Below, piece after piece: positions 1 to 64,000 of a stretch of DNA of 64,000 nt. The notes beneath the pieces were generated by a model, which was not told the origin of the DNA, made no database searches, and saw only the letters and a program-made list of their open reading frames with translations. The stretch is from contig CP046866.1 in assembly GCA_009789175.1 (NCBI GenBank), positions 1,736,001 through 1,800,000 on the forward strand, written 5' to 3'. The stretch comes from Salinibaculum litoreum. GTDB lineage: Archaea > Halobacteriota > Halobacteria > Halobacteriales > Haloarculaceae. The translations under genes were made by a program, and so were the position numbers. Each line of letters starts with the position of its first letter. Within the stretch, counting starts at the first letter, position 1.

Positions 1-396
1 CTGCCCGGGGTCGCGGGCGCTGGTGTTCACCACAAAGGAAATCGTCGTCTGTTCGCCGGTATCGAGCGCGACTCTCTTCGAGGAGGTTACTGTCCCGACG
101 ACCTGCAGGTCAACGGTCTGCTCACCGGTGGTGTCGCCAGTGTTGTTGATGGTGGCCTCTATGGTCGCGCTGCGGTTGACCATCACACTGTCGGGTGATA
201 CCGACACAGATTCGATGACCATCGTCGAAGCCGACGGTTGCTGGTCAGGCGCTGGCGTCTCGGCAGATGGTGCTGGCGTGGCTGTCGTGTTGTTCGGTAC
301 CGCTGTCGCGTTGGCGTCCCCACCTGTAACCCCCGAGCACCCTGCGAGGAGTGCGAGCGCGAGGACGGCCGCGACGGACATCGCTGTCCGGTCCAT
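1..396 (-). CDS. Secreted lipoprotein, C-terminus beyond window edge
   Basis: The first 132 codons of a minus-strand gene that runs off the left edge are visible. The product begins with a short hydrophobic signal ending in LLAGC, a lipobox, so the mature protein is probably lipid-anchored on the outer face of the membrane. A low-complexity Ala/Pro/Thr linker follows (residues about 25-55), then a beta-rich stretch (VSVSPDSVMVNRSATIEATI) typical of CARDB/Ig-like extracellular domains in haloarchaea. The overlapping plus-strand frame is antisense. Function is unknown beyond extracytoplasmic location. Confidence 0.75.
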   Translation of the reverse strand, partial: MDRTAMSVAAVLALALLAGCSGVTGGDANATAVPNNTTATPAPSAETPAPDQQPSASTMVIESVSVSPDSVMVNRSATIEATINNTGDTTGEQTVDLQVVGTVTSSKRVALDTGEQTTISFVVNTSARDPGQ

Positions 397-516
397 TGGC
401 TCAGTGGTATCTGTTTGCTACGTTCCAGTACTTAAATTATATCGTTCGTGGATCGGAGTTGGAACTGTCAGAATAGAGGATGACTGCGACCAGAACGAAC
501 AACCAACGGCCGTGGT

Positions 517-774
517 TCAGAGAGAATCACGTGGTGGGTCAGCAGTCGGTGGGTTCACGAACAGCGCATCAACCAGCACCACCAGGCCAATTACTGCGCC
601 ACCAGCCACAGCGGTCAGCATCGACACTCCAGCGACAACGTGGACCAGTAGCGCTAGCACGAAGCCCAGTGGCACCAGCGCAAGCAACAGGTCGTACCGA
701 GACAATCCACTCAGCACCACGAGGAACCGTCTTGCCGTGTCGGTACGTCTCGGACTGGTACGACTGACCGCCAT
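517..774 (-). CDS. Small two-helix membrane protein
   Basis: The 85-residue product has an Arg-rich N-terminus followed by two hydrophobic helices (about residues 28-50 and 54-74) and a short acidic/Pro tail, so it should be an integral membrane protein. The ATG at 774 is preceded by a strong Shine-Dalgarno (AGGAGGTGA, 8 nt upstream), which supports this start. AT-rich sequence at about 800-825 could supply the promoter. No known family was recognised. Confidence 0.65.
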   Translation of the reverse strand: MAVSRTSPRRTDTARRFLVVLSGLSRYDLLLALVPLGFVLALLVHVVAGVSMLTAVAGGAVIGLVVLVDALFVNPPTADPPRDSL

Positions 775-1061
775 GTCTATGTCACCTCCTGTTTGAATAT
801 AGGTGGATTATCCTACTAAAAATTTACTCTGGTGACGTTTCCAGAAGGTACACTGTATTTTTTCTACGCATTACTGATGAATTCTCATAAGTTATGCATA
901 TGTTTTTTCACCAGAATCACCCGAGTGGAGTGTCGCTAGGATGTACAGACAATCAAGGCATACTGTCAGTGATTAAATGAAATCTCTGCACGGGGTTCAG
1001 ACGGGATGGTGAAATGAAACAGAGGATGGAGAAAGTCGAGGCGAAAAGTGTGAGAAACGAG

Positions 1062-1685
1062 TCAGTCGCTGGCACCGCCGCGGTTCGACCGGGAAGGCGG
1101 GGGGATACACTCGGTGGATGTCGGCGCTTCGGGCAACACACAGCGGTCAGGTTCCCGGTTGACGTGTGCGTACTGGTCCGGGGCGTTCGCGAGCGGGTGG
1201 GCAGGATTGCGGTCACTGGAGATTCGGGCGGCACGAACTTCTCCGAGTCCGTGAAGGCGTGCGCGGATACCTCGCCAGTGTAATCCTGTCTTCCCGGGGA
1301 CGGACACATCATGTGGAGCGGTCTGAGAGAGACCTCTGGATGCAAGCACCGAGGCGTTGACGTTGGCTGCAAGGTCGTCGTGATCGATAAGCACCCCAAC
1401 CCGTGCGTCCGACGGCGTACGAGCGGCAAGGACATCCAACCCGAGGTGCAACGCCCGATACTCGGCGACGTTGTTGTTTGGTGCCTCGTTGGGAACGGAG
1501 AGCCGCGTTACGCGCTCCCCATCCCGCGTTTCGATGACGACGCCGAGTCCGCCGCCGGACTCCCTGAACGAGCCATCTGTGGCGAGGTAGAAGTCACGGT
1601 GGTGTGTCCGCGGCGGATGGGCGATGTGTGGCGTCGGCGACTCGTCGAACAGGTCTCGTAATGACGGCCGGCCGTAAGCGGCCAT
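1062..1685 (-). CDS. rnhA: Ribonuclease HI family protein
   Basis: The 207-residue protein carries an RNase H fold. The first catalytic Asp is in ATDGSF (about residue 37), Gly-rich GGGLGVVIE follows, the catalytic Glu is in NNNVAEYRAL (about residue 75), and further acidic positions are in IDHDD (about 100) and SDRNPAHPLA (about 160). This matches haloarchaeal type 1 RNase H, which cleaves the RNA strand of RNA-DNA hybrids in the cytoplasm. The C-terminus (about residues 180-207) is low complexity. The start at 1685 gives a full N-terminus. Confidence 0.8.
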   Translation of the reverse strand: MAAYGRPSLRDLFDESPTPHIAHPPRTHHRDFYLATDGSFRESGGGLGVVIETRDGERVTRLSVPNEAPNNNVAEYRALHLGLDVLAARTPSDARVGVLIDHDDLAANVNASVLASRGLSQTAPHDVSVPGKTGLHWRGIRARLHGLGEVRAARISSDRNPAHPLANAPDQYAHVNREPDRCVLPEAPTSTECIPPPSRSNRGGASD

Positions 1686-1751
1686 ACATTCCGTTGGAAC
1701 GGGAGGGATAAATATATTGTCCGCAAACAGTCCCGGAGCATCGACGGACGG

Positions 1752-2183
1752 TCAAGAGTCACCGAGAACGTGAACCGTGACCTCGGGAGCATCTTCCGAT
1801 GTCGGCAACGAGAGTGACTCGCGGATGGCGGCCGTGGCTTCTGCCCGCCACTGGTCAAGAGCCTGCTCATGATACTGTCGATGATTTTCGACGGAGTAAG
1901 TCATGTCGGGGTCAGACCGGAGTTCGTCCTCGGTTTCGGGCGGGCGCGGATACGACGGTACGCTCTCATCCAGTAACTCTGTCGGAGGGATATGTATCGA
2001 GTCCGTCTCACCCTCCCCATCCTGCCGGACGTGAAGTCGAGCGCGCATCCGACCGCTAAAGGGTGGCGTTACCCGAAGCACCGCCGTCCTATCACTCGTC
2101 CGGTTGGTCTCGACTGCGGTGATAACATCCTCAGCGGTGACTGCAATCGACCTGATGACCGAGGGATTCGTGTTGGTCGACAT
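1752..2183 (-). CDS. Conserved haloarchaeal protein of unknown function
   Basis: The 143-residue product starts at the ATG at 2183 (MSTNTNPSV). The open frame extends farther upstream, but those codons encode a basic, Cys/Pro-rich stretch unlike the rest. The body has a beta-rich segment (VTPPFSGRMRARLHV), an acidic Pro-rich middle and a helical C-terminal part with YHEQALDQWRAEA. It resembles short single-domain haloarchaeal proteins without assigned function. It is co-oriented with rnhA, about 70 bp upstream. Confidence 0.6.
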   Translation of the reverse strand: MSTNTNPSVIRSIAVTAEDVITAVETNRTSDRTAVLRVTPPFSGRMRARLHVRQDGEGETDSIHIPPTELLDESVPSYPRPPETEDELRSDPDMTYSVENHRQYHEQALDQWRAEATAAIRESLSLPTSEDAPEVTVHVLGDS

Positions 2184-2541
2184 GCACGCCCATAGGTGAG
2201 GCCCATAGAAGACAATTCGGGACCGGAAGCATTCAGTTTTCGTCGACTGGCCGATGGTATTTAATCGGTGGGGGTCAAATCGGGAGTATGCAGACCGGGG
2301 AACGACCGTGGGCAACGCCAGCAGCGTGGGACCGTGGGCCGAGCACCGCCGCCCCTCACCCACTGCTGCAATCAGGAGACGGTTTCATTTCTAACACGTC
2401 TCACCATAACGCCTATTTTTACCCAGGTTCAGAATCACAAATGATAATAGCTGGGATGGATTTAATTGTGTCTTCAGAGCAACGGTGTAATGGTATCTCG
2501 CAGTGGGGGAAACAGATGCGACTGACAGGGCCGGAGTGGAC
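2184..2541. other. Intergenic region with promoter of the HalX gene
   Basis: This 358-bp stretch has no convincing gene. It lies between divergent genes and should hold both promoters. An AT-rich run with TATA-like GGATTTAATTG at about 2456-2466 lies upstream of the response regulator. The short frames here have neither haloarchaeal codon bias nor acidic products. Confidence 0.45.
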
Positions 2542-3108
2542 ATGACCGAGGAACAGACCATCCTCGTCGTCGACGACGAGCGTGACATCGCGGACCTCTA
2601 CACGACGTGGCTGGAAATGGAGCACGAGGTCCGGACCGCCTACGGTGGTGAGGAGGCACTTGAGAAGGTCGACGACGACGTTGACATCGTCTTTCTGGAC
2701 CGGCAAATGCCCAGCTACGCAGGCGACGAAGTACTCAGCATCATCCGCGACCGCGGGCTCGACTGCCGGGTCGTCATGGTCACGGCCGTAGACCCCGACT
2801 TCGACATCGTCGACATGCAATTCGACGACTACCTGACCAAACCCGTCATGCGCGAGGATCTCGATGACGCCGTCGAGACCATGCGCGAACGCGACGGCTA
2901 CGACGAGACCCTGCAAGAATACTTCGCGCTCACCTCGAAGAAGGCGACACTCGAAGCCGAGAAGACTCCCTCCGAACTCCAAGAGAACGAAGAGTACCAG
3001 GAGATGGTCGACCGCGTCGAGAAACTCAAACAGGAAGCGGACACGGCCGTTGCCAGTTTCGACGACGACTACGATTCACTCTTTCAGGAGTTCCCCGGCG
3101 GCGAATAA
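2542..3108 (+). CDS. HalX-domain response regulator
   Basis: The 188-residue protein is a CheY-like receiver followed by a HalX domain. The receiver shows the acidic pair D11/D12, phosphoacceptor D53 (FLDRQMP), T81 and K100 (LTKP). Residues 110-188 are an acidic helical HalX region (ALTSKKATLE, then a coiled-coil segment) found in haloarchaeal two-component proteins. It is presumably phosphorylated by a histidine kinase not in this window and has no recognisable DNA-binding domain. The ATG at 2542 is preferred because upstream codons lie outside the receiver fold. Its 3' end faces the provirus boundary. Confidence 0.88.
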   Translation: MTEEQTILVVDDERDIADLYTTWLEMEHEVRTAYGGEEALEKVDDDVDIVFLDRQMPSYAGDEVLSIIRDRGLDCRVVMVTAVDPDFDIVDMQFDDYLTKPVMREDLDDAVETMRERDGYDETLQEYFALTSKKATLEAEKTPSELQENEEYQEMVDRVEKLKQEADTAVASFDDDYDSLFQEFPGGE

Positions 3109-3285
3109 CCTCGTTGCAGGCGGGCAGGCTCGCGGATTGCTATGCTGGCAGCGCGATATCTCTTGGTAGTCTGGGACTGAGACATCACTGGTGTCGTCTC
3201 CATCGGTATGGGAGTCGGTTCGATAGTTGTCCCGACACCGAATGCACTGTCAGCGTTATCACTCTGCGCGCGGTTCCGTGAAGAA

Positions 3286-3302
3286 TGCCCGGGGAGGGCT
3301 CC
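3286..3302 (+). repeat. attL core, 17-bp copy of tRNA-Met 3' end
   Basis: TGCCCGGGGAGGGCTCC repeats exactly the T-arm/acceptor end of tRNA-Met at 41210-41226. The sequences diverge immediately on the right (ATACCC versus GAACCC), which fixes the crossover interval within these 17 bases. Confidence 0.9.
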
Positions 3303-3311
3303 ATACCCGAG

Positions 3312-3319
3312 CTTTACAT
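3312..3319 (+). promoter_or_regulatory. Integrase arm site overlapping int TATA
   Basis: CTTTACAT lies 9 bp inside attL and is the exact inverse of ATGTAAAG at 41191-41198, 11 bp inside attR. In the circular virus the two would flank the core as an inverted repeat, as integrase arm sites do. TTTACAT is also 27-33 bp upstream of the integrase ATG, the usual TATA distance for a leaderless haloarchaeal transcript. Confidence 0.55.
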
Positions 3320-3345
3320 GCCCGGCACCTCTCAGACGCCAGCAC

Positions 3346-4560
3346 ATGACCGACAACCCGGCCGGAGCGGTCAAGACAATGCGCGACCGCCTCCAGGACG
3401 AGCACTACGACATCAGCGAAGCCGACCGCCAGCTCCTCCTCGACCTCTCGGACACCATCCAGCTGATGGGGCCCTCGGAGTACAGTGACCACCGCCACGA
3501 GTTCCTGCTCCGCCGTGGGCTCATCCTCGCTAAGCAGGTCGGTGGCCTCGCCGACGCCGTCGACGACCGCGACGCAGCGGAAGACATCGTCCAGTGGATC
3601 AACACCGAACAGACTAGCAGCCCCGAGACGAACAAGGACTACCGCGTCGCCTTCCGGAGCATCGCGAAGATCGTCACTGAGGGCGACGAGTACCCCAACG
3701 CCGTCGAGTGGGTCCCCGGAGGCTACCCGGAAAATTACGACCCGGCGCCGGACCCCTCCGATATGCTTGGGTGGGACGAAGACATTCAGCCGATGCTGGA
3801 CGCCAGTCTCAACTCCCGCGACCGGGCACTGGTTGCTCTGGCGTGGGACCTCGGACCCCGTCCCGGCGAACTCTTCGACCTGACACCGGGAGACATCGTC
3901 GACCATGACTACGGCCTGCAGGTCACGTTGGACGGCAAGAACGGCCGGCGGTCGCCCGTCCTGGTCCCGTCGGTTCCCTACGTCCGCCGGTGGCTTGACG
4001 ATCATCCCGGCGGCGACAGCGACCCGTTGTGGTGCAAGCTGAGTACTCCAGAGAGTATCTCGAATAACCGTATCCGCGATGCACTGAAAGACGTCTCCGA
4101 CCGGGCCGACGTGACCAAACCCGTCACGCCGACGAACTTCCGAAAATCCTCGGCCAGCTACCTCGCCAGCCAGGGCGTCTCCCAAGCCCACCTCGAGGAA
4201 CACCACGGCTGGGTCCGTGGGTCGGACATCGCTGCCCGGTACATCGCCGTCTTCGACGATGCCAACGAGCGGGAGATTGCCCGCGCCCACGGCCTCGATG
4301 TCGAGGCCGACGAGCCCGACGACATCGGCCCTATCATCTGCCCGCGCTGCGAACAGAAGACCCCGCGAGAGAAGGACGCCTGCGTCTGGTGTGACCAGGC
4401 GCTGTCCCAGACTGCTGTCGAAAAGATCGAAGAGCAGCGACAGACGGCGATGCGAGACATGACTAGCGTCGACCAGGATGTCGCGGAGGCCATCGCGACC
4501 GTCGAGCAGGAGCTGGGGGACAACACCGGGCTCCGCATCGAGATTGTCGACGACGAGTGA
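3346..4560 (+). CDS. int: Tyrosine recombinase (provirus integrase)
   Basis: The 404-residue site-specific recombinase has an N-terminal SAM-like core-binding region (residues 1-130) and a catalytic domain with R172 (GPRPGEL), R266 (NFRKS), H287 (HHGW) and nucleophile Y299 (ARYI). The usual His of HxxR is replaced by Thr263. A C-terminal zinc ribbon (CPRCEQ...CVWC, about residues 335-355) and a short helical tail follow. The ATG at 3346 is chosen because the longer frame from 3208 would cross attL. It should catalyse integration into, and excision from, tRNA-Met. Confidence 0.92.
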   Translation: MTDNPAGAVKTMRDRLQDEHYDISEADRQLLLDLSDTIQLMGPSEYSDHRHEFLLRRGLILAKQVGGLADAVDDRDAAEDIVQWINTEQTSSPETNKDYRVAFRSIAKIVTEGDEYPNAVEWVPGGYPENYDPAPDPSDMLGWDEDIQPMLDASLNSRDRALVALAWDLGPRPGELFDLTPGDIVDHDYGLQVTLDGKNGRRSPVLVPSVPYVRRWLDDHPGGDSDPLWCKLSTPESISNNRIRDALKDVSDRADVTKPVTPTNFRKSSASYLASQGVSQAHLEEHHGWVRGSDIAARYIAVFDDANEREIARAHGLDVEADEPDDIGPIICPRCEQKTPREKDACVWCDQALSQTAVEKIEEQRQTAMRDMTSVDQDVAEAIATVEQELGDNTGLRIEIVDDE

Positions 4561-4564
4561 GCAC

Positions 4565-4729
4565 TCAGACATCGTACCCAGCCTCCCGAAGCGTTTCGAG
4601 GGCGTTCTCAGCGTACTTCGCATACTCAGCGTCCGAGTCGGCGATGGTCTGGAAGTGCTCATGGAGTTCGTACAGCTGGTCGAGTCGGTCGTCGCGGGGG
4701 TCATCCGCGGGATTAGTAGTAGCGCTCAT
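4565..4729 (-). CDS. Small acidic helical protein (54 aa)
   Basis: This is the last gene of the minus-strand early operon. It encodes 54 residues, strongly acidic and helical, with ELHEHFQTIADSDAEYAKYA in the middle. Its ATG overlaps the stop of the upstream zinc-finger gene (TGATG), which indicates translational coupling. Its own stop lies 5 bp from the convergent integrase stop. No family was recognised. Confidence 0.6.
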   Translation of the reverse strand: MSATTNPADDPRDDRLDQLYELHEHFQTIADSDAEYAKYAENALETLREAGYDV

Positions 4730-5049
4730 CAAAAATCAGCCTCCTGCAGGGAACGGGCGGGGTCGTTGCGGACCTCGCGAGCAGCGGCGTGCAGTTTGCC
4801 GCGGGCTCGCAGGTCGGGTGCCGGTGCAGTCACAGCCTCGAAGGAGTCACGACTGTGCCAGCGCTCTTCGAGGGACTTGGTGATCTGGCCGACGCCCTCA
4901 CAGAGGTTGCACTGATTGTTGCCGTGCATACACTGGTCGCGGGCATGGCAGATATCGTCATAGCACTCAACGTAGCGGCCGTCGCCGCCGCAGCGAGGGC
5001 AGGACCGCCAGTCGGCATCGTACCAGGGGGCGGGGTCGCGGAATCTCAT
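4729..5049 (-). CDS. DnaJ-like zinc-finger protein (106 aa)
   Basis: The 106-residue product starts at MRFRDPAP. It contains paired Cys motifs SCPRCGGDG (about residue 18) and CNLCEGVGQ (about 50), with more Cys/His between them (CYDDICHARDQCMHG). This spacing resembles the zinc-binding CxxCxGxG repeats of DnaJ. The C-terminal half is charged and helical. It may contact nucleic acid or protein. The start overlaps the preceding 28-residue gene by ATGA. Specific function is unknown. Confidence 0.65.
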   Translation of the reverse strand: MRFRDPAPWYDADWRSCPRCGGDGRYVECYDDICHARDQCMHGNNQCNLCEGVGQITKSLEERWHSRDSFEAVTAPAPDLRARGKLHAAAREVRNDPARSLQEADF

Positions 5050-5132
5050 GCGACGACCACCACCAGCGCGAGAGTGGCCATCACGAGCAGCCCGACCAGC
5101 AGCACAACGATGCCGGTGGTGGTTGGTCGCAT
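5046..5132 (-). CDS. 28-residue single-span membrane peptide
   Basis: A mini-gene encodes 28 residues, MRPTTTG followed by an unbroken hydrophobic helix (IVVLLVGLLVMATLALVVVV). Start and stop overlap both neighbours (TGATG upstream, ATGA downstream), exactly as elsewhere in this operon, which argues that it is translated. It could be a membrane-targeting or regulatory micropeptide; the role is not inferable. Confidence 0.55.
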   Translation of the reverse strand: MRPTTTGIVVLLVGLLVMATLALVVVVA

Positions 5133-6070
5133 CAGTCGCCACCTCCCTTGTACTGCGGCGCATCGATGACATCGCCGTACCTGTCGAGTGTGTGGACGAT
5201 GGTCCGCGCTCGGTCGCGCTCGATGCCGAGTTCGTCGGCGATCTCCCCGAGGTAGGGCTTCGGCCCAAGCGCCTCGATCAGGTCGTGGACGTCCTCGGCA
5301 GTCGCTTCACCCGGGAGGTCGATGTCGTCGTCAGCGTCGGTCGCGACGGCGCCGCCGTCAGCGCTAGCCTCCTGGTCCGCGTCGTTGAGGTCCTCGTCGA
5401 GTTCCTCGCCGATGCGGTGGTCTGCTTCGTCGCCGTCCTCCTGCTCGGCCCTGTCCTGCTCGCCGCCCTCGTCGATGTCCATGGAGTACAGCGTCCGCCG
5501 GGCGTCGTCGGGGTCCTCACGTGTCGCGATGAAGCCCTTGTCTTCGAGGGCGTTGAGCCGACTGTAAATGCCATCGTCTTGCCCGGTGACCGTCTGGAGG
5601 TCACTCGCCGCCTGCTCACCATGCTCGGCGAGCGCTTCGGCGACCTCGGCCTGGAGGTCAGTCAGGTTCTCGCGAACGGGGGCGGGGAGGCCATCGTAAT
5701 CACTGTCGTCGAGGTTGTCGTGGACGGCCTCGGCAGCAGCGGACACGTCAGGACCCCCGCCATTACCGCCCTGTTCTGTGTCGGTCGAGTCGACGGATTC
5801 CTGACCGTCCTCGTCGGCCTCGTTGCTCTCGTCCGGGTGTTCGTCGGCGGGAACGACCTCGTCGCCGTAGATGGACTGCGGGTCGCTCCCCGGCGTGGCC
5901 GTGAGACCGACGTACTCGTCGAGCGGGATGGCAACGTCCAGCTGGGCTTGCGCGTACTCGTCGCCGGCGAGGCAGTCCTCTTGGAGGCGCGCGTCGTTGA
6001 CGATCAGGCCGGCCTCGTCGAACGTCTCGACGAGGTGGGCCAGTCGGCGGGGGGCGTCAGCGAGGGTCAC
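5132..6070 (-). CDS. Protein with two winged-helix domains
   Basis: The 312-residue protein has an acidic low-complexity linker (about residues 60-110), a first winged-helix domain (about 125-200: DLQAEVAEALAEHGE, YSRLNALEDKGFI, RRTLYSM) and a second (about 255-308: EIADELGIERDRARTIVHTL, RYGDVIDAP). The first resembles MarR-type domains. Two DNA-binding modules in one chain suggest a viral transcription regulator able to bridge sites. It overlaps the upstream gene by 4 bp. The N-terminal 55 residues may be a separate interaction domain. Confidence 0.7.
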   Translation of the reverse strand: MTLADAPRRLAHLVETFDEAGLIVNDARLQEDCLAGDEYAQAQLDVAIPLDEYVGLTATPGSDPQSIYGDEVVPADEHPDESNEADEDGQESVDSTDTEQGGNGGGPDVSAAAEAVHDNLDDSDYDGLPAPVRENLTDLQAEVAEALAEHGEQAASDLQTVTGQDDGIYSRLNALEDKGFIATREDPDDARRTLYSMDIDEGGEQDRAEQEDGDEADHRIGEELDEDLNDADQEASADGGAVATDADDDIDLPGEATAEDVHDLIEALGPKPYLGEIADELGIERDRARTIVHTLDRYGDVIDAPQYKGGGD

Positions 6071-6297
6071 GCCGACGCACCCCCCTGCGGTTTCCGGATG
6101 ACACCATGGCGACCGGCACAGTCGAAACAGAGCTTCGAGTGCGGGTGGCCCTTGTCGACTACCTCACCGTTCCCGTATGGCTCGCGAGTCACGTCCTCGC
6201 TGTTAGCGTCGTACCGGCGGCCGCAGGCAGTGATGCCGAGGATAGCTTCAACATGCCAGCCAGGGTCGCCCAGATCGACGACATAGCCGGTCGTCAC
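6067..6297 (-). CDS. Small Cys-containing protein (76 aa, GTG start)
   Basis: The product starts at a GTG whose bases overlap the upstream TGA (GTGA), the operon's standard junction. Sequence features are a CGRRYD element near residue 25 and HPHSKLCFDCAGRHG near residue 60. These give three Cys and several His that could bind one zinc. It resembles small zinc-binding proteins common in haloarchaeal viruses. The frame extends farther upstream, but that would run deep into the preceding gene. Confidence 0.55.
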   Translation of the reverse strand: MTTGYVVDLGDPGWHVEAILGITACGRRYDANSEDVTREPYGNGEVVDKGHPHSKLCFDCAGRHGVIRKPQGGASA

Positions 6298-6530
6298 AAC
6301 GGTAGCACCTCCCAAATGCGAGCGGCGATGTCGTGCGGTCGACGGCCGTGCATCCACGGGTGTTCGACGCGGTCGTAGCTGTCGAGAACTGCGCGGATGT
6401 CAACCTCGTGGCGGCCCTCCGCGATGGAGTGGTTGGCCGCGGCATACGTTCGGCGGCTGTGCTCCCAAAGTGCTCCTGAAAGAGGGCCATCAGGCCTGTT
6501 GTCGCGGCGACGGATGGGCGTGGCCGTCAC
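6294..6530 (-). CDS. Small hypothetical protein (78 aa, GTG start)
   Basis: The GTG start at 6530 forms a GTGA overlap with the upstream gene. The 78-residue product is His/Arg-rich and helical (HSRRTYAAANHSIAEGRHEV, DSYDRVEHPWMHG). No domain was recognised. The longer open frame from 6617 was rejected because its added N-terminus is antisense-like, basic and Trp-rich, and overlaps the neighbour. Confidence 0.5.
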   Translation of the reverse strand: MTATPIRRRDNRPDGPLSGALWEHSRRTYAAANHSIAEGRHEVDIRAVLDSYDRVEHPWMHGRRPHDIAARIWEVLPL

Positions 6531-7435
6531 ACCTGACCACCACCCTCCAAGAAGCAGTCGAAGCACTGGTCCAGCCCGCCACCAGGACCGGGACAGCCCT
6601 CGACGCCGTGCTCGCACGTGGGGTCCTGGTCACCGACGCCAGCGAGCTGGCGGACCGTCCCAGCACCGTAGGGCTTGAACTCGGTGGGCGTCGCTGCGGC
6701 GCCGGAACTCTGGCCAGCGGGCCGGCCACCGTCGGTGGCGATCTGGTCATCGGGCTGGAGGTGCGGCGGGAGGTCCTCGAGGGACTCCCGGTCGACGCCC
6801 TCCATCACCAGACGGTTTTCGTTGTCGAAGCCGCAGGCCCGGCACTCGAACTCGACGATAAGGTGGTAGTCCTCACCGTCGAAGCTCGCAGTCTCGTCGT
6901 AGTCAGCGTCGGGGCGCATATCACCGCACTCACGGCAGGTCAGCAGCCCCGTCGCGCCCTGGACGTCAGCGTCGGCAGCGTCGGGATCGATTCGTCCGAA
7001 GGTCTCCCGTTGCCGACAGTCGTCCTTTTCGTGGAGGCGGAGCTTCGAGAGCGTCCGAAATGTCTCGCCGCAGGCATCGCACTCGTACTCGCCGCCGTCG
7101 GTGGCGACGGCACCCTCCTGGAGGTCAGCCAGCGTCATATCCGGAGCACAGCAGTCACAGAGGTTGCCTCGTGGCGGGTGCGTGACCGGCGCGCTGTTGG
7201 TCCGCTTTGCCTGCTTCAGATCATCACAGTGCTCGTCGACGTGCAGGTGTCGGCGGGCGGCGTTCGAGGCGGTCGCGTAGTACAGCCGCTCGACATCCTG
7301 GCCGCCGTCCGTCGCTGGTCGAAGCAAACTGGTCGAATGGAACTGGTCGTGGCTCTCCAGCGTGCGGTTGCACTCCTCGCGAGAACCGCGTTCGATGATG
7401 CCGCACTGCTTGCACTTGACTGCCCACCCGGACAT
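6527..7435 (-). CDS. Multi-zinc-finger protein (302 aa)
   Basis: The protein has repeated metal-binding motifs: CKQCG near residue 9, CDCC near 95, a C2H2-like unit ECDACGETFRTLSKLRLHEK near 120, CRECGD near 165, FECRACGFD near 195, and C/H pairs at the C-terminus (CEHGVEGCPG, CFDCFLEGG). This suggests a nucleic-acid-binding protein or scaffold. The ATG at 7435 overlaps the upstream stop (TGATG); an in-frame GTG at 7438 is an equally placed alternative. It is the largest early-operon protein after the double winged-helix regulator. Confidence 0.65.
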   Translation of the reverse strand: MSGWAVKCKQCGIIERGSREECNRTLESHDQFHSTSLLRPATDGGQDVERLYYATASNAARRHLHVDEHCDDLKQAKRTNSAPVTHPPRGNLCDCCAPDMTLADLQEGAVATDGGEYECDACGETFRTLSKLRLHEKDDCRQRETFGRIDPDAADADVQGATGLLTCRECGDMRPDADYDETASFDGEDYHLIVEFECRACGFDNENRLVMEGVDRESLEDLPPHLQPDDQIATDGGRPAGQSSGAAATPTEFKPYGAGTVRQLAGVGDQDPTCEHGVEGCPGPGGGLDQCFDCFLEGGGQV

Positions 7436-7701
7436 CACTCGTCACCTCCCGCAGCGATGGGACCGGCATAGCGGCGTCTCCGAGCACCACACTCGGGGCA
7501 CGCGTTGGTACCATCGTGCTCGTAGACTGTCCCGCACGAGGTGCACTCGAACGGTTTGGAATCGGTTGCGCTGTCAACCGAGTCAGAGTTGGTGTCGTCT
7601 GCCGGAACGCCGTAGTAGTCCTTCTGGTGGTCGGCGTCTCCACAGGTCCGGCACTTCCGGCCCTGGCAGGGCATCCCGCACTTCGCACAGGGCATCGTCA
7701 C
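7435..7701 (-). CDS. Double zinc-ribbon protein (88 aa)
   Basis: Two ribbons are visible: MPCAKCGMPCQGRKCRTCG at the N-terminus and FECTSCGTVYEHDGT...CPECGARRRR at the C-terminus, joined by an acidic linker. The GTG start overlaps the previous stop by GTGA. The basic tail suggests nucleic-acid contact. It probably works with the other small zinc proteins of this operon; function is otherwise unknown. Confidence 0.62.
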   Translation of the reverse strand: MTMPCAKCGMPCQGRKCRTCGDADHQKDYYGVPADDTNSDSVDSATDSKPFECTSCGTVYEHDGTNACPECGARRRRYAGPIAAGGDE

Positions 7702-7910
7702 CGCACCTCTTCTGGGTCGATGGTCGTGTCCGAGACGATGAACTCCGGCGAGGTGACGCAGACATCGTCGCCGGCGTCAACGAGGTCGTCGGCATTGCAG
7801 AGGACGGTCTGCCCGCCCAGCGTCTGGATGCTGACGACCCGCTTGCCGGCCCGCGTGTCACCACGCTCACCGGCGAGACGTTCGAGCGCGCGTGCGACCG
7901 TGTCGCGCAT
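7698..7910 (-). CDS. Small acidic protein (70 aa)
   Basis: The 70-residue product has an N-terminal amphipathic helix (RDTVARALERLAGE) and a beta-rich remainder (VVSIQTLGGQTVLCNADDLV). The ATG overlaps the PadR-like gene's stop (TGATG). No family was recognised. Confidence 0.5.
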   Translation of the reverse strand: MRDTVARALERLAGERGDTRAGKRVVSIQTLGGQTVLCNADDLVDAGDDVCVTSPEFIVSDTTIDPEEVR

Positions 7911-8467
7911 CAGTCATCACCGCCCTCCTCGGAGAGGTCGAGACCAAAGTGGTCAGCCAGCCAGTGGATCTCCTCGCCGAGTGCTTGCGCGCCCTCGTCG
8001 GTGAGTTCGTACTCGTTAGTGCGCTTGTCCAGCTCCGATTTCTCGACGAAGTCTTTGTCGACGAGCGTGTCGAGGTTCGGGTAGAGCCGGCCGTGGTTGA
8101 CGGCTTCCCCGTAGTACTCCTCGAGGGCGCACTTGATGGCGAGCCCATATCGGGCTTCCTCGGCAAGAACCGCGAGGATTCGGACCTGGAATTTGGTCAG
8201 CTCCGCATCGACGACATCGGCAGTGGGGGTCTGTCCGGGGGTCGCATCGACGGGCTCGTAAGTACCGCCGTCCGTGACAACTGGGTTACCAACAGCATCA
8301 TGGTCGTTGCGGCCCGACTCCTCGGTGCAGGGTTCCTGGCCTGCACAACCTTTGCTCAACGGCGTCGACGACTGGTGCGCAGCGGCATCACTGTCCTCCC
8401 CGTTAGGGGTACTATTCTCCGTGAACGTGGGGTTGGTTTCATAACCCCGTAGGTTTGAGTCTTTCAT
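7910..8467 (-). CDS. PadR-like winged-helix regulator
   Basis: This is the first gene of the early minus operon, 185 residues. The N-terminal 85 residues are polar and probably disordered. Residues about 88-175 form a PadR-type winged helix: LTKFQVRILAVLAEEARYGL, then GRLYPNLDTLVDKDFVEKSE, then a wing NEYELTDEGAQAL. PadR homologues are frequent in haloarchaeal viruses and usually repress nearby promoters. It is divergent from another winged-helix gene at 8661, an arrangement that suggests mutual control through the intergenic sites. Confidence 0.78.
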   Translation of the reverse strand: MKDSNLRGYETNPTFTENSTPNGEDSDAAAHQSSTPLSKGCAGQEPCTEESGRNDHDAVGNPVVTDGGTYEPVDATPGQTPTADVVDAELTKFQVRILAVLAEEARYGLAIKCALEEYYGEAVNHGRLYPNLDTLVDKDFVEKSELDKRTNEYELTDEGAQALGEEIHWLADHFGLDLSEEGGDD

Positions 8468-8496
8468 GGCTTACCGAAATCGCGGTTCAGCGGTTC

Positions 8497-8560
8497 GGAA
8501 GCCAGGTCCGGCGTGTGCCAGCACGCCGGGCGTTTCCTACCCCGAGGGACCGGCTTCCAG
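8497..8560 (+). other. Structured element A (predicted hairpin)
   Basis: An outer inverted repeat (GGAAGCC, bulged A, GGTCC at 8497-8509; GGACCGGCTTCC at 8547-8558) encloses a perfect 8-bp hairpin (CCGGCGTG, loop TGCCAG, CACGCCGG, at 8508-8529). The hairpin and the trailing GCTTCCAG recur in element B at 13573-13637. It lies 30-93 bp upstream of the PadR-like gene. It could act as RNA or as a DNA cruciform/binding site. Confidence 0.5.
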
Positions 8561-8590
8561 TTACGACTGTGTGTTTGGGCCTACTTAATC

Positions 8591-8632
8591 CTACTGGTAG
8601 TAGCATCCAAACAGTGAACTACCAACAGTACC
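8591..8632. promoter_or_regulatory. Divergent promoter with operator-like repeats
   Basis: CTACTGGTAGTAG (8591-8603) is an inverted repeat with a 3-bp centre, and a related half-site ACTACC with CAGTACC follows at 8618-8632. A TATA-like CTTAAT precedes them at 8584. They sit between two divergently transcribed winged-helix genes, where autoregulatory operators are expected. Binding partner is unknown. Confidence 0.4.
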
Positions 8633-8660
8633 AAGTGCGGTGTTACCGTTAGTATCATGT

Positions 8661-8966
8661 ATGCACCCGCCCACCGCCGAGGTGATGCGTCTGCAACTCC
8701 CAACCGACGAGATGATCCTTCGGGAGTTGCACGACGGCCGAAACCTCGGTGCTAATATCGCCGAAGAGATCGACCGACACAAGAAGACGGTCACGAAGCG
8801 GCTCAACCAGCTCGAAGACTACGACCTCGTCAGGAATATCGGCAGGGGTGTGTACGAGATTACGGAACGGGGCCGAGTCGCCTACGACAACATCGATAGC
8901 TACGATGATGTCGAAGACTTCGACGAGTTTCTCGACCGCAAGCACGCGGAACAGCCCGACGAGTAG
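8661..8966 (+). CDS. Winged-helix regulator (phage-repressor type)
   Basis: The product is 101 residues from the ATG at 8661; ATG at 8685 (MRLQLPTDEM) is an alternative. The fold is a winged helix: EMILRELHDGRNLGANIAEE, recognition helix region KKTVTKRLNQLEDYDLV, and wing GVYEITERGRVAYD, followed by an acidic tail. This is the arrangement of small haloviral repressors similar to the phiH repressor family. It is divergent from the PadR-like gene and may be part of a lysogeny switch. Confidence 0.72.
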   Translation: MHPPTAEVMRLQLPTDEMILRELHDGRNLGANIAEEIDRHKKTVTKRLNQLEDYDLVRNIGRGVYEITERGRVAYDNIDSYDDVEDFDEFLDRKHAEQPDE

Positions 8967-8984
8967 CCCCCGCGTGCCCTGAGA

Positions 8985-8992
8985 TTTATTTA
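8985..8992 (+). promoter_or_regulatory. TATA box for the 9025 membrane protein
   Basis: TTTATTTA lies 33-40 bp upstream of the ATG at 9025, the right distance for a transcript with a very short leader. The gene therefore appears to have its own promoter. Confidence 0.5.
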
Positions 8993-9024
8993 CTGCCCGA
9001 TAGTATCTCTCGCCAGACAGACGG

Positions 9025-9612
9025 ATGAGCGAGGGGAAGTCAGACGCGAAGTGGGTCTGTGCTAGCTGCGGCGCTCGGTACGCCGAACGGAACCCGCCCT
9101 GTCTGCAGTGTGCTGGCGAGGAGTTCGCCCGCCTCAATGACGACGGGACGGACCGTATCACGGACCGGGCGGATGTCACATACCGATGCCGGGATTGCGG
9201 ACGGAAACACCCGAGAAACAGCCCTCCGTGTAACAACTGTGGTGGCATGGACTTCGAGACTGTCGGTGGCGTGAACGAGTCGCCCTCGACAGCGACTGAC
9301 ACCGACGACTCCCCAGGACTTGTCGAGAAGGTCCGCGGTGTAGTGCCGGGGCTGTCCCGGTCCCGCACGCCGCCGTCGGGCCCGAAGTCACACTCGGTGC
9401 TCAACCCCCGCGGCCCGTTTCGGCCGGTCCGTCGATGGCTGGGGTGGGGCACGCTCCTGCTGCTGGCCCTCGTCATCATCACCGGGCTTCTCTCCCCCAG
9501 CGCTGGGCTTCTCGCTGCTTTCGTGTGGGGCGGGTGGGTTCTCCCGGGGGCGTTCAGCCTGTGGGTGCTCTTCTGGTTCATCGATATGATTCTCGCGTAT
9601 CTCAAGTCCTGA
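9025..9612 (+). CDS. Double zinc-ribbon two-helix membrane protein
   Basis: The 195-residue protein carries two tandem zinc ribbons (WVCASCGARYAERNPPCLQC, residues about 10-29; YRCRDCGRKHPRNSPPCNNC, about 53-72), a low-complexity linker, and two transmembrane helices (about 140-160 and 163-190). The ribbons should face the cytoplasm. The same architecture occurs at 23397-23942 in the provirus and at 45865-46674 in the chromosome. It could tether nucleic acid or a partner to the membrane, or mediate superinfection immunity; none of these is demonstrated. Confidence 0.72.
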   Translation: MSEGKSDAKWVCASCGARYAERNPPCLQCAGEEFARLNDDGTDRITDRADVTYRCRDCGRKHPRNSPPCNNCGGMDFETVGGVNESPSTATDTDDSPGLVEKVRGVVPGLSRSRTPPSGPKSHSVLNPRGPFRPVRRWLGWGTLLLLALVIITGLLSPSAGLLAAFVWGGWVLPGAFSLWVLFWFIDMILAYLKS

Positions 9613-9861
9613 CTACGCCGCCCGTGCGAGCATCGAGAGTGCGTCTTCGAGCCAGTCCGGTTCGTCGAGATCGGCCAACTGCCCGTCCCGCCATGTCGTG
9701 ACGATGGCTTTCTTGCTTCCGGTTTTCGTCACGTCGACGCGCCACTTCCGGTCGTCCACTTCGAGGTCGACACGCACGCCGCCGCTGTTCAGTGGCTCGA
9801 CGATTTCGACGGCAATAGTCTTACCACCGATCCGAAGTTCGTCTTGCTCTTGTTCCGGCAT
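9613..9861 (-). CDS. Small beta-rich protein downstream of cdc6
   Basis: The product is 82 residues from the ATG at 9861 (MPEQEQDELR). It has alternating strands (KTIAVEIVEPLN, VRVDLEVDDRKWRVDVTK) and a C-terminal helix, like a compact beta barrel. It is convergent with the plus-strand membrane protein and lies downstream of the Orc1/Cdc6 gene, possibly in the same transcript. Function is unknown. Confidence 0.5.
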   Translation of the reverse strand: MPEQEQDELRIGGKTIAVEIVEPLNSGGVRVDLEVDDRKWRVDVTKTGSKKAIVTTWRDGQLADLDEPDWLEDALSMLARAA

Positions 9862-9906
9862 ACACGAGGACCGATGAAGAGGTGATACAAAAGTTGGGGG
9901 AGGGGT

Positions 9907-9922
9907 ATTTCCGGAGCTTCCG
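9907..9922 (+). repeat. cdc6-flanking repeat, copy 1
   Basis: ATTTCCGGAGCTTCCG is identical to 11012-11027 on the other side of the orc1/cdc6 gene and is preceded by a G-rich run. Shorter TTTCCGCAG units follow at about 9962-9979. These may be initiator-binding sites. Confidence 0.5.
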
Positions 9923-9981
9923 CAGTTTCCTGAGTCCACTGCAGTCGTGCGGTTTCACGGATTTCCGCAGATTTTCCGCAG

Positions 9982-10965
9982 TCACTCGATGAGTGACCAA
10001 CGGTAGTTGGACGTGCCGTGACGCTCCAGAAGGTTGTACTGGTGGAGCTTCCGCAGGTAAGTCCGCACCTGACGCGTGGTCCGGGGATTGTCGACGCGTT
10101 TCTGGTACCGCTCGGCCACCTCGGTCGTCGTGAGTGGCGTGTCGTCTACGTCGGCGATGACATCATAGGCGGCGCGCTGATGATCGTTCAATTGGTGGAG
10201 GCTCTTCTGGCGAAGCTCACTCCGGGCCTGGGGGAGAGCCTCGTCGATGGTAGGGCGGTCGAGATTGCCGTCACGCTGCTCGTTCGCGACGCGAAGCGTC
10301 CGGATCGCCACGCGGGCGTCGCCGTCGGCGTGGTCGGCAATCCAGTCGAGATGTTGGGGAGTGTAGCGACGACTGGGGAGGGCGTGGGCGGCTCGTTGTT
10401 CGAGAATTTCGGCAAGCTCGCGGGTGGAATACGCCCCGCATTCGATACGCTGGCCGACAGCCAGCCGACTCCGAACACGGTCGTCGATATCGGCAAAGAG
10501 GTCGTCTTCGTTGTTGGCGATGAGGACGACGTTGACGGGGGCTTCGTGGAGGTCGTAGAGGACGCGCTTGTCGGCGAGCTGATCGGCTTCGTCGAGGATG
10601 AGAATCTGGGGCTGTGGTGGATCGTCGTTGAGGTAGTCAATGAGTTCGGAGCGTCCAGTACTGCCGCGCTGGATAGCTGCGTCGCAGAGCCCGCTGACAG
10701 CCTGGTAGAGGATAGCGGTGCGCTCGTAGTGTTCCCAGCAGTTAATGTAGACAGTACGGATATTGTGCTTCCGCTCAAGGATATCGACAACCAGCTTCGA
10801 GAGCATGGTCTTGCCCGTCCCGGTGGGGCCGATAAGGTATGTCAGGTCGCTCGGAGTTGGTGGACTCAGAGTCTTGCGGAGGCGGTCGAGTTCATCACGG
10901 CGGTGGACGACAAGCTCTCGCTCTGGGACGGCGTCTTCGTCGAGAGCATCTGGTGCAGACAGCAT
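9982..10965 (-). CDS. Orc1/Cdc6-family replication initiator
   Basis: The 327-residue AAA+ protein has Walker A GPTGTGKT (46-53), Walker B ILILDEADQ (121-129), sensor I with IANNEDDLF and arginine-rich DDRVRSRLA near 165, and a C-terminal winged helix (about 255-325: TTTEVAERYQ, QVRTYLRKLHQYNLLERHG). It is shorter than chromosomal Orc1/Cdc6 proteins (about 400 aa), as seen for plasmid and viral copies. It should bind origin DNA and load or recruit replication proteins. Flanking repeats suggest that the origin is adjacent. Confidence 0.85.
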   Translation of the reverse strand: MLSAPDALDEDAVPERELVVHRRDELDRLRKTLSPPTPSDLTYLIGPTGTGKTMLSKLVVDILERKHNIRTVYINCWEHYERTAILYQAVSGLCDAAIQRGSTGRSELIDYLNDDPPQPQILILDEADQLADKRVLYDLHEAPVNVVLIANNEDDLFADIDDRVRSRLAVGQRIECGAYSTRELAEILEQRAAHALPSRRYTPQHLDWIADHADGDARVAIRTLRVANEQRDGNLDRPTIDEALPQARSELRQKSLHQLNDHQRAAYDVIADVDDTPLTTTEVAERYQKRVDNPRTTRQVRTYLRKLHQYNLLERHGTSNYRWSLIE

Positions 10966-11011
10966 ATATCTGGTACGTTCAGGGGAGATACATAAAAAGC
11001 AAGAGGGGGTG

Positions 11012-11027
11012 ATTTCCGGAGCTTCCG
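11012..11027 (+). repeat. cdc6-flanking repeat, copy 2
   Basis: This identical copy of ATTTCCGGAGCTTCCG lies just upstream of the orc1/cdc6 start, extends to a near-palindrome (TTCCGGAGCTTCCGGAA) and is preceded by GAGGGGGT. Its position at the gene's promoter fits an initiator-binding or autoregulatory site. Confidence 0.5.
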
Positions 11028-11046
11028 GAATTGTTATTCGGTCTTT

Positions 11047-11130
11047 TTACTCTTCACCCAGCTCCCGCAGGTTGACGAAATCAGCTAGGAGGTACTCGAT
11101 AAAGTATTCGCGGTAGTTTGAGCGAATCAT
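11047..11130 (-). CDS. Possible 27-residue micro-ORF upstream of cdc6
   Basis: A frame from the ATG at 11130 encodes 27 residues (MIRSNYREYFIEYLLADFVN then an acidic end) and stops with TAA at 11047. Composition is reasonable for a helix, but there is no homology or overlap to prove translation. It may equally be the remnant of a longer gene, since no start lies upstream in frame. Confidence 0.25.
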   Translation of the reverse strand: MIRSNYREYFIEYLLADFVNLRELGEE

Positions 11131-11165
11131 CTCGAAGGTGAGATGCGTGGCTGATGAGTATCGTG

Positions 11166-11225
11166 TATAAAAGGGAGGGCGTCATGTCCGGGACCGAGTG
11201 AATTCATGGGAAAGACTGTTTAGTA
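11166..11225 (+). promoter_or_regulatory. Promoter of the AT-rich cassette
   Basis: Two TATA-like boxes precede the cassette: TATAAA at 11166-11171 and TTTAGTA at 11219-11225. The second is about 22-28 bp from the ATG at 11247, the leaderless spacing. Either would give independent expression from the prophage. Confidence 0.5.
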
Positions 11226-11246
11226 CGCCGACAGCAATCTGCAGGT

Positions 11247-11945
11247 ATGGACCGGTTAGAGGAAAGCGATGACTTCGAGAATCAAATAAAACAACTGGTC
11301 AAATATTCGGATGTTTTTGTTCAGCGAACTGAACAGTTAGAACAGGCCTTGGAATCTATCACAGAGGACAATCTACAGATTGGTGAGAGTGAAATATATC
11401 GGGAAGTCGAGATAGCTCTATCTGGTTCTGGTGATTCGGACGATGAATTCGGAGCCGCTGTGGTCGGATTTTTACAGTTGATTATGGGGAGAGACATTAA
11501 CACGGCCGATTATCTGAATGAACATGGAGCAGAAAAACAGCTCGTGAACTTGGTTTTGAATTGCGTTCTAAAATACGGACGAGATCTTAACAGACTCAAC
11601 TATCGACACACCCAGGGCGCAAATTGGTGGAGTTATGCAGAGACGGACAAGATTGTTGAAGAGAACGAAATTAAGCACCGGCACAGGATAACAATTGACT
11701 ACAAAAAAGAGGTGGAAGTTGATTCCACACCCCATTCAGATTGGGCGCTGGTTCGGCACCTTCTAATGTCAATAACTGAATCGTTTAAAATGTTTAATGA
11801 GGAGGACCTTTCCATGATAGATATTGAGGAGTTCAACAGAGTTCGGGGTCTAATATATGATCTTCAGGAAGGTCTAAATGAACAAGGGGTCGAAATACCC
11901 AATAAGGACGAATTACTAAGTGACGATGAAACGGCAGATGGGTGA
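11247..11945 (+). CDS. AT-rich cassette gene 1, unknown helical protein
   Basis: This first gene of a three-gene plus-strand unit encodes 232 residues, almost entirely helical and acidic, with an N-terminal coiled-coil-like segment (QRTEQLEQALESITEDNLQ) and a conserved-looking core (RDLNRLNYRHTQGANWWSY). There is no signal or membrane segment. Codon third positions are far richer in A/T than in surrounding genes, a mark of recent transfer. No family was recognised. It is probably the cytosolic component of a cassette with the two membrane proteins downstream. Confidence 0.65.
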   Translation: MDRLEESDDFENQIKQLVKYSDVFVQRTEQLEQALESITEDNLQIGESEIYREVEIALSGSGDSDDEFGAAVVGFLQLIMGRDINTADYLNEHGAEKQLVNLVLNCVLKYGRDLNRLNYRHTQGANWWSYAETDKIVEENEIKHRHRITIDYKKEVEVDSTPHSDWALVRHLLMSITESFKMFNEEDLSMIDIEEFNRVRGLIYDLQEGLNEQGVEIPNKDELLSDDETADG

Positions 11946-12526
11946 CTGACATGGCTCCTAAGACAGAGAGAAGATCAAGGACATCGTTCGGCAGTGGTGG
12001 TTCCGTTAGCTCGGGGGATGCATTTGAGGATGTGGAGCGAACGGAAGGGGGTGCCGAAAACAGAGGATCCGGTGAGGTTGGTGCTTGGCTTCGAAAGACA
12101 CATGATGAGGACCAAAAATCAGAATTCTCGACTGTAGAGCGCGAAGCAAATGCTCTAAATGTAATTCAGTCGCAAATTGACGAGCATAAGCTCTCTCTGA
12201 GCCATCTTCAAGAGATGGTACATAGGCAGGAAGAGCAGTTGAACACCGTGGATTCTGACATAGGTGATGTAAAACAAAGAGTCAGTAGTCTTCAGTCCGA
12301 AGTAGAAAGCATGGGGTCCGAAACACAGCACCAGACTCCGAACTTGGAGAGTGCTGATTTGATTTATCGATCAGTTGTGGCTACGGGTGCTGTGCTGTCG
12401 CTCCTCGGTGCAGTGATCACCTTTGCTGCATTTGAGCTGATAACTGTGGCAGCTCTATTGGTGGGCGTCGCAGTTTTCCTTGGATACACAACACGCCGGG
12501 GACTAAAACCGATTAATGTCTCGTGA
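11942..12526 (+). CDS. AT-rich cassette gene 2, coiled-coil membrane protein
   Basis: The 194-residue product starts at a GTG overlapping the previous stop (GTGA). A Ser/Gly-rich head is followed by a long coiled coil (about residues 60-125: VIQSQIDEHKLSLSHLQEM and heptads beyond) and two closely spaced transmembrane helices (about 140-185), ending near the C-terminus. The design is a cytoplasmic coiled coil anchored by a C-terminal hairpin. AT-rich codons match its neighbours. Confidence 0.65.
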   Translation: MTDMAPKTERRSRTSFGSGGSVSSGDAFEDVERTEGGAENRGSGEVGAWLRKTHDEDQKSEFSTVEREANALNVIQSQIDEHKLSLSHLQEMVHRQEEQLNTVDSDIGDVKQRVSSLQSEVESMGSETQHQTPNLESADLIYRSVVATGAVLSLLGAVITFAAFELITVAALLVGVAVFLGYTTRRGLKPINVS

Positions 12527-12803
12527 GTGGGCCGCTACAGAGGTCCTCCTTGATGTTACAGTCTGTTTTACCCTCCTTGTGTTCTCTTCCCCTAACACTT
12601 TTGAGGCGGGTGCATCAGGTATCATCAGCTTTGTTGCTACTGGACAAGACTTGCCGCTCCCCATAGAAGTTCGAACTGCAGTAGCTGCAATACTAACAGT
12701 AGCGCTCCTATTTTTGCTCTTCTCATCGATTACTATATTCTTGTTGGAGCAGTATATCGATAGCAAGGAACTCTACGAGGAAGCGAAGCAGGACAGTTCG
12801 TAA
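12516..12803 (+). CDS. AT-rich cassette gene 3, two-helix membrane protein
   Basis: The 95-residue protein overlaps the previous gene by 11 bp. It has two hydrophobic helices (about residues 8-45, partly interrupted, and 52-77) and a charged C-terminal tail (YIDSKELYEEAKQ). It is likely to sit in the membrane with the cassette 2 product. No family was recognised. As the last of three coupled genes, it completes a possible membrane exclusion or toxin-like unit. Confidence 0.6.
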   Translation: MSREWAATEVLLDVTVCFTLLVFSSPNTFEAGASGIISFVATGQDLPLPIEVRTAVAAILTVALLFLLFSSITIFLLEQYIDSKELYEEAKQDSS

Positions 12804-12885
12804 CTGTATTCGGGTGGTCCAATTTCCTCGCTTGAGGACACTAACGAAGGACTAACGCTCGCCAGTTACATCGGTGCGGTCGTCC

Positions 12886-13059
12886 TCACTGAGCACCGCC
12901 ACCACCGACTGGATGGAGGTCTTCGCCGCCTGCCGGGACGAGATAGTGGACGGTCATCGAGTCACCGAACGTGTCGGTCGTGATGCCAACGGCGTCGTCA
13001 GGGATCTCGATGGTGTCCTCCTTATCGACCATCTGATGGCGGTGTTCGTACTCAGACAT
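12886..13059 (-). CDS. Small hypothetical protein (57 aa)
   Basis: The 57-residue product begins MSEYEHRHQMVDKEDTIEIP and ends in a Gly-rich tail. The middle (DDAVGITTDTFGDSMTVHYL) is beta-like. Its ATG overlaps the end of the preceding frameshifted gene. It is the distal member of the minus-strand unit that faces the operator region. Confidence 0.5.
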   Translation of the reverse strand: MSEYEHRHQMVDKEDTIEIPDDAVGITTDTFGDSMTVHYLVPAGGEDLHPVGGGGAQ

Positions 13060-13235
13060 CATCGCACACCTCCTCGAGGACCATCTCGTGGACCTCCTCG
13101 AAGTGTTCCTGGAGGAACTCCACGTCGTCGCCGAGCCGCTTCCGGACCCCGATTCCGGACGATGCTTCGAACTTTGTACTCGTAGTTGTCGGACACGTCG
13201 GCCTCGCCGGCGGTGCGGTCAGTCTTGCTCGGCAT
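13052..13235 (-). pseudogene. Frameshifted small gene
   Basis: From the ATG at 13235 the product starts normally (MPSKTDRTAGEADVSDNYEY), but the frame then turns into an Arg/Gly/Pro-rich string typical of out-of-frame GC-rich DNA. Shifting by one base near 13170 gives a natural acidic helix, KRLGDDVEFLQEHFEEVHEM, ending DDV at 13052. That end resembles the neighbouring protein's EIPRDIEILREH region. A single-base lesion or sequencing error is likely. The downstream gene starts by overlap in either frame. Confidence 0.55.
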
Positions 13236-13470
13236 CGTCTTTCTCCCCCTCGCAGACGACATCGCGAAGTTCCTCGAGTAGATCGGGGCGGTGCTCGCGG
13301 AGTATCTCGATGTCCCGCGGAATCTCGTCTTGTATCCGGCTGCGGACACGCGTCACCGACTGCTGGCGCTGGTGTTCCGTGGCGTCGCCCTCACCGGAAA
13401 TATACTCTCGGTCCGTGTCGGTCATCAAGGCGCGGTATCGACCCATCTGACCAGAGTTGTTCGGCGGCAT
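13219..13470 (-). CDS. Small charged protein, promoter-proximal
   Basis: The product is 83 residues from the ATG at 13470 (MPPNNSGQMGRYRALMTDTD). It contains DREYISGEGD followed by a helical region rich in Arg/Glu (VTRVRSRIQDEIPRDIEILR). Proteins of this pattern are common near control regions of haloarchaeal viruses and plasmids. Function is unknown. It is transcribed away from the operator array, opposite to the early plus operon, the position that Cro/CI-like proteins occupy in lambdoid phages. An upstream GTG at 13488 lies inside an operator and is disfavoured. Confidence 0.6.
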   Translation of the reverse strand: MPPNNSGQMGRYRALMTDTDREYISGEGDATEHQRQQSVTRVRSRIQDEIPRDIEILREHRPDLLEELRDVVCEGEKDDAEQD

Positions 13471-13479
13471 CCACCTAAG

Positions 13480-13563
13480 ACTATGCACTGGCGCACACTA
13501 ATAACTATGCACCAGTGCTTAGTATGCGCCTATGCAAACCTTTACTATGCACCAGTGCGTAGT
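13480..13563. promoter_or_regulatory. Triple operator array in divergent control region
   Basis: Three 20-bp sites share the start ACTATGCAC. Those at 13504-13523 (ACTATGCACCAGTGCTTAGT) and 13544-13563 (same with GCGTAGT end) are near-perfect dyads, ACTA-n-GCAC-CA-GTGC-n-TAGT. The site at 13480-13499 is degenerate in its right half. Spacings are 24 and 40 bp. TATA-like sequences for both directions (TTATTA read on minus at about 13497-13503; TTTACTAT at 13541) lie between or within them, so binding would control both promoters. Confidence 0.65.
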
Positions 13564-13572
13564 AGTTACTGT

Positions 13573-13637
13573 GAAGCGCGGGACGCCGGTCAGAAACTGG
13601 CCGGGGCGTGTTCCAGCACGCCCGACCGCGCTTCCAG
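13573..13637 (+). other. Structured element B (predicted three-way junction)
   Basis: A 9-bp outer stem (GAAGCGCGG at 13573-13581 with CCGCGCTTC at 13626-13634) encloses two hairpins: GCCGGT/ACTGGC with one G-T wobble, and GGGCGTG, loop TTCCAG, CACGCCC (13604-13623). The second hairpin and the trailing GCTTCCAG repeat element A at 8497-8560. It ends 11 bp before the ATG at 13648, so it could form in the leader of the early plus operon. Confidence 0.5.
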
Positions 13638-13647
13638 GCAAGGAAGC

Positions 13648-13992
13648 ATGTCAACGAAGACTCCCGCCGGTGATGAATCCACCGGCACGAACCGAAGCAC
13701 CGACACTGAAACCGCGACCATCCCTGACGGCGCTGCCCTGATCGGCGTCGACGCAGAAGGTGCGTTTCACTGGCTGGGAAACCGCGTCACCCACGATGGT
13801 GTCCCTGTCTACGTGGAAGATGATGGCGACGTTGAGGTCTGGGACCTGACCGAGACGCCCTGTACCAAGGCTGAAGACATCGTCGAGGGCTGGATCAGTC
13901 ATGTCGAACGGAAGCGTGGCACTTGGGCACGGAAGGTCTACAACCAGCCCTTGGCCGTTACCCTCGCCGAGCGCGTGGAGGTCGAAGACTGA
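13648..13992 (+). CDS. Early operon protein 1 (114 aa), unknown
   Basis: This first gene of the plus-strand early operon starts at the ATG at 13648. The N-terminal 30 residues are Thr-rich. The remainder has alternating strands (GVDAEGAFHWLGNRVTHDGV) and a helix ending KAEDIVEGWISHVERKRG. No family was recognised. Its stop overlaps the next start (TGATG). Expression is probably controlled by the operator array just upstream. Confidence 0.55.
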   Translation: MSTKTPAGDESTGTNRSTDTETATIPDGAALIGVDAEGAFHWLGNRVTHDGVPVYVEDDGDVEVWDLTETPCTKAEDIVEGWISHVERKRGTWARKVYNQPLAVTLAERVEVED

Positions 13993-14402
13993 TGTCCGCC
14001 CAGACCGAGAGTGCGGACCTTGACGAGCGTGACGTGCGCGCGCTGACTGAGTACATGACTGTCCTCGCTGATGTCGGCCAAGTCGCCGGCGCGGAGGACA
14101 TGTACGTCGTGACGACGGAGTCGGGTAGCGAGTACACGGTTGACCTCCGGCACGGCTCCTGTACCTGCCCGGACGCCGAGTACCGCGATGTCCGGTGTAA
14201 GCACATTCGTCGTGCCGAGTTCGCCACTGGCCGGCGACCCATCCCCGAGTGGGTCGATGCCGACGGGGTCAACGACCGACTAGGCGAGCACGTTGACGGT
14301 CCAGTCGCGACGGACGCCGCGGCCAACGACCAGGAAGAAGGGACGGAGCCGCTGCCGGACTTCGAGGACTACGACCCGAGCGCAGAGGTGGAGCATGTCT
14401 GA
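13992..14402 (+). CDS. SWIM zinc-finger protein
   Basis: The 136-residue protein has a SWIM signature CTCPDAEYRDVRCKHI (about residues 55-70), preceded by the usual beta hairpin (YVVTTESGSEYTVDLRHGS). SWIM domains bind nucleic acid or protein and are common in haloarchaeal viruses and plasmids. The C-terminal third is acidic. Its start overlaps the preceding gene and its stop lies within the next. Confidence 0.75.
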   Translation: MSAQTESADLDERDVRALTEYMTVLADVGQVAGAEDMYVVTTESGSEYTVDLRHGSCTCPDAEYRDVRCKHIRRAEFATGRRPIPEWVDADGVNDRLGEHVDGPVATDAAANDQEEGTEPLPDFEDYDPSAEVEHV

Positions 14403-14868
14403 GAAGCAAATTGTCCAGCGGAAGGCACGACTGTGGGCCCGCGACGAGGCCAGCGAGCGCGATCTCTCCGACGCCGAGCAGGAGTGTCTTCGGGACCTGC
14501 TGCAGAGCGACGAAGTGTTCGGTCAGCTCGTCACTGCTCAGCAAAACGCGGTCGCGTTGACCAGCGGGGAGGACGACGATCTCGTCGATGTCGTCGATCA
14601 CGCGAGTGATGCGGCTGGCGAGCTGGGCGAGGCTATCGACATCGTTCTGGACAAGCGCGTCGAGGAGGCGCGGGAGATCGTGGCGCTGGCCGAGGCCGCC
14701 AGCGAACTCGGCACCTGGGGCGTGTTCATCAAGCTGTACCGGGCAGGCTACACGTCCGTCGAGGACCTCCAGACGGTGAGTGAGTCAGACCTGGCCGATG
14801 CCGGCGCGCACCCGTCGGTCGCAGCAGAAATCAAGGCGTACGTCGACGACCAGGAGGTCGAATCATGA
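14395..14868 (+). CDS. Helical early protein with HhH-like end (157 aa)
   Basis: The 157-residue protein overlaps its neighbours at both ends (8 bp and ATGA). It is helical throughout. The C-terminal portion (KLYRAGYTSVEDLQTVSESD then ADAGAHPSVAAEIKAYV) has the pattern of a helix-hairpin-helix/SAM-like DNA-binding repeat as in RadA or UvrC tails. The N-terminal half is charged. It may act with the SWIM protein on viral DNA. Confidence 0.55.
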   Translation: MSEKQIVQRKARLWARDEASERDLSDAEQECLRDLLQSDEVFGQLVTAQQNAVALTSGEDDDLVDVVDHASDAAGELGEAIDIVLDKRVEEAREIVALAEAASELGTWGVFIKLYRAGYTSVEDLQTVSESDLADAGAHPSVAAEIKAYVDDQEVES

Positions 14869-14972
14869 AGCTGGAGACAGCACTGCCGCTGCCCCGCAAG
14901 CGGGAGTTCTACGTGCGACTCAGAACCGGCGACGACGGTGACGGCGTCGACCACGGGCTCAGGAAACGATGA
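14865..14972 (+). CDS. 35-residue basic peptide
   Basis: The mini-gene is linked by ATGA overlaps to both neighbours, which is the main evidence for translation. The product is basic with a short Asp/Gly segment (LPRKREFYVRLRTGDDGD). No function can be proposed. Confidence 0.5.
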   Translation: MKLETALPLPRKREFYVRLRTGDDGDGVDHGLRKR

Positions 14973-15229
14973 CCGAGGGAAAGGATGGGGATTCGAACCC
15001 ACGGTCATTCACCCACCCGGACACCGAGTTTCTTCTGAAACGGAGTCGGACCCCCGTGGACGTCGACGGCTACAAAAAAGGAGAGTTGACCGGTGAGGTC
15101 GAGTGCTGCGAGTGCGGCGCGTCGGCGGGGAACATCGATGCCATCTGCCACGACAAGACCTGCCCGCAGCGGGACGTCTTCTCCGAGTGGTGGCGGGGGA
15201 GCCACCCGAATAGCTACCGTTCGGACTGA
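14969..15229 (+). CDS. Small zinc-binding protein (86 aa)
   Basis: This last gene of the plus early operon encodes a Cys cluster, CCECGASAGNIDAICHDKTC (about residues 46-65), that should bind one zinc. The frame ends at 15229, overlapping by about 16 bp the 3' end of the convergent late transcript. It resembles small zinc proteins of the left operon. Confidence 0.6.
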   Translation: MTEGKDGDSNPRSFTHPDTEFLLKRSRTPVDVDGYKKGELTGEVECCECGASAGNIDAICHDKTCPQRDVFSEWWRGSHPNSYRSD

Positions 15230-15552
15230 CTTGGACCGCTATCCTGTTTTACGTCAGCTCTCCCACGTCCGAAGTGCAGTGTCCTGGTAGGTAACTTGGC
15301 GGTTTTGAAGGTGTGGACCGAATATCCCATCGCCCATTTAAAGAGTATCTCGGCGAGCATCAGAGCAAGCAGCCGACAATCCTCGGCGATCGCAGCTGCC
15401 GAGACGGCCCACTTGGCAAGGTTCATGCTCAGGTTTTGAATCGCTTCTTTCGGGAGGTCCGTATCCCGGAGCCACCTTGCTGCCAGGACGAGTGGTTGCG
15501 GCCCTGCTTCGTTGACCAAAACTGTCCTCCCGTCAATTTTGTAATATTCCAT
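15214..15552 (-). CDS. Distal late-operon protein (112 aa)
   Basis: The ATG at 15552 follows a strong Shine-Dalgarno (GGGAGGT), which supports an independent start although the upstream frame reads over it. The product begins with a small beta hairpin (YYKIDGRTVLVNEAG), followed by a hydrophobic helical middle (SAAAIAEDCRLLALMLAEIL). It could be a tail-associated or lysis-related membrane-active protein. It ends convergent with the early plus operon. Confidence 0.5.
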   Translation of the reverse strand: MEYYKIDGRTVLVNEAGPQPLVLAARWLRDTDLPKEAIQNLSMNLAKWAVSAAAIAEDCRLLALMLAEILFKWAMGYSVHTFKTAKLPTRTLHFGRGRADVKQDSGPSQSER

Positions 15553-16205
15553 ACGCGATCTACCTCCCGATAACGTAAAAGGCTCGGGAGGGGTTGTCCT
15601 GAGATGCCGGCGTCCTCAAGCGCTGCCTGGACATGCCCGACCGGATCGCCGCCGGCGAGCTCGTCGCCGCCCTCGTGGTCGTCGACGTCGGTCACGTTGG
15701 CCTCCTGGTGCCCGCAGACGTCGTACCCCGAGCCGTCAACGCTGCGGAAGATGTAGACGTGATGCTGACTCTCGTCGAGGACGCCGTCCCGATAGGCAAC
15801 CGACAACAGGGCGTACTGCCGACCGCCGTCGACGATGCGGTACTTCTTCGTCGACAGCGGATTCCAGCGGTAGCCGTATGACCACAGCGCCTTCGCGAGC
15901 GCGAGCAGCCCGCCGGCGTAGTGTGTGATGTACTCGGCGCCGCCGTCATTGGGATCGGCCTCCTCGGTCTTGTCGCGGGTCAGGTCGCGGTCGACCGTCC
16001 GACCGATCAGTCGCCCCAGAAGCCGCTCAACGCCCCGGCTGTGGAGAATGCGCTCGACGAGCGGCTGGGCGACGATCCGAACGCGTTCGAGGGCGATCGC
16101 CCGTCGCGGCCCGACGGGCTGGAGCTTGACAACCGCAAGAACGAGCAGGATGGTCAACAGCGATGCAGCTATCGGATTCGATAGGATGGTCTCTGTGGGT
16201 GTCAT
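15429..16205 (-). CDS. Membrane-anchored late protein, C-terminus doubtful
   Basis: The frame encodes 258 residues with an N-terminal transmembrane helix (AASLLTILLVLAVV, about residues 13-28) and a soluble domain with ITHYAGGLLALAKALWSYGY and a beta region. The last ~40 codons overlap the next gene and have atypical Ser/Thr/Trp/Arg composition. Reading one base differently near 15600 would end the protein at a TAG at 15560-15562, just ahead of the next gene's Shine-Dalgarno. The native gene is therefore probably 15560-16205 with a frameshift. The role is unknown; its position after the fibre gene suggests a late protein. Confidence 0.55.
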   Translation of the reverse strand: MTPTETILSNPIAASLLTILLVLAVVKLQPVGPRRAIALERVRIVAQPLVERILHSRGVERLLGRLIGRTVDRDLTRDKTEEADPNDGGAEYITHYAGGLLALAKALWSYGYRWNPLSTKKYRIVDGGRQYALLSVAYRDGVLDESQHHVYIFRSVDGSGYDVCGHQEANVTDVDDHEGGDELAGGDPVGHVQAALEDAGISGQPLPSLLRYREVDRVWNITKLTGGQFWSTKQGRNHSSWQQGGSGIRTSRKKRFKT

Positions 16206-16243
16206 GGTGAGAACAGCGGAAACGGTGGTGTGTGTCTCCCCGA

Positions 16244-19200
16244 TCAGACGTCGCGAGCGGTCCGCCGGACCGACGCCCGGATGCGCTCCAGCGTATCGGA
16301 TAGCGTCGGCCGCGACCCCAGCGTCAGCCGGATCTCGCGTGGCGACTCGTCAACGCTGTTGAGCCGATACCCGTCGCCCGGTGGGCTGGGGAGTCGCGAG
16401 GGGTCGATCTCGTCAATCAGATCGAAGCCGGCCTCCTGGCGCGGGATTGTGACATCAGCCGTCCACAGTGGCTCGTCCAGTTGCTGGACCAGAAACGTCG
16501 CCGCCTCCTCGCATTCGGCGTCGGTCGTCAGTGCTGTAATATCCTCGACGACGGGATTTTGGAAGTCAGTGCCAGCCTGGAACGCTTCGCCTCTGGCCTT
16601 CTCCTCGTAGTCGATAGCATACGTCTCGCCGTCAGTCATCGCCGAGTCGGCCGCCCCGGCGTTGATGTTGCCGAGCAGATACTCCATCGTATAATCGCCT
16701 GCGCTCCCCCGCTCGAACTCCTCGCCGGTCGAGGGGTCGTAGACCCGCTCGCTGTCCTTCTTGATGCGGTCGTTGTCCAGTGACGTGCCGCCGGGGTCCG
16801 CGACGAACGTCTCACCTGTGACGCGCTCGGTGCGGCCGCGAATGACTGCGCGATGGATCTCTCCCGCGATGTTTTTGGTGACGTTGTAGTCGGCCAGCTC
16901 CGGATCCGCGTCGCTGGTCCGCTGGCCGGGCAGACACGCGACGAGTCGAATGTCGTCGATGCTGGGGTCCCACTGCAGCTCCCAGATGATGTCTGCCCGG
17001 TCGCCCAGTTCGTTGATGATGACGATTGCACGGTCTTCGAGCGGGCGGGCCACGGTCGGCGTGTTCAGCGAGTCGTATGTGAGCGTCAGCTCTGAGAGCG
17101 TCTGCGGCTCTGTCCGATGCCGTGTGACGCTCGTCTCGACCTCCGTGTCGTCGCTGGTTGCGTCCACGCCCCCCAATGTCGCGCGGGCTATGAACGTCCC
17201 GTAGGACGATCCAAAGTCAGTCTCCAGCGTCTCGGTCCCCGCCGTAGTCGTGAACGCAGACTCGTCTGGGTCTTCGCCAGGAGCCACGCCGAGTGCTTGG
17301 CCGTTGGCCGTCGACGACAGTGTCGCCTCCAGGCGTGCGCCGGTCGCCCGGAGGAGGGGGGGCACGTGGAAATCGATATCGACCGGGGCGTACAGGCCGG
17401 GCGGGCCATCGAGTTTATTGTCAGCGTTGAGTGTGTTGTCGAAGTTCGACCCCGTCCAGTAGTCGGTGTCGAACAGGGCGATGCAATCAATATAGACTGT
17501 CCCGCCCGCGGCGTCGCCGCCATCGGTCGTCTGGATCTCGAACGTTGTCGAACCCGACAAATCTGGTTTGTCGGGGTCATCACCGATGTCGACCCATGCG
17601 ACGTCCGTCTCGCCACTCCGCTCCCTCTGCGACGAGCGGAAGTAGTAGCCGACCTCCTGTCCATCTGCGTAGAGGGTGATGGTGCCATAGAAATCATCCC
17701 CCGCTCTGATGTAGATCCCATAGTCGGAGGCGTCAAGATCGTAGTCGAGGTCGACCGTCCACTGGGCTTTCGTGTATCCGGGCGAGTCCGTCACATCGAT
17801 CGCGACGGCCTCCGTGGACGTCCAGTTCGTCGAGATATTGCCGACGATGTTGTCCTCGTTGATCTCCTGTGGCGTCTCGATGTAACACGTCCGCGCCGGT
17901 CGGAGTTGGTCGCCCTCGTTGATGATCGGCGCTGCTGGCGCTGCTGTTATCAGGTAGTCATCGAACCCGGACGTGGCATCGAGCGTCGTGATGAGCTGAT
18001 TCTCGGCCGCAGGGGGATCATCGACTGTGTGCGGGATGCCGACCGTCGAGAGAATGTCTCTGATGACAGTATGCGCCCCGTCACCGCCAGCCGACGGCTG
18101 GCGCTCGACAACCTGCCGGATGTCGTCGCTGGCGCTACCCTTGCGGATGCCGCCGCGACCAACGAGTTCGACGCCGGCGGGCGTCTCGCGGATCTCGGCC
18201 AGCTGCGTGATCGGGAGTCGGTCGCCATCCCGCCAGACGCGCATGGGCTGGCGCTCCCACGCATCACTCTCGGCCCAGTGACTGTCCTGGCGGACCGGGA
18301 TGACGACCTCCGGGAGATCGTTGAGCGTCGGCTTGGCCTGTGCATCCTCGCCGGGCTGGAGTGTGCGTGTCGTCCCATCGGGATGGTCGATCTCAACGTA
18401 CCACCCCTGCGATGGGACAGCGCGCTGATGGACGCCAGCATCAGTTGTCGTCACTTGGAGAGAGTCACTGGCCGTCGAGTAGGGGGTGTACGCTTCGACT
18501 TCGAACTGATAGGTCTTGCCTGGCTGGACCGTGTCGTCCGTGTAGGACTCCGTGTTGGGGCCGAGTGAGGCGATCTGTTGGACCGGCCCGAAGCCACTCT
18601 CGTATTGCTTCCGTCGGTAGATGCGAAACCCATCCTCGTTATCGGCGTTGTCCGTCCACGACAGTGTGACACTCGTCTCGTCGACTGCCGCGGTCGTCGG
18701 CCCAGATGGCGACGGGAACGCCGTGACGGTCGAGACTGATGTCGTCCACGCACCGGTACGATGCTCGGTCTCTGTACGCGCTCTGACCTCGTACTCCTCG
18801 CCGTCCTCGCGGCCGACGAACTCCATCGTGAGTGTGTCGTAGTTGCCGATAAACTCGGCGAACCCTGCGGCGCTGGAGTCCCACGACGACTGGTCCGTCT
18901 CGCGAATCTGGATGCGGACATCGCCGTAGTTGGACGGCGCAGTCTCGCGATCAACCGCGACCTCGTCTTCGACGCCGTTGCCCAGCTGTGGCTGGTCTTC
19001 GTCTGGAAGGTCTGTTGTGACAGGAGTTGCTGTCGCTGATTTTTCTCCGACCTCATTGCTTGCAGTGACTTTCATCACGTATTCCTCACCAGTCCGAAGT
19101 CCAGTTACTGTCGTACTGGTCGTGTCTGCTGGGAGGTCAGTGACATCTGTCCATGTTGCGCCACCATCACGACTTTTCGAGATTTTGTATTTATCCTCGT

Positions 19201-19924
19201 CATCGGCTACATCGGTCCACGAAAGATCAACTTCTGTTGCTCGTACATCAGTAACCGTAACATCGGTTGGTGCTGCAGGTGGCGTCTGAGCAGTGATGAT
19301 GACATGTGGGCCAGACTTCGATGACCCAGTCGATACATTGCTCAGCTGTGTGCCAGCTTCAGTGCCCCCGTCACCCCCATCAGTCGTGCTCTCTGCATCG
19401 GCTCCATCACCGCCGGCACCTGTTCCATCGCCATCCTCTGCATCCGACCCACCGTGGTTTCCAGCACCTCCGCGCCCCCCTCGAGCACCGCCGCCACCTG
19501 CCCCGGCTCCGTAGCTATTGTAATCCTTGCCGCCAGCACCGCCGCCACCACCTTCACCAAGTGCGATGATTGCACCTGACAATGTCGTTAGTACCGACGG
19601 AGCGCCGCCGCCGCCACCATACGTATAATTTCTGGTCCCATTTCCACCAGACAACTGGTTATATGGCGTTGACCCGCCTGGCCCACCGTCATTGCTTGAG
19701 TTACCATCAGCACCATCTTGCCCAACATACACCACAAGCGTTTCGCCACCAGTGACATCGTATCGCCCAGTTATTTTCCCACCGGCACCCCCATCGGTCA
19801 GACCATAGTCACGGCTACGGCCTCCAGACCCACCGGACCCGCCAACGACCTCAATATCAACCGCAACAGCATCTGTCGGCACTTCGTACGTGTGCTGGCT
19901 GTTGGGCGTATCGTAGGTCGGCAT
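16244..19924 (-). CDS. Glycine-rich, fibronectin-III tail fibre/tip protein
   Basis: The 1226-residue protein is the largest late product. An N-terminal glycine-rich domain (about residues 30-190, many GG pairs) resembles the polyglycine-sandwich adhesin domains of phage fibres. Three fibronectin type III-like modules follow (about 215-305, 315-405, 410-495). The long C-terminal part includes a carbohydrate-binding-like beta sandwich (about 680-790) and a tail-hub-like end. It probably forms the tail tip that touches the host surface. The N-terminal quarter uses more A/T at third positions than the rest, a sign of domain exchange. Confidence 0.78.
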   Translation of the reverse strand: MPTYDTPNSQHTYEVPTDAVAVDIEVVGGSGGSGGRSRDYGLTDGGAGGKITGRYDVTGGETLVVYVGQDGADGNSSNDGGPGGSTPYNQLSGGNGTRNYTYGGGGGAPSVLTTLSGAIIALGEGGGGGAGGKDYNSYGAGAGGGGARGGRGGAGNHGGSDAEDGDGTGAGGDGADAESTTDGGDGGTEAGTQLSNVSTGSSKSGPHVIITAQTPPAAPTDVTVTDVRATEVDLSWTDVADDEDKYKISKSRDGGATWTDVTDLPADTTSTTVTGLRTGEEYVMKVTASNEVGEKSATATPVTTDLPDEDQPQLGNGVEDEVAVDRETAPSNYGDVRIQIRETDQSSWDSSAAGFAEFIGNYDTLTMEFVGREDGEEYEVRARTETEHRTGAWTTSVSTVTAFPSPSGPTTAAVDETSVTLSWTDNADNEDGFRIYRRKQYESGFGPVQQIASLGPNTESYTDDTVQPGKTYQFEVEAYTPYSTASDSLQVTTTDAGVHQRAVPSQGWYVEIDHPDGTTRTLQPGEDAQAKPTLNDLPEVVIPVRQDSHWAESDAWERQPMRVWRDGDRLPITQLAEIRETPAGVELVGRGGIRKGSASDDIRQVVERQPSAGGDGAHTVIRDILSTVGIPHTVDDPPAAENQLITTLDATSGFDDYLITAAPAAPIINEGDQLRPARTCYIETPQEINEDNIVGNISTNWTSTEAVAIDVTDSPGYTKAQWTVDLDYDLDASDYGIYIRAGDDFYGTITLYADGQEVGYYFRSSQRERSGETDVAWVDIGDDPDKPDLSGSTTFEIQTTDGGDAAGGTVYIDCIALFDTDYWTGSNFDNTLNADNKLDGPPGLYAPVDIDFHVPPLLRATGARLEATLSSTANGQALGVAPGEDPDESAFTTTAGTETLETDFGSSYGTFIARATLGGVDATSDDTEVETSVTRHRTEPQTLSELTLTYDSLNTPTVARPLEDRAIVIINELGDRADIIWELQWDPSIDDIRLVACLPGQRTSDADPELADYNVTKNIAGEIHRAVIRGRTERVTGETFVADPGGTSLDNDRIKKDSERVYDPSTGEEFERGSAGDYTMEYLLGNINAGAADSAMTDGETYAIDYEEKARGEAFQAGTDFQNPVVEDITALTTDAECEEAATFLVQQLDEPLWTADVTIPRQEAGFDLIDEIDPSRLPSPPGDGYRLNSVDESPREIRLTLGSRPTLSDTLERIRASVRRTARDV

Positions 19925-21084
19925 CAGAGCACCTCCTCGCGAGCGACCAGCCCCATCGACGGCTGTGCGTCACATATCAGGTCACTCGCAATCGGGTCCA
20001 AGAGTGTTTCCAGCCCGCTCGGAATCGGGCCTGTTGCGTTGTCTGGGCGTGCCCACAGCGCGTCGGCATACCCGCGCGACAGCCTGAGCGAGAGCGTGTA
20101 GTAGCTTGTCGGCGACGTCGTCGGATCCTGCCACTCAACGCGCGCCCGGACGCGAGCCAGCCCGATCTCCCGGATGTCGACGTCGAACAGCTCCCAGTCA
20201 CTCGACGTTCCGAGTGAGACCGACGACCACGCGCCAGCGGCGTCATCCCAGCGCTCGGCCCGGATGCCCGGCGCCGACTGTTCGTCGAAGAATAGTCGCA
20301 GGAGGCCGTTCTCGAGGACGACTTCGCCCTGATACTCGTGGGCCGTGCTAAAGCACTTCTGCCAGACGACATTGTCATCGGCGTCTGTGACGCTTGGCTC
20401 GCCCCTCGCGTCCCAAAGCCGAGGGTCGGTCGCGCCCTCGTCTGCGTAGGGCAACTCCATCAGGATGACCGGATAGCTGTTGGTCGCTGCGTCGTAGAAC
20501 GGCGACTGCGTCACGTCGAGGATATTGACATCTCCCAGCCGCGTGGTCCGAGTCGCCTGAACGGCCGGGTCAGCCCGCTCGCCTGTCTCGGGATCGAACC
20601 ACCGAACCTTGCTGGCGGCGCTTGGGACACCGACCACCGCCGTCGTGTCGTTGCCACCACCCAGCGGCTCAACCTGCTGGATCGACGTCCTGATCGACCG
20701 CCAGTGGCTGGCGATGCTTCCAGAGTCGTTCAGTGCGATGTCGCCTTGTTGGAATTGTGTTGAGCGAGGGTCTACTGGACTGATGTTTGCTCGCGACACA
20801 GTGACGTACCGGTCATCAGGAGACGCTCCACCGACTGCGTGATAAGGCAATGGCTGACTAAATCCTGTGGCAAGCTCGCGGAGCTCTTGAGCGCGAATCT
20901 CTGCATATTTATCAGGATATTCAACAGTCAGCGTCCGCTCACCAGGGTCACTCGCGATAGATTGAACATCACCAGTATCCGAGCCGAGGATCGCTTGGAC
21001 TGTTTGCTGTTGGCTGGCGGTACTCCCTGCGCTTGTCGTGCCACCCTGTGGGATGGGCACGGCGTACAATTCCATGTCAGGCAT
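19924..21084 (-). CDS. Tail tip protein (386 aa)
   Basis: The ATG at 21084 (MPDMELYAVPIPQGG) lies just after the upstream gene's stop. The product is beta-rich with no membrane segment: a Ser/Gln-rich N-terminal stretch, a middle domain with WFDPETGERADPAVQ, and a C-terminal part (SLRLSRGYADALWARPDN). It overlaps the fibre gene by one base. It lies between tape measure and fibre, so it is probably a distal tail or baseplate-like protein. No sequence family was recognised. Confidence 0.65.
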   Translation of the reverse strand: MPDMELYAVPIPQGGTTSAGSTASQQQTVQAILGSDTGDVQSIASDPGERTLTVEYPDKYAEIRAQELRELATGFSQPLPYHAVGGASPDDRYVTVSRANISPVDPRSTQFQQGDIALNDSGSIASHWRSIRTSIQQVEPLGGGNDTTAVVGVPSAASKVRWFDPETGERADPAVQATRTTRLGDVNILDVTQSPFYDAATNSYPVILMELPYADEGATDPRLWDARGEPSVTDADDNVVWQKCFSTAHEYQGEVVLENGLLRLFFDEQSAPGIRAERWDDAAGAWSSVSLGTSSDWELFDVDIREIGLARVRARVEWQDPTTSPTSYYTLSLRLSRGYADALWARPDNATGPIPSGLETLLDPIASDLICDAQPSMGLVAREEVL

Positions 21085-21086
21085 CA

Positions 21087-21704
21087 CTATGACGTGTTCT
21101 GCTTCTGGGAGACTGGCGAGCCGAGTGACGCCAGTTCGACGCAAGACATCGACACGGTGGCCGTCGACGACTCTTGCTCGGCATCGAAGTTCACCTCGGG
21201 CTGCTCAGGAGCCACGCTAAGTGCGGGGAACTCCTCACCGTACATCCCAATCGAGAGCGTCGCCGCGTGGCCGTCAGGGTAGTCGTTTTTATCAGGTGGT
21301 GCCGGACGTGAGTCGATCTCGGCCAGCTGGAGGACGCGGTCGAGCAGCTGTATCTGCTTATACGGCTTCGCGCCCGTCTGGTCCCACGTCGGATGCCCGT
21401 CGCCTGTCCCCCAACGGTTGCTCGAGCCCTCGCTGATTTGCCCCTCAACCTCTGTAATATGTTGCCCGCCACCGAGATCGACTAAAATTTGCTGCTTCTT
21501 GCCATCGCTGGGCGCATCACCGCCAAGCTGCTCATAGATGTCCGTCAGGATATCGACGACATTGCTCCCGCCCTCGATTAGATAGCCCGTCCGATGTTGA
21601 TGACTGAGACGGAGATTCGCATCCATCACGAACTGGAAGTCTTCGACTTCGCCGTCGTCGTCGATATCGAACCGTGGCATGTCGAGAATCCACTGCAGCG
21701 CCAT
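21087..21704 (-). CDS. Distal tail protein candidate (205 aa)
   Basis: The 205-residue product, immediately after the tape measure gene (one-base overlap), begins MALQWILDMPRFDIDDDGEV. It has a helical middle (IKE-like LLDRVLQLAEID) and a beta-rich end. In siphoviruses this position holds the distal tail protein that joins tube to tip. The sequence itself does not prove this. Confidence 0.55.
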   Translation of the reverse strand: MALQWILDMPRFDIDDDGEVEDFQFVMDANLRLSHQHRTGYLIEGGSNVVDILTDIYEQLGGDAPSDGKKQQILVDLGGGQHITEVEGQISEGSSNRWGTGDGHPTWDQTGAKPYKQIQLLDRVLQLAEIDSRPAPPDKNDYPDGHAATLSIGMYGEEFPALSVAPEQPEVNFDAEQESSTATVSMSCVELASLGSPVSQKQNTS

Positions 21705-23278
21705 TAGAGGCCTCCCGGGAAGTCAAGTTGGTCGCTGATGTACCGCTCGGGGTCGCGCAGGAACTTCTGCAGTTCCCGCTCGTTGCTGATATCCAGCGCC
21801 GTCTCCACCTCGTTCGTGAGGTCGACATTAACCGTCACTTCAGGTCGGTCTGGCGTTCCCCGCGAGGATTCCGACTGGGTGGTGTCAGCCGAGCCGCCAG
21901 AGCCGCCTGATCCGCCAGCTGTCGAGTTGTCCCCACTGGAGTCGAGCCGGCTCTGGAGACGCTGGCGTGTGTTTGGTGCCAAACCGCCGTCGCGGAATTC
22001 GACGCCCATAGTGAGGGACGGTTGCTGACTGAGAACTCGTTGGATGAGGCGCCGGTCTTTCTCCGGCAGGTCGGAGAGTCCGGTCACTGGACCAGAGTTA
22101 GACGTCCCGGTCTGGTCCAGTGACGGTGCGTCTGCGTCTGGATCTGGCGTGGGGGAGATCGTCCCCGTCGCCGACGTCGTCGAGCCGGCCATGATTGGGG
22201 CCTGCTCCGATGCTATCGTCGAGAGGATGAGCTCTCTGTTCGTCATCCGCTCGTCCTCCGGGATGTTCTCCCCGATACCCGTCGGTGAGATGGTGTCTTC
22301 GCCGGCGATGTCAGCGAACATCCCACGTGAGATCGGGCCGAAGGCACCAGCTGCTGGGCCGCCACCACTCGCCAGGACCGTTTTCGCCAATGCCCCTCCA
22401 GCAATCGCGATGGAGCCCCCAATAGCGAGCTCCTCCCATGGCAGACCACCGCCGGTTCCATCTCCAGTATTGTCGCCAGTGTTGTCGCCTGTGTCCTCCG
22501 CCGAACCCTCTCCCTGGGCTTGTTCGATGAGGTCGTCGACGTTGATAGGGAACGCGTCTGTGTTCAAGACATTACCCAGACTCAGAGGGAACGTGTTCTT
22601 TGGGAGAATGTTCGTCAGCGATACAAGAGGCGTAGCCGAGAGCAGCGCTCCGACTCCAATCGGTAGCGGATCTTTGAGTATGTTCGTCTCTTTGATAGGT
22701 AGATCTGAGCCAACAACGTCGCTCGCAAGCACAAGTGGAGTGGTGGCAAGCAATGCCCCAACCCCGATAGGGAGAGGGTCTTCAACAACGTCTCCCACAC
22801 TGAGCGTTGTGTCAATAACATCCCCAGTTGTGATTTTGATTGGGTCAATGGCACCAGAGATGACGCTATCCCAGGCAACTTGAGAGATGCTGGTGGCGAC
22901 TGCAGTGGCGAGAATCCCCCCACCAATGAGAAGATTGCCGATGTTAGGCAGGCGGGGGAGTTGTAGACCGCCCCCCTGTTGCGCAGCCATCTCGTTCGCG
23001 TCAAGATTTTCGCGTAGCAGTGTGTTCCGCTCTTCAGCCAGATCGACTAACTCGGAGCCGTGGTCCACGATGGTGGTCAAATGTTTGTTCGCTGTATCCA
23101 GTGCTCCAGTCATCGCAGACTGTGGACGACCTCCAGCCTTGTCGGCTGCGAGTTGTGATGCTGAGACCGTAGCCTCAACTTCAATCGGACCGACATCTTC
23201 CAGTTCCTGTTCGATGCGACTGACGCTGTTTCTGTCGAGCTTTGCCTCAATTACGGATTCTACTGAAAAGTCTGTCAT
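21704..23278 (-). CDS. Tail tape measure protein
   Basis: The 524-residue protein has an N-terminal helical region (about 1-115), hydrophobic segments (about 115-145 and 285-305), duplicated PLPIGVGALL units near 165 and 205, Gly/Asp-rich linkers, and a C-terminal domain. Length, hydrophobic patches and its place between tail chaperone and distal tail gene identify it as the tape measure. By the usual relation of about 0.15 nm per residue, the tail would be near 80 nm. The gene is separated from the chaperone by an inserted membrane-protein gene. Confidence 0.72.
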   Translation of the reverse strand: MTDFSVESVIEAKLDRNSVSRIEQELEDVGPIEVEATVSASQLAADKAGGRPQSAMTGALDTANKHLTTIVDHGSELVDLAEERNTLLRENLDANEMAAQQGGGLQLPRLPNIGNLLIGGGILATAVATSISQVAWDSVISGAIDPIKITTGDVIDTTLSVGDVVEDPLPIGVGALLATTPLVLASDVVGSDLPIKETNILKDPLPIGVGALLSATPLVSLTNILPKNTFPLSLGNVLNTDAFPINVDDLIEQAQGEGSAEDTGDNTGDNTGDGTGGGLPWEELAIGGSIAIAGGALAKTVLASGGGPAAGAFGPISRGMFADIAGEDTISPTGIGENIPEDERMTNRELILSTIASEQAPIMAGSTTSATGTISPTPDPDADAPSLDQTGTSNSGPVTGLSDLPEKDRRLIQRVLSQQPSLTMGVEFRDGGLAPNTRQRLQSRLDSSGDNSTAGGSGGSGGSADTTQSESSRGTPDRPEVTVNVDLTNEVETALDISNERELQKFLRDPERYISDQLDFPGGL

Positions 23279-23396
23279 GTGTCGTGTGGCATATTTTTTG
23301 ATCTGGGGTCTCGCGATGTCTTCAGCTCAGCACACAGAGTCTGATCGCTGAGTCGGCGGGTGAGAGGGGGCTACAATGCTTGCGACATGCCAAGTG

Positions 23397-23942
23397 TTAC
23401 AAGTTACCGTAAATCCAGAGATTGCCAACAGCGTTGAAGAGAATATACAGAACAACTGCTGCAGGAGTCGTTATTTCGATTTCAGTCCATTGTTCGAAGC
23501 GCCGTCTTATCGTTGGCAAAGCGACTGCCAGTGCCCCCAGATACAGGATGACTGAAGCGTGCGATTGGATGAGCGCACCAAGCGATTGTAACAATGCAAA
23601 AACACCAGCAAGACCAGCGATGAGTGTTCGCACACTCAGTGTCGTAGGGAGAGTTGTCTGTGATGACTGTGTCGCTTGGCGTGAGGAAGATGACGAGTTG
23701 TTTTTCTGGTCGTAGTTGAACCCTCCACAAGTCCGACACGGCCCATCATTCCGCGGTGCCGTTGTCCCACAGTCCTGACAGACCCACGTGATCGATGCGG
23801 GCTCTTGGATGCGGTGTGTGTCCGGCTCCTCAAGCTTCGCAAATTGCTCACTGGCGCAGTTCCGGCATGGTTGCTCGTTGTTGTCGTGCCGGGTCCCACA
23901 GGCAGCGCAAATCCATCGCTCTCCCTCAGTGTCGGCACTCAT
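23397..23942 (-). CDS. Double zinc-ribbon membrane protein inside tail operon
   Basis: The 181-residue protein has two ribbons (WICAACGTRHDNNEQPCRNC; WVCQDCGTTAPRNDGPCRTC), a Ser/Gln-rich linker and three hydrophobic helices (about 102-122, 126-142 and 158-178). It is a paralogue in design of the 9025 gene. It interrupts the conserved order chaperone-tape measure and has its own TATA box at 23968-23977. This is the pattern of a moron, a gene expressed from the prophage, perhaps for host benefit or superinfection exclusion. Confidence 0.7.
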   Translation of the reverse strand: MSADTEGERWICAACGTRHDNNEQPCRNCASEQFAKLEEPDTHRIQEPASITWVCQDCGTTAPRNDGPCRTCGGFNYDQKNNSSSSSRQATQSSQTTLPTTLSVRTLIAGLAGVFALLQSLGALIQSHASVILYLGALAVALPTIRRRFEQWTEIEITTPAAVVLYILFNAVGNLWIYGNL

Positions 23943-23967
23943 ACGTACTAGTCATCGGCCGATTGTC

Positions 23968-23977
23968 ATAATTTTAC
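23968..23977 (-). promoter_or_regulatory. Promoter of the inserted zinc-ribbon gene
   Basis: On the minus strand GTAAAATTAT lies 26-35 bp upstream of the ATG at 23942, the spacing for a leaderless haloarchaeal transcript. No other late tail gene has such a box immediately upstream. Confidence 0.5.
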
Positions 23978-23988
23978 CCCCATGGCGG

Positions 23989-24173
23989 TCAGTCTGACAC
24001 CGCGCCGACTGGGGTCCGTGCATCAAGCAGGTCATGGATAGCCAGCCAGTCCAGGATGTCCCGCCACGGAAGCTCCTCGAGGTCGCGCGGGTCACCGCCC
24101 GACTGGATGTAGCACGCCCGAGCGTACCTGAATAGTGTTTGTGGCCTCAAGTCGTCGTCTCTGGCGTTTTCTC
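23989..24173 (-). CDS. Tail chaperone extension read by -1 frameshift
   Basis: This open stretch has no start codon but an authentic protein signature: RYARACYIQSGGDPRDLEEL then PWRDILDWLAIHDLLDARTP. It lies in the -1 frame relative to the upstream chaperone and overlaps its end. This is the lambda G/GT arrangement, in which a fraction of ribosomes shift to make the longer chaperone needed for tail assembly. The shift site is probably the A-rich GAGAAAACG (minus strand, 24165-24173). The extension ends with TGA at 23989. Confidence 0.65.
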
Positions 24174-24701
24174 GGGCGAGTCGCCGGAGTCTGTCCCGTT
24201 TCCCTCGTCCGTGCTGCCAATGTCAGCCTCGGGGTCCATGAGCGTCGTGATGCGCGCCTCTGCCCAGTCACGGAAGAATGGATGCAACTGGGAGATAGCA
24301 CCGATGCGCTCGGCGTCCGTCATCCCGCTGTCGATGTACGGCGCCTCGACAGTCCCCTCGGCGACGACGAGGTTGCCCGACGTGCCGCCGCCGGCGTCGG
24401 GATCGGCTTCTATGTCATCACAAAGGGCAGCGTAGGCACCAGCCCGGAGTGCTCCTAGCGTGATCTTGTCGATGTCCTCGTCCCATTGCGGGAAGTCGTC
24501 GCTCTTGTAGGCCTGGTCGCGGGCCCACACGACACCCTTGCGGTGGGACTCGAGTTGCTGAATTGTGCTCGCGATGGTCTCACGTTGCGGGGCGTCAGCA
24601 TCCAGCTCCGACAGCTGGTCCTGGAGGTCGTCGATGCGGTCTTGGAGGCGCTTGACCTCGTCGTCGAAATTGACGGTTGTTTCGTTGAAGGTCTGACTCA
24701 T
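24147..24701 (-). CDS. Tail assembly chaperone (lambda G-like)
   Basis: The 184-residue protein follows the major tail protein by a 4-bp overlap. The N-terminal half is a coiled coil (DDEVKRLQDRIDDLQDQLSE), the middle is helical (KITLGALRAGAYAALCDD), and the tail is acidic. Position, size and a frameshifted C-terminal extension identify it as the tail chaperone, a non-structural protein that coats the tape measure during assembly. It lacks sequence identity to lambda G that can be judged by eye. Confidence 0.68.
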   Translation of the reverse strand: MSQTFNETTVNFDDEVKRLQDRIDDLQDQLSELDADAPQRETIASTIQQLESHRKGVVWARDQAYKSDDFPQWDEDIDKITLGALRAGAYAALCDDIEADPDAGGGTSGNLVVAEGTVEAPYIDSGMTDAERIGAISQLHPFFRDWAEARITTLMDPEADIGSTDEGNGTDSGDSPEKTPETTT

Positions 24702-25624
24702 GCGACGGTCACCGCCTGCTCGTCAGTGATGTTGACCTGGATCTGGTCGGTCGTATCCTCTTTACTGACGACCTCGTTCCAGCTGTAGTTCGCTGGCGAC
24801 ATGCCCGACAGGTTGTACGTCGAGATCGTCCCAGCTGCATCGGCGAGTTCGATAGTCCCCGAGACGCTGTCGACGTTGTCCGGCAGCGTGCCAGTACTCG
24901 ACCCGCGAGCGATGTCCAGCCGCGACGGCCCGGTGTAGGTCGCCGTCGCATCGAGCGTCGCGGACGGCGATGCGATGACCGCCCGCAGTGGCTTGGGGTC
25001 TGACCCGCGCTGGAAGCGTGCGATATCCGAGATCGAGAGCGTCACGCTCTGCTCGTCCTCGACTGACGTCCCGTCGATATCCAGCGTAAAGCCGTGGTAC
25101 GGGACGCCGGAGTCGTCGCTCGCCCGCGTCGCCGTCGAGAGGTCCGGGCTTGAGTCTGGTTCCTCATCGGCGTACGCCATCGAGAGTGTGTACGTCACCA
25201 TCGAGCCCTGGTCGTAGTTGATGTCGTAGGACAAGGGGATGCAGCCGTACAGCGTCCGTTCGCTGGTCCCCGTCGCGTAGTTGACGCCGACGAAGACGCG
25301 AGCCGACGACGCGAGGCCTGGTTTCATCGCTGTTCCGCCGTCGTTGAAGACGATCTTCTCGACCTCGTTGTGGACGTCGCTGCTGACGACTGCCTCGACC
25401 GAGACGGCGCCCTCGGCATTCTGCTTGACCGACTCGACATCCCAGACAGAGTCGCCCTCACTGAGGTCCTCCAAGTCGTTGTCGAGGTCGAGTTCCGTGA
25501 TGGAGTGCTTGCGGCCGAAGCCGAAGAGGTCGGGCGTCCCGTCGTCATCGCTGTCGACGAGCGAGCCCATGAACGAGTCCTCGTGACCGAAGACTAAGGG
25601 TGTGGCTGAGCCGGCCCCCGTCAT
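24698..25624 (-). CDS. Major tail tube protein
   Basis: The 308-residue protein is beta-rich. An N-terminal part with FGHEDSFMGSLVDSDDDGTP and an acidic linker leads into a sheet-rich core (ARVFVGVNYATGTSERTLYG, MVTYTLSMAYADEE). The C-terminal half (about 190-308) resembles an Ig-like decoration (SVTLSISDIARFQRG, TGPSRLDIARGS). It sits upstream of the tail chaperone and is of the size expected for a haloviral tail tube subunit. An ATGA overlap links it to the preceding gene. Confidence 0.72.
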   Translation of the reverse strand: MTGAGSATPLVFGHEDSFMGSLVDSDDDGTPDLFGFGRKHSITELDLDNDLEDLSEGDSVWDVESVKQNAEGAVSVEAVVSSDVHNEVEKIVFNDGGTAMKPGLASSARVFVGVNYATGTSERTLYGCIPLSYDINYDQGSMVTYTLSMAYADEEPDSSPDLSTATRASDDSGVPYHGFTLDIDGTSVEDEQSVTLSISDIARFQRGSDPKPLRAVIASPSATLDATATYTGPSRLDIARGSSTGTLPDNVDSVSGTIELADAAGTISTYNLSGMSPANYSWNEVVSKEDTTDQIQVNITDEQAVTVA

Positions 25625-25902
25625 GCCTGCTCACGCTCCTCAGGATGCCGCCACTCGGTCGTCCACGCACGTTCGCGGTCGCCGCTCGCGACGACGTGCG
25701 GGACTGACGTCGCGTCTTCCAGATCGTCGAGAGTGTTCCCGCCGAACTCCTCCTGGTCGGGATTGTAGACGAGGTTGACGTACGCTCCGTAGTGTCCCGG
25801 CCGGTCGAACGCGTCGATCACGACCGCCTCATGACGGTCGCCGTCGTCATCCCAGAACGTGACGTGGTTGCCCTTCGAGACAGTATCAGGGTTGCCCGTC
25901 AT
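25621..25902 (-). CDS. Small beta-rich head-tail protein (93 aa)
   Basis: The 93-residue product has an SH3-like beta pattern at the N-terminus (GNHVTFWDDDGDRHEAVVID, YGAYVNLVYN). It overlaps both neighbours by 4 bp. Proteins of this size between the joining genes and the tail tube are often head-tail adaptors; this assignment is by position. Confidence 0.5.
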   Translation of the reverse strand: MTGNPDTVSKGNHVTFWDDDGDRHEAVVIDAFDRPGHYGAYVNLVYNPDQEEFGGNTLDDLEDATSVPHVVASGDRERAWTTEWRHPEEREQA

Positions 25903-26201
25903 GCTGTCCCTCCGGGTCCACGAACGCCCACGCGCACTGTCTCACGAGCCACCCGTCGCATCTCGCGGTCGAATGCTTGCTCTGCGGCTTCTTTGGTCCG
26001 CTCGTAGACGCGGCGCATCTCCGATAGATAACGCCGTGCTTCGAGGTACGATTCACCACTGACTGTGATTCCGACATCGGGGTCCCGGAGTCGCCACTCG
26101 TTGTGGAAGACGCCGTGGTCGACAATCTCGACCGATTGGAACCAGTCGATGCCAACCTCCGAGAGGTCGATATCGATGTCTACGGTTGCTTTGTTCATCA
26201 T
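25899..26201 (-). CDS. Head-tail region protein (100 aa)
   Basis: The frame starts at tandem ATGs (26201 or 26198). The product has an acidic beta-rich start (KATVDIDIDLSEVGIDWFQS) and a long basic helix (YLEARRYLSEMRRVYERTKE). The earlier ATG in the open frame is rejected because it adds a basic, Arg/Pro-rich stretch. Its function in head-tail joining is inferred only from location. Confidence 0.5.
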   Translation of the reverse strand: MMNKATVDIDIDLSEVGIDWFQSVEIVDHGVFHNEWRLRDPDVGITVSGESYLEARRYLSEMRRVYERTKEAAEQAFDREMRRVARETVRVGVRGPGGTA

Positions 26202-26291
26202 GATGAAATCACGTCGAAAAGCGCCGCGTGGTTGCCTCGTCGACGGCCGCGGCGACCGCCGGGTCACAGGCGTACTAAAAAGTGTGTTTTC

Positions 26292-26816
26292 TTACAACTC
26301 CTCAAACCCGTTGAAGACTATGTCCAGGTCGTATCTCAGGTGAGATTCCCAGTCGGTCAGCGCCGGCACCTCGTTCTCGATGGAGAGGTGCGTGAACGCG
26401 ACATCGGTCCGCCCCGCATCGGGGAACTCGAGTCCCTCGTAGAGGGTGTCCTTGATCTGCTGGACGAGCGAGTCGTCGGTTCCGTGGAAGACGACACCGT
26501 CCTGGCCGGTCGGATCGACATGGCCGTACGACCCGCTATAGCCCTCAATGCGGAGCCCGACCACACGCTCGACATCGAGGTTTGGGTTCGATCCGATGTA
26601 CTCGTCGTTCGGCGCAGCGTAGGCCGCGCCGACGAAGTTTGCCTTTTTGAAATCGCCGGTGCGATCCTTGATCGACGCCTCCATGTCGAAGGTACCGCCG
26701 CCATCGTACAGCAGCGAGTTGTCGCGGTCGACCCGCTTGAGCGGGTGGTCCGCGGGCTGGGCGTCGACGACAGCGCCGAGCTCGTCGAGGACCCACTGGA
26801 CGACGGTCGCGGTCAC
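26292..26816 (-). CDS. Tail completion protein candidate (174 aa)
   Basis: The GTG start at 26816 overlaps the preceding stop (GTGA). The 174-residue product has a helical N-terminus (TATVVQWVLDELGAVVD), then mixed beta structure (VVGLRIEGYSGSYGHVDPTG) and an acidic end. Position after the gp10-like gene suggests the tail terminator/completion protein. A T-run lies about 10 bp after the stop. Confidence 0.55.
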   Translation of the reverse strand: MTATVVQWVLDELGAVVDAQPADHPLKRVDRDNSLLYDGGGTFDMEASIKDRTGDFKKANFVGAAYAAPNDEYIGSNPNLDVERVVGLRIEGYSGSYGHVDPTGQDGVVFHGTDDSLVQQIKDTLYEGLEFPDAGRTDVAFTHLSIENEVPALTDWESHLRYDLDIVFNGFEEL

Positions 26817-27295
26817 GACTCCATCACCCGCCGGAGACCGTGCAGTGCATCACGGATGGCCCGCGACTCGGGGATGCCGGAAACGTTGGTCTCCTGGAGG
26901 AACACGCGCCAGCCCTCGGCGAACTGCCCGCCGCTGGACCGTGCCTGGTCGAACTCTTTGCGGACCCACTGCGGTGGGTCGTACCATATAAAACTCAGGG
27001 GGTCACCAGTCACCCGGTGGTCACTGGTGCCGAACTCCCAGCGAGCCATCTGCTCGGACTGCCACCCGACGCGGATGGTGAGTGTGTCACCGGAGCGCTG
27101 GACGTCCGGCTGTCCCAGACTGTCGATGGTACTTTCGACGTCGTAGCCGTGGCGGTCGGCGTAGGCGCGGAGGTTCGTGTGGACCATCTCGACGAACTCG
27201 TAGACGAGGCCGGCCTGCTTGCCGACAAGCTCGTGCTCGGCCTCGTCGAGAAACGCCTCTTTGGCCTTCGACTCGAAGCTACTCTCCAGTTTCAT
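26813..27295 (-). CDS. HK97 gp10-like head-tail connector (160 aa)
   Basis: From the ATG at 27295 (MKLESSFESKAKEAFLDEAE) the product has a helical N-terminus and a mid-region with TIRVGWQSEQMARWEFGTSD, the ARWxEFGT pattern characteristic of HK97 gp10-type proteins. These proteins close the head-tail interface. It overlaps the upstream membrane-protein gene by 17 bp. Confidence 0.65.
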   Translation of the reverse strand: MKLESSFESKAKEAFLDEAEHELVGKQAGLVYEFVEMVHTNLRAYADRHGYDVESTIDSLGQPDVQRSGDTLTIRVGWQSEQMARWEFGTSDHRVTGDPLSFIWYDPPQWVRKEFDQARSSGGQFAEGWRVFLQETNVSGIPESRAIRDALHGLRRVMES

Positions 27296-27533
27296 CGTCC
27301 TCCTCCGAACCGTCGCCGGCGATCTCCTGAGCGTCCTGAACGGCCGACTGCATCGTCCGCCGGCCAAAGACGGCGTAGCCGCTGGCGATGACCAGTGCCA
27401 GGACGACGACGTCCCAGAGCATGTCCAGCGGCTGGCCGGCGAGGTGGGCGTGAGTCCACAACCCGAGGACCGTCACGATGACGGCCGTCCCGACGATGGC
27501 CCGCCACGCGCGGTAGGGTTGCGTCGGTTTCAT
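27279..27533 (-). CDS. Small two-helix membrane protein in head-tail module
   Basis: The 84-residue product starts at 27533. Two transmembrane helices (about residues 11-32 and 37-57) and an acidic tail (DGSEEDDETGE) are evident. It may be a holin-like or minor membrane protein; such a gene between connectors is unusual. The start overlaps the connector gene by 4 bp. Confidence 0.55.
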   Translation of the reverse strand: MKPTQPYRAWRAIVGTAVIVTVLGLWTHAHLAGQPLDMLWDVVVLALVIASGYAVFGRRTMQSAVQDAQEIAGDGSEEDDETGE

Positions 27534-28276
27534 CGGTAGACCTCCAGGAGCTCCTCGGCTTTGCGCTCGAACTGCTCGGCCAGAGACTCGACGTTGTACA
27601 CCTTCGCGTTGTCTGGGATCTGCATCGCGGCGTCCTCGACGAAGTCCGACGCCGCGCGGAACGCGACCGCCCGACGGACAGTCTGGGGGATGCCCTCGTG
27701 GCCGTAGCTCCATTCCAGATAAACCGCGTTCGCAAACGAGTCGAGAACGTACTCGTCGTCCTCACCTTCTTCGAGGAAGTTCGTGGTATCGAGATACAGC
27801 AGCGTCCAACCGCCATTGTTCACACGAAGGTAGTAGTCCTCACCCGATGGGGGCCACGAGCCCTCGGTGTAGTCGGCGCTGTCTGCCCAGTCCTCGTAGG
27901 TCCCGTCGGCGGTCCTGACGTGGAGGGCTTCGATAGTCTCGCCGTCGCGGCGGGCCAGCTCTATCTTTGCGTAATCGCCCTGCGAGGTCTTCGGCGCCGG
28001 GCCATCGCCGTCGACGACGAACGCTGACGACGTCGGGATGTCGTACTCGTCGTCGCGGCTCTTCGGCGATGTCGGGATGTCGATCTGGTCAGCCTCGCTG
28101 AGGATGTCGGCACCGTCTGGTGCGTACCAGTGGCGCTTGAGCGACTTTTCGAGCCACTCGGTCTGGGCTGTAATGGCGTCGACAGCCAGTTGTTTCTCCT
28201 GCTGGATGTCGCCCGGGAGGTCTTCCTCCTGGAGCGCCCGGCGGAGGTCCTCAAGTGTGCAGTAGCCTGTAGGCAT
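27530..28276 (-). CDS. Head-tail connector (gp6-like, 248 aa)
   Basis: The 248-residue protein begins MPTGYCTLEDLRRALQEEDL, the typical head of adaptor proteins of the HK97 gp6/SPP1 gp15 class (YxxxxDL then a helix), with a helical core and FRAASDFVEDAAMQIPDNAK near the end. An acidic beta insertion occupies residues about 95-165. It should bind the portal ring. It follows the two small capsid-linked genes. Confidence 0.65.
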   Translation of the reverse strand: MPTGYCTLEDLRRALQEEDLPGDIQQEKQLAVDAITAQTEWLEKSLKRHWYAPDGADILSEADQIDIPTSPKSRDDEYDIPTSSAFVVDGDGPAPKTSQGDYAKIELARRDGETIEALHVRTADGTYEDWADSADYTEGSWPPSGEDYYLRVNNGGWTLLYLDTTNFLEEGEDDEYVLDSFANAVYLEWSYGHEGIPQTVRRAVAFRAASDFVEDAAMQIPDNAKVYNVESLAEQFERKAEELLEVYR

Positions 28277-28295
28277 AGTACTCTACACCCCGCGG

Positions 28296-28589
28296 TCAGC
28301 TCGCCATGAGCGTGACCGTCGCTGAGTCTCCGGCCGTGCCGGTACCACTCGAACAGCGGATGCGGATCTCCTCGGCACCGGTTTCGAGGACGTCGTCGTA
28401 GTCCGCACTCCCAGAGTATCCCGACCGGACGTTCTGGATCCAGTTGCTACCGTTCTTCCGGACGTCGACTTCGTAGTCCGCCGCAGCGTCACCGCGGACG
28501 TGGACGTCGACGATGTTGTTGCCGAGCAGGCGGAGCGTGGCCGTATTGCCAGCAGCCTCGATGTCGATGGTCTCCTCTGTGGTGGGCAC
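28296..28589 (-). CDS. Capsid-associated beta protein (97 aa)
   Basis: The 97-residue product is all-beta in pattern (NTATLRLLGNNIVDVHVRGD, ADYEVDVRKNGSNWIQNVRS, SATVTLMAS). Its position right after the capsid gene and its compact sheet structure fit a decoration or fibre-like head protein. There is no direct family match. Confidence 0.5.
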   Translation of the reverse strand: MPTTEETIDIEAAGNTATLRLLGNNIVDVHVRGDAAADYEVDVRKNGSNWIQNVRSGYSGSADYDDVLETGAEEIRIRCSSGTGTAGDSATVTLMAS

Positions 28590-28592
28590 TGG

Positions 28593-28949
28593 TCAGCCCT
28601 CCAGTTCGTCGCGGCGTTCTTCGACGGCTTCGATGACGGTGTCGCTAGTCTCTGCCTCTTTGATTTCGCCGAGGTAGTCGTCCAGACCGCCAGCGCGAAC
28701 GGCGTCGGCGCGGTCCTGGTAGTCGTTGTCCAGCCAGCCGTTCGTCGAGAAGTCAGTCGCGTTCCCGGGGTCGAACTGGAATGTGTCGTCGTCCTCGCCG
28801 CCCTCGGCGTCGCCGACCACCTCGAAGTCGTCGTGGTCTGCGAGGTAGTCGGCCAGGTCGGCGTCGACGTCGCGCTCGTCGCCAGGGTCGAAGCCGTGAC
28901 CCCCGACGCGGTAGTGCCCGGCGTCAGCGGTGTACCGAACAGTTGGCAT
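28593..28949 (-). CDS. Acidic head-module protein (118 aa)
   Basis: The 118-residue product is very acidic. It starts with a small beta motif (PTVRYTADAGHYRVGG), contains a helix (RDVDADLADYLADHDDFEVV), and ends with a helical KEAETSDTVIEAVEERRDEL. It lies immediately downstream of the capsid gene, so head completion or neck roles are likely. No domain was recognised. Confidence 0.5.
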   Translation of the reverse strand: MPTVRYTADAGHYRVGGHGFDPGDERDVDADLADYLADHDDFEVVGDAEGGEDDDTFQFDPGNATDFSTNGWLDNDYQDRADAVRAGGLDDYLGEIKEAETSDTVIEAVEERRDELEG

Positions 28950-28960
28950 GTCCGGTCACC

Positions 28961-29935
28961 TCAGGCCGTTGCGACGTTGTTGATGAGGACCGCACCCTCT
29001 TCGTCTTCGACCTGGAAGTCGTCGCGGGTCCGCATGAAGTACCGCGCGAAGAGGTCGTTCTCGGCGGTCTTGTCGGTCGCGTCGAGAACCTCGATCTCGG
29101 TCTCGCGCCAGACGCCGTAGATGAGGTTCTCGGGGTACGTGAACAGCGCCGTCCCCTCGGGCCAGCCGGCGAACCCGTAGACGTCGTAGTTGAACGGCGT
29201 GAGGTCCTCGTCGCTGAAGATGACTGCCGCGCCGAGCGGGTCTTCCCGCTGGGTGAGGTCGTACTCCCAGTCCTCGATCTGGCTGAGGTTCATCATGTAG
29301 ACCGGTTCGTTCACCGTCGCCGACCGCTTGAAGCGGTTCGGGAGCGCCGCACGGGCCTCGTGGAAGAGGCTCGTGTCGATGGCGCCGCCGGCGTGGTCAT
29401 AGGTGTTGGTCCCCGTGCGGTCGTTGAGGATTTTGAGCCAGCCGTCGTTCTGCGTCAAAAACGCCTGACTGTCACCGCCGGACGTGTCAGCGGTGTCGCC
29501 GTTGATGCCGAGGTCCTGCGTGTCGACGGCCCACTGCCGCGACATCTTGTCCAGGACGATCTCGTCGACCTGGCCGATGGTGTCCTCGACGGTCTCGCGC
29601 GGGAGGTCCCATGAGAGGACGCCCTTCTCAGCGTCCATCTCGATACCGTCGGTGTTGACCTCGGCGCTGCCGTTGCTGGTCCCCTCTTCGGTGCCTGCGC
29701 CGCGGCGCATCCGCTCACCGACGCCGATGCGGGCGAGCTCCATCTTCGGGCGCGGGAGGATTTCGGTGCGGACCATGTCCATCAGCATGGACGTGTCCTG
29801 GACTCGGCGGTACCAGTCCTCGAAGAGGTCGCGCGGCATCACGCCGCCGGAGAGGTCCGCCGGTGCGACGTCCTTGAGCGCCTCCTCGTTCTGCTTGCGG
29901 ACGCCGGTCATGCCAGCGTAGCGGTCGGCGCTCAT
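28961..29935 (-). CDS. Major capsid protein (HK97 fold)
   Basis: The 324-residue protein follows the protease gene by ATGA overlap. It contains an N-terminal helical arm (about 1-60), a mixed-structure P-domain with helix (RPKMELARIGVGERM, VEDTIGQVDEIVLDKMSRQW) and a beta-rich C-terminal A-domain ending ARYFMRTRDDFQVEDEEGAV. Gene order portal-protease-capsid is the HK97 order and the size is normal. The cleavage site is not evident by eye. Confidence 0.82.
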   Translation of the reverse strand: MSADRYAGMTGVRKQNEEALKDVAPADLSGGVMPRDLFEDWYRRVQDTSMLMDMVRTEILPRPKMELARIGVGERMRRGAGTEEGTSNGSAEVNTDGIEMDAEKGVLSWDLPRETVEDTIGQVDEIVLDKMSRQWAVDTQDLGINGDTADTSGGDSQAFLTQNDGWLKILNDRTGTNTYDHAGGAIDTSLFHEARAALPNRFKRSATVNEPVYMMNLSQIEDWEYDLTQREDPLGAAVIFSDEDLTPFNYDVYGFAGWPEGTALFTYPENLIYGVWRETEIEVLDATDKTAENDLFARYFMRTRDDFQVEDEEGAVLINNVATA

Positions 29936-31161
29936 CGGTCACCTCCCTGGGAGAGGGCCTTGCGCTGCTTGCTTTCGGGGACGAAATAGAGCTGTCGCTC
30001 ACCGATGTCACCGCCGTCGTCGCCGCCGCCTTTCTCGGTGCCGCCCAGTTGCTGGGACTCGGTCGCCCCGGTCTGCTTGGAGATGGCGTCGATGCGCTCG
30101 GCGTTTTTCTGCGTCTGCTCGACGACCGCCTTCGCCCACTCGGGGGCGTCTTCCAGCGGGTCGTCGTCACCGGCCCCCTTCTGTAGTTCATCGAGTCGCT
30201 CTGCGTTTTTCTCGGTCTGTTCGATCAGGTCTTCTGCCCACTCGGGGGGCTCGTCGTCGTTGCTCATGTCAGAGTCGTCGGTGGCCTTCGCGCCACCAGC
30301 ATCGGCCGACGTGTCGCCGTCGGCAGCGTCCTTGGCTGTCTGTGCGTCACGACTCTCGCCGGCGTCGCTGGCACCGGGCCAGCCGTTGGCGAGTTCGTTG
30401 AGGAACGACTTCGCCGCGCTCGTCAGACTCTTCTTGCCGGGCTCGCTCGCACCCTCGACGTTGATGGCGCGGTCGAGGACGTCCCACATGCGCTGGGCGT
30501 CCTCGACGGAATGGCCGCGCTCCATCGCCTCCTCGATGAAGGCGTCGCGGTTGCCGAGGTGGTCTGCGAGCCGCTTCTCCGCGGTGGCCGTCCTGGCCTT
30601 CGACGTCGAGAGGATCTGGGCATCGGGCACCGCCGGGAAGTCGACTGCACTGACCTCCTGCATGATGCCGTCCATCAGCTCCCAGTACTCCTCGACGTCG
30701 ACGGAGTCGGGAACCGAGACCTCGTCGGGGAGCTCGTCGGGCTCCTCGCCGGTGAAGCTCCAGTCGACGTTCGTTGCGCCGATGGAGTGGCCACCGAGGA
30801 TGTCGTCCTCGACGAGGCCCCAGAGTTCGTCGTCGTGGTAGGCCCATGTCTGGACCCACGAGCCAGCGTCGACGGTCTGACCGCCGATCTCCTCGGCCTC
30901 CTGGAGGACCTCGTTTCGTTCGAGGGTCATCCAGTCCGACGGCCAGACGGCGTGCATCACGCCACCGTCCGCCTCGTCGACGTCCATGAACGCCTCGAAC
31001 TGCGCCGCGAACGCCTCGATGGTCTCGGGGCGCTCCCAGTCGCCGTGGTGGTCGACCGTCCACGGGACCATCACGACGCCCGTCGCGGTCTGGGCGTCCT
31101 CGTCCTTGGCGACGTAGTCGACGCGCTTCTCGTAGTACTGTTCGGCGCGCTGTCTGGTCAT
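29932..31161 (-). CDS. Prohead protease/scaffold fusion
   Basis: The 409-residue protein has an N-terminal protease domain (about 20-185) with candidate catalytic His70 (GGVMHAVWP) and Ser126 (GGHSIGA), as in XkdF-type prohead proteases. A helical linker and an acidic C-terminal scaffold with tandem repeats follow: WAEDLIEQTEKNAERLDEL and WAKAVVEQTQKNAERIDAI. The fusion suggests that the protease destroys its own scaffold during maturation. It is followed directly by the capsid gene. Confidence 0.8.
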   Translation of the reverse strand: MTRQRAEQYYEKRVDYVAKDEDAQTATGVVMVPWTVDHHGDWERPETIEAFAAQFEAFMDVDEADGGVMHAVWPSDWMTLERNEVLQEAEEIGGQTVDAGSWVQTWAYHDDELWGLVEDDILGGHSIGATNVDWSFTGEEPDELPDEVSVPDSVDVEEYWELMDGIMQEVSAVDFPAVPDAQILSTSKARTATAEKRLADHLGNRDAFIEEAMERGHSVEDAQRMWDVLDRAINVEGASEPGKKSLTSAAKSFLNELANGWPGASDAGESRDAQTAKDAADGDTSADAGGAKATDDSDMSNDDEPPEWAEDLIEQTEKNAERLDELQKGAGDDDPLEDAPEWAKAVVEQTQKNAERIDAISKQTGATESQQLGGTEKGGGDDGGDIGERQLYFVPESKQRKALSQGGDR

Positions 31162-31164
31162 GTG

Positions 31165-31272
31165 TCAATCCTCGTCGTTGGCGGCGTCGTCGGCGTCCTC
31201 GCGGTCTTTGGCACGACCGGTTGAGAGGACGCCGCGCTTCTCGCCGCGCTCCTTGTCGCTATTTTTTGTCAT
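31165..31272 (-). CDS. 35-residue charged peptide
   Basis: A mini-gene between portal and protease encodes MTKNSDKERGEKRGVLSTGR and an acidic end (DREDADDAANDED). It stops 4 bp before the protease start. Charge segregation suggests a disordered accessory peptide. Translation is inferred from spacing. Confidence 0.45.
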   Translation of the reverse strand: MTKNSDKERGEKRGVLSTGRAKDREDADDAANDED

Positions 31273-31336
31273 CGTAGAACGCCCGGTCGTGCCTCGCGCG
31301 GGGAGCCGGGTACTCCCACGGTCATCGGCGATGGAG

Positions 31337-33208
31337 TCAGTCGTCCGCTGGGGTCGGCGCCGACGCCCCGATCTGCGGCCAGCCTGTCGTATCGGTCAGC
31401 TCCTCGTAGACATAGTCCCACTTGATGTTCTCGTGGTGATAGGAGCCGTGGCTGTCGGCGTTTTTGAGATCCTGCCAGGTGTCCTCGGGGACGTCGAGAT
31501 AGACGTAGATCCGGTCGACGGGGTCACCGTGGAACCGGATGTAGAGGTCGCGTGTCTGGCGGTCGTACAGCCCGGCGACGAGATTCGAGGAGTCGAACTG
31601 CGCCATGTCGACGCGGACGTCGTCGGGAGTAAGCGGGTCGTCCAGTTCGATGGTGACACCTGGACGCGTCCCGACTTTGTTGGCCTTCGGCGGGGCATCC
31701 TCTGGCCGGCTGGCCTCTACACCGTCGGTTTCGAACTCGCTGCCGACGTTGGCGACCAGCGTGTCGCCGTCGATCTCGTGGTCCTCGGGGAGCGGGTCCT
31801 CGCCGATCATCTCCAGCGCACGGTTGACCGGGATGGCACCTCGGACGGCCTGGATCTTCGTCCGGGCGGTTCGAGCCTCTTCCTTCGGTCGGGACGCGCC
31901 ACGGAGCTCGAAGTCGATAGTCCAGTCGTCGACGTCGAGGGCGGTCTGGTGGAGAATGCGGTAGAGCCGGGCCTCGAACTTCGCCTGCTCGGGCGCGATG
32001 ACGTCCTCCGCGAACTCCTGGACTTGGGCCTCGGAGTTCGACCGGTTGCTAGTGTCGGTGACGTTGATGAGGATGGGCGGCACCTCGTGGACCTTCGCAA
32101 TCTCGTGCTCGTTGCGGCGACGGAACTCCTGGAACTCCATGTCGTTCGTGGTCGTCGCCGCCAGCGGCTCGAACTCGATTTCGACGTCCGACGGGTCGCC
32201 CTCTTCGAGCGGGTTGTCGCTCTGGAACTCGAAGTCCTCAACCTCCAGGATGGCCGTCCGGTACGGCTCGCCCTTGAGGTTCTCCTGGAGCTCGCGGAGG
32301 TCGTCCTTGCTGTCCTCGGTGAGGGTCCCGCCGTAGACCTTGACCGCGTAGTGCGGGATGCCGAGGTTGTCGAAGATGTCGTGGTTCCATTCCTGAGCGG
32401 CCTCGTCGGCGGCCATCGTCCGCATCGCTGCAACCCAGTCCGGGATGCCGTAGTACAGCGAAATTGGGGACGGATTGGGGACGAATATCAGTTCGTTCGC
32501 CGGCTCGTTCGGTAGCTTGTCGGGGCTGTCGGCGACCTTCCCGGTATCCTTGTCGACGAACGTCTTGTCCTCGCCGTAGCGGTCGCCCGCCTCGCCGAAG
32601 TACCGCCGGCGGCCCTGGCGGATCTGCACGTAGCCGTGGCCGCTGACGATTTCCTCGCGTGTCTCCCCGTCCGCCGTCTCGACCTCCGTCGTGGTCTTGC
32701 GGACGCGCGTCGTCGCCGACGGGACGTGGGCCAGCCCGACGGGCGTGCCGTCGCCCTCGACGAGGATCTCCAGCGACGCCCAGCCGATGCCGTGGTAGTC
32801 CAGTCGGGCGAGTTCGAGCACCTCTTCGGGCGTCGACGCCGCCGTCCCTTCGGGGCCGATCTGCCAGCGCGAGTCGGCGCCGTGCCAGAAGTCATTGACT
32901 GTTTGGTAGGCCTCGTTCTCCGGGTCGGGGTTGTCAGCCGACGGATGCGGAGTGATCTCGAAGCCGTAGCCCACCTCGTAGCGGGCCTTTTTCCGAAGGC
33001 ACGCCTGGTGCGTCTCGTTGAGCTCCTGGAAGGCAGCCAGCGTCTCAGGGTTGTACGGCGGGACGATTCCCCGACCGACGTCCGTCGCGATGCGTCGTTC
33101 GTCGAGCTGGGTCGTCTCCACGGCCTTCTCCATCGCTCCGCTGTTGCCGGGCGTCGAGATGGACAGGGAGACGCGCGTCTGGTCACCGTCAGAAGTGTCG
33201 TCTGTCAT
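31337..33208 (-). CDS. Portal protein with C-terminal KTSC domain
   Basis: The 623-residue protein combines a portal body (about 1-500, with ETHQACLRKKARYEVGYGFE, LARLDYHGIGWASLEIL and IYYGIPDWVAAM-like SLYYGIPDWVAAMRTMA motifs of PBSX-type portals) and a C-terminal KTSC-like domain (about 525-610: FDSSNLVAGLYDRQTRDLYI, then YVYLDVPEDTWQDLKNADSH and GSYHHENIKW). Portals form the dodecameric ring for DNA passage. The KTSC fusion is unusual and may bind nucleic acid or the terminase. It lies 2 bp from the TerL stop. Confidence 0.82.
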   Translation of the reverse strand: MTDDTSDGDQTRVSLSISTPGNSGAMEKAVETTQLDERRIATDVGRGIVPPYNPETLAAFQELNETHQACLRKKARYEVGYGFEITPHPSADNPDPENEAYQTVNDFWHGADSRWQIGPEGTAASTPEEVLELARLDYHGIGWASLEILVEGDGTPVGLAHVPSATTRVRKTTTEVETADGETREEIVSGHGYVQIRQGRRRYFGEAGDRYGEDKTFVDKDTGKVADSPDKLPNEPANELIFVPNPSPISLYYGIPDWVAAMRTMAADEAAQEWNHDIFDNLGIPHYAVKVYGGTLTEDSKDDLRELQENLKGEPYRTAILEVEDFEFQSDNPLEEGDPSDVEIEFEPLAATTTNDMEFQEFRRRNEHEIAKVHEVPPILINVTDTSNRSNSEAQVQEFAEDVIAPEQAKFEARLYRILHQTALDVDDWTIDFELRGASRPKEEARTARTKIQAVRGAIPVNRALEMIGEDPLPEDHEIDGDTLVANVGSEFETDGVEASRPEDAPPKANKVGTRPGVTIELDDPLTPDDVRVDMAQFDSSNLVAGLYDRQTRDLYIRFHGDPVDRIYVYLDVPEDTWQDLKNADSHGSYHHENIKWDYVYEELTDTTGWPQIGASAPTPADD

Positions 33209-33209
33209 G

Positions 33210-34808
33210 TTAGAGGTAGCTCACTCCGTTGGAGTCGTCTTCGTCGTCCTCGTCGCCGGCATCCTCGTCGAGCGCGCCGATGCCCTCCAAGTGCCGAATC
33301 CCTTGCTCGGCCATGTACCACGATGCGATGAGGTCCGGGGTGTGGCCCTTGAGCTTACCGTCCTGCAGGGTCAAGCTCATCGCCGCTTGGATGAACTCCT
33401 CGGTGCCCGAGTGGCCGCGGTAGAACTGGATGCCGCCGTTCTCAACGAGTCGACGCAGGCGTGGGATGCCGTTCTCCCAGCTGTGCTTCTTGCCGGTCGT
33501 CGAGATGCCCTGGACCTTCGCCCGCAGCGAGGCCGAGAACTCGAGGGCGTCGTTGGCGACGTACTGCTGCATCCCGTTGTCCTCGATTACCACGACGGCC
33601 GGGTCGTAGCGCTCGTCGAGGTCGGCCAACGTCGCCTTAACCTGGGACGGTGGCATTCCCTGCTCGGCGACGGCGTCGAGGAGCCGGCGGCGACCATCGC
33701 GTGTGACTTTCCACGCAGTGAACGCAGCATCGTCACCGGTTGGTGATTGTGCCGGGTCGTGGGCAACGACCGTCGCCTCGCCGGCGCCGGGCGTCAGCTG
33801 ATGCGGCGGCTCCTGCCCACGAATGGAACAGCCGTCGTCGTCGACGAGGCGGTTGACGTCAGCCTCGTCGATGAGATTGCCCGACGCGCCGCGGATGACC
33901 ATGCAGAACTCCCGCCAGAACAGGTGGCGAGACATCTGGTCGTACTTCTCGGCCAGGTACTCGGGCCCGCGTGCCTCGGGCCAGAGGACGTGGACGTCGT
34001 CGTCGACGAGCGGCCGGCCGTCGACTTCAGTATAGAGGTCTTCGGGTGGGCGGCGCTCTTCCCACGTATCGTCCTCGCGGAACTCACGGTCCCACTCCTC
34101 GAGGACGGCCGGGTACTCGGTGAAGTCGTAGGCGTCCCGGTCGATCAGGTGTGAGTAGATGTCATCCGGGCGCTTTCGCGTCCCGATGACGGCGGTCGTC
34201 CCGGAGTCCTTGACCATCGGGACGGTCACACCCTCGATCCACTGCAGGACCTCCTCGGTGTCGCCGTCGCCGCGCTCCTTGATGACGTCGTCGAGGATGA
34301 GCTGGTGGGAGCGGTCACCCTCGATGGCGCCGAAGAGCCAGCCGGCGTAGAGTGCCGATCCGTTCGGCCAAATCTTCGCCTCTTTCGTGTCCTGTTCGGG
34401 CGGCTGGTTTAGGTTGACCAGCCAGGGGTTCCGGTCGACGATCTTCCAGAACTCGGTATCGGCCTTCTTGTGTGCCTGCCCGCGTGTGTTCGTGATCCAG
34501 TGAGCCATGAAGCCGGGCTGGTACTCCAGGCAGGCGATGACGTACCCCAGCGACGCCGTCGTCTTCAGCGAGTCTCGGTGAGCCAGCATCCCAATGTTGT
34601 CGTCGCTGGCGAAGCGCTCGGCCCAGTGGACGTGGACGTCGCCGATGGGCGTGTGCTCATCCCGTTCGGCAGCCATGTAGCCCTCGGTCAGCCGGTTGAA
34701 GTAGACGTCCCACGGACAACCGTCGAACGGGTTGAGAACCTCCCGGAGTATGGCCGGGTCTTCGAGGGAGTCGACCAGTGCCCCCGCGTCGGCTGGCTTA
34801 CTCGCCAT
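33210..34808 (-). CDS. Terminase large subunit
   Basis: From the ATG at 34808 (MASKPADAGALVDSLEDPAI) the 532-residue protein has an ATPase domain with Walker A-like AHRDSLKTT (76-84) and Walker B ILDDVIKE (171-178). A C-terminal RNase H-type nuclease domain shows candidate acidic residues D351 (VVAHDPA) and D410 (VVIEDNG) and an acidic tail. It translocates and cuts viral DNA at the portal. It overlaps the small-subunit gene by 11 bp. The longer open frame to 35315 is out of register with the small subunit and was rejected. Confidence 0.87.
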   Translation of the reverse strand: MASKPADAGALVDSLEDPAILREVLNPFDGCPWDVYFNRLTEGYMAAERDEHTPIGDVHVHWAERFASDDNIGMLAHRDSLKTTASLGYVIACLEYQPGFMAHWITNTRGQAHKKADTEFWKIVDRNPWLVNLNQPPEQDTKEAKIWPNGSALYAGWLFGAIEGDRSHQLILDDVIKERGDGDTEEVLQWIEGVTVPMVKDSGTTAVIGTRKRPDDIYSHLIDRDAYDFTEYPAVLEEWDREFREDDTWEERRPPEDLYTEVDGRPLVDDDVHVLWPEARGPEYLAEKYDQMSRHLFWREFCMVIRGASGNLIDEADVNRLVDDDGCSIRGQEPPHQLTPGAGEATVVAHDPAQSPTGDDAAFTAWKVTRDGRRRLLDAVAEQGMPPSQVKATLADLDERYDPAVVVIEDNGMQQYVANDALEFSASLRAKVQGISTTGKKHSWENGIPRLRRLVENGGIQFYRGHSGTEEFIQAAMSLTLQDGKLKGHTPDLIASWYMAEQGIRHLEGIGALDEDAGDEDDEDDSNGVSYL

Positions 34809-35529
34809 CGTCACCCTCCTCTTCGTAGCGTTGGCGCAGGACCTCGCGAGCGATCTCCTTGGTATCCTCGTCGAGCCCGACCGTCGACTCCGTCTCCAGT
34901 GTACCCTCGACCTCGACGCGGTCTTTGTAGACACCGAGGACGTCACCCTTCTGCTCCAGGTGTGACGACTGTTCCTGCCGGGCCATCGCCTGGCCCTTGA
35001 GGTTGGGCTGGTCGCGCTCAAGGCCGGCGAACTCCTTGGTGTAGCGCGGCGACCCGTCGACGGCCTGGACGGGGTACTCCTCGCCGGGACGGACGCCCGT
35101 CGTCCCGTCGACGAACCGGATGATGACATCCCGGTCAGTCGCCCACTCGGGGTAATCCTCGTCGTCGGGGTCGACAGTCTCCCAATCCTGAACGTGCCGT
35201 GGATTCTGCCGGTCCCGAGGAACGCGCTCAGTCTTCGGGACGACCCGGATAATGGGCTGGTCCTCAACGGCCTGCGCCTCGGCCTCGCGAGCGCGCTGGT
35301 ACAGCCGCTCCTCACGCTCAGCTATCTGCAGGCGGACGTCGGCATGCTCCTGCTCGATCTGCTCGATGACCTCCTCTTTCGGCGCTTCGTTGAGGTAGCC
35401 ACGGACTGTCGAGCGAGCAAACGAACCGATACCCTCTGCTTCGAAGCGGTCCTGAATCTCGTCGACATCGAGATTGTCGAGATGGTGCCACTTCAGGGCG
35501 AGCGTGACTCGACGGTCGCGTGTGGACAT
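34798..35529 (-). CDS. Terminase small subunit candidate
   Basis: The 243-residue protein begins with a helix-turn-helix-like region (ALKWHHLDNLDVDEIQDRFE, FARSTVRGYLNE), then a long coiled coil (EEVIEQIEQEHADVRLQIAE) and a C-terminal mixed domain. HTH plus coiled coil upstream of TerL is typical of TerS, which recognises the packaging site. A promoter at about 35571-35577 lies just upstream, so this is the first gene of the late operon proper. Confidence 0.68.
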   Translation of the reverse strand: MSTRDRRVTLALKWHHLDNLDVDEIQDRFEAEGIGSFARSTVRGYLNEAPKEEVIEQIEQEHADVRLQIAEREERLYQRAREAEAQAVEDQPIIRVVPKTERVPRDRQNPRHVQDWETVDPDDEDYPEWATDRDVIIRFVDGTTGVRPGEEYPVQAVDGSPRYTKEFAGLERDQPNLKGQAMARQEQSSHLEQKGDVLGVYKDRVEVEGTLETESTVGLDEDTKEIAREVLRQRYEEEGDDGE

Positions 35530-35565
35530 GGATAGTGAGCGTTCTGCAGCGTTCAGCTGTGTCTT

Positions 35566-35577
35566 ATACTTTAAATA
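35566..35577 (-). promoter_or_regulatory. Late promoter (TATA box) upstream of terS
   Basis: On the minus strand GTATTTAAAGTA contains a strong TATA element, TATTTAAA (35570-35577), about 45 bp from the terS ATG. Transcription would begin near 35545-35550, giving a leader of about 18 nt. Confidence 0.6.
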
Positions 35578-35636
35578 CGTCTGTCACCAGTCGATGGAGA
35601 CAGATATCTGGATCTCTCTCCAGTATCAGGAATCAG

Positions 35637-35903
35637 TCAGGACCCGTCTCCAGTATGGTTGATAAGGTACTCCAGCGCCTCGGGGCCAGAGATGATGATG
35701 GCGATCAACGCGAAGGCCGTCATCGGGTCCGCCCCTTGGTGCATCGCGTAGATTCCGGCCGCGGCGCCGACCAACTGAGTGACGGCTTTGATGACTTTGA
35801 AAACCTTGAGCGTCATGCCGTAGCGATACCTCAGGCAGGCGTCCAGGGAGTCGTTGTACTCCGCGAGTTCTTGTTTGAGCGGTTTGGTATTACTCGTGGC
35901 CAT
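35637..35903 (-). CDS. Holin-like small membrane protein (88 aa)
   Basis: From the ATG at 35903 (MATSNTKPLKQELAEYNDSL) the product has a charged N-terminal helix and two hydrophobic helices (about residues 35-52 and 58-76), then a short polar end. Size, topology and location ahead of the terminase genes fit a holin or a small virion membrane protein. No lysis enzyme was recognised next to it, so the function is uncertain. Confidence 0.5.
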   Translation of the reverse strand: MATSNTKPLKQELAEYNDSLDACLRYRYGMTLKVFKVIKAVTQLVGAAAGIYAMHQGADPMTAFALIAIIISGPEALEYLINHTGDGS

Positions 35904-35922
35904 AGGATCATGCAAAAGTTGA

Positions 35923-36005
35923 TGCCCGGGACGGGAATCGAACGCCGTCCACGAGGTCTCGGGTCACAGTGGGAGCGGTTTTAGCTCGTGAGTGCCACTC
36001 CGGGC
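35923..36005 (-). other. tRNA-like sequence, probably degenerate
   Basis: An 83-nt stretch has acceptor-like ends (GCCCGGA and CCCGGGC plus discriminator A), a T-loop TTCGATT and a T stem ACGG(C)G/CCCGT with one bulged base. The middle does not fold into clean D and anticodon arms, so no anticodon is assigned. It could be a decayed viral tRNA or a remnant of an earlier recombination at a tRNA gene. Confidence 0.35.
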
Positions 36006-36115
36006 TCGAACAGCGTGTAAGGGGGTGGAAGCCGGCCCTCGATAGGGAGAATATCAGCAAGACGGAATCGTGCCAGAACTGCCGCCCTCGCACATGGCAC
36101 GCAGGCCAGCGGTGG

Positions 36116-36604
36116 TCATCGGGATTCGCGGACAGCGAACTCCACGGCGCGGGCCGCGATGTCGCGGTCCTTCCCTGCGAGATCCTCGCGACGCTTCGCT
36201 TTCGTGACGAACCACAGGAGAAGCCGCCACCGGTGGGGTATCCCACGCTCAGTCAGCCGTCGTGAGAGCGGGATTGTCCGCCGCTGCGCTCGGTCGACCG
36301 ACAGCGTCTCGTCGGGACTGACTAGCCCCAGCTGGCCGCACTCCGGGCAGTGGTCCCAGGGTTGCCAGTCGTAGGCAGCCGAGGACTCCCGCAGCGGCTC
36401 GATGCCAGTTGCCCGACCATCGTCGTGACGGGTTACTACCTCACCGACTGCCGCCTTCGACTCGACGTTTGAGCCCTCGACAGCCTCGACGCGCTCGTAG
36501 CACGAGTTGCAGACCATCGGGTCGGTCTCAACGTAGCGCTCGAAAGCCTGCTCGGGATCGACGATACCAGTCCGGAAGGTGGGTGTGGGAGTATCCGTAG
36601 ACAT
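36116..36604 (-). CDS. Zinc-ribbon protein in replication block (162 aa)
   Basis: The ATG at 36604 (MSTDTPTPTFRTGIV) is chosen over a TTG farther upstream. Cys pairs CNSCYE (about residue 34) and CPECGQLG (about 90) form a split zinc ribbon. A basic helical tail follows (RWRLLLWFVTKAKRREDLAG). It is downstream of the PrimPol-helicase operon and may be an accessory nucleic-acid-binding protein. Confidence 0.6.
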   Translation of the reverse strand: MSTDTPTPTFRTGIVDPEQAFERYVETDPMVCNSCYERVEAVEGSNVESKAAVGEVVTRHDDGRATGIEPLRESSAAYDWQPWDHCPECGQLGLVSPDETLSVDRAQRRTIPLSRRLTERGIPHRWRLLLWFVTKAKRREDLAGKDRDIAARAVEFAVRESR

Positions 36605-36661
36605 GGTCGTAGCTGGTGGGGAGCCCCGCCGGCGTGGCGGCACTGGGTTGCTCGCCAACGT

Positions 36662-36937
36662 CTACCTTGACCTATCGGATTCGGGAGGGTTATAGCTCCG
36701 CTTGTCTGCCAAAGTGGCGACTACCTGTCTGAGGTCCTCGGAATCGCGGTCGAGAGTGATGTAGTCGCCATTTTGGAGAGTTTCTAAGGCCCGGTCCAGG
36801 GTCCGCTCGCACAGGTACGTGGCGGCGAGCAGTTCCTGGCGTGTGGCCGACCCTTCCGCCTCGATCTTGTCCAGGACATAGGCGGCGCTGGGGGGCAGGC
36901 TCTCACTGCCGTCCGAGCGACCACCGTTCGAGGCCAT
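36662..36937 (-). CDS. Winged-helix protein (91 aa)
   Basis: The 91-residue product has a winged helix at about residues 15-80: AAYVLDKIEAEGSATRQELL, then CERTLDRALETLQNGDYITL. The start at 36937 shares one base with the stop of the PrimPol-helicase gene, so the two are translationally coupled. It could be a replication or transcription accessory factor. Confidence 0.62.
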   Translation of the reverse strand: MASNGGRSDGSESLPPSAAYVLDKIEAEGSATRQELLAATYLCERTLDRALETLQNGDYITLDRDSEDLRQVVATLADKRSYNPPESDRSR

Positions 36938-39900
36938 CAGTTGGGGGGGCCACCCCCGTCAGCAACACGCTGGCCGAACAGATCACCACCATCGCCCGTG
37001 CCCTGAAGGTCGAAGACATCTCGGGCCCAGGCCAGCCAGTCCAGCCCAGAGCCGGATTCTTGCAGTAACGAGCGTAAGCGGCGCGTTGCAGCTACTTTGA
37101 AACCGCCGTTATTGGATAGTACTGATAACGCGGATTTCAAAGTAGCAGAATCGACCGCGTAGGACACCCCAGCGTGCTGTTCGTACCGTTCGGGGTGCAA
37201 CAGCCCCACGTCCTCGAGGGCGTGAACCCAGTTGTAGACCGTGCGCTCGGTGACGTCAAGCCCCGACAGCCGTGCGAGCCGGTGGTATCCCTCCACCTTG
37301 TTCGCGATAACACCATCGTCACGCTCGTCGACGAGCTGGGCAGCGCGGAAGCCATCGGGACCGTCGCCGGCGACGACGTCATGGACGGCCTCCAGGAGGT
37401 CGACTGCCCCCTCGGGGACGGGGAGCATCGCTTCGAGCGGGTCGGCGAGTTCCTCGAACGTGGCGAGTTCGTCAACGGGGATCTCCGTCGGGACGTTCGT
37501 CAGCAGGTAGGCGTGCTTGGTCTGGTCGGCCAGCAGCGGCCGGATACGGTGGACAGCCTGCACGAGTTCTTTCTCGCGAGTCTCCCGCCAGAGTTCGCCG
37601 ACGAGGCCCGAGAAGTCCTTCGTCGCGATGGCCCGACCGTCGCCGGCATCGTCCTCGTAGAGTAGCTTCCGGTAGACCGGCGGCGCCGTCTCCCGGCGTG
37701 TGGAGTACTCTTCGCCACCTGGTCGAACGTCGATATCGCCCTGCGCGAACAACTCTGCATCCCGCTGGAGGTCCTCGACCGCCGGGTGGGGGGCACCGAT
37801 ACAGACGACAGCGTCACAGTCTGAGCGGTTCAGCCCCCGAGCCGCGTGGTAGTGGAGAGTCTCCGCGTTGTCGGGGAACTTGAAGCGGTCGAGTAGCGTC
37901 TTCGGACCAATAAACAGGGGTTTGCGGTGGAGATCCCCGACCGTGTCGACGGTCCGCTGGATGCGCTCGGCAAGCGTGCGGTCCTCGTCGAGCGCGCGGT
38001 CGATAGTGCCGCGATGATACTGACCGTCGAGGACCTGGGTGACGTGAAGGTTGCTCTCCAGGAGCTCGTCGCCGTCGACGATGACCTGGTCCTCGCGGAC
38101 GTCGTAGAGCGCAGCGACCTTCGCCGGCGTCGCGGTCGCGTCGAGGATGAGCGGAGACTCTGGGAGCGAGCTCGCGAGTGGGAGTTCGTTGTACTGGAGG
38201 CCGGTAGTACCACCGTCGGCGCCGAGCCATGCACTCGCCCGGGCTCGCTCGCTATGTTGGGTAGTCAGCCGTTGATGCTCTTCGTGCCAGTCACAATCTT
38301 CGTCGGAGCAGACACGAGCGCCGTTGTCGTCGATAAGATCTGACCCACACCAGGGACAGGTATCGAGGATGGTTGGCAGGGCAATAGCCTGCCGGACAGC
38401 GTCGTCGTCGGCGCCGGCCTCGGCCGCAGCGGCGAGCAAGGCATCAAAACACAACGGGGCACCGTCCCACTCGTCGCGACGCATCCGGCTGACGATAGTC
38501 TCGTTGTATGCGAGTTTAGCTCCGGCGAACGTCTCTGCGACTCGCGAACGCTCGACGACGTAGTCAGTCCGTGTGACGTAACCCTCCTCTGGCATCCCGA
38601 CGTCTTCCCGAATCTCCCGCTTCTCGATGTCCTCCTGTTCGACATCGTCGGGGAGGTCGTTAGGGTCGACAGGCTCGTAGTACGTCTCGCCGTCGACGTC
38701 AGGAGGCGTGAGGTCCGCGAGACTGTCAGCCGTCTCATCGCCAGCGAGGCCATCGAGGATGTCCCGAGCGAACCGGGCGAACTCATCGAGCGTGTCGGGA
38801 GTCCCCTGCAAGTCAGCGATAGCGTCGAGTGCCGTCGCCGTCCGGGCAATACCCTCGATGTCGACCGAGCGTTCGGTCTTGAGTGAGCTGGGACTCTCGT
38901 CGATGATGACGTCCCGGCCATCGCGAACAGTCTTCAGGAGCTGGTATTCGTGAACGCCGACGACGCGGTCGGCGGACTCAAGCTCGTCAAACTGGTCAAG
39001 CCACGGGCAGCTGCCGTCCTCATCATGGTGGGGGAGGTCGAGAATCATGTGGGCCTTGACGGGGCCAATCTCTCCGACGACAGCCTCGTACAGGCGGCGA
39101 GCGTCCTCGTCCTTGTCGAGGTCGTAGATCGGACACATGTGCGGGCAGTCTCCGCCGGGATGCTCGGGACACTGTTCGTCGGCGTGGTCGGCGTCCATGC
39201 AGACATCGTCGCGTTTCTGCTCGCCTCCTTTGAGGTGGAAGTCCACCGCCGGGGTGGCGTCATCGAGGACGAACTCCCGGGCTTTCTCGTGCTTGTCGAA
39301 GAGGACGACAAACTCCCGGTCACGCTGGGCAGCTGCTCGCCCGGCGTTGGTCGTCTTCCCGGCGCCGGCGTGGTCGCCCCAAATGGTCGGTCCGGTCGTG
39401 TCGACGAACTCGTCGTAGCGCTCGCCCTGCAGGGCATCCCATCGCTGTTCCCGGTCGAATTCCGCAAAGTCGACCGCCGGCGGTTCACAGGTCTCCGGTT
39501 CGGGAGCGCCGCCTGACGTTGTTCCTTCGGTCTCGGTGGGTTCAGGCTCGTACTCGGGAACGTCGAACCCGAGCTCCCGAAGGTGCTCGACGCCGCGCCA
39601 CCAGGTCTCGCCGTCGACGGGCGATGCGTTGCGCTCGGAGATCTCGCCGGCGTCGATAGCGGCCATGGTGACTGGGCCACCATACCCCCCGCGGTCGCCG
39701 GTGTCCATCCAGCGCTCGGAGTTGACGATGTTCGCAGTCCCGTTGGAGTTCGGGCCCCAGGTCGGTGCGAAGGCACGCTCACCGTCGCTCGTCGACGCGC
39801 TGTCGTTCCAGCGATGGACGATGGTCTTCTCGGCAACGTGCCGGGCATCGAGGCGGTCGATGGCGGCGAAGACGTCCCGGATGTCGCTGGTCGTCTCCGT

Positions 39901-40869
39901 CGACGACGTCGCGTCGGGGTCGTAGTCGTCGAGGTCGTAGTCGCTGCGATTCGTCGAGACGTCCTCACGCTCCCGGTCGCGCTGGCTGGTCGCGACCTCG
40001 TCGTTGGCCTCCAGGAGCGCGTCAAGGACGCCGTCGTTCCAGTCCTGGACCTCGCCGGCCGAGCCCGGAACATAATCGCCGGTCATCACGCAGACGCGCT
40101 TGCCCGGGTACACTTCGATAGAGGGGAGATCGTCGTTCGAGCCCCAGGGTGTTGAGTCGAGTTGCCAGCTGGCCTGCTTGACTCCCTCGGGGAGTTCGCC
40201 GCGATAGATGGCGTGAACGCCGGCGCCGGACTGGGAGATGTCGGCGTAGGTCAGTCCGAGATGCTCAAGGACGGCGATGAAGGCTGGGTGGACGTCGCCG
40301 GTCTCGGGGTCGCGGACGTCGTCGCCGTCGACGTAGACGTAGGGATCCTCGGGGAGCTGGATGTACGCGAGGCCGTCCAGACGCGGGTCGACCTCGGCCA
40401 TCGCGGCCTGCTTGCCATCGCGATAGTGGCCGTCGTAGCCCCACTTGTACCGGGCGTCGCAGTCGCAGGTGGCCGCGGTGTCGTGACCGTCCTCGCTGCA
40501 CTCTGCCGGGGCGTCCTCATCTCCCCACACCGCGAACGGCTTCTTGTCCTGGTGGCCCATCCACTGCTCGCGGCCGACCATCCCCGGCGGGTAGACGCCA
40601 GAGTCGGGTGTCTCAAAGTCGGCTTCGGCCCACGACCCCCAGGACAGAGGGCCGTCATCGGGGTCTGGACACGGCCGCGAACGTGACCCGCGTACGCGGT
40701 CCCGGGTGCTATCGGATATATTTTGCTCCGAGTCGGGGGTATCCTCGTCGAGGACTTCCGCGACCGCGGTGGGCGCCTCGCCGAGAGCCCCGGCAACCTC
40801 GGGGACAGTGGCCTCGGGGTGGGCCTCCAGGTGGCGTTCGACTCTGTCCTCCAGAGGTAGTTCGCTCAA
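36937..40869 (-). CDS. PrimPol-helicase replication protein (1310 aa)
   Basis: This very large protein probably starts at a TTG overlapping the upstream TGA (TTGA); a GTG at 40878 is an alternative. In order it has an N-terminal helix-turn-helix (about 1-45); an archaeo-eukaryotic primase/PrimPol core with YVYVDGDDVRDP (about 180), SQSGAGVHAIYRG (about 220) and SIEVYPGKRVCVMTG (about 255); a helicase with Walker A WGDHAGAGKTT (about 505), a Cys-rich insert (about 555-585), DEAx-like VIIDESPSS (about 660) and LILDATATP (about 925); and a C-terminal winged helix (about 1190-1250). It should prime and unwind viral DNA. Confidence 0.8.
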   Translation of the reverse strand: MSELPLEDRVERHLEAHPEATVPEVAGALGEAPTAVAEVLDEDTPDSEQNISDSTRDRVRGSRSRPCPDPDDGPLSWGSWAEADFETPDSGVYPPGMVGREQWMGHQDKKPFAVWGDEDAPAECSEDGHDTAATCDCDARYKWGYDGHYRDGKQAAMAEVDPRLDGLAYIQLPEDPYVYVDGDDVRDPETGDVHPAFIAVLEHLGLTYADISQSGAGVHAIYRGELPEGVKQASWQLDSTPWGSNDDLPSIEVYPGKRVCVMTGDYVPGSAGEVQDWNDGVLDALLEANDEVATSQRDREREDVSTNRSDYDLDDYDPDATSSTETTSDIRDVFAAIDRLDARHVAEKTIVHRWNDSASTSDGERAFAPTWGPNSNGTANIVNSERWMDTGDRGGYGGPVTMAAIDAGEISERNASPVDGETWWRGVEHLRELGFDVPEYEPEPTETEGTTSGGAPEPETCEPPAVDFAEFDREQRWDALQGERYDEFVDTTGPTIWGDHAGAGKTTNAGRAAAQRDREFVVLFDKHEKAREFVLDDATPAVDFHLKGGEQKRDDVCMDADHADEQCPEHPGGDCPHMCPIYDLDKDEDARRLYEAVVGEIGPVKAHMILDLPHHDEDGSCPWLDQFDELESADRVVGVHEYQLLKTVRDGRDVIIDESPSSLKTERSVDIEGIARTATALDAIADLQGTPDTLDEFARFARDILDGLAGDETADSLADLTPPDVDGETYYEPVDPNDLPDDVEQEDIEKREIREDVGMPEEGYVTRTDYVVERSRVAETFAGAKLAYNETIVSRMRRDEWDGAPLCFDALLAAAAEAGADDDAVRQAIALPTILDTCPWCGSDLIDDNGARVCSDEDCDWHEEHQRLTTQHSERARASAWLGADGGTTGLQYNELPLASSLPESPLILDATATPAKVAALYDVREDQVIVDGDELLESNLHVTQVLDGQYHRGTIDRALDEDRTLAERIQRTVDTVGDLHRKPLFIGPKTLLDRFKFPDNAETLHYHAARGLNRSDCDAVVCIGAPHPAVEDLQRDAELFAQGDIDVRPGGEEYSTRRETAPPVYRKLLYEDDAGDGRAIATKDFSGLVGELWRETREKELVQAVHRIRPLLADQTKHAYLLTNVPTEIPVDELATFEELADPLEAMLPVPEGAVDLLEAVHDVVAGDGPDGFRAAQLVDERDDGVIANKVEGYHRLARLSGLDVTERTVYNWVHALEDVGLLHPERYEQHAGVSYAVDSATLKSALSVLSNNGGFKVAATRRLRSLLQESGSGLDWLAWARDVFDLQGTGDGGDLFGQRVADGGGPPN

Positions 40870-41087
40870 GCAGACCACCCCCAGTCGTCGAGCGTGGTCT
40901 GTCCGTCGCCGTCTGGCCGCTCCGCCTCGGGGATGGGAACGTCTTCGGTCCGGTTCTCGCCGACCGGAGTGTCGTCGACGACCTCCACCGTTTCCCCGTC
41001 GCCCTGCCAGTGCGGGGCTTCGGAGATGGACTGGTAGGTCCCATCCAGCGCTGGACCGTCGTATGACCGCCCGCTCACGCCGGACAC
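40866..41087 (-). CDS. Small acidic protein heading replication operon (73 aa)
   Basis: The GTG at 41087 starts a 73-residue acidic protein that ends QTTLDDWGW, similar to a short partner-binding tail such as a PIP-like or SSB-type peptide. The stop overlaps the PrimPol start. AT-rich sequence with TATA-like CTTATGA (minus strand, about 41135-41141) lies upstream. The tail's role in replication is only a guess. Confidence 0.5.
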   Translation of the reverse strand: MSGVSGRSYDGPALDGTYQSISEAPHWQGDGETVEVVDDTPVGENRTEDVPIPEAERPDGDGQTTLDDWGWSA

Positions 41088-41209
41088 CCCCGCTGACCGC
41101 CAGCAGAATTATGGGTCTCTATTGCATCATGTGATTCATAAGCTGGCGTACTATTTTTACGGAGACCGCTACCCGGTGAAGCATCTGGGTATGTAAAGTT
41201 TGATAGTAG

Positions 41210-41226
41210 TGCCCGGGGAGGGCTCC
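41210..41226 (-). repeat. attR core within tRNA-Met 3' end
   Basis: This 17-bp segment is identical to 3286-3302 and forms part of the T-arm and acceptor stem of tRNA-Met. The virus sequence continues to lower coordinates and includes the arm sequence ATGTAAAG at 41191-41198. Confidence 0.9.
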
Positions 41227-41347
41227 GAACCCTCGATCTCCGCATATCCCAGGTCCGAGGCTTCCGCCTCGGGGGAACTGCCGGAGCAGTGCCGCGTGTG
41301 TGAAAACCCTATGAGTGCGGCGCTATGTCCAGCTAAGCCACCCGGGC
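41210..41347 (-). tRNA. Elongator tRNA-Met (CAU) with 64-nt intron
   Basis: The minus-strand gene folds with acceptor GCCCGGG/CCCGGGC, discriminator A, T-arm GAGGG-TTCGGAG-CCCTC and anticodon stem CCGCA/TGCGG with loop CTCATAA after splicing. Exon 1 is 41310-41347, intron 41246-41309, exon 2 41210-41245. The intron lies between positions 37 and 38, as in the elongator tRNA-Met of other haloarchaea. It is the provirus target and remains intact after integration. Confidence 0.92.
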
Positions 41348-41517
41348 GCACTCGGTGATTGCAGACTGGCCATCTTGAACCTTCCCATCTCGATGCGTCG
41401 CTGGCTTGCGATACCGTCCCATGGAGAACGCTGGAACGCCTCTCAGAACCACAGCACTCTGTCGGAGATGTCGAGGAGTGACACGACGACGAAACGTCGC
41501 CGATGCACCACAGTCGG

Positions 41518-41709
41518 TTACGCCAGCGCCAGGGGCAGGCCGAAGACGACAGCTAGCCCGACGAGCATGATGACGAAGCCAATCCCGACCTGTCCCATCG
41601 TGTAGTCGCTCTGTGGGGCAGTGCTACGGAGTGGTGGTTCCGTGTCCGGCGGTGATGGTGATTCCGGGTCGTAATCCGGGCGCTCTTCGTCGTGGTGGTC
41701 GTCTGCCAT
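41518..41709 (-). CDS. Small membrane-tail protein (63 aa)
   Basis: The ATG at 41709 gives an acidic, Pro-rich N-terminal region (MADDHHDEERPDYDPESPSP) and one C-terminal transmembrane helix (GIGFVIMLVGLAVVFGLPLA). It is a typical small haloarchaeal tail-anchored protein of unknown role, divergent from hisF. Confidence 0.62.
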   Translation of the reverse strand: MADDHHDEERPDYDPESPSPPDTEPPLRSTAPQSDYTMGQVGIGFVIMLVGLAVVFGLPLALA

Positions 41710-41809
41710 ACGCGGCAGTTCTCGGGGGTCGTACTTCGGCCTGTCGGAGTCGACGCGAACATCGCCGAACCCGAAACGGTCAAACACGGCACGCTCGAAG
41801 GAGCGACAC

Positions 41810-42622
41810 GTGCTGACAAAGCGAATCATCCCTTGCATCGACGTTGACGTCGACGACGAGGGCAACGCAGCCGTCTACACGGGGACGAACTTCGAGGACC
41901 TGAAATACACCGGTGACCCGGTGGAGATGGCCAAACGCTACAACGAAGCCGGGGCCGACGAATTCGTCTTCCTCGACATCACCGCCTCCGCGGAGGGTCG
42001 GGAGACGATGCTCGATACCGTCCGCGCCGTCGCCGACGAGGTGTTCATCCCGCTGACTGTCGGTGGAGGTATCCGGACCCGCGAGGACATCAAGGAGACC
42101 CTGCGCGCGGGCGCAGACAAGGTGTCTATCAACACCGGTGCACTCCAGAACCCCTCGCTCATCGAGGAGGGTGCCGCCGCGTTCGGCAACCAGTGTATCG
42201 TTATCTCCGTCGATGCCCGCCGGCGCTTCGACGACGAGGGAGAGTACTACGCCGAGATCGATGGCGAGTCGTGCTGGTTCGAATGTACGGTCAAGGGTGG
42301 CCGTGAGGGGACCGGCACCGACGTAGTCGCCTGGGCGAAAGAAGCGGAAGAGCGTGGTGCTGGCGAGTTGTTCGTCAACTCTATCGACGCCGACGGGACG
42401 AAGGAGGGCTACGACATCCCACTGATGAAAGCCGTCTGTGACGCCGTCTCGACGCCGGTCATCGCCTCATCCGGATGTGGCAGTCCCGAACACGCATACG
42501 AGGTATTCACCGAAGCCAACGCTGATGCGGCGCTGGCGGCCTCTATCTTCCACTTCGACGAGTATTCGATTCAGGAGACCAAAGAATATCTGGACGACCG
42601 CGGAGTTCCGGTTCGACTCTAA
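41810..42622 (+). CDS. hisF: Imidazole glycerol phosphate synthase, cyclase subunit
   Basis: The 270-residue (beta/alpha)8 barrel starts at GTG 41810. It shows the catalytic Asp in CIDVDVDD (about residue 11), the phosphate-binding [12 protein letters not shown] (about 83) and [12 protein letters not shown] (about 105), the second catalytic Asp in [17 protein letters not shown] (about 190) and SSGCGSPEH (about 220). With HisH it converts PRFAR to IGP and AICAR in histidine synthesis. Its 3' end is duplicated at 42722-42755. Confidence 0.95.
42584..42617 (+). repeat. hisF 3' end, copy 1 of 34-bp duplication
   Basis: The end of hisF (codons for [11 protein letters not shown]) is repeated at 42722-42755 with three mismatches, all synonymous. 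Confidence 0.6.
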
Positions 42623-42721
42623 CATCCGCGAGGGATCGACGCGACCGAGCGGCCTTTTTGTCCCAGCTTTGTGCCGGGAGTGGTGCGTGAAACGCACTCG
42701 ACCGGGAAAAAGATAGTAACG

Positions 42722-42755
42722 GAGTATCTGGACGACCGCGGGGTTCCAGTTCGAC
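42722..42755 (+). repeat. Second copy of hisF 3' end
   Basis: The 34 bases match 42584-42617 except for GAA/GAG, GGA/GGG and CCG/CCA. The encoded [11 protein letters not shown] is unchanged. The copies are 138 bp apart. The intervening DNA has no gene. Such a copy may be the scar of an element that integrated at the hisF 3' end. Confidence 0.6.
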
Positions 42756-42822
42756 CGTCGCGAATTCGACGACTGGACGACAACGGCTTTTCCTGCGGGG
42801 ATGGAAGCAGGGACAGAGACGC

Positions 42823-43110
42823 ATGGCGACACTGGCCCAGCAGCTGGAGCAGTTCATCAGTCTCGGTATCTTCATCGTCGGGTTCGCGCTGGCAGCGCTG
42901 AGCTGGCTCGCCTACCGGCGCGAACGTGACCGGCGGATGCGCACTGTAACTGCTGCGTACGCGATGTTTGCCATCTACGGTCTCGTCGTCTTCCTGGAGT
43001 ACTTCCTGATGGGGATAGTCGGCTACGAGACCGTCGAGTTGCTTGAACACGCCTCGGCAGTGCTAATTCTCGTTGGTCTGCTGGCATTTTTCGCTGCCCT
43101 CCGCAAGTGA
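42823..43110 (+). CDS. Three-helix membrane protein (95 aa)
   Basis: The 95-residue protein has three hydrophobic helices (about residues 11-30, 43-62 and 70-92) separated by a basic loop (YRRERDRRMRT). It resembles small haloarchaeal membrane proteins encoded beside winged-helix regulators. The downstream regulator begins 2 bp after its stop, so they form one operon. Confidence 0.7.
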   Translation: MATLAQQLEQFISLGIFIVGFALAALSWLAYRRERDRRMRTVTAAYAMFAIYGLVVFLEYFLMGIVGYETVELLEHASAVLILVGLLAFFAALRK

Positions 43111-43112
43111 CG

Positions 43113-43643
43113 ATGAGTGAGGACATCCCGGCCGAACTGGAACTGGACACCCGGCGGACAATCTATCAGGAGGTGGCAGACACGCCGGGCATCCACTTCC
43201 GGGCGCTGCTCGATAAAGTCGACATCGCCAAGGGGACACTCCAGTATCATCTCCACTGGCTCGAAGACGAGGCGCTCGTGGATGTCCGTGACAGCGGGGA
43301 GTACACCCGGTATTACCCGTCGGATTCGTTCGATGAGGCCGACCAGGCAGTGATGGACGCACTGCGTCGGACCATCGCCCGCCGTATCCTCGCCTACCTC
43401 GTCAGTGAAGGACCACTGACGACGACAGAACTGAGCGAGCGCTTGGAGAAGTCGGATTCGACCATCTCCTGGCATCTCTCGACGCTTTCGGACGCGGGTC
43501 TCGTCGAGAAAGAGCGAGACGGGCGAAGCGTCTACTACGAAGTGAGTGACGCCGACCGAGTACGGTATCTCTACACCGTCTATCAGGGCTCGTTTACCGA
43601 CCGACTCGTCGACCGCCTGTTCGACCTCTTCGAAGCGTACTAA
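43113..43643 (+). CDS. Two-domain winged-helix transcription regulator
   Basis: The 176-residue regulator contains two tandem winged helices: TRRTIYQEVADTPGIHFRAL with KGTLQYHLHWLEDEALV (residues about 12-65), and RRILAYLVSEGPLTTTELSE with STISWHLSTLSDAGLVEKER (about 92-150). This duplicated ArsR/MarR-like architecture is common in haloarchaea, where the partner is often a membrane protein as here. An in-frame GTG at 43107 is an alternative start. Confidence 0.8.
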   Translation: MSEDIPAELELDTRRTIYQEVADTPGIHFRALLDKVDIAKGTLQYHLHWLEDEALVDVRDSGEYTRYYPSDSFDEADQAVMDALRRTIARRILAYLVSEGPLTTTELSERLEKSDSTISWHLSTLSDAGLVEKERDGRSVYYEVSDADRVRYLYTVYQGSFTDRLVDRLFDLFEAY

Positions 43644-43686
43644 CCGTCGAGTGCAGTGGGGGTCTGAGCAACGACGCCAGGCGGAG

Positions 43687-44238
43687 TCAGGTCGTACCGC
43701 CGGCAAAGTCGGGAAACAGTCCAGGCTTGACCTGTGCCAACAGGCGCAAGAGGAGTACATACCCAAGGAAAGCAAGCGCCGCAGCACCGAACGGCGAGAC
43801 GAGCGAGACGATATCGGTCCCGACAGCAACAGCGTGGACAGTCCCGAACGCGAAGCCGCCGTAGGCGAATGCGTGGACGACAGTCGGGCCCCACGGTCGG
43901 TCGAACCGTCGCGGGGAGAGAAATCCCAGTGTGGCGACCACGAGCAAGAAGAGTGCGCCAGCGCCGACACCCACACCTGCGAGCAAGTAGTTGAGAGAAT
44001 GCGCGGGCTGTGGGACCTGTCCGGTCGCGACGAGGTAGGTATCTGCCACCCCAAGAAGGCTGTGGGCGAACATGACGAGCAAGGCAAACACCGAGACTTC
44101 GATGTGGACCCGCTGTGCCCCGCGGTGGATGATGCCAAAGCGGTCGGTGTTGTAGAAGATACCAGTCAGCACTGCCAGGTAGAGCGCGGGGTACGCGACG
44201 AGTGCTGTGGCCCGGTCGAGGTACCAGATCAACTCCAT
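43687..44238 (-). CDS. Ferric-reductase/cytochrome b-like membrane protein
   Basis: The 183-residue protein has about five transmembrane helices with conserved-looking His on successive helices (FALLVMFAHSLLGVAD, TVVHAFAYGGFAFGTVHAVA). This resembles the heme-ligating pattern of ferric-reductase-like or YedZ/MsrQ-type domains. It would pass electrons across the membrane. It lies at the end of an operon with an ApbE flavin transferase, which supports a redox role. Confidence 0.65.
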   Translation of the reverse strand: MELIWYLDRATALVAYPALYLAVLTGIFYNTDRFGIIHRGAQRVHIEVSVFALLVMFAHSLLGVADTYLVATGQVPQPAHSLNYLLAGVGVGAGALFLLVVATLGFLSPRRFDRPWGPTVVHAFAYGGFAFGTVHAVAVGTDIVSLVSPFGAAALAFLGYVLLLRLLAQVKPGLFPDFAGGTT

Positions 44239-44523
44239 CTACGAGGCCCCCGTTGTGGCGACGACATCGGGACAGCCATCGTCGTCTTGATACCCGTTGT
44301 CGGTCTCCGAGCGCGTCGGACAGGTGTCGTTGCCGTCCGGGATACCATCGCCGTCGTAGTCGTTGGCCGCCTGCCGTGCCGTGACCTGCGTGTCGACAGT
44401 GGCCTGCTGGTCGTCCGTGGCTTGCTGTTGTCGGACATCCTCGATGGCAAGCACTGCGGGGACAGAAACTCCGATAACGACGAGTGCAGCCACCGTCACC
44501 GCGGCCTCACGTCGCAGCGACAT
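44239..44523 (-). CDS. Exported calcium-binding-repeat protein (94 aa)
   Basis: The 94-residue product has a signal-type hydrophobic N-terminus (AAVTVAALVVIGVSVPAVLA) and a Gln-rich middle. A thrombospondin type 3-like calcium-binding segment follows: YDGDGIPDGNDTCPTRSETD and DDDGCPD. The mature domain is extracytoplasmic. It sits between the ApbE and cytochrome-like genes. Confidence 0.65.
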   Translation of the reverse strand: MSLRREAAVTVAALVVIGVSVPAVLAIEDVRQQQATDDQQATVDTQVTARQAANDYDGDGIPDGNDTCPTRSETDNGYQDDDGCPDVVATTGAS

Positions 44524-45373
44524 GTGCCTCGAATCCCTCCGTTCGCCTGAAGACGCCGTCCGTAATCAGCAGCGCCTCGATACCATCCCAGTCGGCCACG
44601 AGCGTGAGTGCCTCCTCGTATGGAAGCGTCGAGAGCGTGGTCGCCAGGGCGTCCGCCGTTGTGCAGTCAACCGCTGACAGGACCGTCACCAGGTCGTGTC
44701 GGCTTCCGATGTCGCCGTCCCGAGGGTCGTAGATGTGGTCATGGCCATCCCGCTCGCGCCGATAGCCACCGGAGGTTGCCACCGCCCAGTCGGTCGCAAG
44801 ATACGTCAGGTGGGAATCGTCCCACGGGCTCTCGATGCCGACGACACCGTTCGGTGGTGTCATGTCGCCGCCACCGCTGACGAAAACGGACCGACCGAGT
44901 CCGCTGGCGGCCCCTGCCGTCCGGTCGACGATGTATCCCTTTGCCAGTCCGTTGAGGTCGAGCGGTGCAGTCGTCTCGACGCGGTGCCCGTCGACGGTCA
45001 CATCGGCACGAGGAGTCGTATCCGGGACCGTCTCGGTATCACCGCGGAGATAGGACTTCAGCTCGTGTTCGAGCGTACCTCGTCGGACATCGAAGGCACC
45101 GTCGGTCCGGTCCTGAAAGTCCAGTGCGCGCCGGAGCAAGCGAGCGACGTGTTCGTTCTCGACGGTGCCAGTCCGGTTGAGCTGTGAGACGGCACTGTCA
45201 TCGCGAAAGGCATCCAGTTGGGCCTCAAGGTCACGGGCCACACGCGCTGCGCGGGCGAGCGCCCGGTTTGCGCCTGGTCCGGTCACCTCGATGCGGAAAG
45301 TCGTGTCACAGCACTCGAAGGCTGTCTCGGCACTGCCGAGACGGGCAACGACGGGGGCCAGTCGGCCAGCCAT
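44507..45373 (-). CDS. apbE: FAD:protein FMN transferase
   Basis: The 288-residue protein matches the ApbE fold: FRIEVTGPGA near residue 27, FRDDSAVSQLNR near 55, DRTDGAFDVRRG near 85, the signature PLDLNGLAKGYIVDRTA near 140, SGGGDM near 165, and DPRDGDIG near 215 with Asp residues that bind magnesium. ApbE attaches FMN covalently to Thr/Ser of target proteins on the outer membrane face. The start overlaps the upstream acidic-protein gene (TGATG). No clear target motif was seen in the neighbours. Confidence 0.85.
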   Translation of the reverse strand: MAGRLAPVVARLGSAETAFECCDTTFRIEVTGPGANRALARAARVARDLEAQLDAFRDDSAVSQLNRTGTVENEHVARLLRRALDFQDRTDGAFDVRRGTLEHELKSYLRGDTETVPDTTPRADVTVDGHRVETTAPLDLNGLAKGYIVDRTAGAASGLGRSVFVSGGGDMTPPNGVVGIESPWDDSHLTYLATDWAVATSGGYRRERDGHDHIYDPRDGDIGSRHDLVTVLSAVDCTTADALATTLSTLPYEEALTLVADWDGIEALLITDGVFRRTEGFEAHVAAT

Positions 45374-45741
45374 CACGATTGCCCCCCGTCATCACCAACC
45401 GGACTGTTGGTGCGCTGGACGGCGTACAGGTCCTCGTACTCGTCGTCATCCTCGTCGTGGTCGTCGTATTCGTCGTGTTCTTCGTCCTCCTCGTCATCGT
45501 CCTCGTATTCTCCGTACTCTTCGTGTTCCTCGTCCTCGCCATCACCAGCGACCTGTGGCGTGTAGTTGTCGTTGGGCGTCGGCGCGTCCGGGCCGAGTTC
45601 GGTTGTCGACTGGTCATCCGGTTTCTGTTCGGCACCGAAGAGACCGGGAGCGAGGAGCCCGGCCGCAACTGCGGTCGTCAACACGGCACCGACAAGTGTC
45701 AGTTGCACGAGCCGGTTGCGCGGGAGTGGGAGTCGAACCAT
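45373..45741 (-). CDS. Secreted or anchored poly-acidic protein (122 aa)
   Basis: The ATG at 45741 (MVRLPLPRNRLVQ) precedes a hydrophobic helix (LTLVGAVLTTAVAAGLLAPG) and a mature part dominated by Asp/Glu/Tyr (EEYGEYEDDDEEDEEHDEYD). It looks like a membrane-anchored or exported metal-binding or disordered spacer. As first gene of the apbE operon it may serve as a partner of the redox membrane protein. Confidence 0.6.
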   Translation of the reverse strand: MVRLPLPRNRLVQLTLVGAVLTTAVAAGLLAPGLFGAEQKPDDQSTTELGPDAPTPNDNYTPQVAGDGEDEEHEEYGEYEDDDEEDEEHDEYDDHDEDDDEYEDLYAVQRTNSPVGDDGGQS

Positions 45742-45864
45742 CTCACTTGACTGTCCCCAGCGGTGTCTAAAGGGGGTTCGCGTCCACCCGTCGAAACGTC
45801 GTCCAGTCCTCGAATCGTCGGGCGAGCGGTACATACTTGCGGGTTTGCCCCGTAGTCAATCGCA

Positions 45865-46674
45865 ATGGATTGGCGGTGTGAGTGGTGTGGCAAACCCCAC
45901 GAAGAGAACGACCCACCATGTGACAACTGTGGGCACAGTAGCTTCGAGAAGGCAGTCGTCAGGCAGGGTCCGGACGCCGGTAGCGGGCCGGAGACGACGA
46001 GGGTCTGGGTCTGTACGGAGTGTGACCGGACCCACACGAAACACTCCCCACCGTGTAGCCGGTGTGGCAACCACAAGCTCGTCATGGAGGAGCAACGCGT
46101 CGAAGACGATGAACTCGACGTGCCGAGTTACTTCGACCTCCTGACGCCGAAATACGCCCTCGGGCTCGTCGTCGTGCTCGGATTGGCGACGGTCTTCCTG
46201 CTCGGGATTACCGGCATCGTCGACGTACCGGGCTTTGGCACCAGCGTCCCCGATGTCGAGGATGTCCCGGGGAGCGCAACGACTGCGGGCAACGCCTCGC
46301 TCGATGACCTGGAAGCATCGTACATCAGCGCGCTCAACGACCGCAGAACCGAAGGCGGGGGCGAAAAGCTGAGCCGCGCCGAAGAGCTCGACGAGATAGC
46401 CACCTACGTCACCAGACAGAACGTCAAAGCCGAATACGGCGACGCGAGCAGGCCGTCCGCCGACCGGGTGAACAGCCTGCTGGACGAACGCTGTGATGGG
46501 GAGGGGGCCATCGACTTGCTGACCCGCTCGGGCAACGAGACAGCGACGGCCGAAGAACTCGGCGTCGGGTTCGCGCTGGAGTCACCGACCGGTCCCGAGG
46601 GGGCGACGGATGTCGGGGTGGCGACACACACCGCTCCCGACGGGACGATTTACCTGACAGTAATCGTCTGTTGA
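45865..46674 (+). CDS. Double zinc-ribbon membrane protein with CAP-like domain
   Basis: The 269-residue protein has two zinc ribbons (WRCEWCGKPHEENDPPCDNC; WVCTECDRTHTKHSPPCSRC), one transmembrane helix (about 93-115) and an external C-terminal domain (about 140-269). That domain resembles a CAP/SCP fold: ISALNDRRTEGGGEKLSRAE, DEIATYVTRQNV and a final GTIYLTVIVC. The same ribbon pair occurs twice in the provirus (9025-9612 and 23397-23942). A bifunctional sensor or cell-surface protein is possible. Confidence 0.75.
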   Translation: MDWRCEWCGKPHEENDPPCDNCGHSSFEKAVVRQGPDAGSGPETTRVWVCTECDRTHTKHSPPCSRCGNHKLVMEEQRVEDDELDVPSYFDLLTPKYALGLVVVLGLATVFLLGITGIVDVPGFGTSVPDVEDVPGSATTAGNASLDDLEASYISALNDRRTEGGGEKLSRAEELDEIATYVTRQNVKAEYGDASRPSADRVNSLLDERCDGEGAIDLLTRSGNETATAEELGVGFALESPTGPEGATDVGVATHTAPDGTIYLTVIVC

Positions 46675-46697
46675 GACGGCGGAGAAAAACGGGCCAG

Positions 46698-46982
46698 TCA
46701 GGCAGCGGCCTCGAAGGCCTCGCGGAAGTTCTGTGACTTCGCAATGACGCGTTCTGCGCCGTCTTCGAGGGCGTCCAGTGCGTCGACGTTTTCCTCGGTC
46801 TTGATAGTCAGAATCGGTTCCGTCTGTCCACCCGACTGCTCGGGGTTGACGTCGTAGGTCGCGGCGGTGACGCCCTCGGTCTCCAGGAGTGCTCCCTTCA
46901 GTACGTTCATGAAGGTGTGGTCCTCGCCCGCAACCTCGATAGAGAGCATCGTATCGGCTTTCTCGATAACCCGCAGTTCCAT
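46698..46982 (-). CDS. rpoL: RNA polymerase subunit Rpo11 (L)
   Basis: The 94-residue protein matches the RpoL/Rpb11 family: [20 protein letters not shown], the conserved [13 protein letters not shown] and a C-terminal helix ([18 protein letters not shown]). It dimerises with Rpo3 to seed RNA polymerase assembly. The length is normal for haloarchaea. It is convergent with the zinc-ribbon gene. Confidence 0.93.
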
Positions 46983-47029
46983 ACCTACCCCTTCCCCGTC
47001 TCGCGCACCTGAACCTTACGGTCCCCGGC

Positions 47030-47290
47030 TCAGACGACGGCGTAGACCATCAAAAAGCCAAAATACACCAGGATGAGCCCACCCAGCGCTTTCAGCCGGA
47101 ACAGCCGAACCGACTCCTGTTCGTCCGCGTACGCAGCCTCGTAGGCCGCCTGCTGGTCGTCGGGCAACTGCTCGAAGTGTCGGGTCCCACGATGAAGCGC
47201 AAGGAGGTCGTCGTCGGGAAATGGCCGCCCACAGTACTCACAGACGGCGGTGTCGGAACCGTCGTCATAGGACAGGCGCTCCGTTCTCAT
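47030..47290 (-). CDS. C2H2 zinc-finger, single-span membrane protein
   Basis: The 86-residue protein has one C2H2-like finger (CEYCGRPFPDDDLLALHRGTRH, cysteines at about 17 and 20, histidines at about 33 and 38) and a C-terminal transmembrane helix (LGGLILVYFGFLMVYAVV). It overlaps the polytopic membrane protein gene by 4 bp. This pair lies beside coxC and may function in the assembly of the respiratory oxidase. Confidence 0.7.
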   Translation of the reverse strand: MRTERLSYDDGSDTAVCEYCGRPFPDDDLLALHRGTRHFEQLPDDQQAAYEAAYADEQESVRLFRLKALGGLILVYFGFLMVYAVV

Positions 47291-48675
47291 GGGGCTGCCA
47301 CCTCCGGTTGGGCGAGAATCCAGAGGCTGGTCATCGTATAGAAGACCATGACCGCGATAAACGGATACTGACTGCGGATGGCCTGCAAGCGACCGGGGAA
47401 GATGTCGAACGCGGTGGCGTGAGCCACCCAGATGGCCAGGAAGTGGCCGACCAGAATCGCCAGCATCCCCACAGTCTCGAACCAGTCGGGGGCGACAAGC
47501 AGCGTGACTTCGGCCGGCGGCGCGAGCGGAGCCGTCGCGACAGTCGCCAGTGCCGGCAACAGTGAGATGAAATAGCCGAGATAGTGCGCGAGATGATAGC
47601 CTGCGGCGATAGCGAGCAACGACGGAGCGAACTCGCGGACGAGCGAAGCAGTCGTCACGCAGGTGCCCGTAATCCGCTTGCTCGCACGCGCCGCGCCGTA
47701 GAAGGCAGCGAGGAACAGTCCAAATCCGGCCACAAGTGCGAGCGGATACAGTGCGCTGAGCGGAACGGGCACGACATCAACGATAGACCGCCAGGCCGGG
47801 GTGGACACAAAGCCATCGAAGGTCGTCACCCACAGCAACGCGATGACGAACGCCACCTCGCTGCGCGTCGCCGGTGCGATATCCGCCAGCGCGCTGCCAG
47901 GTGTTTGCAGCGAGATGGTGTCGCGGTCACGGCCAAACGGGGCGACGCGGCCGTAGTGGTCGAAGACGCGTGCGACTGGGTCGGCGCTGTCGAACCATTG
48001 CTGTGTGCCGAACACGAGCGTGCCGAGAAGTGTCACGGCAGTGTAGACGATGATAACCCCAGCCAGGAAGTCCGGCTGGTCGGCGACGGGGCTGACCACC
48101 TCGACCCACACGAGCGCGAGCAACGCGACCGTCGCGGGCCAGACGCCCAGCCGTTCCGGATACGAGTACGAAAGCGAGGGCAACACTCGGCTGAGCGTCC
48201 GCCAGGGGTTCAGCGCCGGCCAGGTGTTTCCGACGAGATACGTCGACATGGTGTAGCCGGCCCACCAGCCGACCCAGACGGTGAGCAGTCCCAGATTGGC
48301 AAGTGGCTGCTGGGGGCCCATGCTGGCCACGAACAACACGACAGCCAGCACCACGAGACCGAGCAGCGACACGACGCGGGCACCCCACCGAAGAACGGCA
48401 CCACTGTCGATGAGGCCCCGTGACCACGATTCGACGGCTGCGATGAGCGACCGGTCGGTGACGAGGCTGGCCAGCAGAAACGAGGCACCGACGGCGGCCC
48501 CGCCGGTGAGCAAGACGAGCCACGTCGGCACGGCGACGGACTCCCGACCGGCAGAGCCGAGACTCCCACCGTGGGCGAGTGCTGGTACAGCGAGGACACC
48601 GACGGCGGCCACACCAGCCACCAGAGAGATGACCCGACGACGCGTGCATCGGGACCATCGACAGCTAGCTGCCAT
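47287..48675 (-). CDS. Polytopic membrane protein near cox genes (462 aa)
   Basis: The 462-residue protein has an N-terminal signal-like helix and about 11-12 transmembrane segments, with a GGSLGS loop after the first and conserved-looking WPALNPWRTLSRVLP near residue 155. It is encoded with the C2H2 membrane protein and divergent from oxidase subunit III. Haloarchaeal homologues are usually of unassigned function. A transport or oxidase assembly role is possible. Confidence 0.65.
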   Translation of the reverse strand: MAASCRWSRCTRRRVISLVAGVAAVGVLAVPALAHGGSLGSAGRESVAVPTWLVLLTGGAAVGASFLLASLVTDRSLIAAVESWSRGLIDSGAVLRWGARVVSLLGLVVLAVVLFVASMGPQQPLANLGLLTVWVGWWAGYTMSTYLVGNTWPALNPWRTLSRVLPSLSYSYPERLGVWPATVALLALVWVEVVSPVADQPDFLAGVIIVYTAVTLLGTLVFGTQQWFDSADPVARVFDHYGRVAPFGRDRDTISLQTPGSALADIAPATRSEVAFVIALLWVTTFDGFVSTPAWRSIVDVVPVPLSALYPLALVAGFGLFLAAFYGAARASKRITGTCVTTASLVREFAPSLLAIAAGYHLAHYLGYFISLLPALATVATAPLAPPAEVTLLVAPDWFETVGMLAILVGHFLAIWVAHATAFDIFPGRLQAIRSQYPFIAVMVFYTMTSLWILAQPEVAAP

Positions 48676-48812
48676 CGTCGAGGGTTAGGGTGGTGCCACC
48701 GAGTAAGTTCCGAAGCACTCCGGGAGCCGACTCGTTGAGTCGGGAACACGTTCGGGGCCGTTGCCGGCGCGAGTTGGGAGGGTTTTTGGTAGTTGACCAG
48801 TAAAGCGGTCGT

Positions 48813-49670
48813 ATGAGCATTGTCGAAGACGACTCGTCAGAGGACCACGGTGGGCACCACCTTCCCGCCGTCGACGACTGGCCCCGCGGGTTCGGCGAGG
48901 CCAGTTGGTGGCCCTTCATCACTGCGCTGGGTGCCAGCGGCATCTATCTCGGCGCTGCACTGTTCATCCTCGGCCACGGTGCCAACGATGTAGTCAGCAC
49001 TATTGCCGGCCCGGTCACCCTGGTCGGCTCGACGGGCGTGTTCCTCGTCGGACTGTACGGCTGGCTGTACCACGCGTTCATCGTCAGCTTCTGGGATTCG
49101 GGCACCGCCGGTCACGGCTCCGGGACACTGAAATTTGCGATGCTGTTGTTCCTGGGCTCGGAAATCGCAACCTTCGGGGCCGGCTTCGTCTATTACTTCT
49201 TCATCCGCGCCGGGTCCTTTACCTACGAGACGCCACACCTGCTGTCCAGTCTCATCCTCATCAACACGGCCATCCTGATTGCCAGCAGTATTACGCTGCA
49301 TTTCGCCCACACCTCCTTGCTGAAGGGTAACCACAAGCGGTTCGTCCGCCTGCTTGGCGTGACGCTGTTGCTCGGTGTCGTCTTCCTGGGCGGCCAGGCA
49401 CTGGAGTACTACGAGTTCCTCGAGGGCGAAGGGTTCGACCTGACGGCCAACGCCTTCGGCTCGGCCTTCTATGGCCTGACCGGCCTCCACGGACTGCACG
49501 TCTCGCTGGGCGCTATCCTGCTCGCGATTATCTTCTTCCGTGGCCTGTACGGTCACTACACCTCGGAGAAACACACCTCCGTCAGCACCGTCTCGATGTA
49601 CTGGCACTTCGTCGACATCGTCTGGGTGTTCCTCGTCGTCGTCCTCTACGTCGGCGCGGAAGCCATCTAG
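48813..49670 (+). CDS. coxC: Cytochrome c oxidase subunit III
   Basis: The 285-residue, seven-helix protein shows the subunit III pattern: PWPFITALG-like WWPFITALGASGIYLGAA, a conserved Glu helix FLGSEIATFGAGFVYYFFIR, GLTGLHGLHVSLGAILLAII and the final SMYWHFVDIVWVFLVVVLY. This subunit stabilises the heme-copper oxidase in the cytoplasmic membrane. No other oxidase subunit lies next to it in this window. Confidence 0.92.
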   Translation: MSIVEDDSSEDHGGHHLPAVDDWPRGFGEASWWPFITALGASGIYLGAALFILGHGANDVVSTIAGPVTLVGSTGVFLVGLYGWLYHAFIVSFWDSGTAGHGSGTLKFAMLLFLGSEIATFGAGFVYYFFIRAGSFTYETPHLLSSLILINTAILIASSITLHFAHTSLLKGNHKRFVRLLGVTLLLGVVFLGGQALEYYEFLEGEGFDLTANAFGSAFYGLTGLHGLHVSLGAILLAIIFFRGLYGHYTSEKHTSVSTVSMYWHFVDIVWVFLVVVLYVGAEAI

Positions 49671-49704
49671 AAGTTTCAAGTCGATTTTCCGCCTTGCTGG
49701 CTGC

Positions 49705-49950
49705 ATGGAACGGCTCGATATCTCCGACGGGTTCGACGTACACGAGTATCGTCACGGCCTCAAGCTCTTACAGGAGGACCGCGAGACGATGCATCTCGAA
49801 AACCGGAGCGGGAAGTTCGCCTGCCCGGCCTGTGGAAAGGAATTCGACCGGCTGCTCGTCTCGGAGAAACGGACGAACACCTTCGGCAACCCCGGCGGGC
49901 CGTTCTGTGTCGTGAGGACCGCTGACCAGCTGTTGCTCTTGACACACTGA
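49705..49950 (+). CDS. Small zinc-binding conserved protein (81 aa)
   Basis: The 81-residue protein has a helical N-terminal segment (YRHGLKLLQEDRETMHLENR) and a zinc-finger-like FACPACGKEFDRLLVSEKR, ending in a strand (GPFCVVRTADQLLLLTH). It is a common haloarchaeal family of unknown function. The ATG at 49705 is the first in frame. Confidence 0.7.
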   Translation: MERLDISDGFDVHEYRHGLKLLQEDRETMHLENRSGKFACPACGKEFDRLLVSEKRTNTFGNPGGPFCVVRTADQLLLLTH

Positions 49951-49998
49951 GTGGCGGACCGACAGAACACTCATACCGCTGCAGTCGAATGACAGGTG

Positions 49999-51555
49999 AT
50001 GACTGCTATCGGCGAGGACCCCGGCTACACCATCGGGTCCGACGATGCGGTGTGGCTCCTCGGAACCCACCTCAACGAGGACGTGGGCCCGCTTGCTCGG
50101 GCCGATACTGACACGACAGTCCTGCTCATCGAAGCTCATGACTTCGCGCGGCGAAAGCCGTACCATCATCATAAGCTGACACTTGTCTTTGCCGCGATGC
50201 GGCAGTTCCGTCGCCGGCTCGACGCGAAGGGCTACGATGTCGCGTACGTCCGAGCCGAGACCTTTGCCGATGGGCTCGAACAGTTCTTCGAGAACCATCC
50301 AGAGACACGGCTGACGCTGATGCGGTCGCCCTCTCACCGGAGCGGAGGTCGGTTCCAAGAGTTAGTGGCGGCTGCTGGCGGGGAGTTACGAATCGTCCCC
50401 AACGACCTGTTCATCACCAGCAGGGAGGCCTTCGACGAGTGGGCCAACGAACGTGGCGAGAGTTTCCGTCACGAACAGTTCTATCGCTGGGTGCGCACCG
50501 AGACGGGCGTGTTGATGGACGACGGCCAGCCCGTCGGCGGGGAGTGGAACTACGACGACCAGAACCAGGAGTTCCCGCCAGCGGAGTGGGAGTCACCCCC
50601 GGTGTTCGACCCGGACCACGACGACCTGACCAGAGAGACAAGCGAGTGGGTCACAGCAGAGTTCGACACCTGGGGGTCGACCGAGGAGTTCCCGTGGCCG
50701 GTGACCCGCGACCAGGCACAGCGCCAGTTGGGACAATTTCTCAGCGAGCGACTGCCGGAGTTTGGCCCGTACCAGGACGCCATGCGCAGCGACGACTGGG
50801 CGATGGCTCACGCGTTGCTCTCGCCCGCGCTCAATCTCGGCTTGCTCGACCCGATGACCGTCGTCCAGCGCATCGAGACTGCCTACCACGAGCGTGACGA
50901 CGTTCCCATCGAGTCCGTGGAAGGCGTCATCCGCCAGATTATCGGATGGCGGGAGTTCATGCGCCACGTCTATCGCCATCGGATGCCGGAGCTCACGACA
51001 GCCAACCGACTGGACGCGACACGTGACCTCCCCGAGTTTTACTGGGACGGCGACACCGAGATGGCCTGTCTCGCACAGAGCGTCGGCGATGTCCACGAAC
51101 GCGGGTACGCCCACCACATCCAGCGGCTGATGATACTGGCGAACTTCGGGACGCTGTGGGGCGTCGAACCCCAACAGCTCAACGAGTGGTTCCACGCGAC
51201 GTACGTCGACGCCTATCACTGGGTCACCACACCGAACGTCGTCGAGATGGGGATGTACGCCGATGGCGGGTTCGCGACCAAGCCATACGTCTCCTCCGCG
51301 AACTACATCGACCGGATGTCCGACTACTGCGGGGACTGCTCCTACTACAAGACAAAGGACACAGGCGAGGGCGCGTGCCCGTTCAACGCCCTGTACTGGG
51401 ACTTCCTGGCCCGCAATGAAGACCAGCTACGCGCGAATCATCGGATGGGGCTGATGTATAGCCACGTCGACGACAAACGCGACAGTGGCGACTTGGAGGC
51501 GATTCAGAGCCGAGTCACGGAACTACGAGAGCTGGCCACAGAGGGAGACCTCTGA
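49999..51555 (+). CDS. FeS-type photolyase/cryptochrome
   Basis: The 518-residue protein has an N-terminal Rossmann domain (AVWLLGTHLNEDVGPL) and a C-terminal FAD-binding helical domain with GVIRQIIGWREFMRHVYRHR, HHIQRLMILANFGTLWGVEP, WVTTPNVVEMGMYADGGFAT and SSANYIDRMSDYCGDCSYY. Four Cys (one in EMACLAQS, then CGDC and ACPFN) fit the 4Fe-4S cluster of prokaryotic (6-4) photolyases. It should repair UV lesions in DNA using light. A GTG at 49996 is an alternative start. Confidence 0.88.
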   Translation: MTAIGEDPGYTIGSDDAVWLLGTHLNEDVGPLARADTDTTVLLIEAHDFARRKPYHHHKLTLVFAAMRQFRRRLDAKGYDVAYVRAETFADGLEQFFENHPETRLTLMRSPSHRSGGRFQELVAAAGGELRIVPNDLFITSREAFDEWANERGESFRHEQFYRWVRTETGVLMDDGQPVGGEWNYDDQNQEFPPAEWESPPVFDPDHDDLTRETSEWVTAEFDTWGSTEEFPWPVTRDQAQRQLGQFLSERLPEFGPYQDAMRSDDWAMAHALLSPALNLGLLDPMTVVQRIETAYHERDDVPIESVEGVIRQIIGWREFMRHVYRHRMPELTTANRLDATRDLPEFYWDGDTEMACLAQSVGDVHERGYAHHIQRLMILANFGTLWGVEPQQLNEWFHATYVDAYHWVTTPNVVEMGMYADGGFATKPYVSSANYIDRMSDYCGDCSYYKTKDTGEGACPFNALYWDFLARNEDQLRANHRMGLMYSHVDDKRDSGDLEAIQSRVTELRELATEGDL

Positions 51556-51574
51556 GTGGTCAGGTGATGAAGAA

Positions 51575-51649
51575 AGCCGGTGGAGGGATTTGAACCCTCG
51601 ACCTATTCCTTACGAAGGAATCGCTCTAGCCAGTCTGAGCTACACCGGC
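51575..51649 (-). tRNA. tRNA-Thr (CGU)
   Basis: The minus strand folds as a complete tRNA: acceptor GCCGGTG/CACCGGC, D-arm with TAGCTCAGACTGGCTAGAGC, anticodon stem ATTCC/GGAAT with loop TTCGTAA, and T-arm GAGGG-TTCAAAT-CCCTC. The anticodon CGT reads ACG (Thr). Confidence 0.93.
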
Positions 51650-51748
51650 ACGGTGCCGTCAGGCTCGCGGTTGCATTCCTACGTTGTGCCGAAGACGGCT
51701 ATAAGAATTGCGAATCGGATCGGGGAAATCGCCCGTCGTCGCCGACTG

Positions 51749-51934
51749 TCAGGCCGCCGGCGGTTCATCGGTCCGCCGGTCCATCCCGACCAGTACCGTC
51801 CCACTGGACAGTAAGGCGACCGCTGCCAGTCCCACGACGGCAGCAACTGTCCCTGAGACGGTCCAGCTACCGAACAACGCTACGACGCCAAGGACGAACA
51901 GAACCGCACCTACGAGGTGCTGTGTCGAACTCAT
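51749..51934 (-). CDS. Small two-helix membrane protein (61 aa)
   Basis: The ATG at 51934 (MSSTQHLVGAVLFVLG) gives a 61-residue protein made largely of two transmembrane helices (about residues 6-25 and 29-50) with a charged end. No family was recognised. It lies between tRNA-Thr and the Trm5-like gene. Confidence 0.6.
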   Translation of the reverse strand: MSSTQHLVGAVLFVLGVVALFGSWTVSGTVAAVVGLAAVALLSSGTVLVGMDRRTDEPPAA

Positions 51935-51985
51935 ACACGATGGTCCCTGCCAGTACCCACTCAATCGACTCCCGAACGGGTTCGT

Positions 51986-52966
51986 CTACCTGCTCAGGTG
52001 GACATCCAGAACGATGTTCAACTCGTGTGGGGCATAAGAGCGAACGGTGTGGCGCGTCCGGACGCTCACGTCGTACTCGGGCTCGGCAGCCTCGCGGATA
52101 GCGCGCTCGCCCGGGCCGTACGGGTCGTCTTCGTGCTGAATATCGTAGTAGTGAATGACGGCATCGTCGCTTGCAAGTGCGACCGCTGTGTCCAGGAACT
52201 CGTCGGCGCTGTGGGGGAGATTCATCAGGAGCCGGTCCGCCCAGCCAGAGTACTCCTCTGCAACCTCGCGGACATCCCCGTCGATTGCGATCACATTGTC
52301 GGCGACACCGTTACGTCGGGCGTTTTCCCGCAGGTACTCGATGGCTGTCGGGTTGATGTCCACGCCGACAGCGGTCGCGCCACGGTTTGCCGCCGGAATC
52401 ACGAACGGGCCGACGCCTGCGAACATATCGAAGACCTGCTCGCCTGCACCAATCTGGTCGACGACCCGGTGGCGCTCGGTGGCCAAGCGTGGCGAGAAGT
52501 AGACCTCCGCGAGGTCGACAGCGAACTCGGAGCCGTACTCGCGATGGACCGTCTCCGTCGAGTCCCCGGCTAGCACTTCCCACTCGCGGACCCGTTCTGT
52601 CCCCAGAATCTTCGACGCTCGGTTGAGTACCGTCTCGGCAGGGATGTCCGAGTCGACGATAGCGTCGGCCAGCACACGCGCGCGGTCGGGGTCGTCCTCG
52701 TCGATGATGACGACCTCGCCAAGGCGCTCATACGAGGGGTCGAACTCGACGAGGTCCGCCGGGACGGTCTGTGTCTCCCGCTCGGAAACGGACCAGCCGA
52801 CTACCTCGTACTCGTCGGGAACAGCGTCAGGGTCGGTTACTGGGATGTACAGCCAGCCATCCTCGAACTCGATTTCGTGGGTCTCGTCGACGAGTTCCAA
52901 CTCTGCGAGGGCCTGGCGGGTCTGCTCGCCCGCCTCGCGCTCGACACGTACACAGGGGACCGACAT
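51986..52966 (-). CDS. trm5: tRNA (guanine37-N1)-methyltransferase, Trm5 type
   Basis: The 326-residue protein starts at MSVPCVRVEREAGEQ (ATG 52966). It has an N-terminal domain with ELVDETHEIEFEDGWLYIP, a middle RNA-binding region (DLAEVYFSPRLATERHRVV), SAM motif I VFDMFAGVGPFVIPAA (about residue 180), and the NPPY-like LLMNLPHSADEFL (about 255). These identify the archaeal Trm5 family, which forms m1G37 (and wyosine precursors) in tRNA. The longer frame upstream crosses the divergent dphB promoter. Confidence 0.88.
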   Translation of the reverse strand: MSVPCVRVEREAGEQTRQALAELELVDETHEIEFEDGWLYIPVTDPDAVPDEYEVVGWSVSERETQTVPADLVEFDPSYERLGEVVIIDEDDPDRARVLADAIVDSDIPAETVLNRASKILGTERVREWEVLAGDSTETVHREYGSEFAVDLAEVYFSPRLATERHRVVDQIGAGEQVFDMFAGVGPFVIPAANRGATAVGVDINPTAIEYLRENARRNGVADNVIAIDGDVREVAEEYSGWADRLLMNLPHSADEFLDTAVALASDDAVIHYYDIQHEDDPYGPGERAIREAAEPEYDVSVRTRHTVRSYAPHELNIVLDVHLSR

Positions 52967-53042
52967 ACGATGCTGTCGGCAAGCGAGCGCAGTAAGGCTG
53001 ACGTTCGGCGTGTTTATCCCCCTCGCCACCCGATGCGTGGGT

Positions 53043-53807
53043 ATGCTGTCGTTTATCGGACTGGGACTCTACAACGAACGCTCGCTTACGATACAGGGCC
53101 GTGAGGCGCTGGCAGACGCCGACGAGGTGTTCGCGGAGTTTTATACCAGCTATCTCGCCGGCACGACCGTCTCGGAACTGGAAACGACTCACGATATCGA
53201 CATCGAGGTCCGAGACCGTGCTGGCGTCGAACAACATCCCGAACCGATTCTCGATGCCGCCGCAGACGGCCACGCTGCCTTCCTGACCGGCGGGGACCCG
53301 ATGATTTCGACCACGCACGTCGACCTCCGGCTGCGTGCCATCGACCGTGGCATCGACACCCGCATCATCCACGGGACGACTGTCCAGACCGCTGCGAGTT
53401 CACTCACTGGCCTGCAGAACTACCGCTTTGGAAAGGCGACGACGTTGCCCTTCAAGCGTTCACACGGCGGTGCAGGCGTCCCGGAGAGCGTTCTCGACAC
53501 TATCAATGCGAACGCGGAGCGGGGCCTCCATACGATAGTCTACCTGGATATCGACCGCGAGAACGACGAGTACATGACCGGCGACCACGCCGCCGCGCTC
53601 CTCGATGACGCCGGCCTGGACCAGGTCGCTGTCGTTATCGGCCAGGCAGGGAGTGACGACCCGACGGTCTCCGGCGGTCGACTCGCAACGCTACGGAGCC
53701 AGTCCTTCGGAGACCCGCTACACTTGCTGGTCGTCCCCGGTGATGTCCATCCGATGGAAGAAGATGCACTGAGGACACTCGCCGGGATTCCCGAAGACGC
53801 TCTCTAG
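53043..53807 (+). CDS. dphB: Diphthine synthase
   Basis: The 254-residue protein has the class III methyltransferase pattern: MLSFIGLGLYNERSLTIQGR at the start, FLTGGDPMISTTHVDLRLRA near residue 80, IIHGTTVQTAASSLTGLQNY near 105 and YLDIDRENDEYMT near 165. It makes the trimethyl intermediate of diphthamide on elongation factor 2. It is divergent from trm5 and convergent with artA, which overlaps its last codons by 4 bp. Confidence 0.93.
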   Translation: MLSFIGLGLYNERSLTIQGREALADADEVFAEFYTSYLAGTTVSELETTHDIDIEVRDRAGVEQHPEPILDAAADGHAAFLTGGDPMISTTHVDLRLRAIDRGIDTRIIHGTTVQTAASSLTGLQNYRFGKATTLPFKRSHGGAGVPESVLDTINANAERGLHTIVYLDIDRENDEYMTGDHAAALLDDAGLDQVAVVIGQAGSDDPTVSGGRLATLRSQSFGDPLHLLVVPGDVHPMEEDALRTLAGIPEDAL

Positions 53808-54817
53808 GCTGGTTCGCTCTCCGTTTCGGGTTCAGGCGGGTGGAAACCGAGCGCGTCCTGTAGGTCGTACTCGTTGCGGGTGAGCACGTAGAGAACGTCC
53901 TCGATTATCGTCAGCACCTCGGGGAGTTCACGTACGACGAGCCATGTGATGACCACCAGTGCGACCACAGACAATCCCTGTGCGAGGATTCTATCGGAGA
54001 TGATATACGAGACCATCCACGCGTTTTCGAGCGAGAACACCGACATGACGAGGTCGGGTGCGAAGTGAGTCATCTGGTGGCCGAAGGTGAGCCCGATGAA
54101 CACGTTCCGGAAGAGATTCAGCACATAAATAACGGGAATCGACACCGCAAACGCCCGCAGTTTCCGCTCCATCGGTGCGTCCACGGCAGCGATGAGGCCG
54201 ATAAAGATGGCCATACTGCCGATGCCGGTACAGGCCATGACGATTGTATAGGTCAGCCGTGGCGTGTCCGCGTGGGCAATGTCGGTCGTATCGTAGACGA
54301 ACGTGCTCCGGTAGGGGTGCTCCTTGGCCACGATATTGACCGTGGACCCGTCTGGGTACGTGATGGTCGTCCCGCTGACGACCGTTGGGTCGAACCCAAG
54401 CAGGGTCATCAGGAACTCAGTCTGACGAGTCACCATCTCGATGAGCGGCTGCTGAATGGCCGGGATGGCGACGACCGAAAAGTAGACGATGCCCATGATG
54501 GAGACGGCCCGAGAGAGGACGAACAGCGAGTCCCGCTTCCGCGCGAGCAAGACGCCGAGGTATATCGACAGCGGGACCGCGATGACGCTTCCGACACCCT
54601 CGACGACACTGCGCTGTGTCACGAAGAAATGATGGACTAGCGACAGCCAGAAGACCCCGAAGACGACCCACGCGGAGACGACTACCGGACGGGCGTACTC
54701 CCGGTCGTAGTATTCTAGGACACCACCGGCAAGAAAGAGCGCAATCGCTCCCCAGCCAAGCGGCGTCGAGAAGGCACCGAACGCTTCGAGTCCGGCCCAC
54801 ACCTGGTCGAGTGGCAC
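53804..54817 (-). CDS. artA: Archaeosortase A
   Basis: The 337-residue, about eight-helix membrane enzyme has catalytic Cys196 (VMACTGIGSMA), Arg237 (LNLFRNVF) and Arg276 (ISDRILAQ), with the spacing known for haloarchaeal ArtA. A short extracellular loop with HPYRSTFVYD precedes them. ArtA removes the C-terminal helix of PGF-CTERM proteins and couples them to lipid. It lies directly downstream of a gene for such a substrate (54958-60426, IS-interrupted). A charged cytoplasmic tail ends the protein. Confidence 0.92.
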   Translation of the reverse strand: MPLDQVWAGLEAFGAFSTPLGWGAIALFLAGGVLEYYDREYARPVVVSAWVVFGVFWLSLVHHFFVTQRSVVEGVGSVIAVPLSIYLGVLLARKRDSLFVLSRAVSIMGIVYFSVVAIPAIQQPLIEMVTRQTEFLMTLLGFDPTVVSGTTITYPDGSTVNIVAKEHPYRSTFVYDTTDIAHADTPRLTYTIVMACTGIGSMAIFIGLIAAVDAPMERKLRAFAVSIPVIYVLNLFRNVFIGLTFGHQMTHFAPDLVMSVFSLENAWMVSYIISDRILAQGLSVVALVVITWLVVRELPEVLTIIEDVLYVLTRNEYDLQDALGFHPPEPETESEPA

Positions 54818-54957
54818 TGTCGACTGTATGCCGATAGCGATTATATGTCTTGTGAGTTTCTGCCCTGGCGGTACACGACCGCACCGCGAGAGAGCTGTCG
54901 CTCACGGGCGGAAAATAAATGGAGAAGTGAAAGGCCGGAGCGAACTCCGGTGGTTAG

Positions 54958-57492
54958 TTATTCGTTACGGCGGGCTGCCAGCAGGGCTGCTGCCAGCAGG
55001 GCCATCACTGCAACGACGATACCGAAGCCGGGACCGCTCTCGCCGTCACCGTCGTCGCCGTCACTGTCGTTGCCGTCGCCACCGGATGCGGTGGTCGGCT
55101 CGGACGTGGTCGGCTCGGACGTGGTCGGCTCGGTCGTGGTCGTCTGAGTCGAGTCGGACTCGACGGTCAGCGAACCGGAGACACTGGCGTCGTCGCTGGA
55201 GACGGTGTGCGTGTAGCTACCGGCGTCCAGCGCGCTCGTGTCTACCGAGAAGGTGACCGTGTCGCTCGCACCGGGGTCAAGGGAGACGTCCTCTTCGGTG
55301 CCGAGCGTCTGACCACCGGCGGTCAGCGTGATGTCCTGCTCGCCAGCCTCGTTGCCCTCGTTGGTGACCGTGGCGGACACCTCGATGGTGTCACCGACGG
55401 TGACCGTTGCGGACTGCGGGTCGAGTTCCGAGAGCTGGTAGTCAGGATTCGCACCCTCGAGGTTGGCCTGGACAGTCTCCTCGCTCGGGTAGGCTTCGTC
55501 CGTGCCCGCGTCGAACTCCTCGTTACCGTTGGAGTCAACGTGAGCCTGGAGCGTCAGCGTCTGCGAGCTCTGGAGCGTGTCGACCGGGATGCGGATGTTG
55601 GAGCCGATCTTGTTGACCGGGATGTAGTCGCTGTTGCCGAGGACGTTACCGCTGGCGTCCTTGACGACAACGAAGCCACCGTAGTTGAGGTCAGCCGAGT
55701 CAACGGTGATGACCTCACCACGGGTGTCCTGCGGATCCTGGTAAGTCAGGTCGGCGTCGCGCGGACCGCGAATCTCACCATCTGCGGAAGCTTCCTCGGT
55801 GTTGCCCTTGGTCACGGAGACCGTGAACGTGGAACCAGCCGCGCTCACGCCAGCCGTGTCCGAGGTCATGTCGAGGCCGTCAACTTCCCACGTACCGTCC
55901 TCTTCAACCTGGGTCGTGAACGGACCTTTGATGAACTGGTACGGGCTACCGGATTTCGCCTGGAGGCGAACCGAGAGTGACGTACCAGGCGCGTACGTCG
56001 AGGTACCGCTGACCGACTGGCCAGTGGCGTTCTCGACGACGACGTTATCGGTTGCGGCTTCCTTGTTGATCGTCACGCTACCCTCCTGAACGGAGAAGCT
56101 CTCGGTCACGACCTCATCGGAGAACTCGCCGCCCTCGGGTGAGACGAGGCCGAAGTTGGAGCTACTTTTCTGCTTGGTGGAGAGGCGGTACTCAATGTTG
56201 TAATCCTCGCCAGCAATCATGCCATCACTACCGACTGCGCCAGTGTTGTACACGACGTAGTAGGTGTCGCCAGCCGCGTTAGCGACAGCGTTACTGTAGT
56301 CGCCACTGCTGCTGAGCAGGAGTTCCTGCGGGCTGACGTTGGAAGCAGAGCCGATGTCCTGCGTGGTGTTCACGAAGAGCACTGGCTCTTCAATGTGGCT
56401 TTGATCGACAGGGTTGCTAGCCAATCCAGTAAACCCGTAGGAATCTTCAGCGCCTTCCAGTCCTTCAGACTGGATCTGAGCGACGAGGACGTCGCCCTTG
56501 GCGAGTGAGTCTCCCTGGTTCAGAGTGCCGTTCTCGACGAACTCACTGATGTTCGTAACAGAGGCAGTCTGGAATGGGCTGGTGTAAGCGGACGGTGCCT
56601 TCCACAGGTCAATCTGGGGCGAGGCACTGCGCGACTCAATGGAGACAACACCAACTGCGTTTGCCTGATACTCGTCTGCGCTGGAGTTGAACACACTGTT
56701 ACCGCTACCGACAACGGTGTTACTGTTAGAGCCATTGACGCCACCGATGCGAGCTTCCATCTCGTAGGTGCCCGCGGCGATGATGTGTTCGTCACCATCC
56801 TGAATCTGGGTTGTGACGTTCGAGCCGATGATGTTACCGGACGAGACACTCCACTGCGGGGTGCCATCGGCACTATCACCGTCGAAATTCTCTGCCGAAC
56901 CAAGTCCAGCGGCGTTGTTGGAACTGTTGGCGTCTGCCTCGAACGTGTTCCAGTTCAGAGTGAGCGTACCATTGTTGCTGTAGGCGCTCACGTTCGTCTG
57001 GTAGGCGTCATTCTTCGTGCCGAGGCTCAGAGTAACCGGCACCTGATCGTTGTCCGTGTCCAGCGTGATGCTGATAACGTCGCCACGCTGGTCAGTCTCG
57101 ATGTTCTCGAATTCGACACTCTGTTGTGGGATGACTTCCGAGTTGACCTGGTCGGTGTCAGATTCGACTCCAGTCTGGTTGTCGACAACCGTCAGGTTGT
57201 ACGAAACGCCACCTTTCGGATAACTGTCGTCCCCGGCGTCGAGAGTCACGTCGAAGCTCGTCTCAGCGTTACCGTCGAGTGTCTTATGAGTTCGAGCTTC
57301 ATCGTTGACCATAAGCGTGACCGGCGAGTTGCCACGGATGGCACTCACGTTCACCGTAACCGTATCGCCTTCGTTGATTTCGGTGTCGCTAACCGTTGCG
57401 GTCAGGCCAAGGTCGTTGAGACTGAATTTCTTGGTGGTCGGACCGTTCTTATCGCCGTCCGGGTCAAACACGGTAGAGTAATTACCAAACGT
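54958..57492 (-). pseudogene. PGF-CTERM surface glycoprotein, C-terminal fragment
   Basis: This is the 3' part of an S-layer-type gene cut off by the ISH8-like element. The reading frame runs 840 codons from the insertion (YSTVFDPDGDKNG...). Numerous beta-rich repeats and N-glycosylation sites (NxS/T) follow. Near the end there is a Thr-rich stalk with repeated EPTTS units, an acidic segment, and the PGF-CTERM tail ESGPGFGIVVAVMALLAAAL plus RRNE. Excision of the IS would restore the frame to the 58896-59187 fragment. Confidence 0.85.
57481..57492. repeat. Target-site duplication of the ISH8-like element, left
   Basis: ATTACCAAACGT flanks the IS and is repeated exactly at 58896-58907; together they are one copy of S-layer gene sequence duplicated on insertion. 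Confidence 0.8.
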
Positions 57493-58895
57493 CATTCGTC
57501 TTTAGCTAAGACTCACACCTCGGTTGTGTAGCGGTAACGAGCGTCTCTTGTAAGATCGGTCGTTGTTGGTGGATCTTCTGAGCATCCTCGATCAGCCGCT
57601 CCAGCAACGGCGGTGGCGAGTAGCCAAGGTACTCTCCAAGTTCGTGGAGGATGAGCTGGGCGTGCGACCGGAAGGTCGCCGCCCAGCGTTCCGGCGGAAA
57701 CACGATCTCGTCGTCGGCCTGCTCGGTGACTAGATCCAACAGCTCACGACTCACCAGCAGTGACAGCAACGCCGCATACAGCAGAATCTTCACCACATCC
57801 GGATCGCTTGTGTCGAACTCGTCCAACTCGTACTGCGTCTTCAGTTCACGAAACAGCGTTTCTACCTCCCACCGACACCGATACAGCGTTGCTAAATCCG
57901 CCGGGAAAAACTCCTCTCTCGGCAGATTCGTGATGTAGAGGTGGTAGTCGTCGGCGTCCTCGTCACGGACGCCGACGACGCGGAATCGCTTCGTGTCCAG
58001 CGAGCGCGTTCCCTCGTACTGACCCCGCTTGAACTCCGCTTCGACCTCTACGTCGATGTACTTCCGCGAGATATCATCGACCACATCGTGGATCTGCTTG
58101 CCCTCCAAGGGAATGGCGCGACTGCGCCATTCCCGCAATTCCTCCGTTATCAGCGGATTCGCGTTCTCTTTCAGCCGACTCACGAAGTAGCCGTCGTTCT
58201 CATCGATCAACGCGAAGCGGCGGTACTTGAAGTACGCTCGATCGAACAGAACGAGCCGTCCTTGCAGCCACGATCCCGTCTTGAACAGCGTGCTGTCGTG
58301 CGTTTTCTCGTCAGTCACGTCGATTCGTTCAATTGTCTCATCGGTGGCGTTGTGGAGCAGGTGGAGCTTCGCTCCAGCCTGCTCCTCGTGACGGGCTTGG
58401 AACTCATCAGAAAGGAACTCGTGCAACCGCAATACCGTTCCATCGGCGATCATCACATCCCTGAATCGGTCGATATCAGCGTCAACAGTGTCGGGAACAG
58501 CGACCTCGTCGAGACCGTGTTCGACGAGGTCGCGGAGGTACTCCGCCAGCGTTGGTGTCAACCGGTGATAGAAGCCACCGGGAGAGATCGTTTCATCAGC
58601 TGTCGAGTTGTAGCAGCGTCTGAACCCGGCGAGTGTTCGGCTCTCGCCTGCGGCGAAGCCGAACACGAGCGCCCACACGAGGACAGGAATCTGAAGCTTC
58701 CCCTCACGCTCGACCACGCCGAGTTCCTCAGCGTACTCTTCGAGGAACTCGGAGGGAAACAGTGTAGTGAGCCGACGCATGATTCTCGATGAGGAGGCGT
58801 CTTGGTGCACACTTGCCGCCTCCTCATTCCTCTCGAAAAGAAGCCTCGATAAGCCGCTGCTGTCACGCGGTTTCTCTCTTAGCTAAAGACGGATG
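57493..58895. mobile_element. ISH8-like insertion sequence (IS4 family)
   Basis: The 1403-bp element has 19-bp imperfect terminal inverted repeats (CATTCGTCTTTAGCTAAGA and, inverted, CATCCGTCTTTAGCTAAGA). It carries one transposase and is flanked by 12-bp direct repeats of target. Size, ends and transposase agree with ISH8 of haloarchaea. It lies inside the surface glycoprotein gene, in the same transcriptional direction. Confidence 0.87.
57506..58810 (-). CDS. IS4-family transposase (ISH8 type)
   Basis: The 434-residue transposase has DDE residues: first Asp in MIADGTVLRLH, second in LVLFDRAYFKYRR, and Glu in the IS4 signature YRCRWEVETLFRELK, which fits Y-2-R-3-E-6-K exactly. The N-terminal domain (about 1-100) is basic and presumably binds the ends. 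The frame is intact, so the element could be active. Confidence 0.92.
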   Translation of the reverse strand: MHQDASSSRIMRRLTTLFPSEFLEEYAEELGVVEREGKLQIPVLVWALVFGFAAGESRTLAGFRRCYNSTADETISPGGFYHRLTPTLAEYLRDLVEHGLDEVAVPDTVDADIDRFRDVMIADGTVLRLHEFLSDEFQARHEEQAGAKLHLLHNATDETIERIDVTDEKTHDSTLFKTGSWLQGRLVLFDRAYFKYRRFALIDENDGYFVSRLKENANPLITEELREWRSRAIPLEGKQIHDVVDDISRKYIDVEVEAEFKRGQYEGTRSLDTKRFRVVGVRDEDADDYHLYITNLPREEFFPADLATLYRCRWEVETLFRELKTQYELDEFDTSDPDVVKILLYAALLSLLVSRELLDLVTEQADDEIVFPPERWAATFRSHAQLILHELGEYLGYSPPPLLERLIEDAQKIHQQRPILQETLVTATQPRCES

Positions 58896-59187
58896 ATTAC
58901 CAAACGTTTCCCCGGTCGAGTCGAATGCCAGCACCTTGCTGTACTCTCCGGTGTAACCGTCAAGGGCCACTGTGGATGGACCACTGATGACCACATCAGT
59001 ACCGAATCCGGAGTTGTCAGCCACCATGGCGATGTCTTCGCCCTGGTAGAGACGTTTGCGGTTGTCGGTACCAGTCTCTTTCACGTCACTGGACGTCACA
59101 CGGACCGAGCTAGACCGAACAACCGTGTCGCCGTTGTTGGTCGCCTCGACAGTGACCGTAGTTTCGCGGTTCGGGTTGATGGGCCGT
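58896..59187 (-). pseudogene. Surface glycoprotein, internal fragment
   Basis: Ninety-seven codons of the same S-layer-type gene lie between the two IS elements (frame: RPINPNRETTVTVEATNNGD to DSTGETFGN). They include LYQGEDI, similar to the conserved near-N-terminal motif of haloarchaeal S-layer glycoproteins. The right part joins exactly to the C-terminal fragment if the ISH8-like element is removed. On the left it meets the IS5-type element without a target duplication. Confidence 0.8.
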
Positions 59188-60113
59188 GGTGAATCACCAG
59201 ACAGAGCTTGATTTCATGGTTTCAGAGATTGTTTGATGTTGTGAACCGTACACATCAAGACGAGTTCTCGAAATTCACCGTACCAGGTTCGCGCACGCAC
59301 GGCGTCGCCGAGCGTGCGCTTAATCGTCGAGAAGACGGTTTCACACATCGCTCTCTGACGGTATTGAGGCCCATCGATCCGCGCGTTATGCGCGTGATCG
59401 ATGGGCCGGAACTCACGATGTTTGATCAGCGGTCTTACGCCCTCTTCGCGGAGCTTCTCGCGTAAATCCATCCAATCGTAGCCTTTGTCCGCCGCGAGGC
59501 TGGCGAGGTCGCCCGCGTTGCGGCGGGCGACCTGCCAGCCGAGCTGTGTGTCGTGGCGTTTCGCGGTCGTACAGTGAACGTCCAGGATCGCTTGGCTTTC
59601 TGTGTCGACGAGAGCTGTCGCTTTGAGCGTCTGAACGCGGTAATTTGTCCGACGGCAGTAGTGTTTGCTCGCATTTTCGCGGTCAAAGAATGTCGCGTCA
59701 ATGGCGGCGTGACCGCTCGTGTCGTGCAGCTGCGCCGACAGGCGCAGCAGCACTCGCCAGAGTGCTGTCTTGATTCTGTCAAACCACTTCACTAGCGTCG
59801 AGTGATCTGGGAGATCGGCCGGTTCGAGGCCGATCTCCCCGAGAATATGTGGCATCTCACTCAGCAGATCCAACGCCTCTCGGTAGGACTTCTCCAAGTA
59901 AACCCGAAGACAATGGAGCGATACGACAGCGTAATCGGCGAAGCCGCCACCCCCTTCGGGGGCGGCGACTTCGCCTCGGCCACCGACAGCATTTTTAGCT
60001 AACTGAACCGCTTTCTTCGTGAAGCGGGAGATCTTCGACATGGATCATCGGCGGTTTCCCGCTTCATTCCACTAGTTCTGACGGTCGAAGCTGACGCTGT
60101 CCAGTGATTCACC
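59188..60113. mobile_element. IS5-family insertion sequence
   Basis: The 926-bp element has terminal inverted repeats GGTGAATCACCAGACAG and, inverted, GGTGAATCACTGGACAG. It contains one transposase gene. The bases next to the two ends do not match, so no target duplication remains. It separates the N-terminal from the internal part of the surface glycoprotein gene. Confidence 0.82.
59214..60041 (-). CDS. IS5-family transposase
   Basis: The 275-residue transposase shows DDE residues at AIDATFFDRENASKHY, LAADKGYDWMDLREKL and MCETVFSTIKRTLGDAVRAR, the haloarchaeal IS5 pattern. The N-terminal part has the helix DYAVVSLHCLRVYLEKSYRE. The frame is complete. Confidence 0.9.
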   Translation of the reverse strand: MSKISRFTKKAVQLAKNAVGGRGEVAAPEGGGGFADYAVVSLHCLRVYLEKSYREALDLLSEMPHILGEIGLEPADLPDHSTLVKWFDRIKTALWRVLLRLSAQLHDTSGHAAIDATFFDRENASKHYCRRTNYRVQTLKATALVDTESQAILDVHCTTAKRHDTQLGWQVARRNAGDLASLAADKGYDWMDLREKLREEGVRPLIKHREFRPIDHAHNARIDGPQYRQRAMCETVFSTIKRTLGDAVRARTWYGEFRELVLMCTVHNIKQSLKP

Positions 60114-60426
60114 AGAGCCGGTTGATGTCATTGAACGTCCCACTGACGTCAACAACAATCGTCCGGTCACTATTGTACGTCGTCGGAGTACTAACCTCCT
60201 TGGACTTACCATCTTTCACGTCAACAGTCACTTTGTCGACGGAATCAACGCTCTCGTTCAGCACAATTTCAACGTTACCAGAGTTATACTCCACTGCAGA
60301 GGTGATCTGGTAATTGTTCGCTGCCGCGGCAGCTGCTCCCGAGAACGCGACGGTACCAGCGAAGACGCTGAATACCATCAGTGCGGCCAGGAACAGGCCA
60401 CGGACTTTTTCGCTTGTATCTGTCAT
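60114..60426 (-). pseudogene. Surface glycoprotein, N-terminal fragment
   Basis: The start of the S-layer-type gene: a signal peptide (MTDTSEKVRGLFLAALMVFS then FAGTVAFSGAAAAA) and about 75 mature residues (NYQITSAVEYNSGNVEIVLN) up to FNDINRL, where the IS5-family element begins. The protein would be secreted, but the frame ends with a stop in the IS. The strong promoter is intact, so a short secreted fragment could still be made. Confidence 0.85.
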
Positions 60427-60750
60427 AGTTTGCTATGTGTGTTATCTGCGGCGACAGGAGCTTTCGACCGAACTCGTCGACTGCAACGGCACGTCGGTAA
60501 CCTCGGTTTACTCGCTGCTGTCACCATGGGCAGGGGTACACCGGATGTAATAAATGTTTTGTGGTCGCGTATGGGGGATGACAGACTGGCCCACGGACGA
60601 TTTCGGCAGTGTGAGCCGAGTTCTGGACGAATATGCCCACTACGTGTCGATATCAGCAGCGTGGCTGACACGAGACTGACAAACACATATATGTTTTGTG
60701 TTAGAGGAAGGGTTCCGGCAGTAGGAGAGTTCTACTCGTGGTGGTGTGAC
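60427..60750 (-). promoter_or_regulatory. Promoter region of the surface glycoprotein gene
   Basis: This 324-bp gap has no gene. On the minus strand TTTATTA (60548-60554) lies about 122 bp upstream of the ATG, giving a long leader of roughly 95-100 nt as reported for haloarchaeal S-layer genes. A second AT-rich TATATG box lies at about 60688-60695. Confidence 0.5.
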
Positions 60751-61506
60751 TTAGCGCTCGACGAGTTCGATTTCGTGGCCGTCGCAATCCTTGGTGAACG
60801 CGTACTGGTCGTCACAGCTTTCAGGGTCACGATAGTCCACGGCGTGGCGGTCCATCAACGTCTCCCAGGAGGCGTGGAGGTCCTCGGCGCGCACCGCGAG
60901 GTGACCCCAGGCGTCGCCCATCTCGTAGGACCGGCCGTCGTAGTTGTAGGTGAGTTCGACCGACATCGCCTCGTCGGCGGCGTCGCCGGGCTTCATGAAA
61001 TACAGTGCGAAGTCCTCGAACTCCTCCCGGCGAAAGAGGTCGTAATCGAGTTTCCGGGTGTACCACCCGATGGCCTCCTCGGCGTCCTCGATGCGAAGCA
61101 TGGTGTGGTCGAGGCTCCACATCTCGCCGTAGTCGCGCTCAACGAGTTCGATTTCGTGGCCGTCAGGGTCCCGGACAAAAGCGTAGGAGCCACCACAGGA
61201 GTCCGGGTCACGGTAGTCGGAGACACCTGCCTCTATGAGCTGGTCGTAGGCTTCGTATACGTCGCGCACGCGGACGGCGATGTGCCCCCAGGCGTCACCG
61301 AAGTCGTACGTGCGTCCGTCGTGGTTGTATGTGAGTTCGAGGAGAGCGCCCTCGTCGTGGGCGTCGGGGACCTGCAGGTAGACGTTGGTGAACGTCTCTG
61401 CTTCCCAGCGGCCGACTTCCTCGTAGCCGAAGTGAGTCTGGTACCACGAAAGCGACTCTTCGAGGTCCTCGACGCGCATCATCACGTGGTCGAGTATCGC
61501 GTTCAT
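60751..61506 (-). CDS. Tandem VOC-fold protein (glyoxalase/dioxygenase type)
   Basis: The 251-residue protein is two similar VOC domains: DHVMMRVEDLEESLSWYQTH to DPDGHEIELVER (residues 5-123), and DHTMLRIEDAEEAIGWYTRK to DCDGHEIELVER (131-251). His near the start and Glu near the end of each half are the expected metal ligands. This is typical of lactoylglutathione lyase-like proteins or ring-cleaving dioxygenases; the substrate is not evident. Confidence 0.85.
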   Translation of the reverse strand: MNAILDHVMMRVEDLEESLSWYQTHFGYEEVGRWEAETFTNVYLQVPDAHDEGALLELTYNHDGRTYDFGDAWGHIAVRVRDVYEAYDQLIEAGVSDYRDPDSCGGSYAFVRDPDGHEIELVERDYGEMWSLDHTMLRIEDAEEAIGWYTRKLDYDLFRREEFEDFALYFMKPGDAADEAMSVELTYNYDGRSYEMGDAWGHLAVRAEDLHASWETLMDRHAVDYRDPESCDDQYAFTKDCDGHEIELVER

Positions 61507-61550
61507 ACATACAGGAGGTGGGACGCTGTGGCGAAAAGCGTGGTGTCCTG

Positions 61551-62003
61551 CTACGAGCCTGCCGGAAGGCCATCTGCCAGTGTCTTCCAGTCAAACCACC
61601 AGACGACAGTCAGAGAGAGCATCGTCACAAGCGGGAAAGCGACCTGTCCGACCCGCTGGGAGAACCCCCAGGCGAACGAGGCCTGCGTGAGCGCGACCAG
61701 GACCAGCAACAGTGCCGTCACCCGGCGGTCCTCGCGACCCAAGACGACGCCGGACAGCGCACTGAGAAGCGCAAGCGCGTAGATACCGGCCCCAACGGGC
61801 CAGGCCTGCAGGAACGGAGGCAGCCCGCGCGTGTACACGGTCACGTATGTAACGACATCAGTCACATACAGCGGCTGTGGGTCGACGAGTGCGAACGCGA
61901 AGACGAAGGTGAGTTCGTCGCCAGCAAACACGAGCGACCACGGCAAGAGCCCGACAGCCAGGATAGCGAGGACCCGAGTGCGGGGAGCGGTTGTCTCGGC
62001 CAC
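61551..62003 (-). CDS. Four-helix membrane protein (150 aa)
   Basis: The 150-residue protein has about four transmembrane helices (12-38, 70-88, 92-116 and 122-142) and a loop with VTYVTVYTRGLPPFLQAWPV. It resembles a widespread family of small haloarchaeal membrane proteins without function. The gene ends 45 bp past the VOC gene start and follows the GTPase gene closely. Confidence 0.68.
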   Translation of the reverse strand: MAETTAPRTRVLAILAVGLLPWSLVFAGDELTFVFAFALVDPQPLYVTDVVTYVTVYTRGLPPFLQAWPVGAGIYALALLSALSGVVLGREDRRVTALLLVLVALTQASFAWGFSQRVGQVAFPLVTMLSLTVVWWFDWKTLADGLPAGS

Positions 62004-62005
62004 AG

Positions 62006-63118
62006 TTACTTCCGGCGGACGATTCTGAGGATGTCCTCGTCGGCGAGTTCGTGGTCCATACCGACTTGCTGTTCGTCGTGTTTGGCGCTGGACCCGGTCA
62101 CGCGGGCGAAGCGAAAGCGCTCCTTGAACTCGCCGCCGAGTTTCTCGCAGGCGTCCTCGACGGTGTCGCCCTCCTGGAGCATGAGCGGTTCGTCCCGGTC
62201 GACGCCACGACCGGGTTTGTCCATGTAGATGCGGATGAGGCCGAGTTCCTCCCAGATGGCCTCGCGAAGCGAGTCCAGCCCCTTCTCGGCCTCGGCACTG
62301 ATGAAGATAGCCTCGTCCGGGTCGATATCGTGTTCGCGGAGGTCCTCTTCGACCGTGGGGAGGTAATCCGGTTCGATGAGGTCTGCCTTGTTGACCGAGA
62401 CCAGCGATGGGAGGTACTCGCGGTTGTCCATCACGCCGTCAACGAGGCGGTCGATGTCGACCTGCTCGCCGATGGTCACGTCTGCGTTGACGTAGCCCCG
62501 CTCCCGGAGGACCTGCTTGATGGTCTCCTCGTCGAGGTCGAGGTCGACGCTGGCGTTGACGCTGATTCCGTCTTTGTGTTTTTTGCGGACGCTGACCCGC
62601 GGGGGTTCCTGGTCGAGTCGAATGCCGTTCTTGTACAGTTCCTCGTGAAGCCGTGCGTACTGCTGGATTTCGAACACCGAAAGGACGAACACGACGAGGT
62701 CGGCAGTCCGGACGACCGAGAGAACCGCTTGGCCGTCGCCCTTGCCACCGGCGGCACCCTCGATGAGCCCCGGCACGTCAAGCATCTGGATGTTCGCACC
62801 CCGGTACTGGAGCATGCCGGGGTTGACATCCAGCGTCGTGAACTCGTAGGAACCGGTCTCGCTATCGGCGTTGGTCAGGGCGTTGAGCAGGGTCGATTTG
62901 CCGACGCTGGGAAAGCCGACCAGCGCGACCGTTGCGTCGCCGTGTTTCTCGACGGCGTATCCCGGGCCACCACCGGAGGAGGACTGCTGTTTCTCCAGGT
63001 CTTCTTTCAGCTCTGCAAGCTTGGCCTTCAGGCGGCCGATGTGCGCCTCCGTGGATTTGTTGTAGGGCGTCTCGGCAATCTCCTCCTCGATATCCCGGAT
63101 TTCTTCTTCGAGCCCCAT
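62006..63118 (-). CDS. Obg/DRG-type GTPase
   Basis: The 370-residue protein has an N-terminal coiled coil (about 3-45: EEEIRDIEEEIAETPYNKST), G1 GFPSVGKST (about 67), G3 LDVPGLIEGA (about 113), G4 VNKADL (about 245) and a C-terminal TGS domain (about 295-370). This is the DRG subfamily found in archaea and eukaryotes, linked to ribosomes and translation. The start at MGLEEE (63118) is preferred; an ATG at 63127 would add three residues. Confidence 0.92.
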   Translation of the reverse strand: MGLEEEIRDIEEEIAETPYNKSTEAHIGRLKAKLAELKEDLEKQQSSSGGGPGYAVEKHGDATVALVGFPSVGKSTLLNALTNADSETGSYEFTTLDVNPGMLQYRGANIQMLDVPGLIEGAAGGKGDGQAVLSVVRTADLVVFVLSVFEIQQYARLHEELYKNGIRLDQEPPRVSVRKKHKDGISVNASVDLDLDEETIKQVLRERGYVNADVTIGEQVDIDRLVDGVMDNREYLPSLVSVNKADLIEPDYLPTVEEDLREHDIDPDEAIFISAEAEKGLDSLREAIWEELGLIRIYMDKPGRGVDRDEPLMLQEGDTVEDACEKLGGEFKERFRFARVTGSSAKHDEQQVGMDHELADEDILRIVRRK

Positions 63119-63158
63119 TACCAGCATGTCGGCCGGCCAGTCCCATTAGGGCTTTCGT

Positions 63159-63809
63159 CTATCCGCGGAAAAGATTCATCACCTCGTCGACGACCGTCGG
63201 TTCGACGGCGACGATGTAGGACTCACCGGGGTGAAGCACCGTCTCGGGGCCGGCAAGCATGTCACCAGCCGCATCGGAGACGACGAGACTGCCGTGGGGA
63301 AGCGCGACCTCGTCCAGCGACTTCCCGGCGACTGGTGCCCCGTCTGCGACGTGGACTTCGAGGATATCGAGTTCGCCCGTGACATCTTCCAGTGCGCTCA
63401 CGTCGGGTTCGATTGCATTGACTGCGGCGCGCGCGCCCGCACGCTCGGGGAAGATGACCTCGTCGACGAAACGGTCGAACTCCTCGCCGGACTCACGTTC
63501 GGTGCGGACAACAGTCTGTGTATCGGGGGACAGCTCCCGCACCATCATGCAGATTGCGAGGTTCGTCCCGGTCTGGCTCGTCAGCGCTGCGACCACGTCC
63601 GCCCGGTCAAGTCCCACCTGTTCGAGGATGTCCGGTCGCGTGGCGTCACCTTCGATGACCGTGGCGACGTAGTCGTCGCTGAGCGCATCTGCACGTTCGC
63701 TATCCCGTTCGACAACGACGACATCGTGGCCCCTGTCATCGAGCATGTGCGCCGCGCGTCGCCCGACGCGCCCGCCACCGGCGACCACGACGCGGAAGTT
63801 TCCGTCCAT
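63159..63809 (-). CDS. trkA: TrkA-type NAD-binding regulator of ion transport
   Basis: The 216-residue protein has an RCK/TrkA-N Rossmann domain (VVVAGGGRVGRRAAHMLDD, GDATRPDILEQVGLDRADVV) and a TrkA-C domain (about 140-216). Such proteins gate potassium or amino acid transporters in response to nucleotides. It lies downstream of a membrane transporter fragment at the right edge, its probable partner. Confidence 0.85.
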   Translation of the reverse strand: MDGNFRVVVAGGGRVGRRAAHMLDDRGHDVVVVERDSERADALSDDYVATVIEGDATRPDILEQVGLDRADVVAALTSQTGTNLAICMMVRELSPDTQTVVRTERESGEEFDRFVDEVIFPERAGARAAVNAIEPDVSALEDVTGELDILEVHVADGAPVAGKSLDEVALPHGSLVVSDAAGDMLAGPETVLHPGESYIVAVEPTVVDEVMNLFRG

Positions 63810-63812
63810 ATG

Positions 63813-64000
63813 TCAGTCGTCATCACCCTCACCAATAGAACTGTCCGTCGATTCCGAGTCCGTGGGAACGGTCTGCATGCGGTAGGTCCGCAACCCGTAG
63901 TACGCGAGCACCCCGAGCAGAATCCAGCCGACGCTCAGACCGACAGCGAGCGGGTCGGTTCGGACCAGATACACGATGAGCACGACTGTGAGGACGGCGT
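63813..64000 (-). CDS. Transporter C-terminus, truncated by window edge
   Basis: The last 61 codons of a minus-strand membrane protein: two hydrophobic helices (LTVVLIVYLVRTD; AVGLSVGWILLGVLAYYGLR) and an acidic tail. The topology fits the C-terminal end of an APC-type permease, often paired with TrkA-like proteins. Only the end is visible, so the identity is tentative. Confidence 0.55.
   Translation of the reverse strand, partial: AVLTVVLIVYLVRTDPLAVGLSVGWILLGVLAYYGLRTYRMQTVPTDSESTDSSIGEGDDD

Follow-up and report, generated by a model that had tools for sequence, protein, structure and literature searches.

The 64,000-nucleotide stretch of Salinibaculum litoreum DNA analyzed here (the window) very probably includes, within a tailed provirus of haloarchaea, a tail assembly chaperone cassette of the lambda G/T type, with a predicted -1 slip at the heptamer G_GGA_AAC. 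The 0-frame chaperone gene, G, lies on the minus strand (24147-24701), encodes 184 amino acids up to a TGA stop at 24149-24147, and matches phrog_19457 with an E-value of 3.6e-25. The -1 frame of the same strand is open from stop to stop between 24222 and 23989 (encoded product ...RYARACYIQSGGDPRDLEELPWRDILDWLAIHDLLDARTPVGAVSD). This agrees with the sequence-only reading, which had described a chaperone open reading frame ending at 24147 and an overlapping -1 frame. Both frames are open together over 24147-24222, and the slip must precede the G stop within this overlap.

The slippery heptamer is located at 24198-24204 on the minus strand, 25 nt upstream of the interval that the earlier reading had considered. 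With codon boundaries counted from 24701, its 0-frame codons are GGA (24203-24201) and AAC (24200-24198). The coding region read after the slip, T, spans 23989-24198 on the minus strand and comprises 69 amino acids plus a stop. Slipping at G_GGA_AAC would join 168 G residues to 69 T residues in a predicted 237-aa G-T fusion, with ..STDEGN-RDRLRR.. as the predicted junction residues.

We propose the following as the most likely mechanism. Most ribosomes would stop G at its TGA; in a minority, the tRNA-Gly on GGA and the tRNA-Asn on AAC would slip back one base together, onto GGG and AAA, and these ribosomes would read on through T in the -1 frame to give the fusion. As in lambda (PMC5009743), G would be expected to coat the tape measure protein, with tail tube subunits recruited by the T portion of the fusion. 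Slippage in cells, its efficiency, and the roles of G and GT are what we infer here.

The heptamer is conserved. We searched 392 genomes of the order with phrog_19457 and obtained 30 primary loci, the window among them; the relatives compared with the window are the other 29 primary proviral loci, 11 weaker matches, and the cultured viruses BJ1 and CGphi46. All 42 presented a canonical in-frame heptamer near the G stop (40 with G_GGA_AAC, one with G_GGA_AAT, and one with A_AAT_TTG) and an alignable -1 T extension, although the loci are partly related, so that the effective number of primary loci is below 30 and the 42 relatives do not equal 42 independent events. Among the primary loci, G_GGA_AAC was found in 29 of 30 and G_GGA_AAT in the remaining one, 33 to 96 nt before the G stop. 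The weaker matches had G_GGA_AAC in 10 of 11 and a T motif common to all. The eleventh, L035 (G160), is the only relative that lacks G_GGA_AAN; on its minus strand, A_AAT_TTG is followed 3 nt later by the G stop, and the usual T motif is present in -1. In the comparison with relatives, which the earlier reading had proposed as a check, both the overlap and a canonical heptamer within it recur.

Such heptamers are rare in the surroundings. Of the 5516 codon positions in 11 viral genes of the window, 10 had an in-frame X_XXY_YYZ, and just one of these, the G slip site, was G_GGA_AAC. The GGA codon accounts for 9% of glycine codons in these 11 genes and for 11% in the G genes outside the slip site, and it is used at the slip in 30/30 primary loci. 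A need for Gly-Asn at the protein level is an unlikely cause of this conservation of GGA and the heptamer, since G residues 165-178 around the slip had pLDDT below 50 and are predicted to be disordered.

T also behaves as a coding extension. The T frame presented dN<dS in each of the 17 pairs tested, and beyond the G stop substitutions were overall commonest at T-frame third positions in the same 17 pairs; by this substitution pattern, T is under purifying selection. The aligned T sequences display a common motif around G-H-x-P-R-x-x-x-E. No Pfam or PHROG family matched T, and fold searches with its predicted model gave no clear match. The conserved heptamer, the T extension in relatives, and the selection on T place the -1 overlap far beyond chance, in line with the meaning first given to it.

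Downstream of the slip, we found a candidate stimulatory hairpin on the minus strand (24171-24189; CUC-C-GGCG-ACU-CGCC-C-GAG), which starts 8 nt after the heptamer and could help the slip. It is weak alone, with a z of about -1.65. Stability was compared with that of dinucleotide shuffles in 27 loci: 45-nt segments that begin 8 nt past the heptamer had a mean z of -1.01 (SE 0.29), and those starting from 12 nt on were not more stable than shuffles. This dip is suggestive of a stimulatory stem-loop placed, as is usual, 5-9 nt beyond the heptamer, but the hairpin in the window is weak. A uniform conserved RNA structure was sought across the relatives and none was found; the structures vary by clade.

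The gene neighborhood and the predicted fold are those expected of a tail chaperone. G lies between the tail tube gene and the probable tape measure gene, with one accessory gene intervening. The tail tube protein gene is immediately upstream (24698-25624, minus strand; PF18906 Phage_tube_2, E 4.6e-7; phrog_18409, tail). Downstream of T, on the same strand, the 524-aa product of 21704-23278 is probably the tape measure protein, as judged by its position and by its N-terminus MTDFSVESVIEAKLDRNSVSRIEQEL (MTDFS...), which is common to the gene after T in relatives; it matched no Pfam or PHROG family. The AlphaFold2 model of G had a mean pLDDT of 86.5. When aligned to the PDB with VIA-align, it presented Z-scores of 6.3 to YqbN (3klu) and 5.8 to the HK97 tail assembly chaperone (2ob9), the only PDB chains with Z of at least 5, which are modest values for a partly helical protein. 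Plain Foldseek of the same model against the PDB gave no significant match, and a search against models of viral proteins placed the tail assembly chaperone of HCTV-1 third (E 0.013). These modest scores agree with the gene order and the frameshift in pointing to a tail-chaperone-like fold. The conserved heptamer and T frame, together with gene order and fold, strongly support the lambda-type programmed -1 frameshift that had been suggested from the letters alone.

Several other explanations of the two frames were weighed. T could be a small gene of its own, with coupled reinitiation at a TTG (24150) that overlaps the TGA of G (TTGA) and is the window's only candidate T start. The description of the T frame as ATG-less was correct; this TTG, however, gives reinitiation a possible entry, and 11 of the 30 loci have an ATG, GTG, or TTG over the G stop. 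The other 19 have no start codon there, and T of L016, L018, and L021 contains no ATG, GTG, or TTG anywhere. Moreover, T-frame conservation (R..L.R.ARG) begins before the G stop, already upstream of the window's TTG. These start-less frames and the conservation upstream of TTG make a separate T gene very unlikely; reinitiation would also leave the invariant heptamer unexplained, and the relatives included no clear example of T as a gene with its own start, the case that had been named as refuting the frameshift. Slippage of the polymerase rather than of the ribosome is another reading of the G and A runs, and runs of identical bases can make polymerase slip in general. Here, the GGG and AAA runs are short and the conserved feature is a frame-specific X_XXY_YYZ, a form that L035 keeps with another heptamer, so we give transcriptional slippage hardly any weight.

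The location and kind of the slip were also disputed. The earlier reading had taken GAGAAAACG (24173-24165) as the sole slip candidate and, judging it non-canonical, had suggested that the archaeal mechanism may differ. It is indeed an A-rich string within the overlap, but its 0-frame codons GAG AAA ACG would become CGA GAA AAC in -1 with no re-pairing, and, unlike the upstream heptamer, it is not conserved in the nearest relatives. We therefore rejected GAGAAAACG as the slip site, and an unusual mechanism acting there is highly improbable; the canonical G_GGA_AAC lies in the same overlap, and a textbook X_XXY_YYZ is present in the window and in every relative examined. The remaining explanation is a single-base indel, by sequencing error or decay, that split one continuous chaperone gene. 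Decay is conceivable in a provirus locus, but the identical two-frame arrangement with its slip site recurs in dozens of genomes and in two cultured viruses. This recurrence excludes a sequencing error, which had been the second refuting case, and leaves the indel reading with next to no probability.

The predicted frameshift at G_GGA_AAC has close counterparts among known viruses. In phage lambda, the G/GT tail assembly chaperone is made by a slip at G_GGA_AAG. As in the window, lambda has G_GGA_AAN near the G end, a shift in the -1 direction, an overlapping T extension, and tail tube and tape measure flanks. The second codon is AAC (Asn) in the window and AAG (Lys) in lambda, and in the window an accessory gene separates T from the tape measure gene; the comparison with lambda is one of layout.

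Haloarchaeal viruses offer nearer comparisons. Predicted -1 G-T frameshifts were published for HVTV-1, HCTV-1, HCTV-2, and HCTV-5, and the heptamer reported for HCTV-1 is G_GGA_AAC (PMC5009743, PMC8211752). Like the provirus described here, HCTV-1 is an archaeal tailed virus, and the heptamer reported for it is identical; its chaperone model resembles G, weakly, as seen in the model search above. Hardycor1 has a chaperone pair upstream of its tape measure gene (HrrHc1_110/115) with G_GGA_AAT (PMC7911831), which makes it a further halovirus chaperone pair with G_GGA_AAN, compared here by arrangement. On the other hand, a +1 shift was predicted for the HF1-group haloviruses, for which no conventional slippery sequence was found (PMC7230728), and for HSTV-2 (PMC5009743). 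Their chaperone frames also lie between the tail tube and tape measure genes and are joined by a frameshift, but the predicted shift is +1 there and -1 here.

The Halorubrum viruses BJ1 and CGphi46 (Graaviviridae) carry G homologues with G_GGA_AAC and a T frame, found via the protein of provirus L018. In both GenBank records, the T frame falls in an unannotated gap: BJ1 NC_008695 (L044 3001-3105) and CGphi46 NC_021537 (L045 2556-2660). In these two viruses the next gene follows directly after T, with no accessory gene, in contrast to the window. Searching phage proteins with G and T of the window itself yielded no match, and when viral and genome contigs were scanned for close relatives, a single doubtful match (L002) came up.

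The device is known, as haloarchaeal -1 G-T slips are already published for HVTV-1, HCTV-1, -2, and -5, and Hardycor1. Our additions are modest: a likely identity as tail assembly chaperone for phrog_19457, whose listed function is unknown, the unannotated T frames of BJ1 and CGphi46, and the near-invariance of the heptamer over a wide set of proviruses. The predicted lambda-type -1 frameshift is thereby extended to a widespread haloarchaeal provirus family. There is little experimental support for programmed frameshifting in archaea (PMC8211752). This family offers a usable test set of about 40 natural sites, in which the heptamer hardly changes and the sequence context downstream of it varies.

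The prevalence of AAC at these sites can be read in two ways. Sites with Asn as the second codon are efficient on mammalian ribosomes, and an AAG second codon is favored in E. coli. We tentatively consider that G_GGA_AAC could be kept in this provirus family owing to a preference of archaeal ribosomes or tRNAs for slipping on an Asn second codon, and we regard this as rather unlikely. The reports of G_GGA_AAG and A_AAA_AAC from other haloviruses speak against any strict AAC rule, and common descent of the G gene family could explain the preference.

Some observations concern the wider locus. The probable provirus lies approximately between window positions 3208-4560 (plus strand) and 41000, and its genes include an integrase (PF00589), portal, terminase, capsid, and tail genes. 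Varied accessory genes occupy the gap that separates T from the tape measure gene in the window and in L010, L013, L014, L016, L018, L027, and L038, and this gap looks like a cargo slot within the tail module. In several relatives these genes encode lipobox-type predicted lipoproteins, and two of the three tested match DUF4352. In the window, the gap gene (23397-23942, minus strand), which is outside the frameshift, encodes a zinc-ribbon protein with probable membrane segments. Two related zinc-ribbon proteins are encoded elsewhere in the window, at 9025-9612 and 45865-46674 (both on the plus strand); they are 36% and 29% identical to the gap gene product, and all three apparently have membrane segments.
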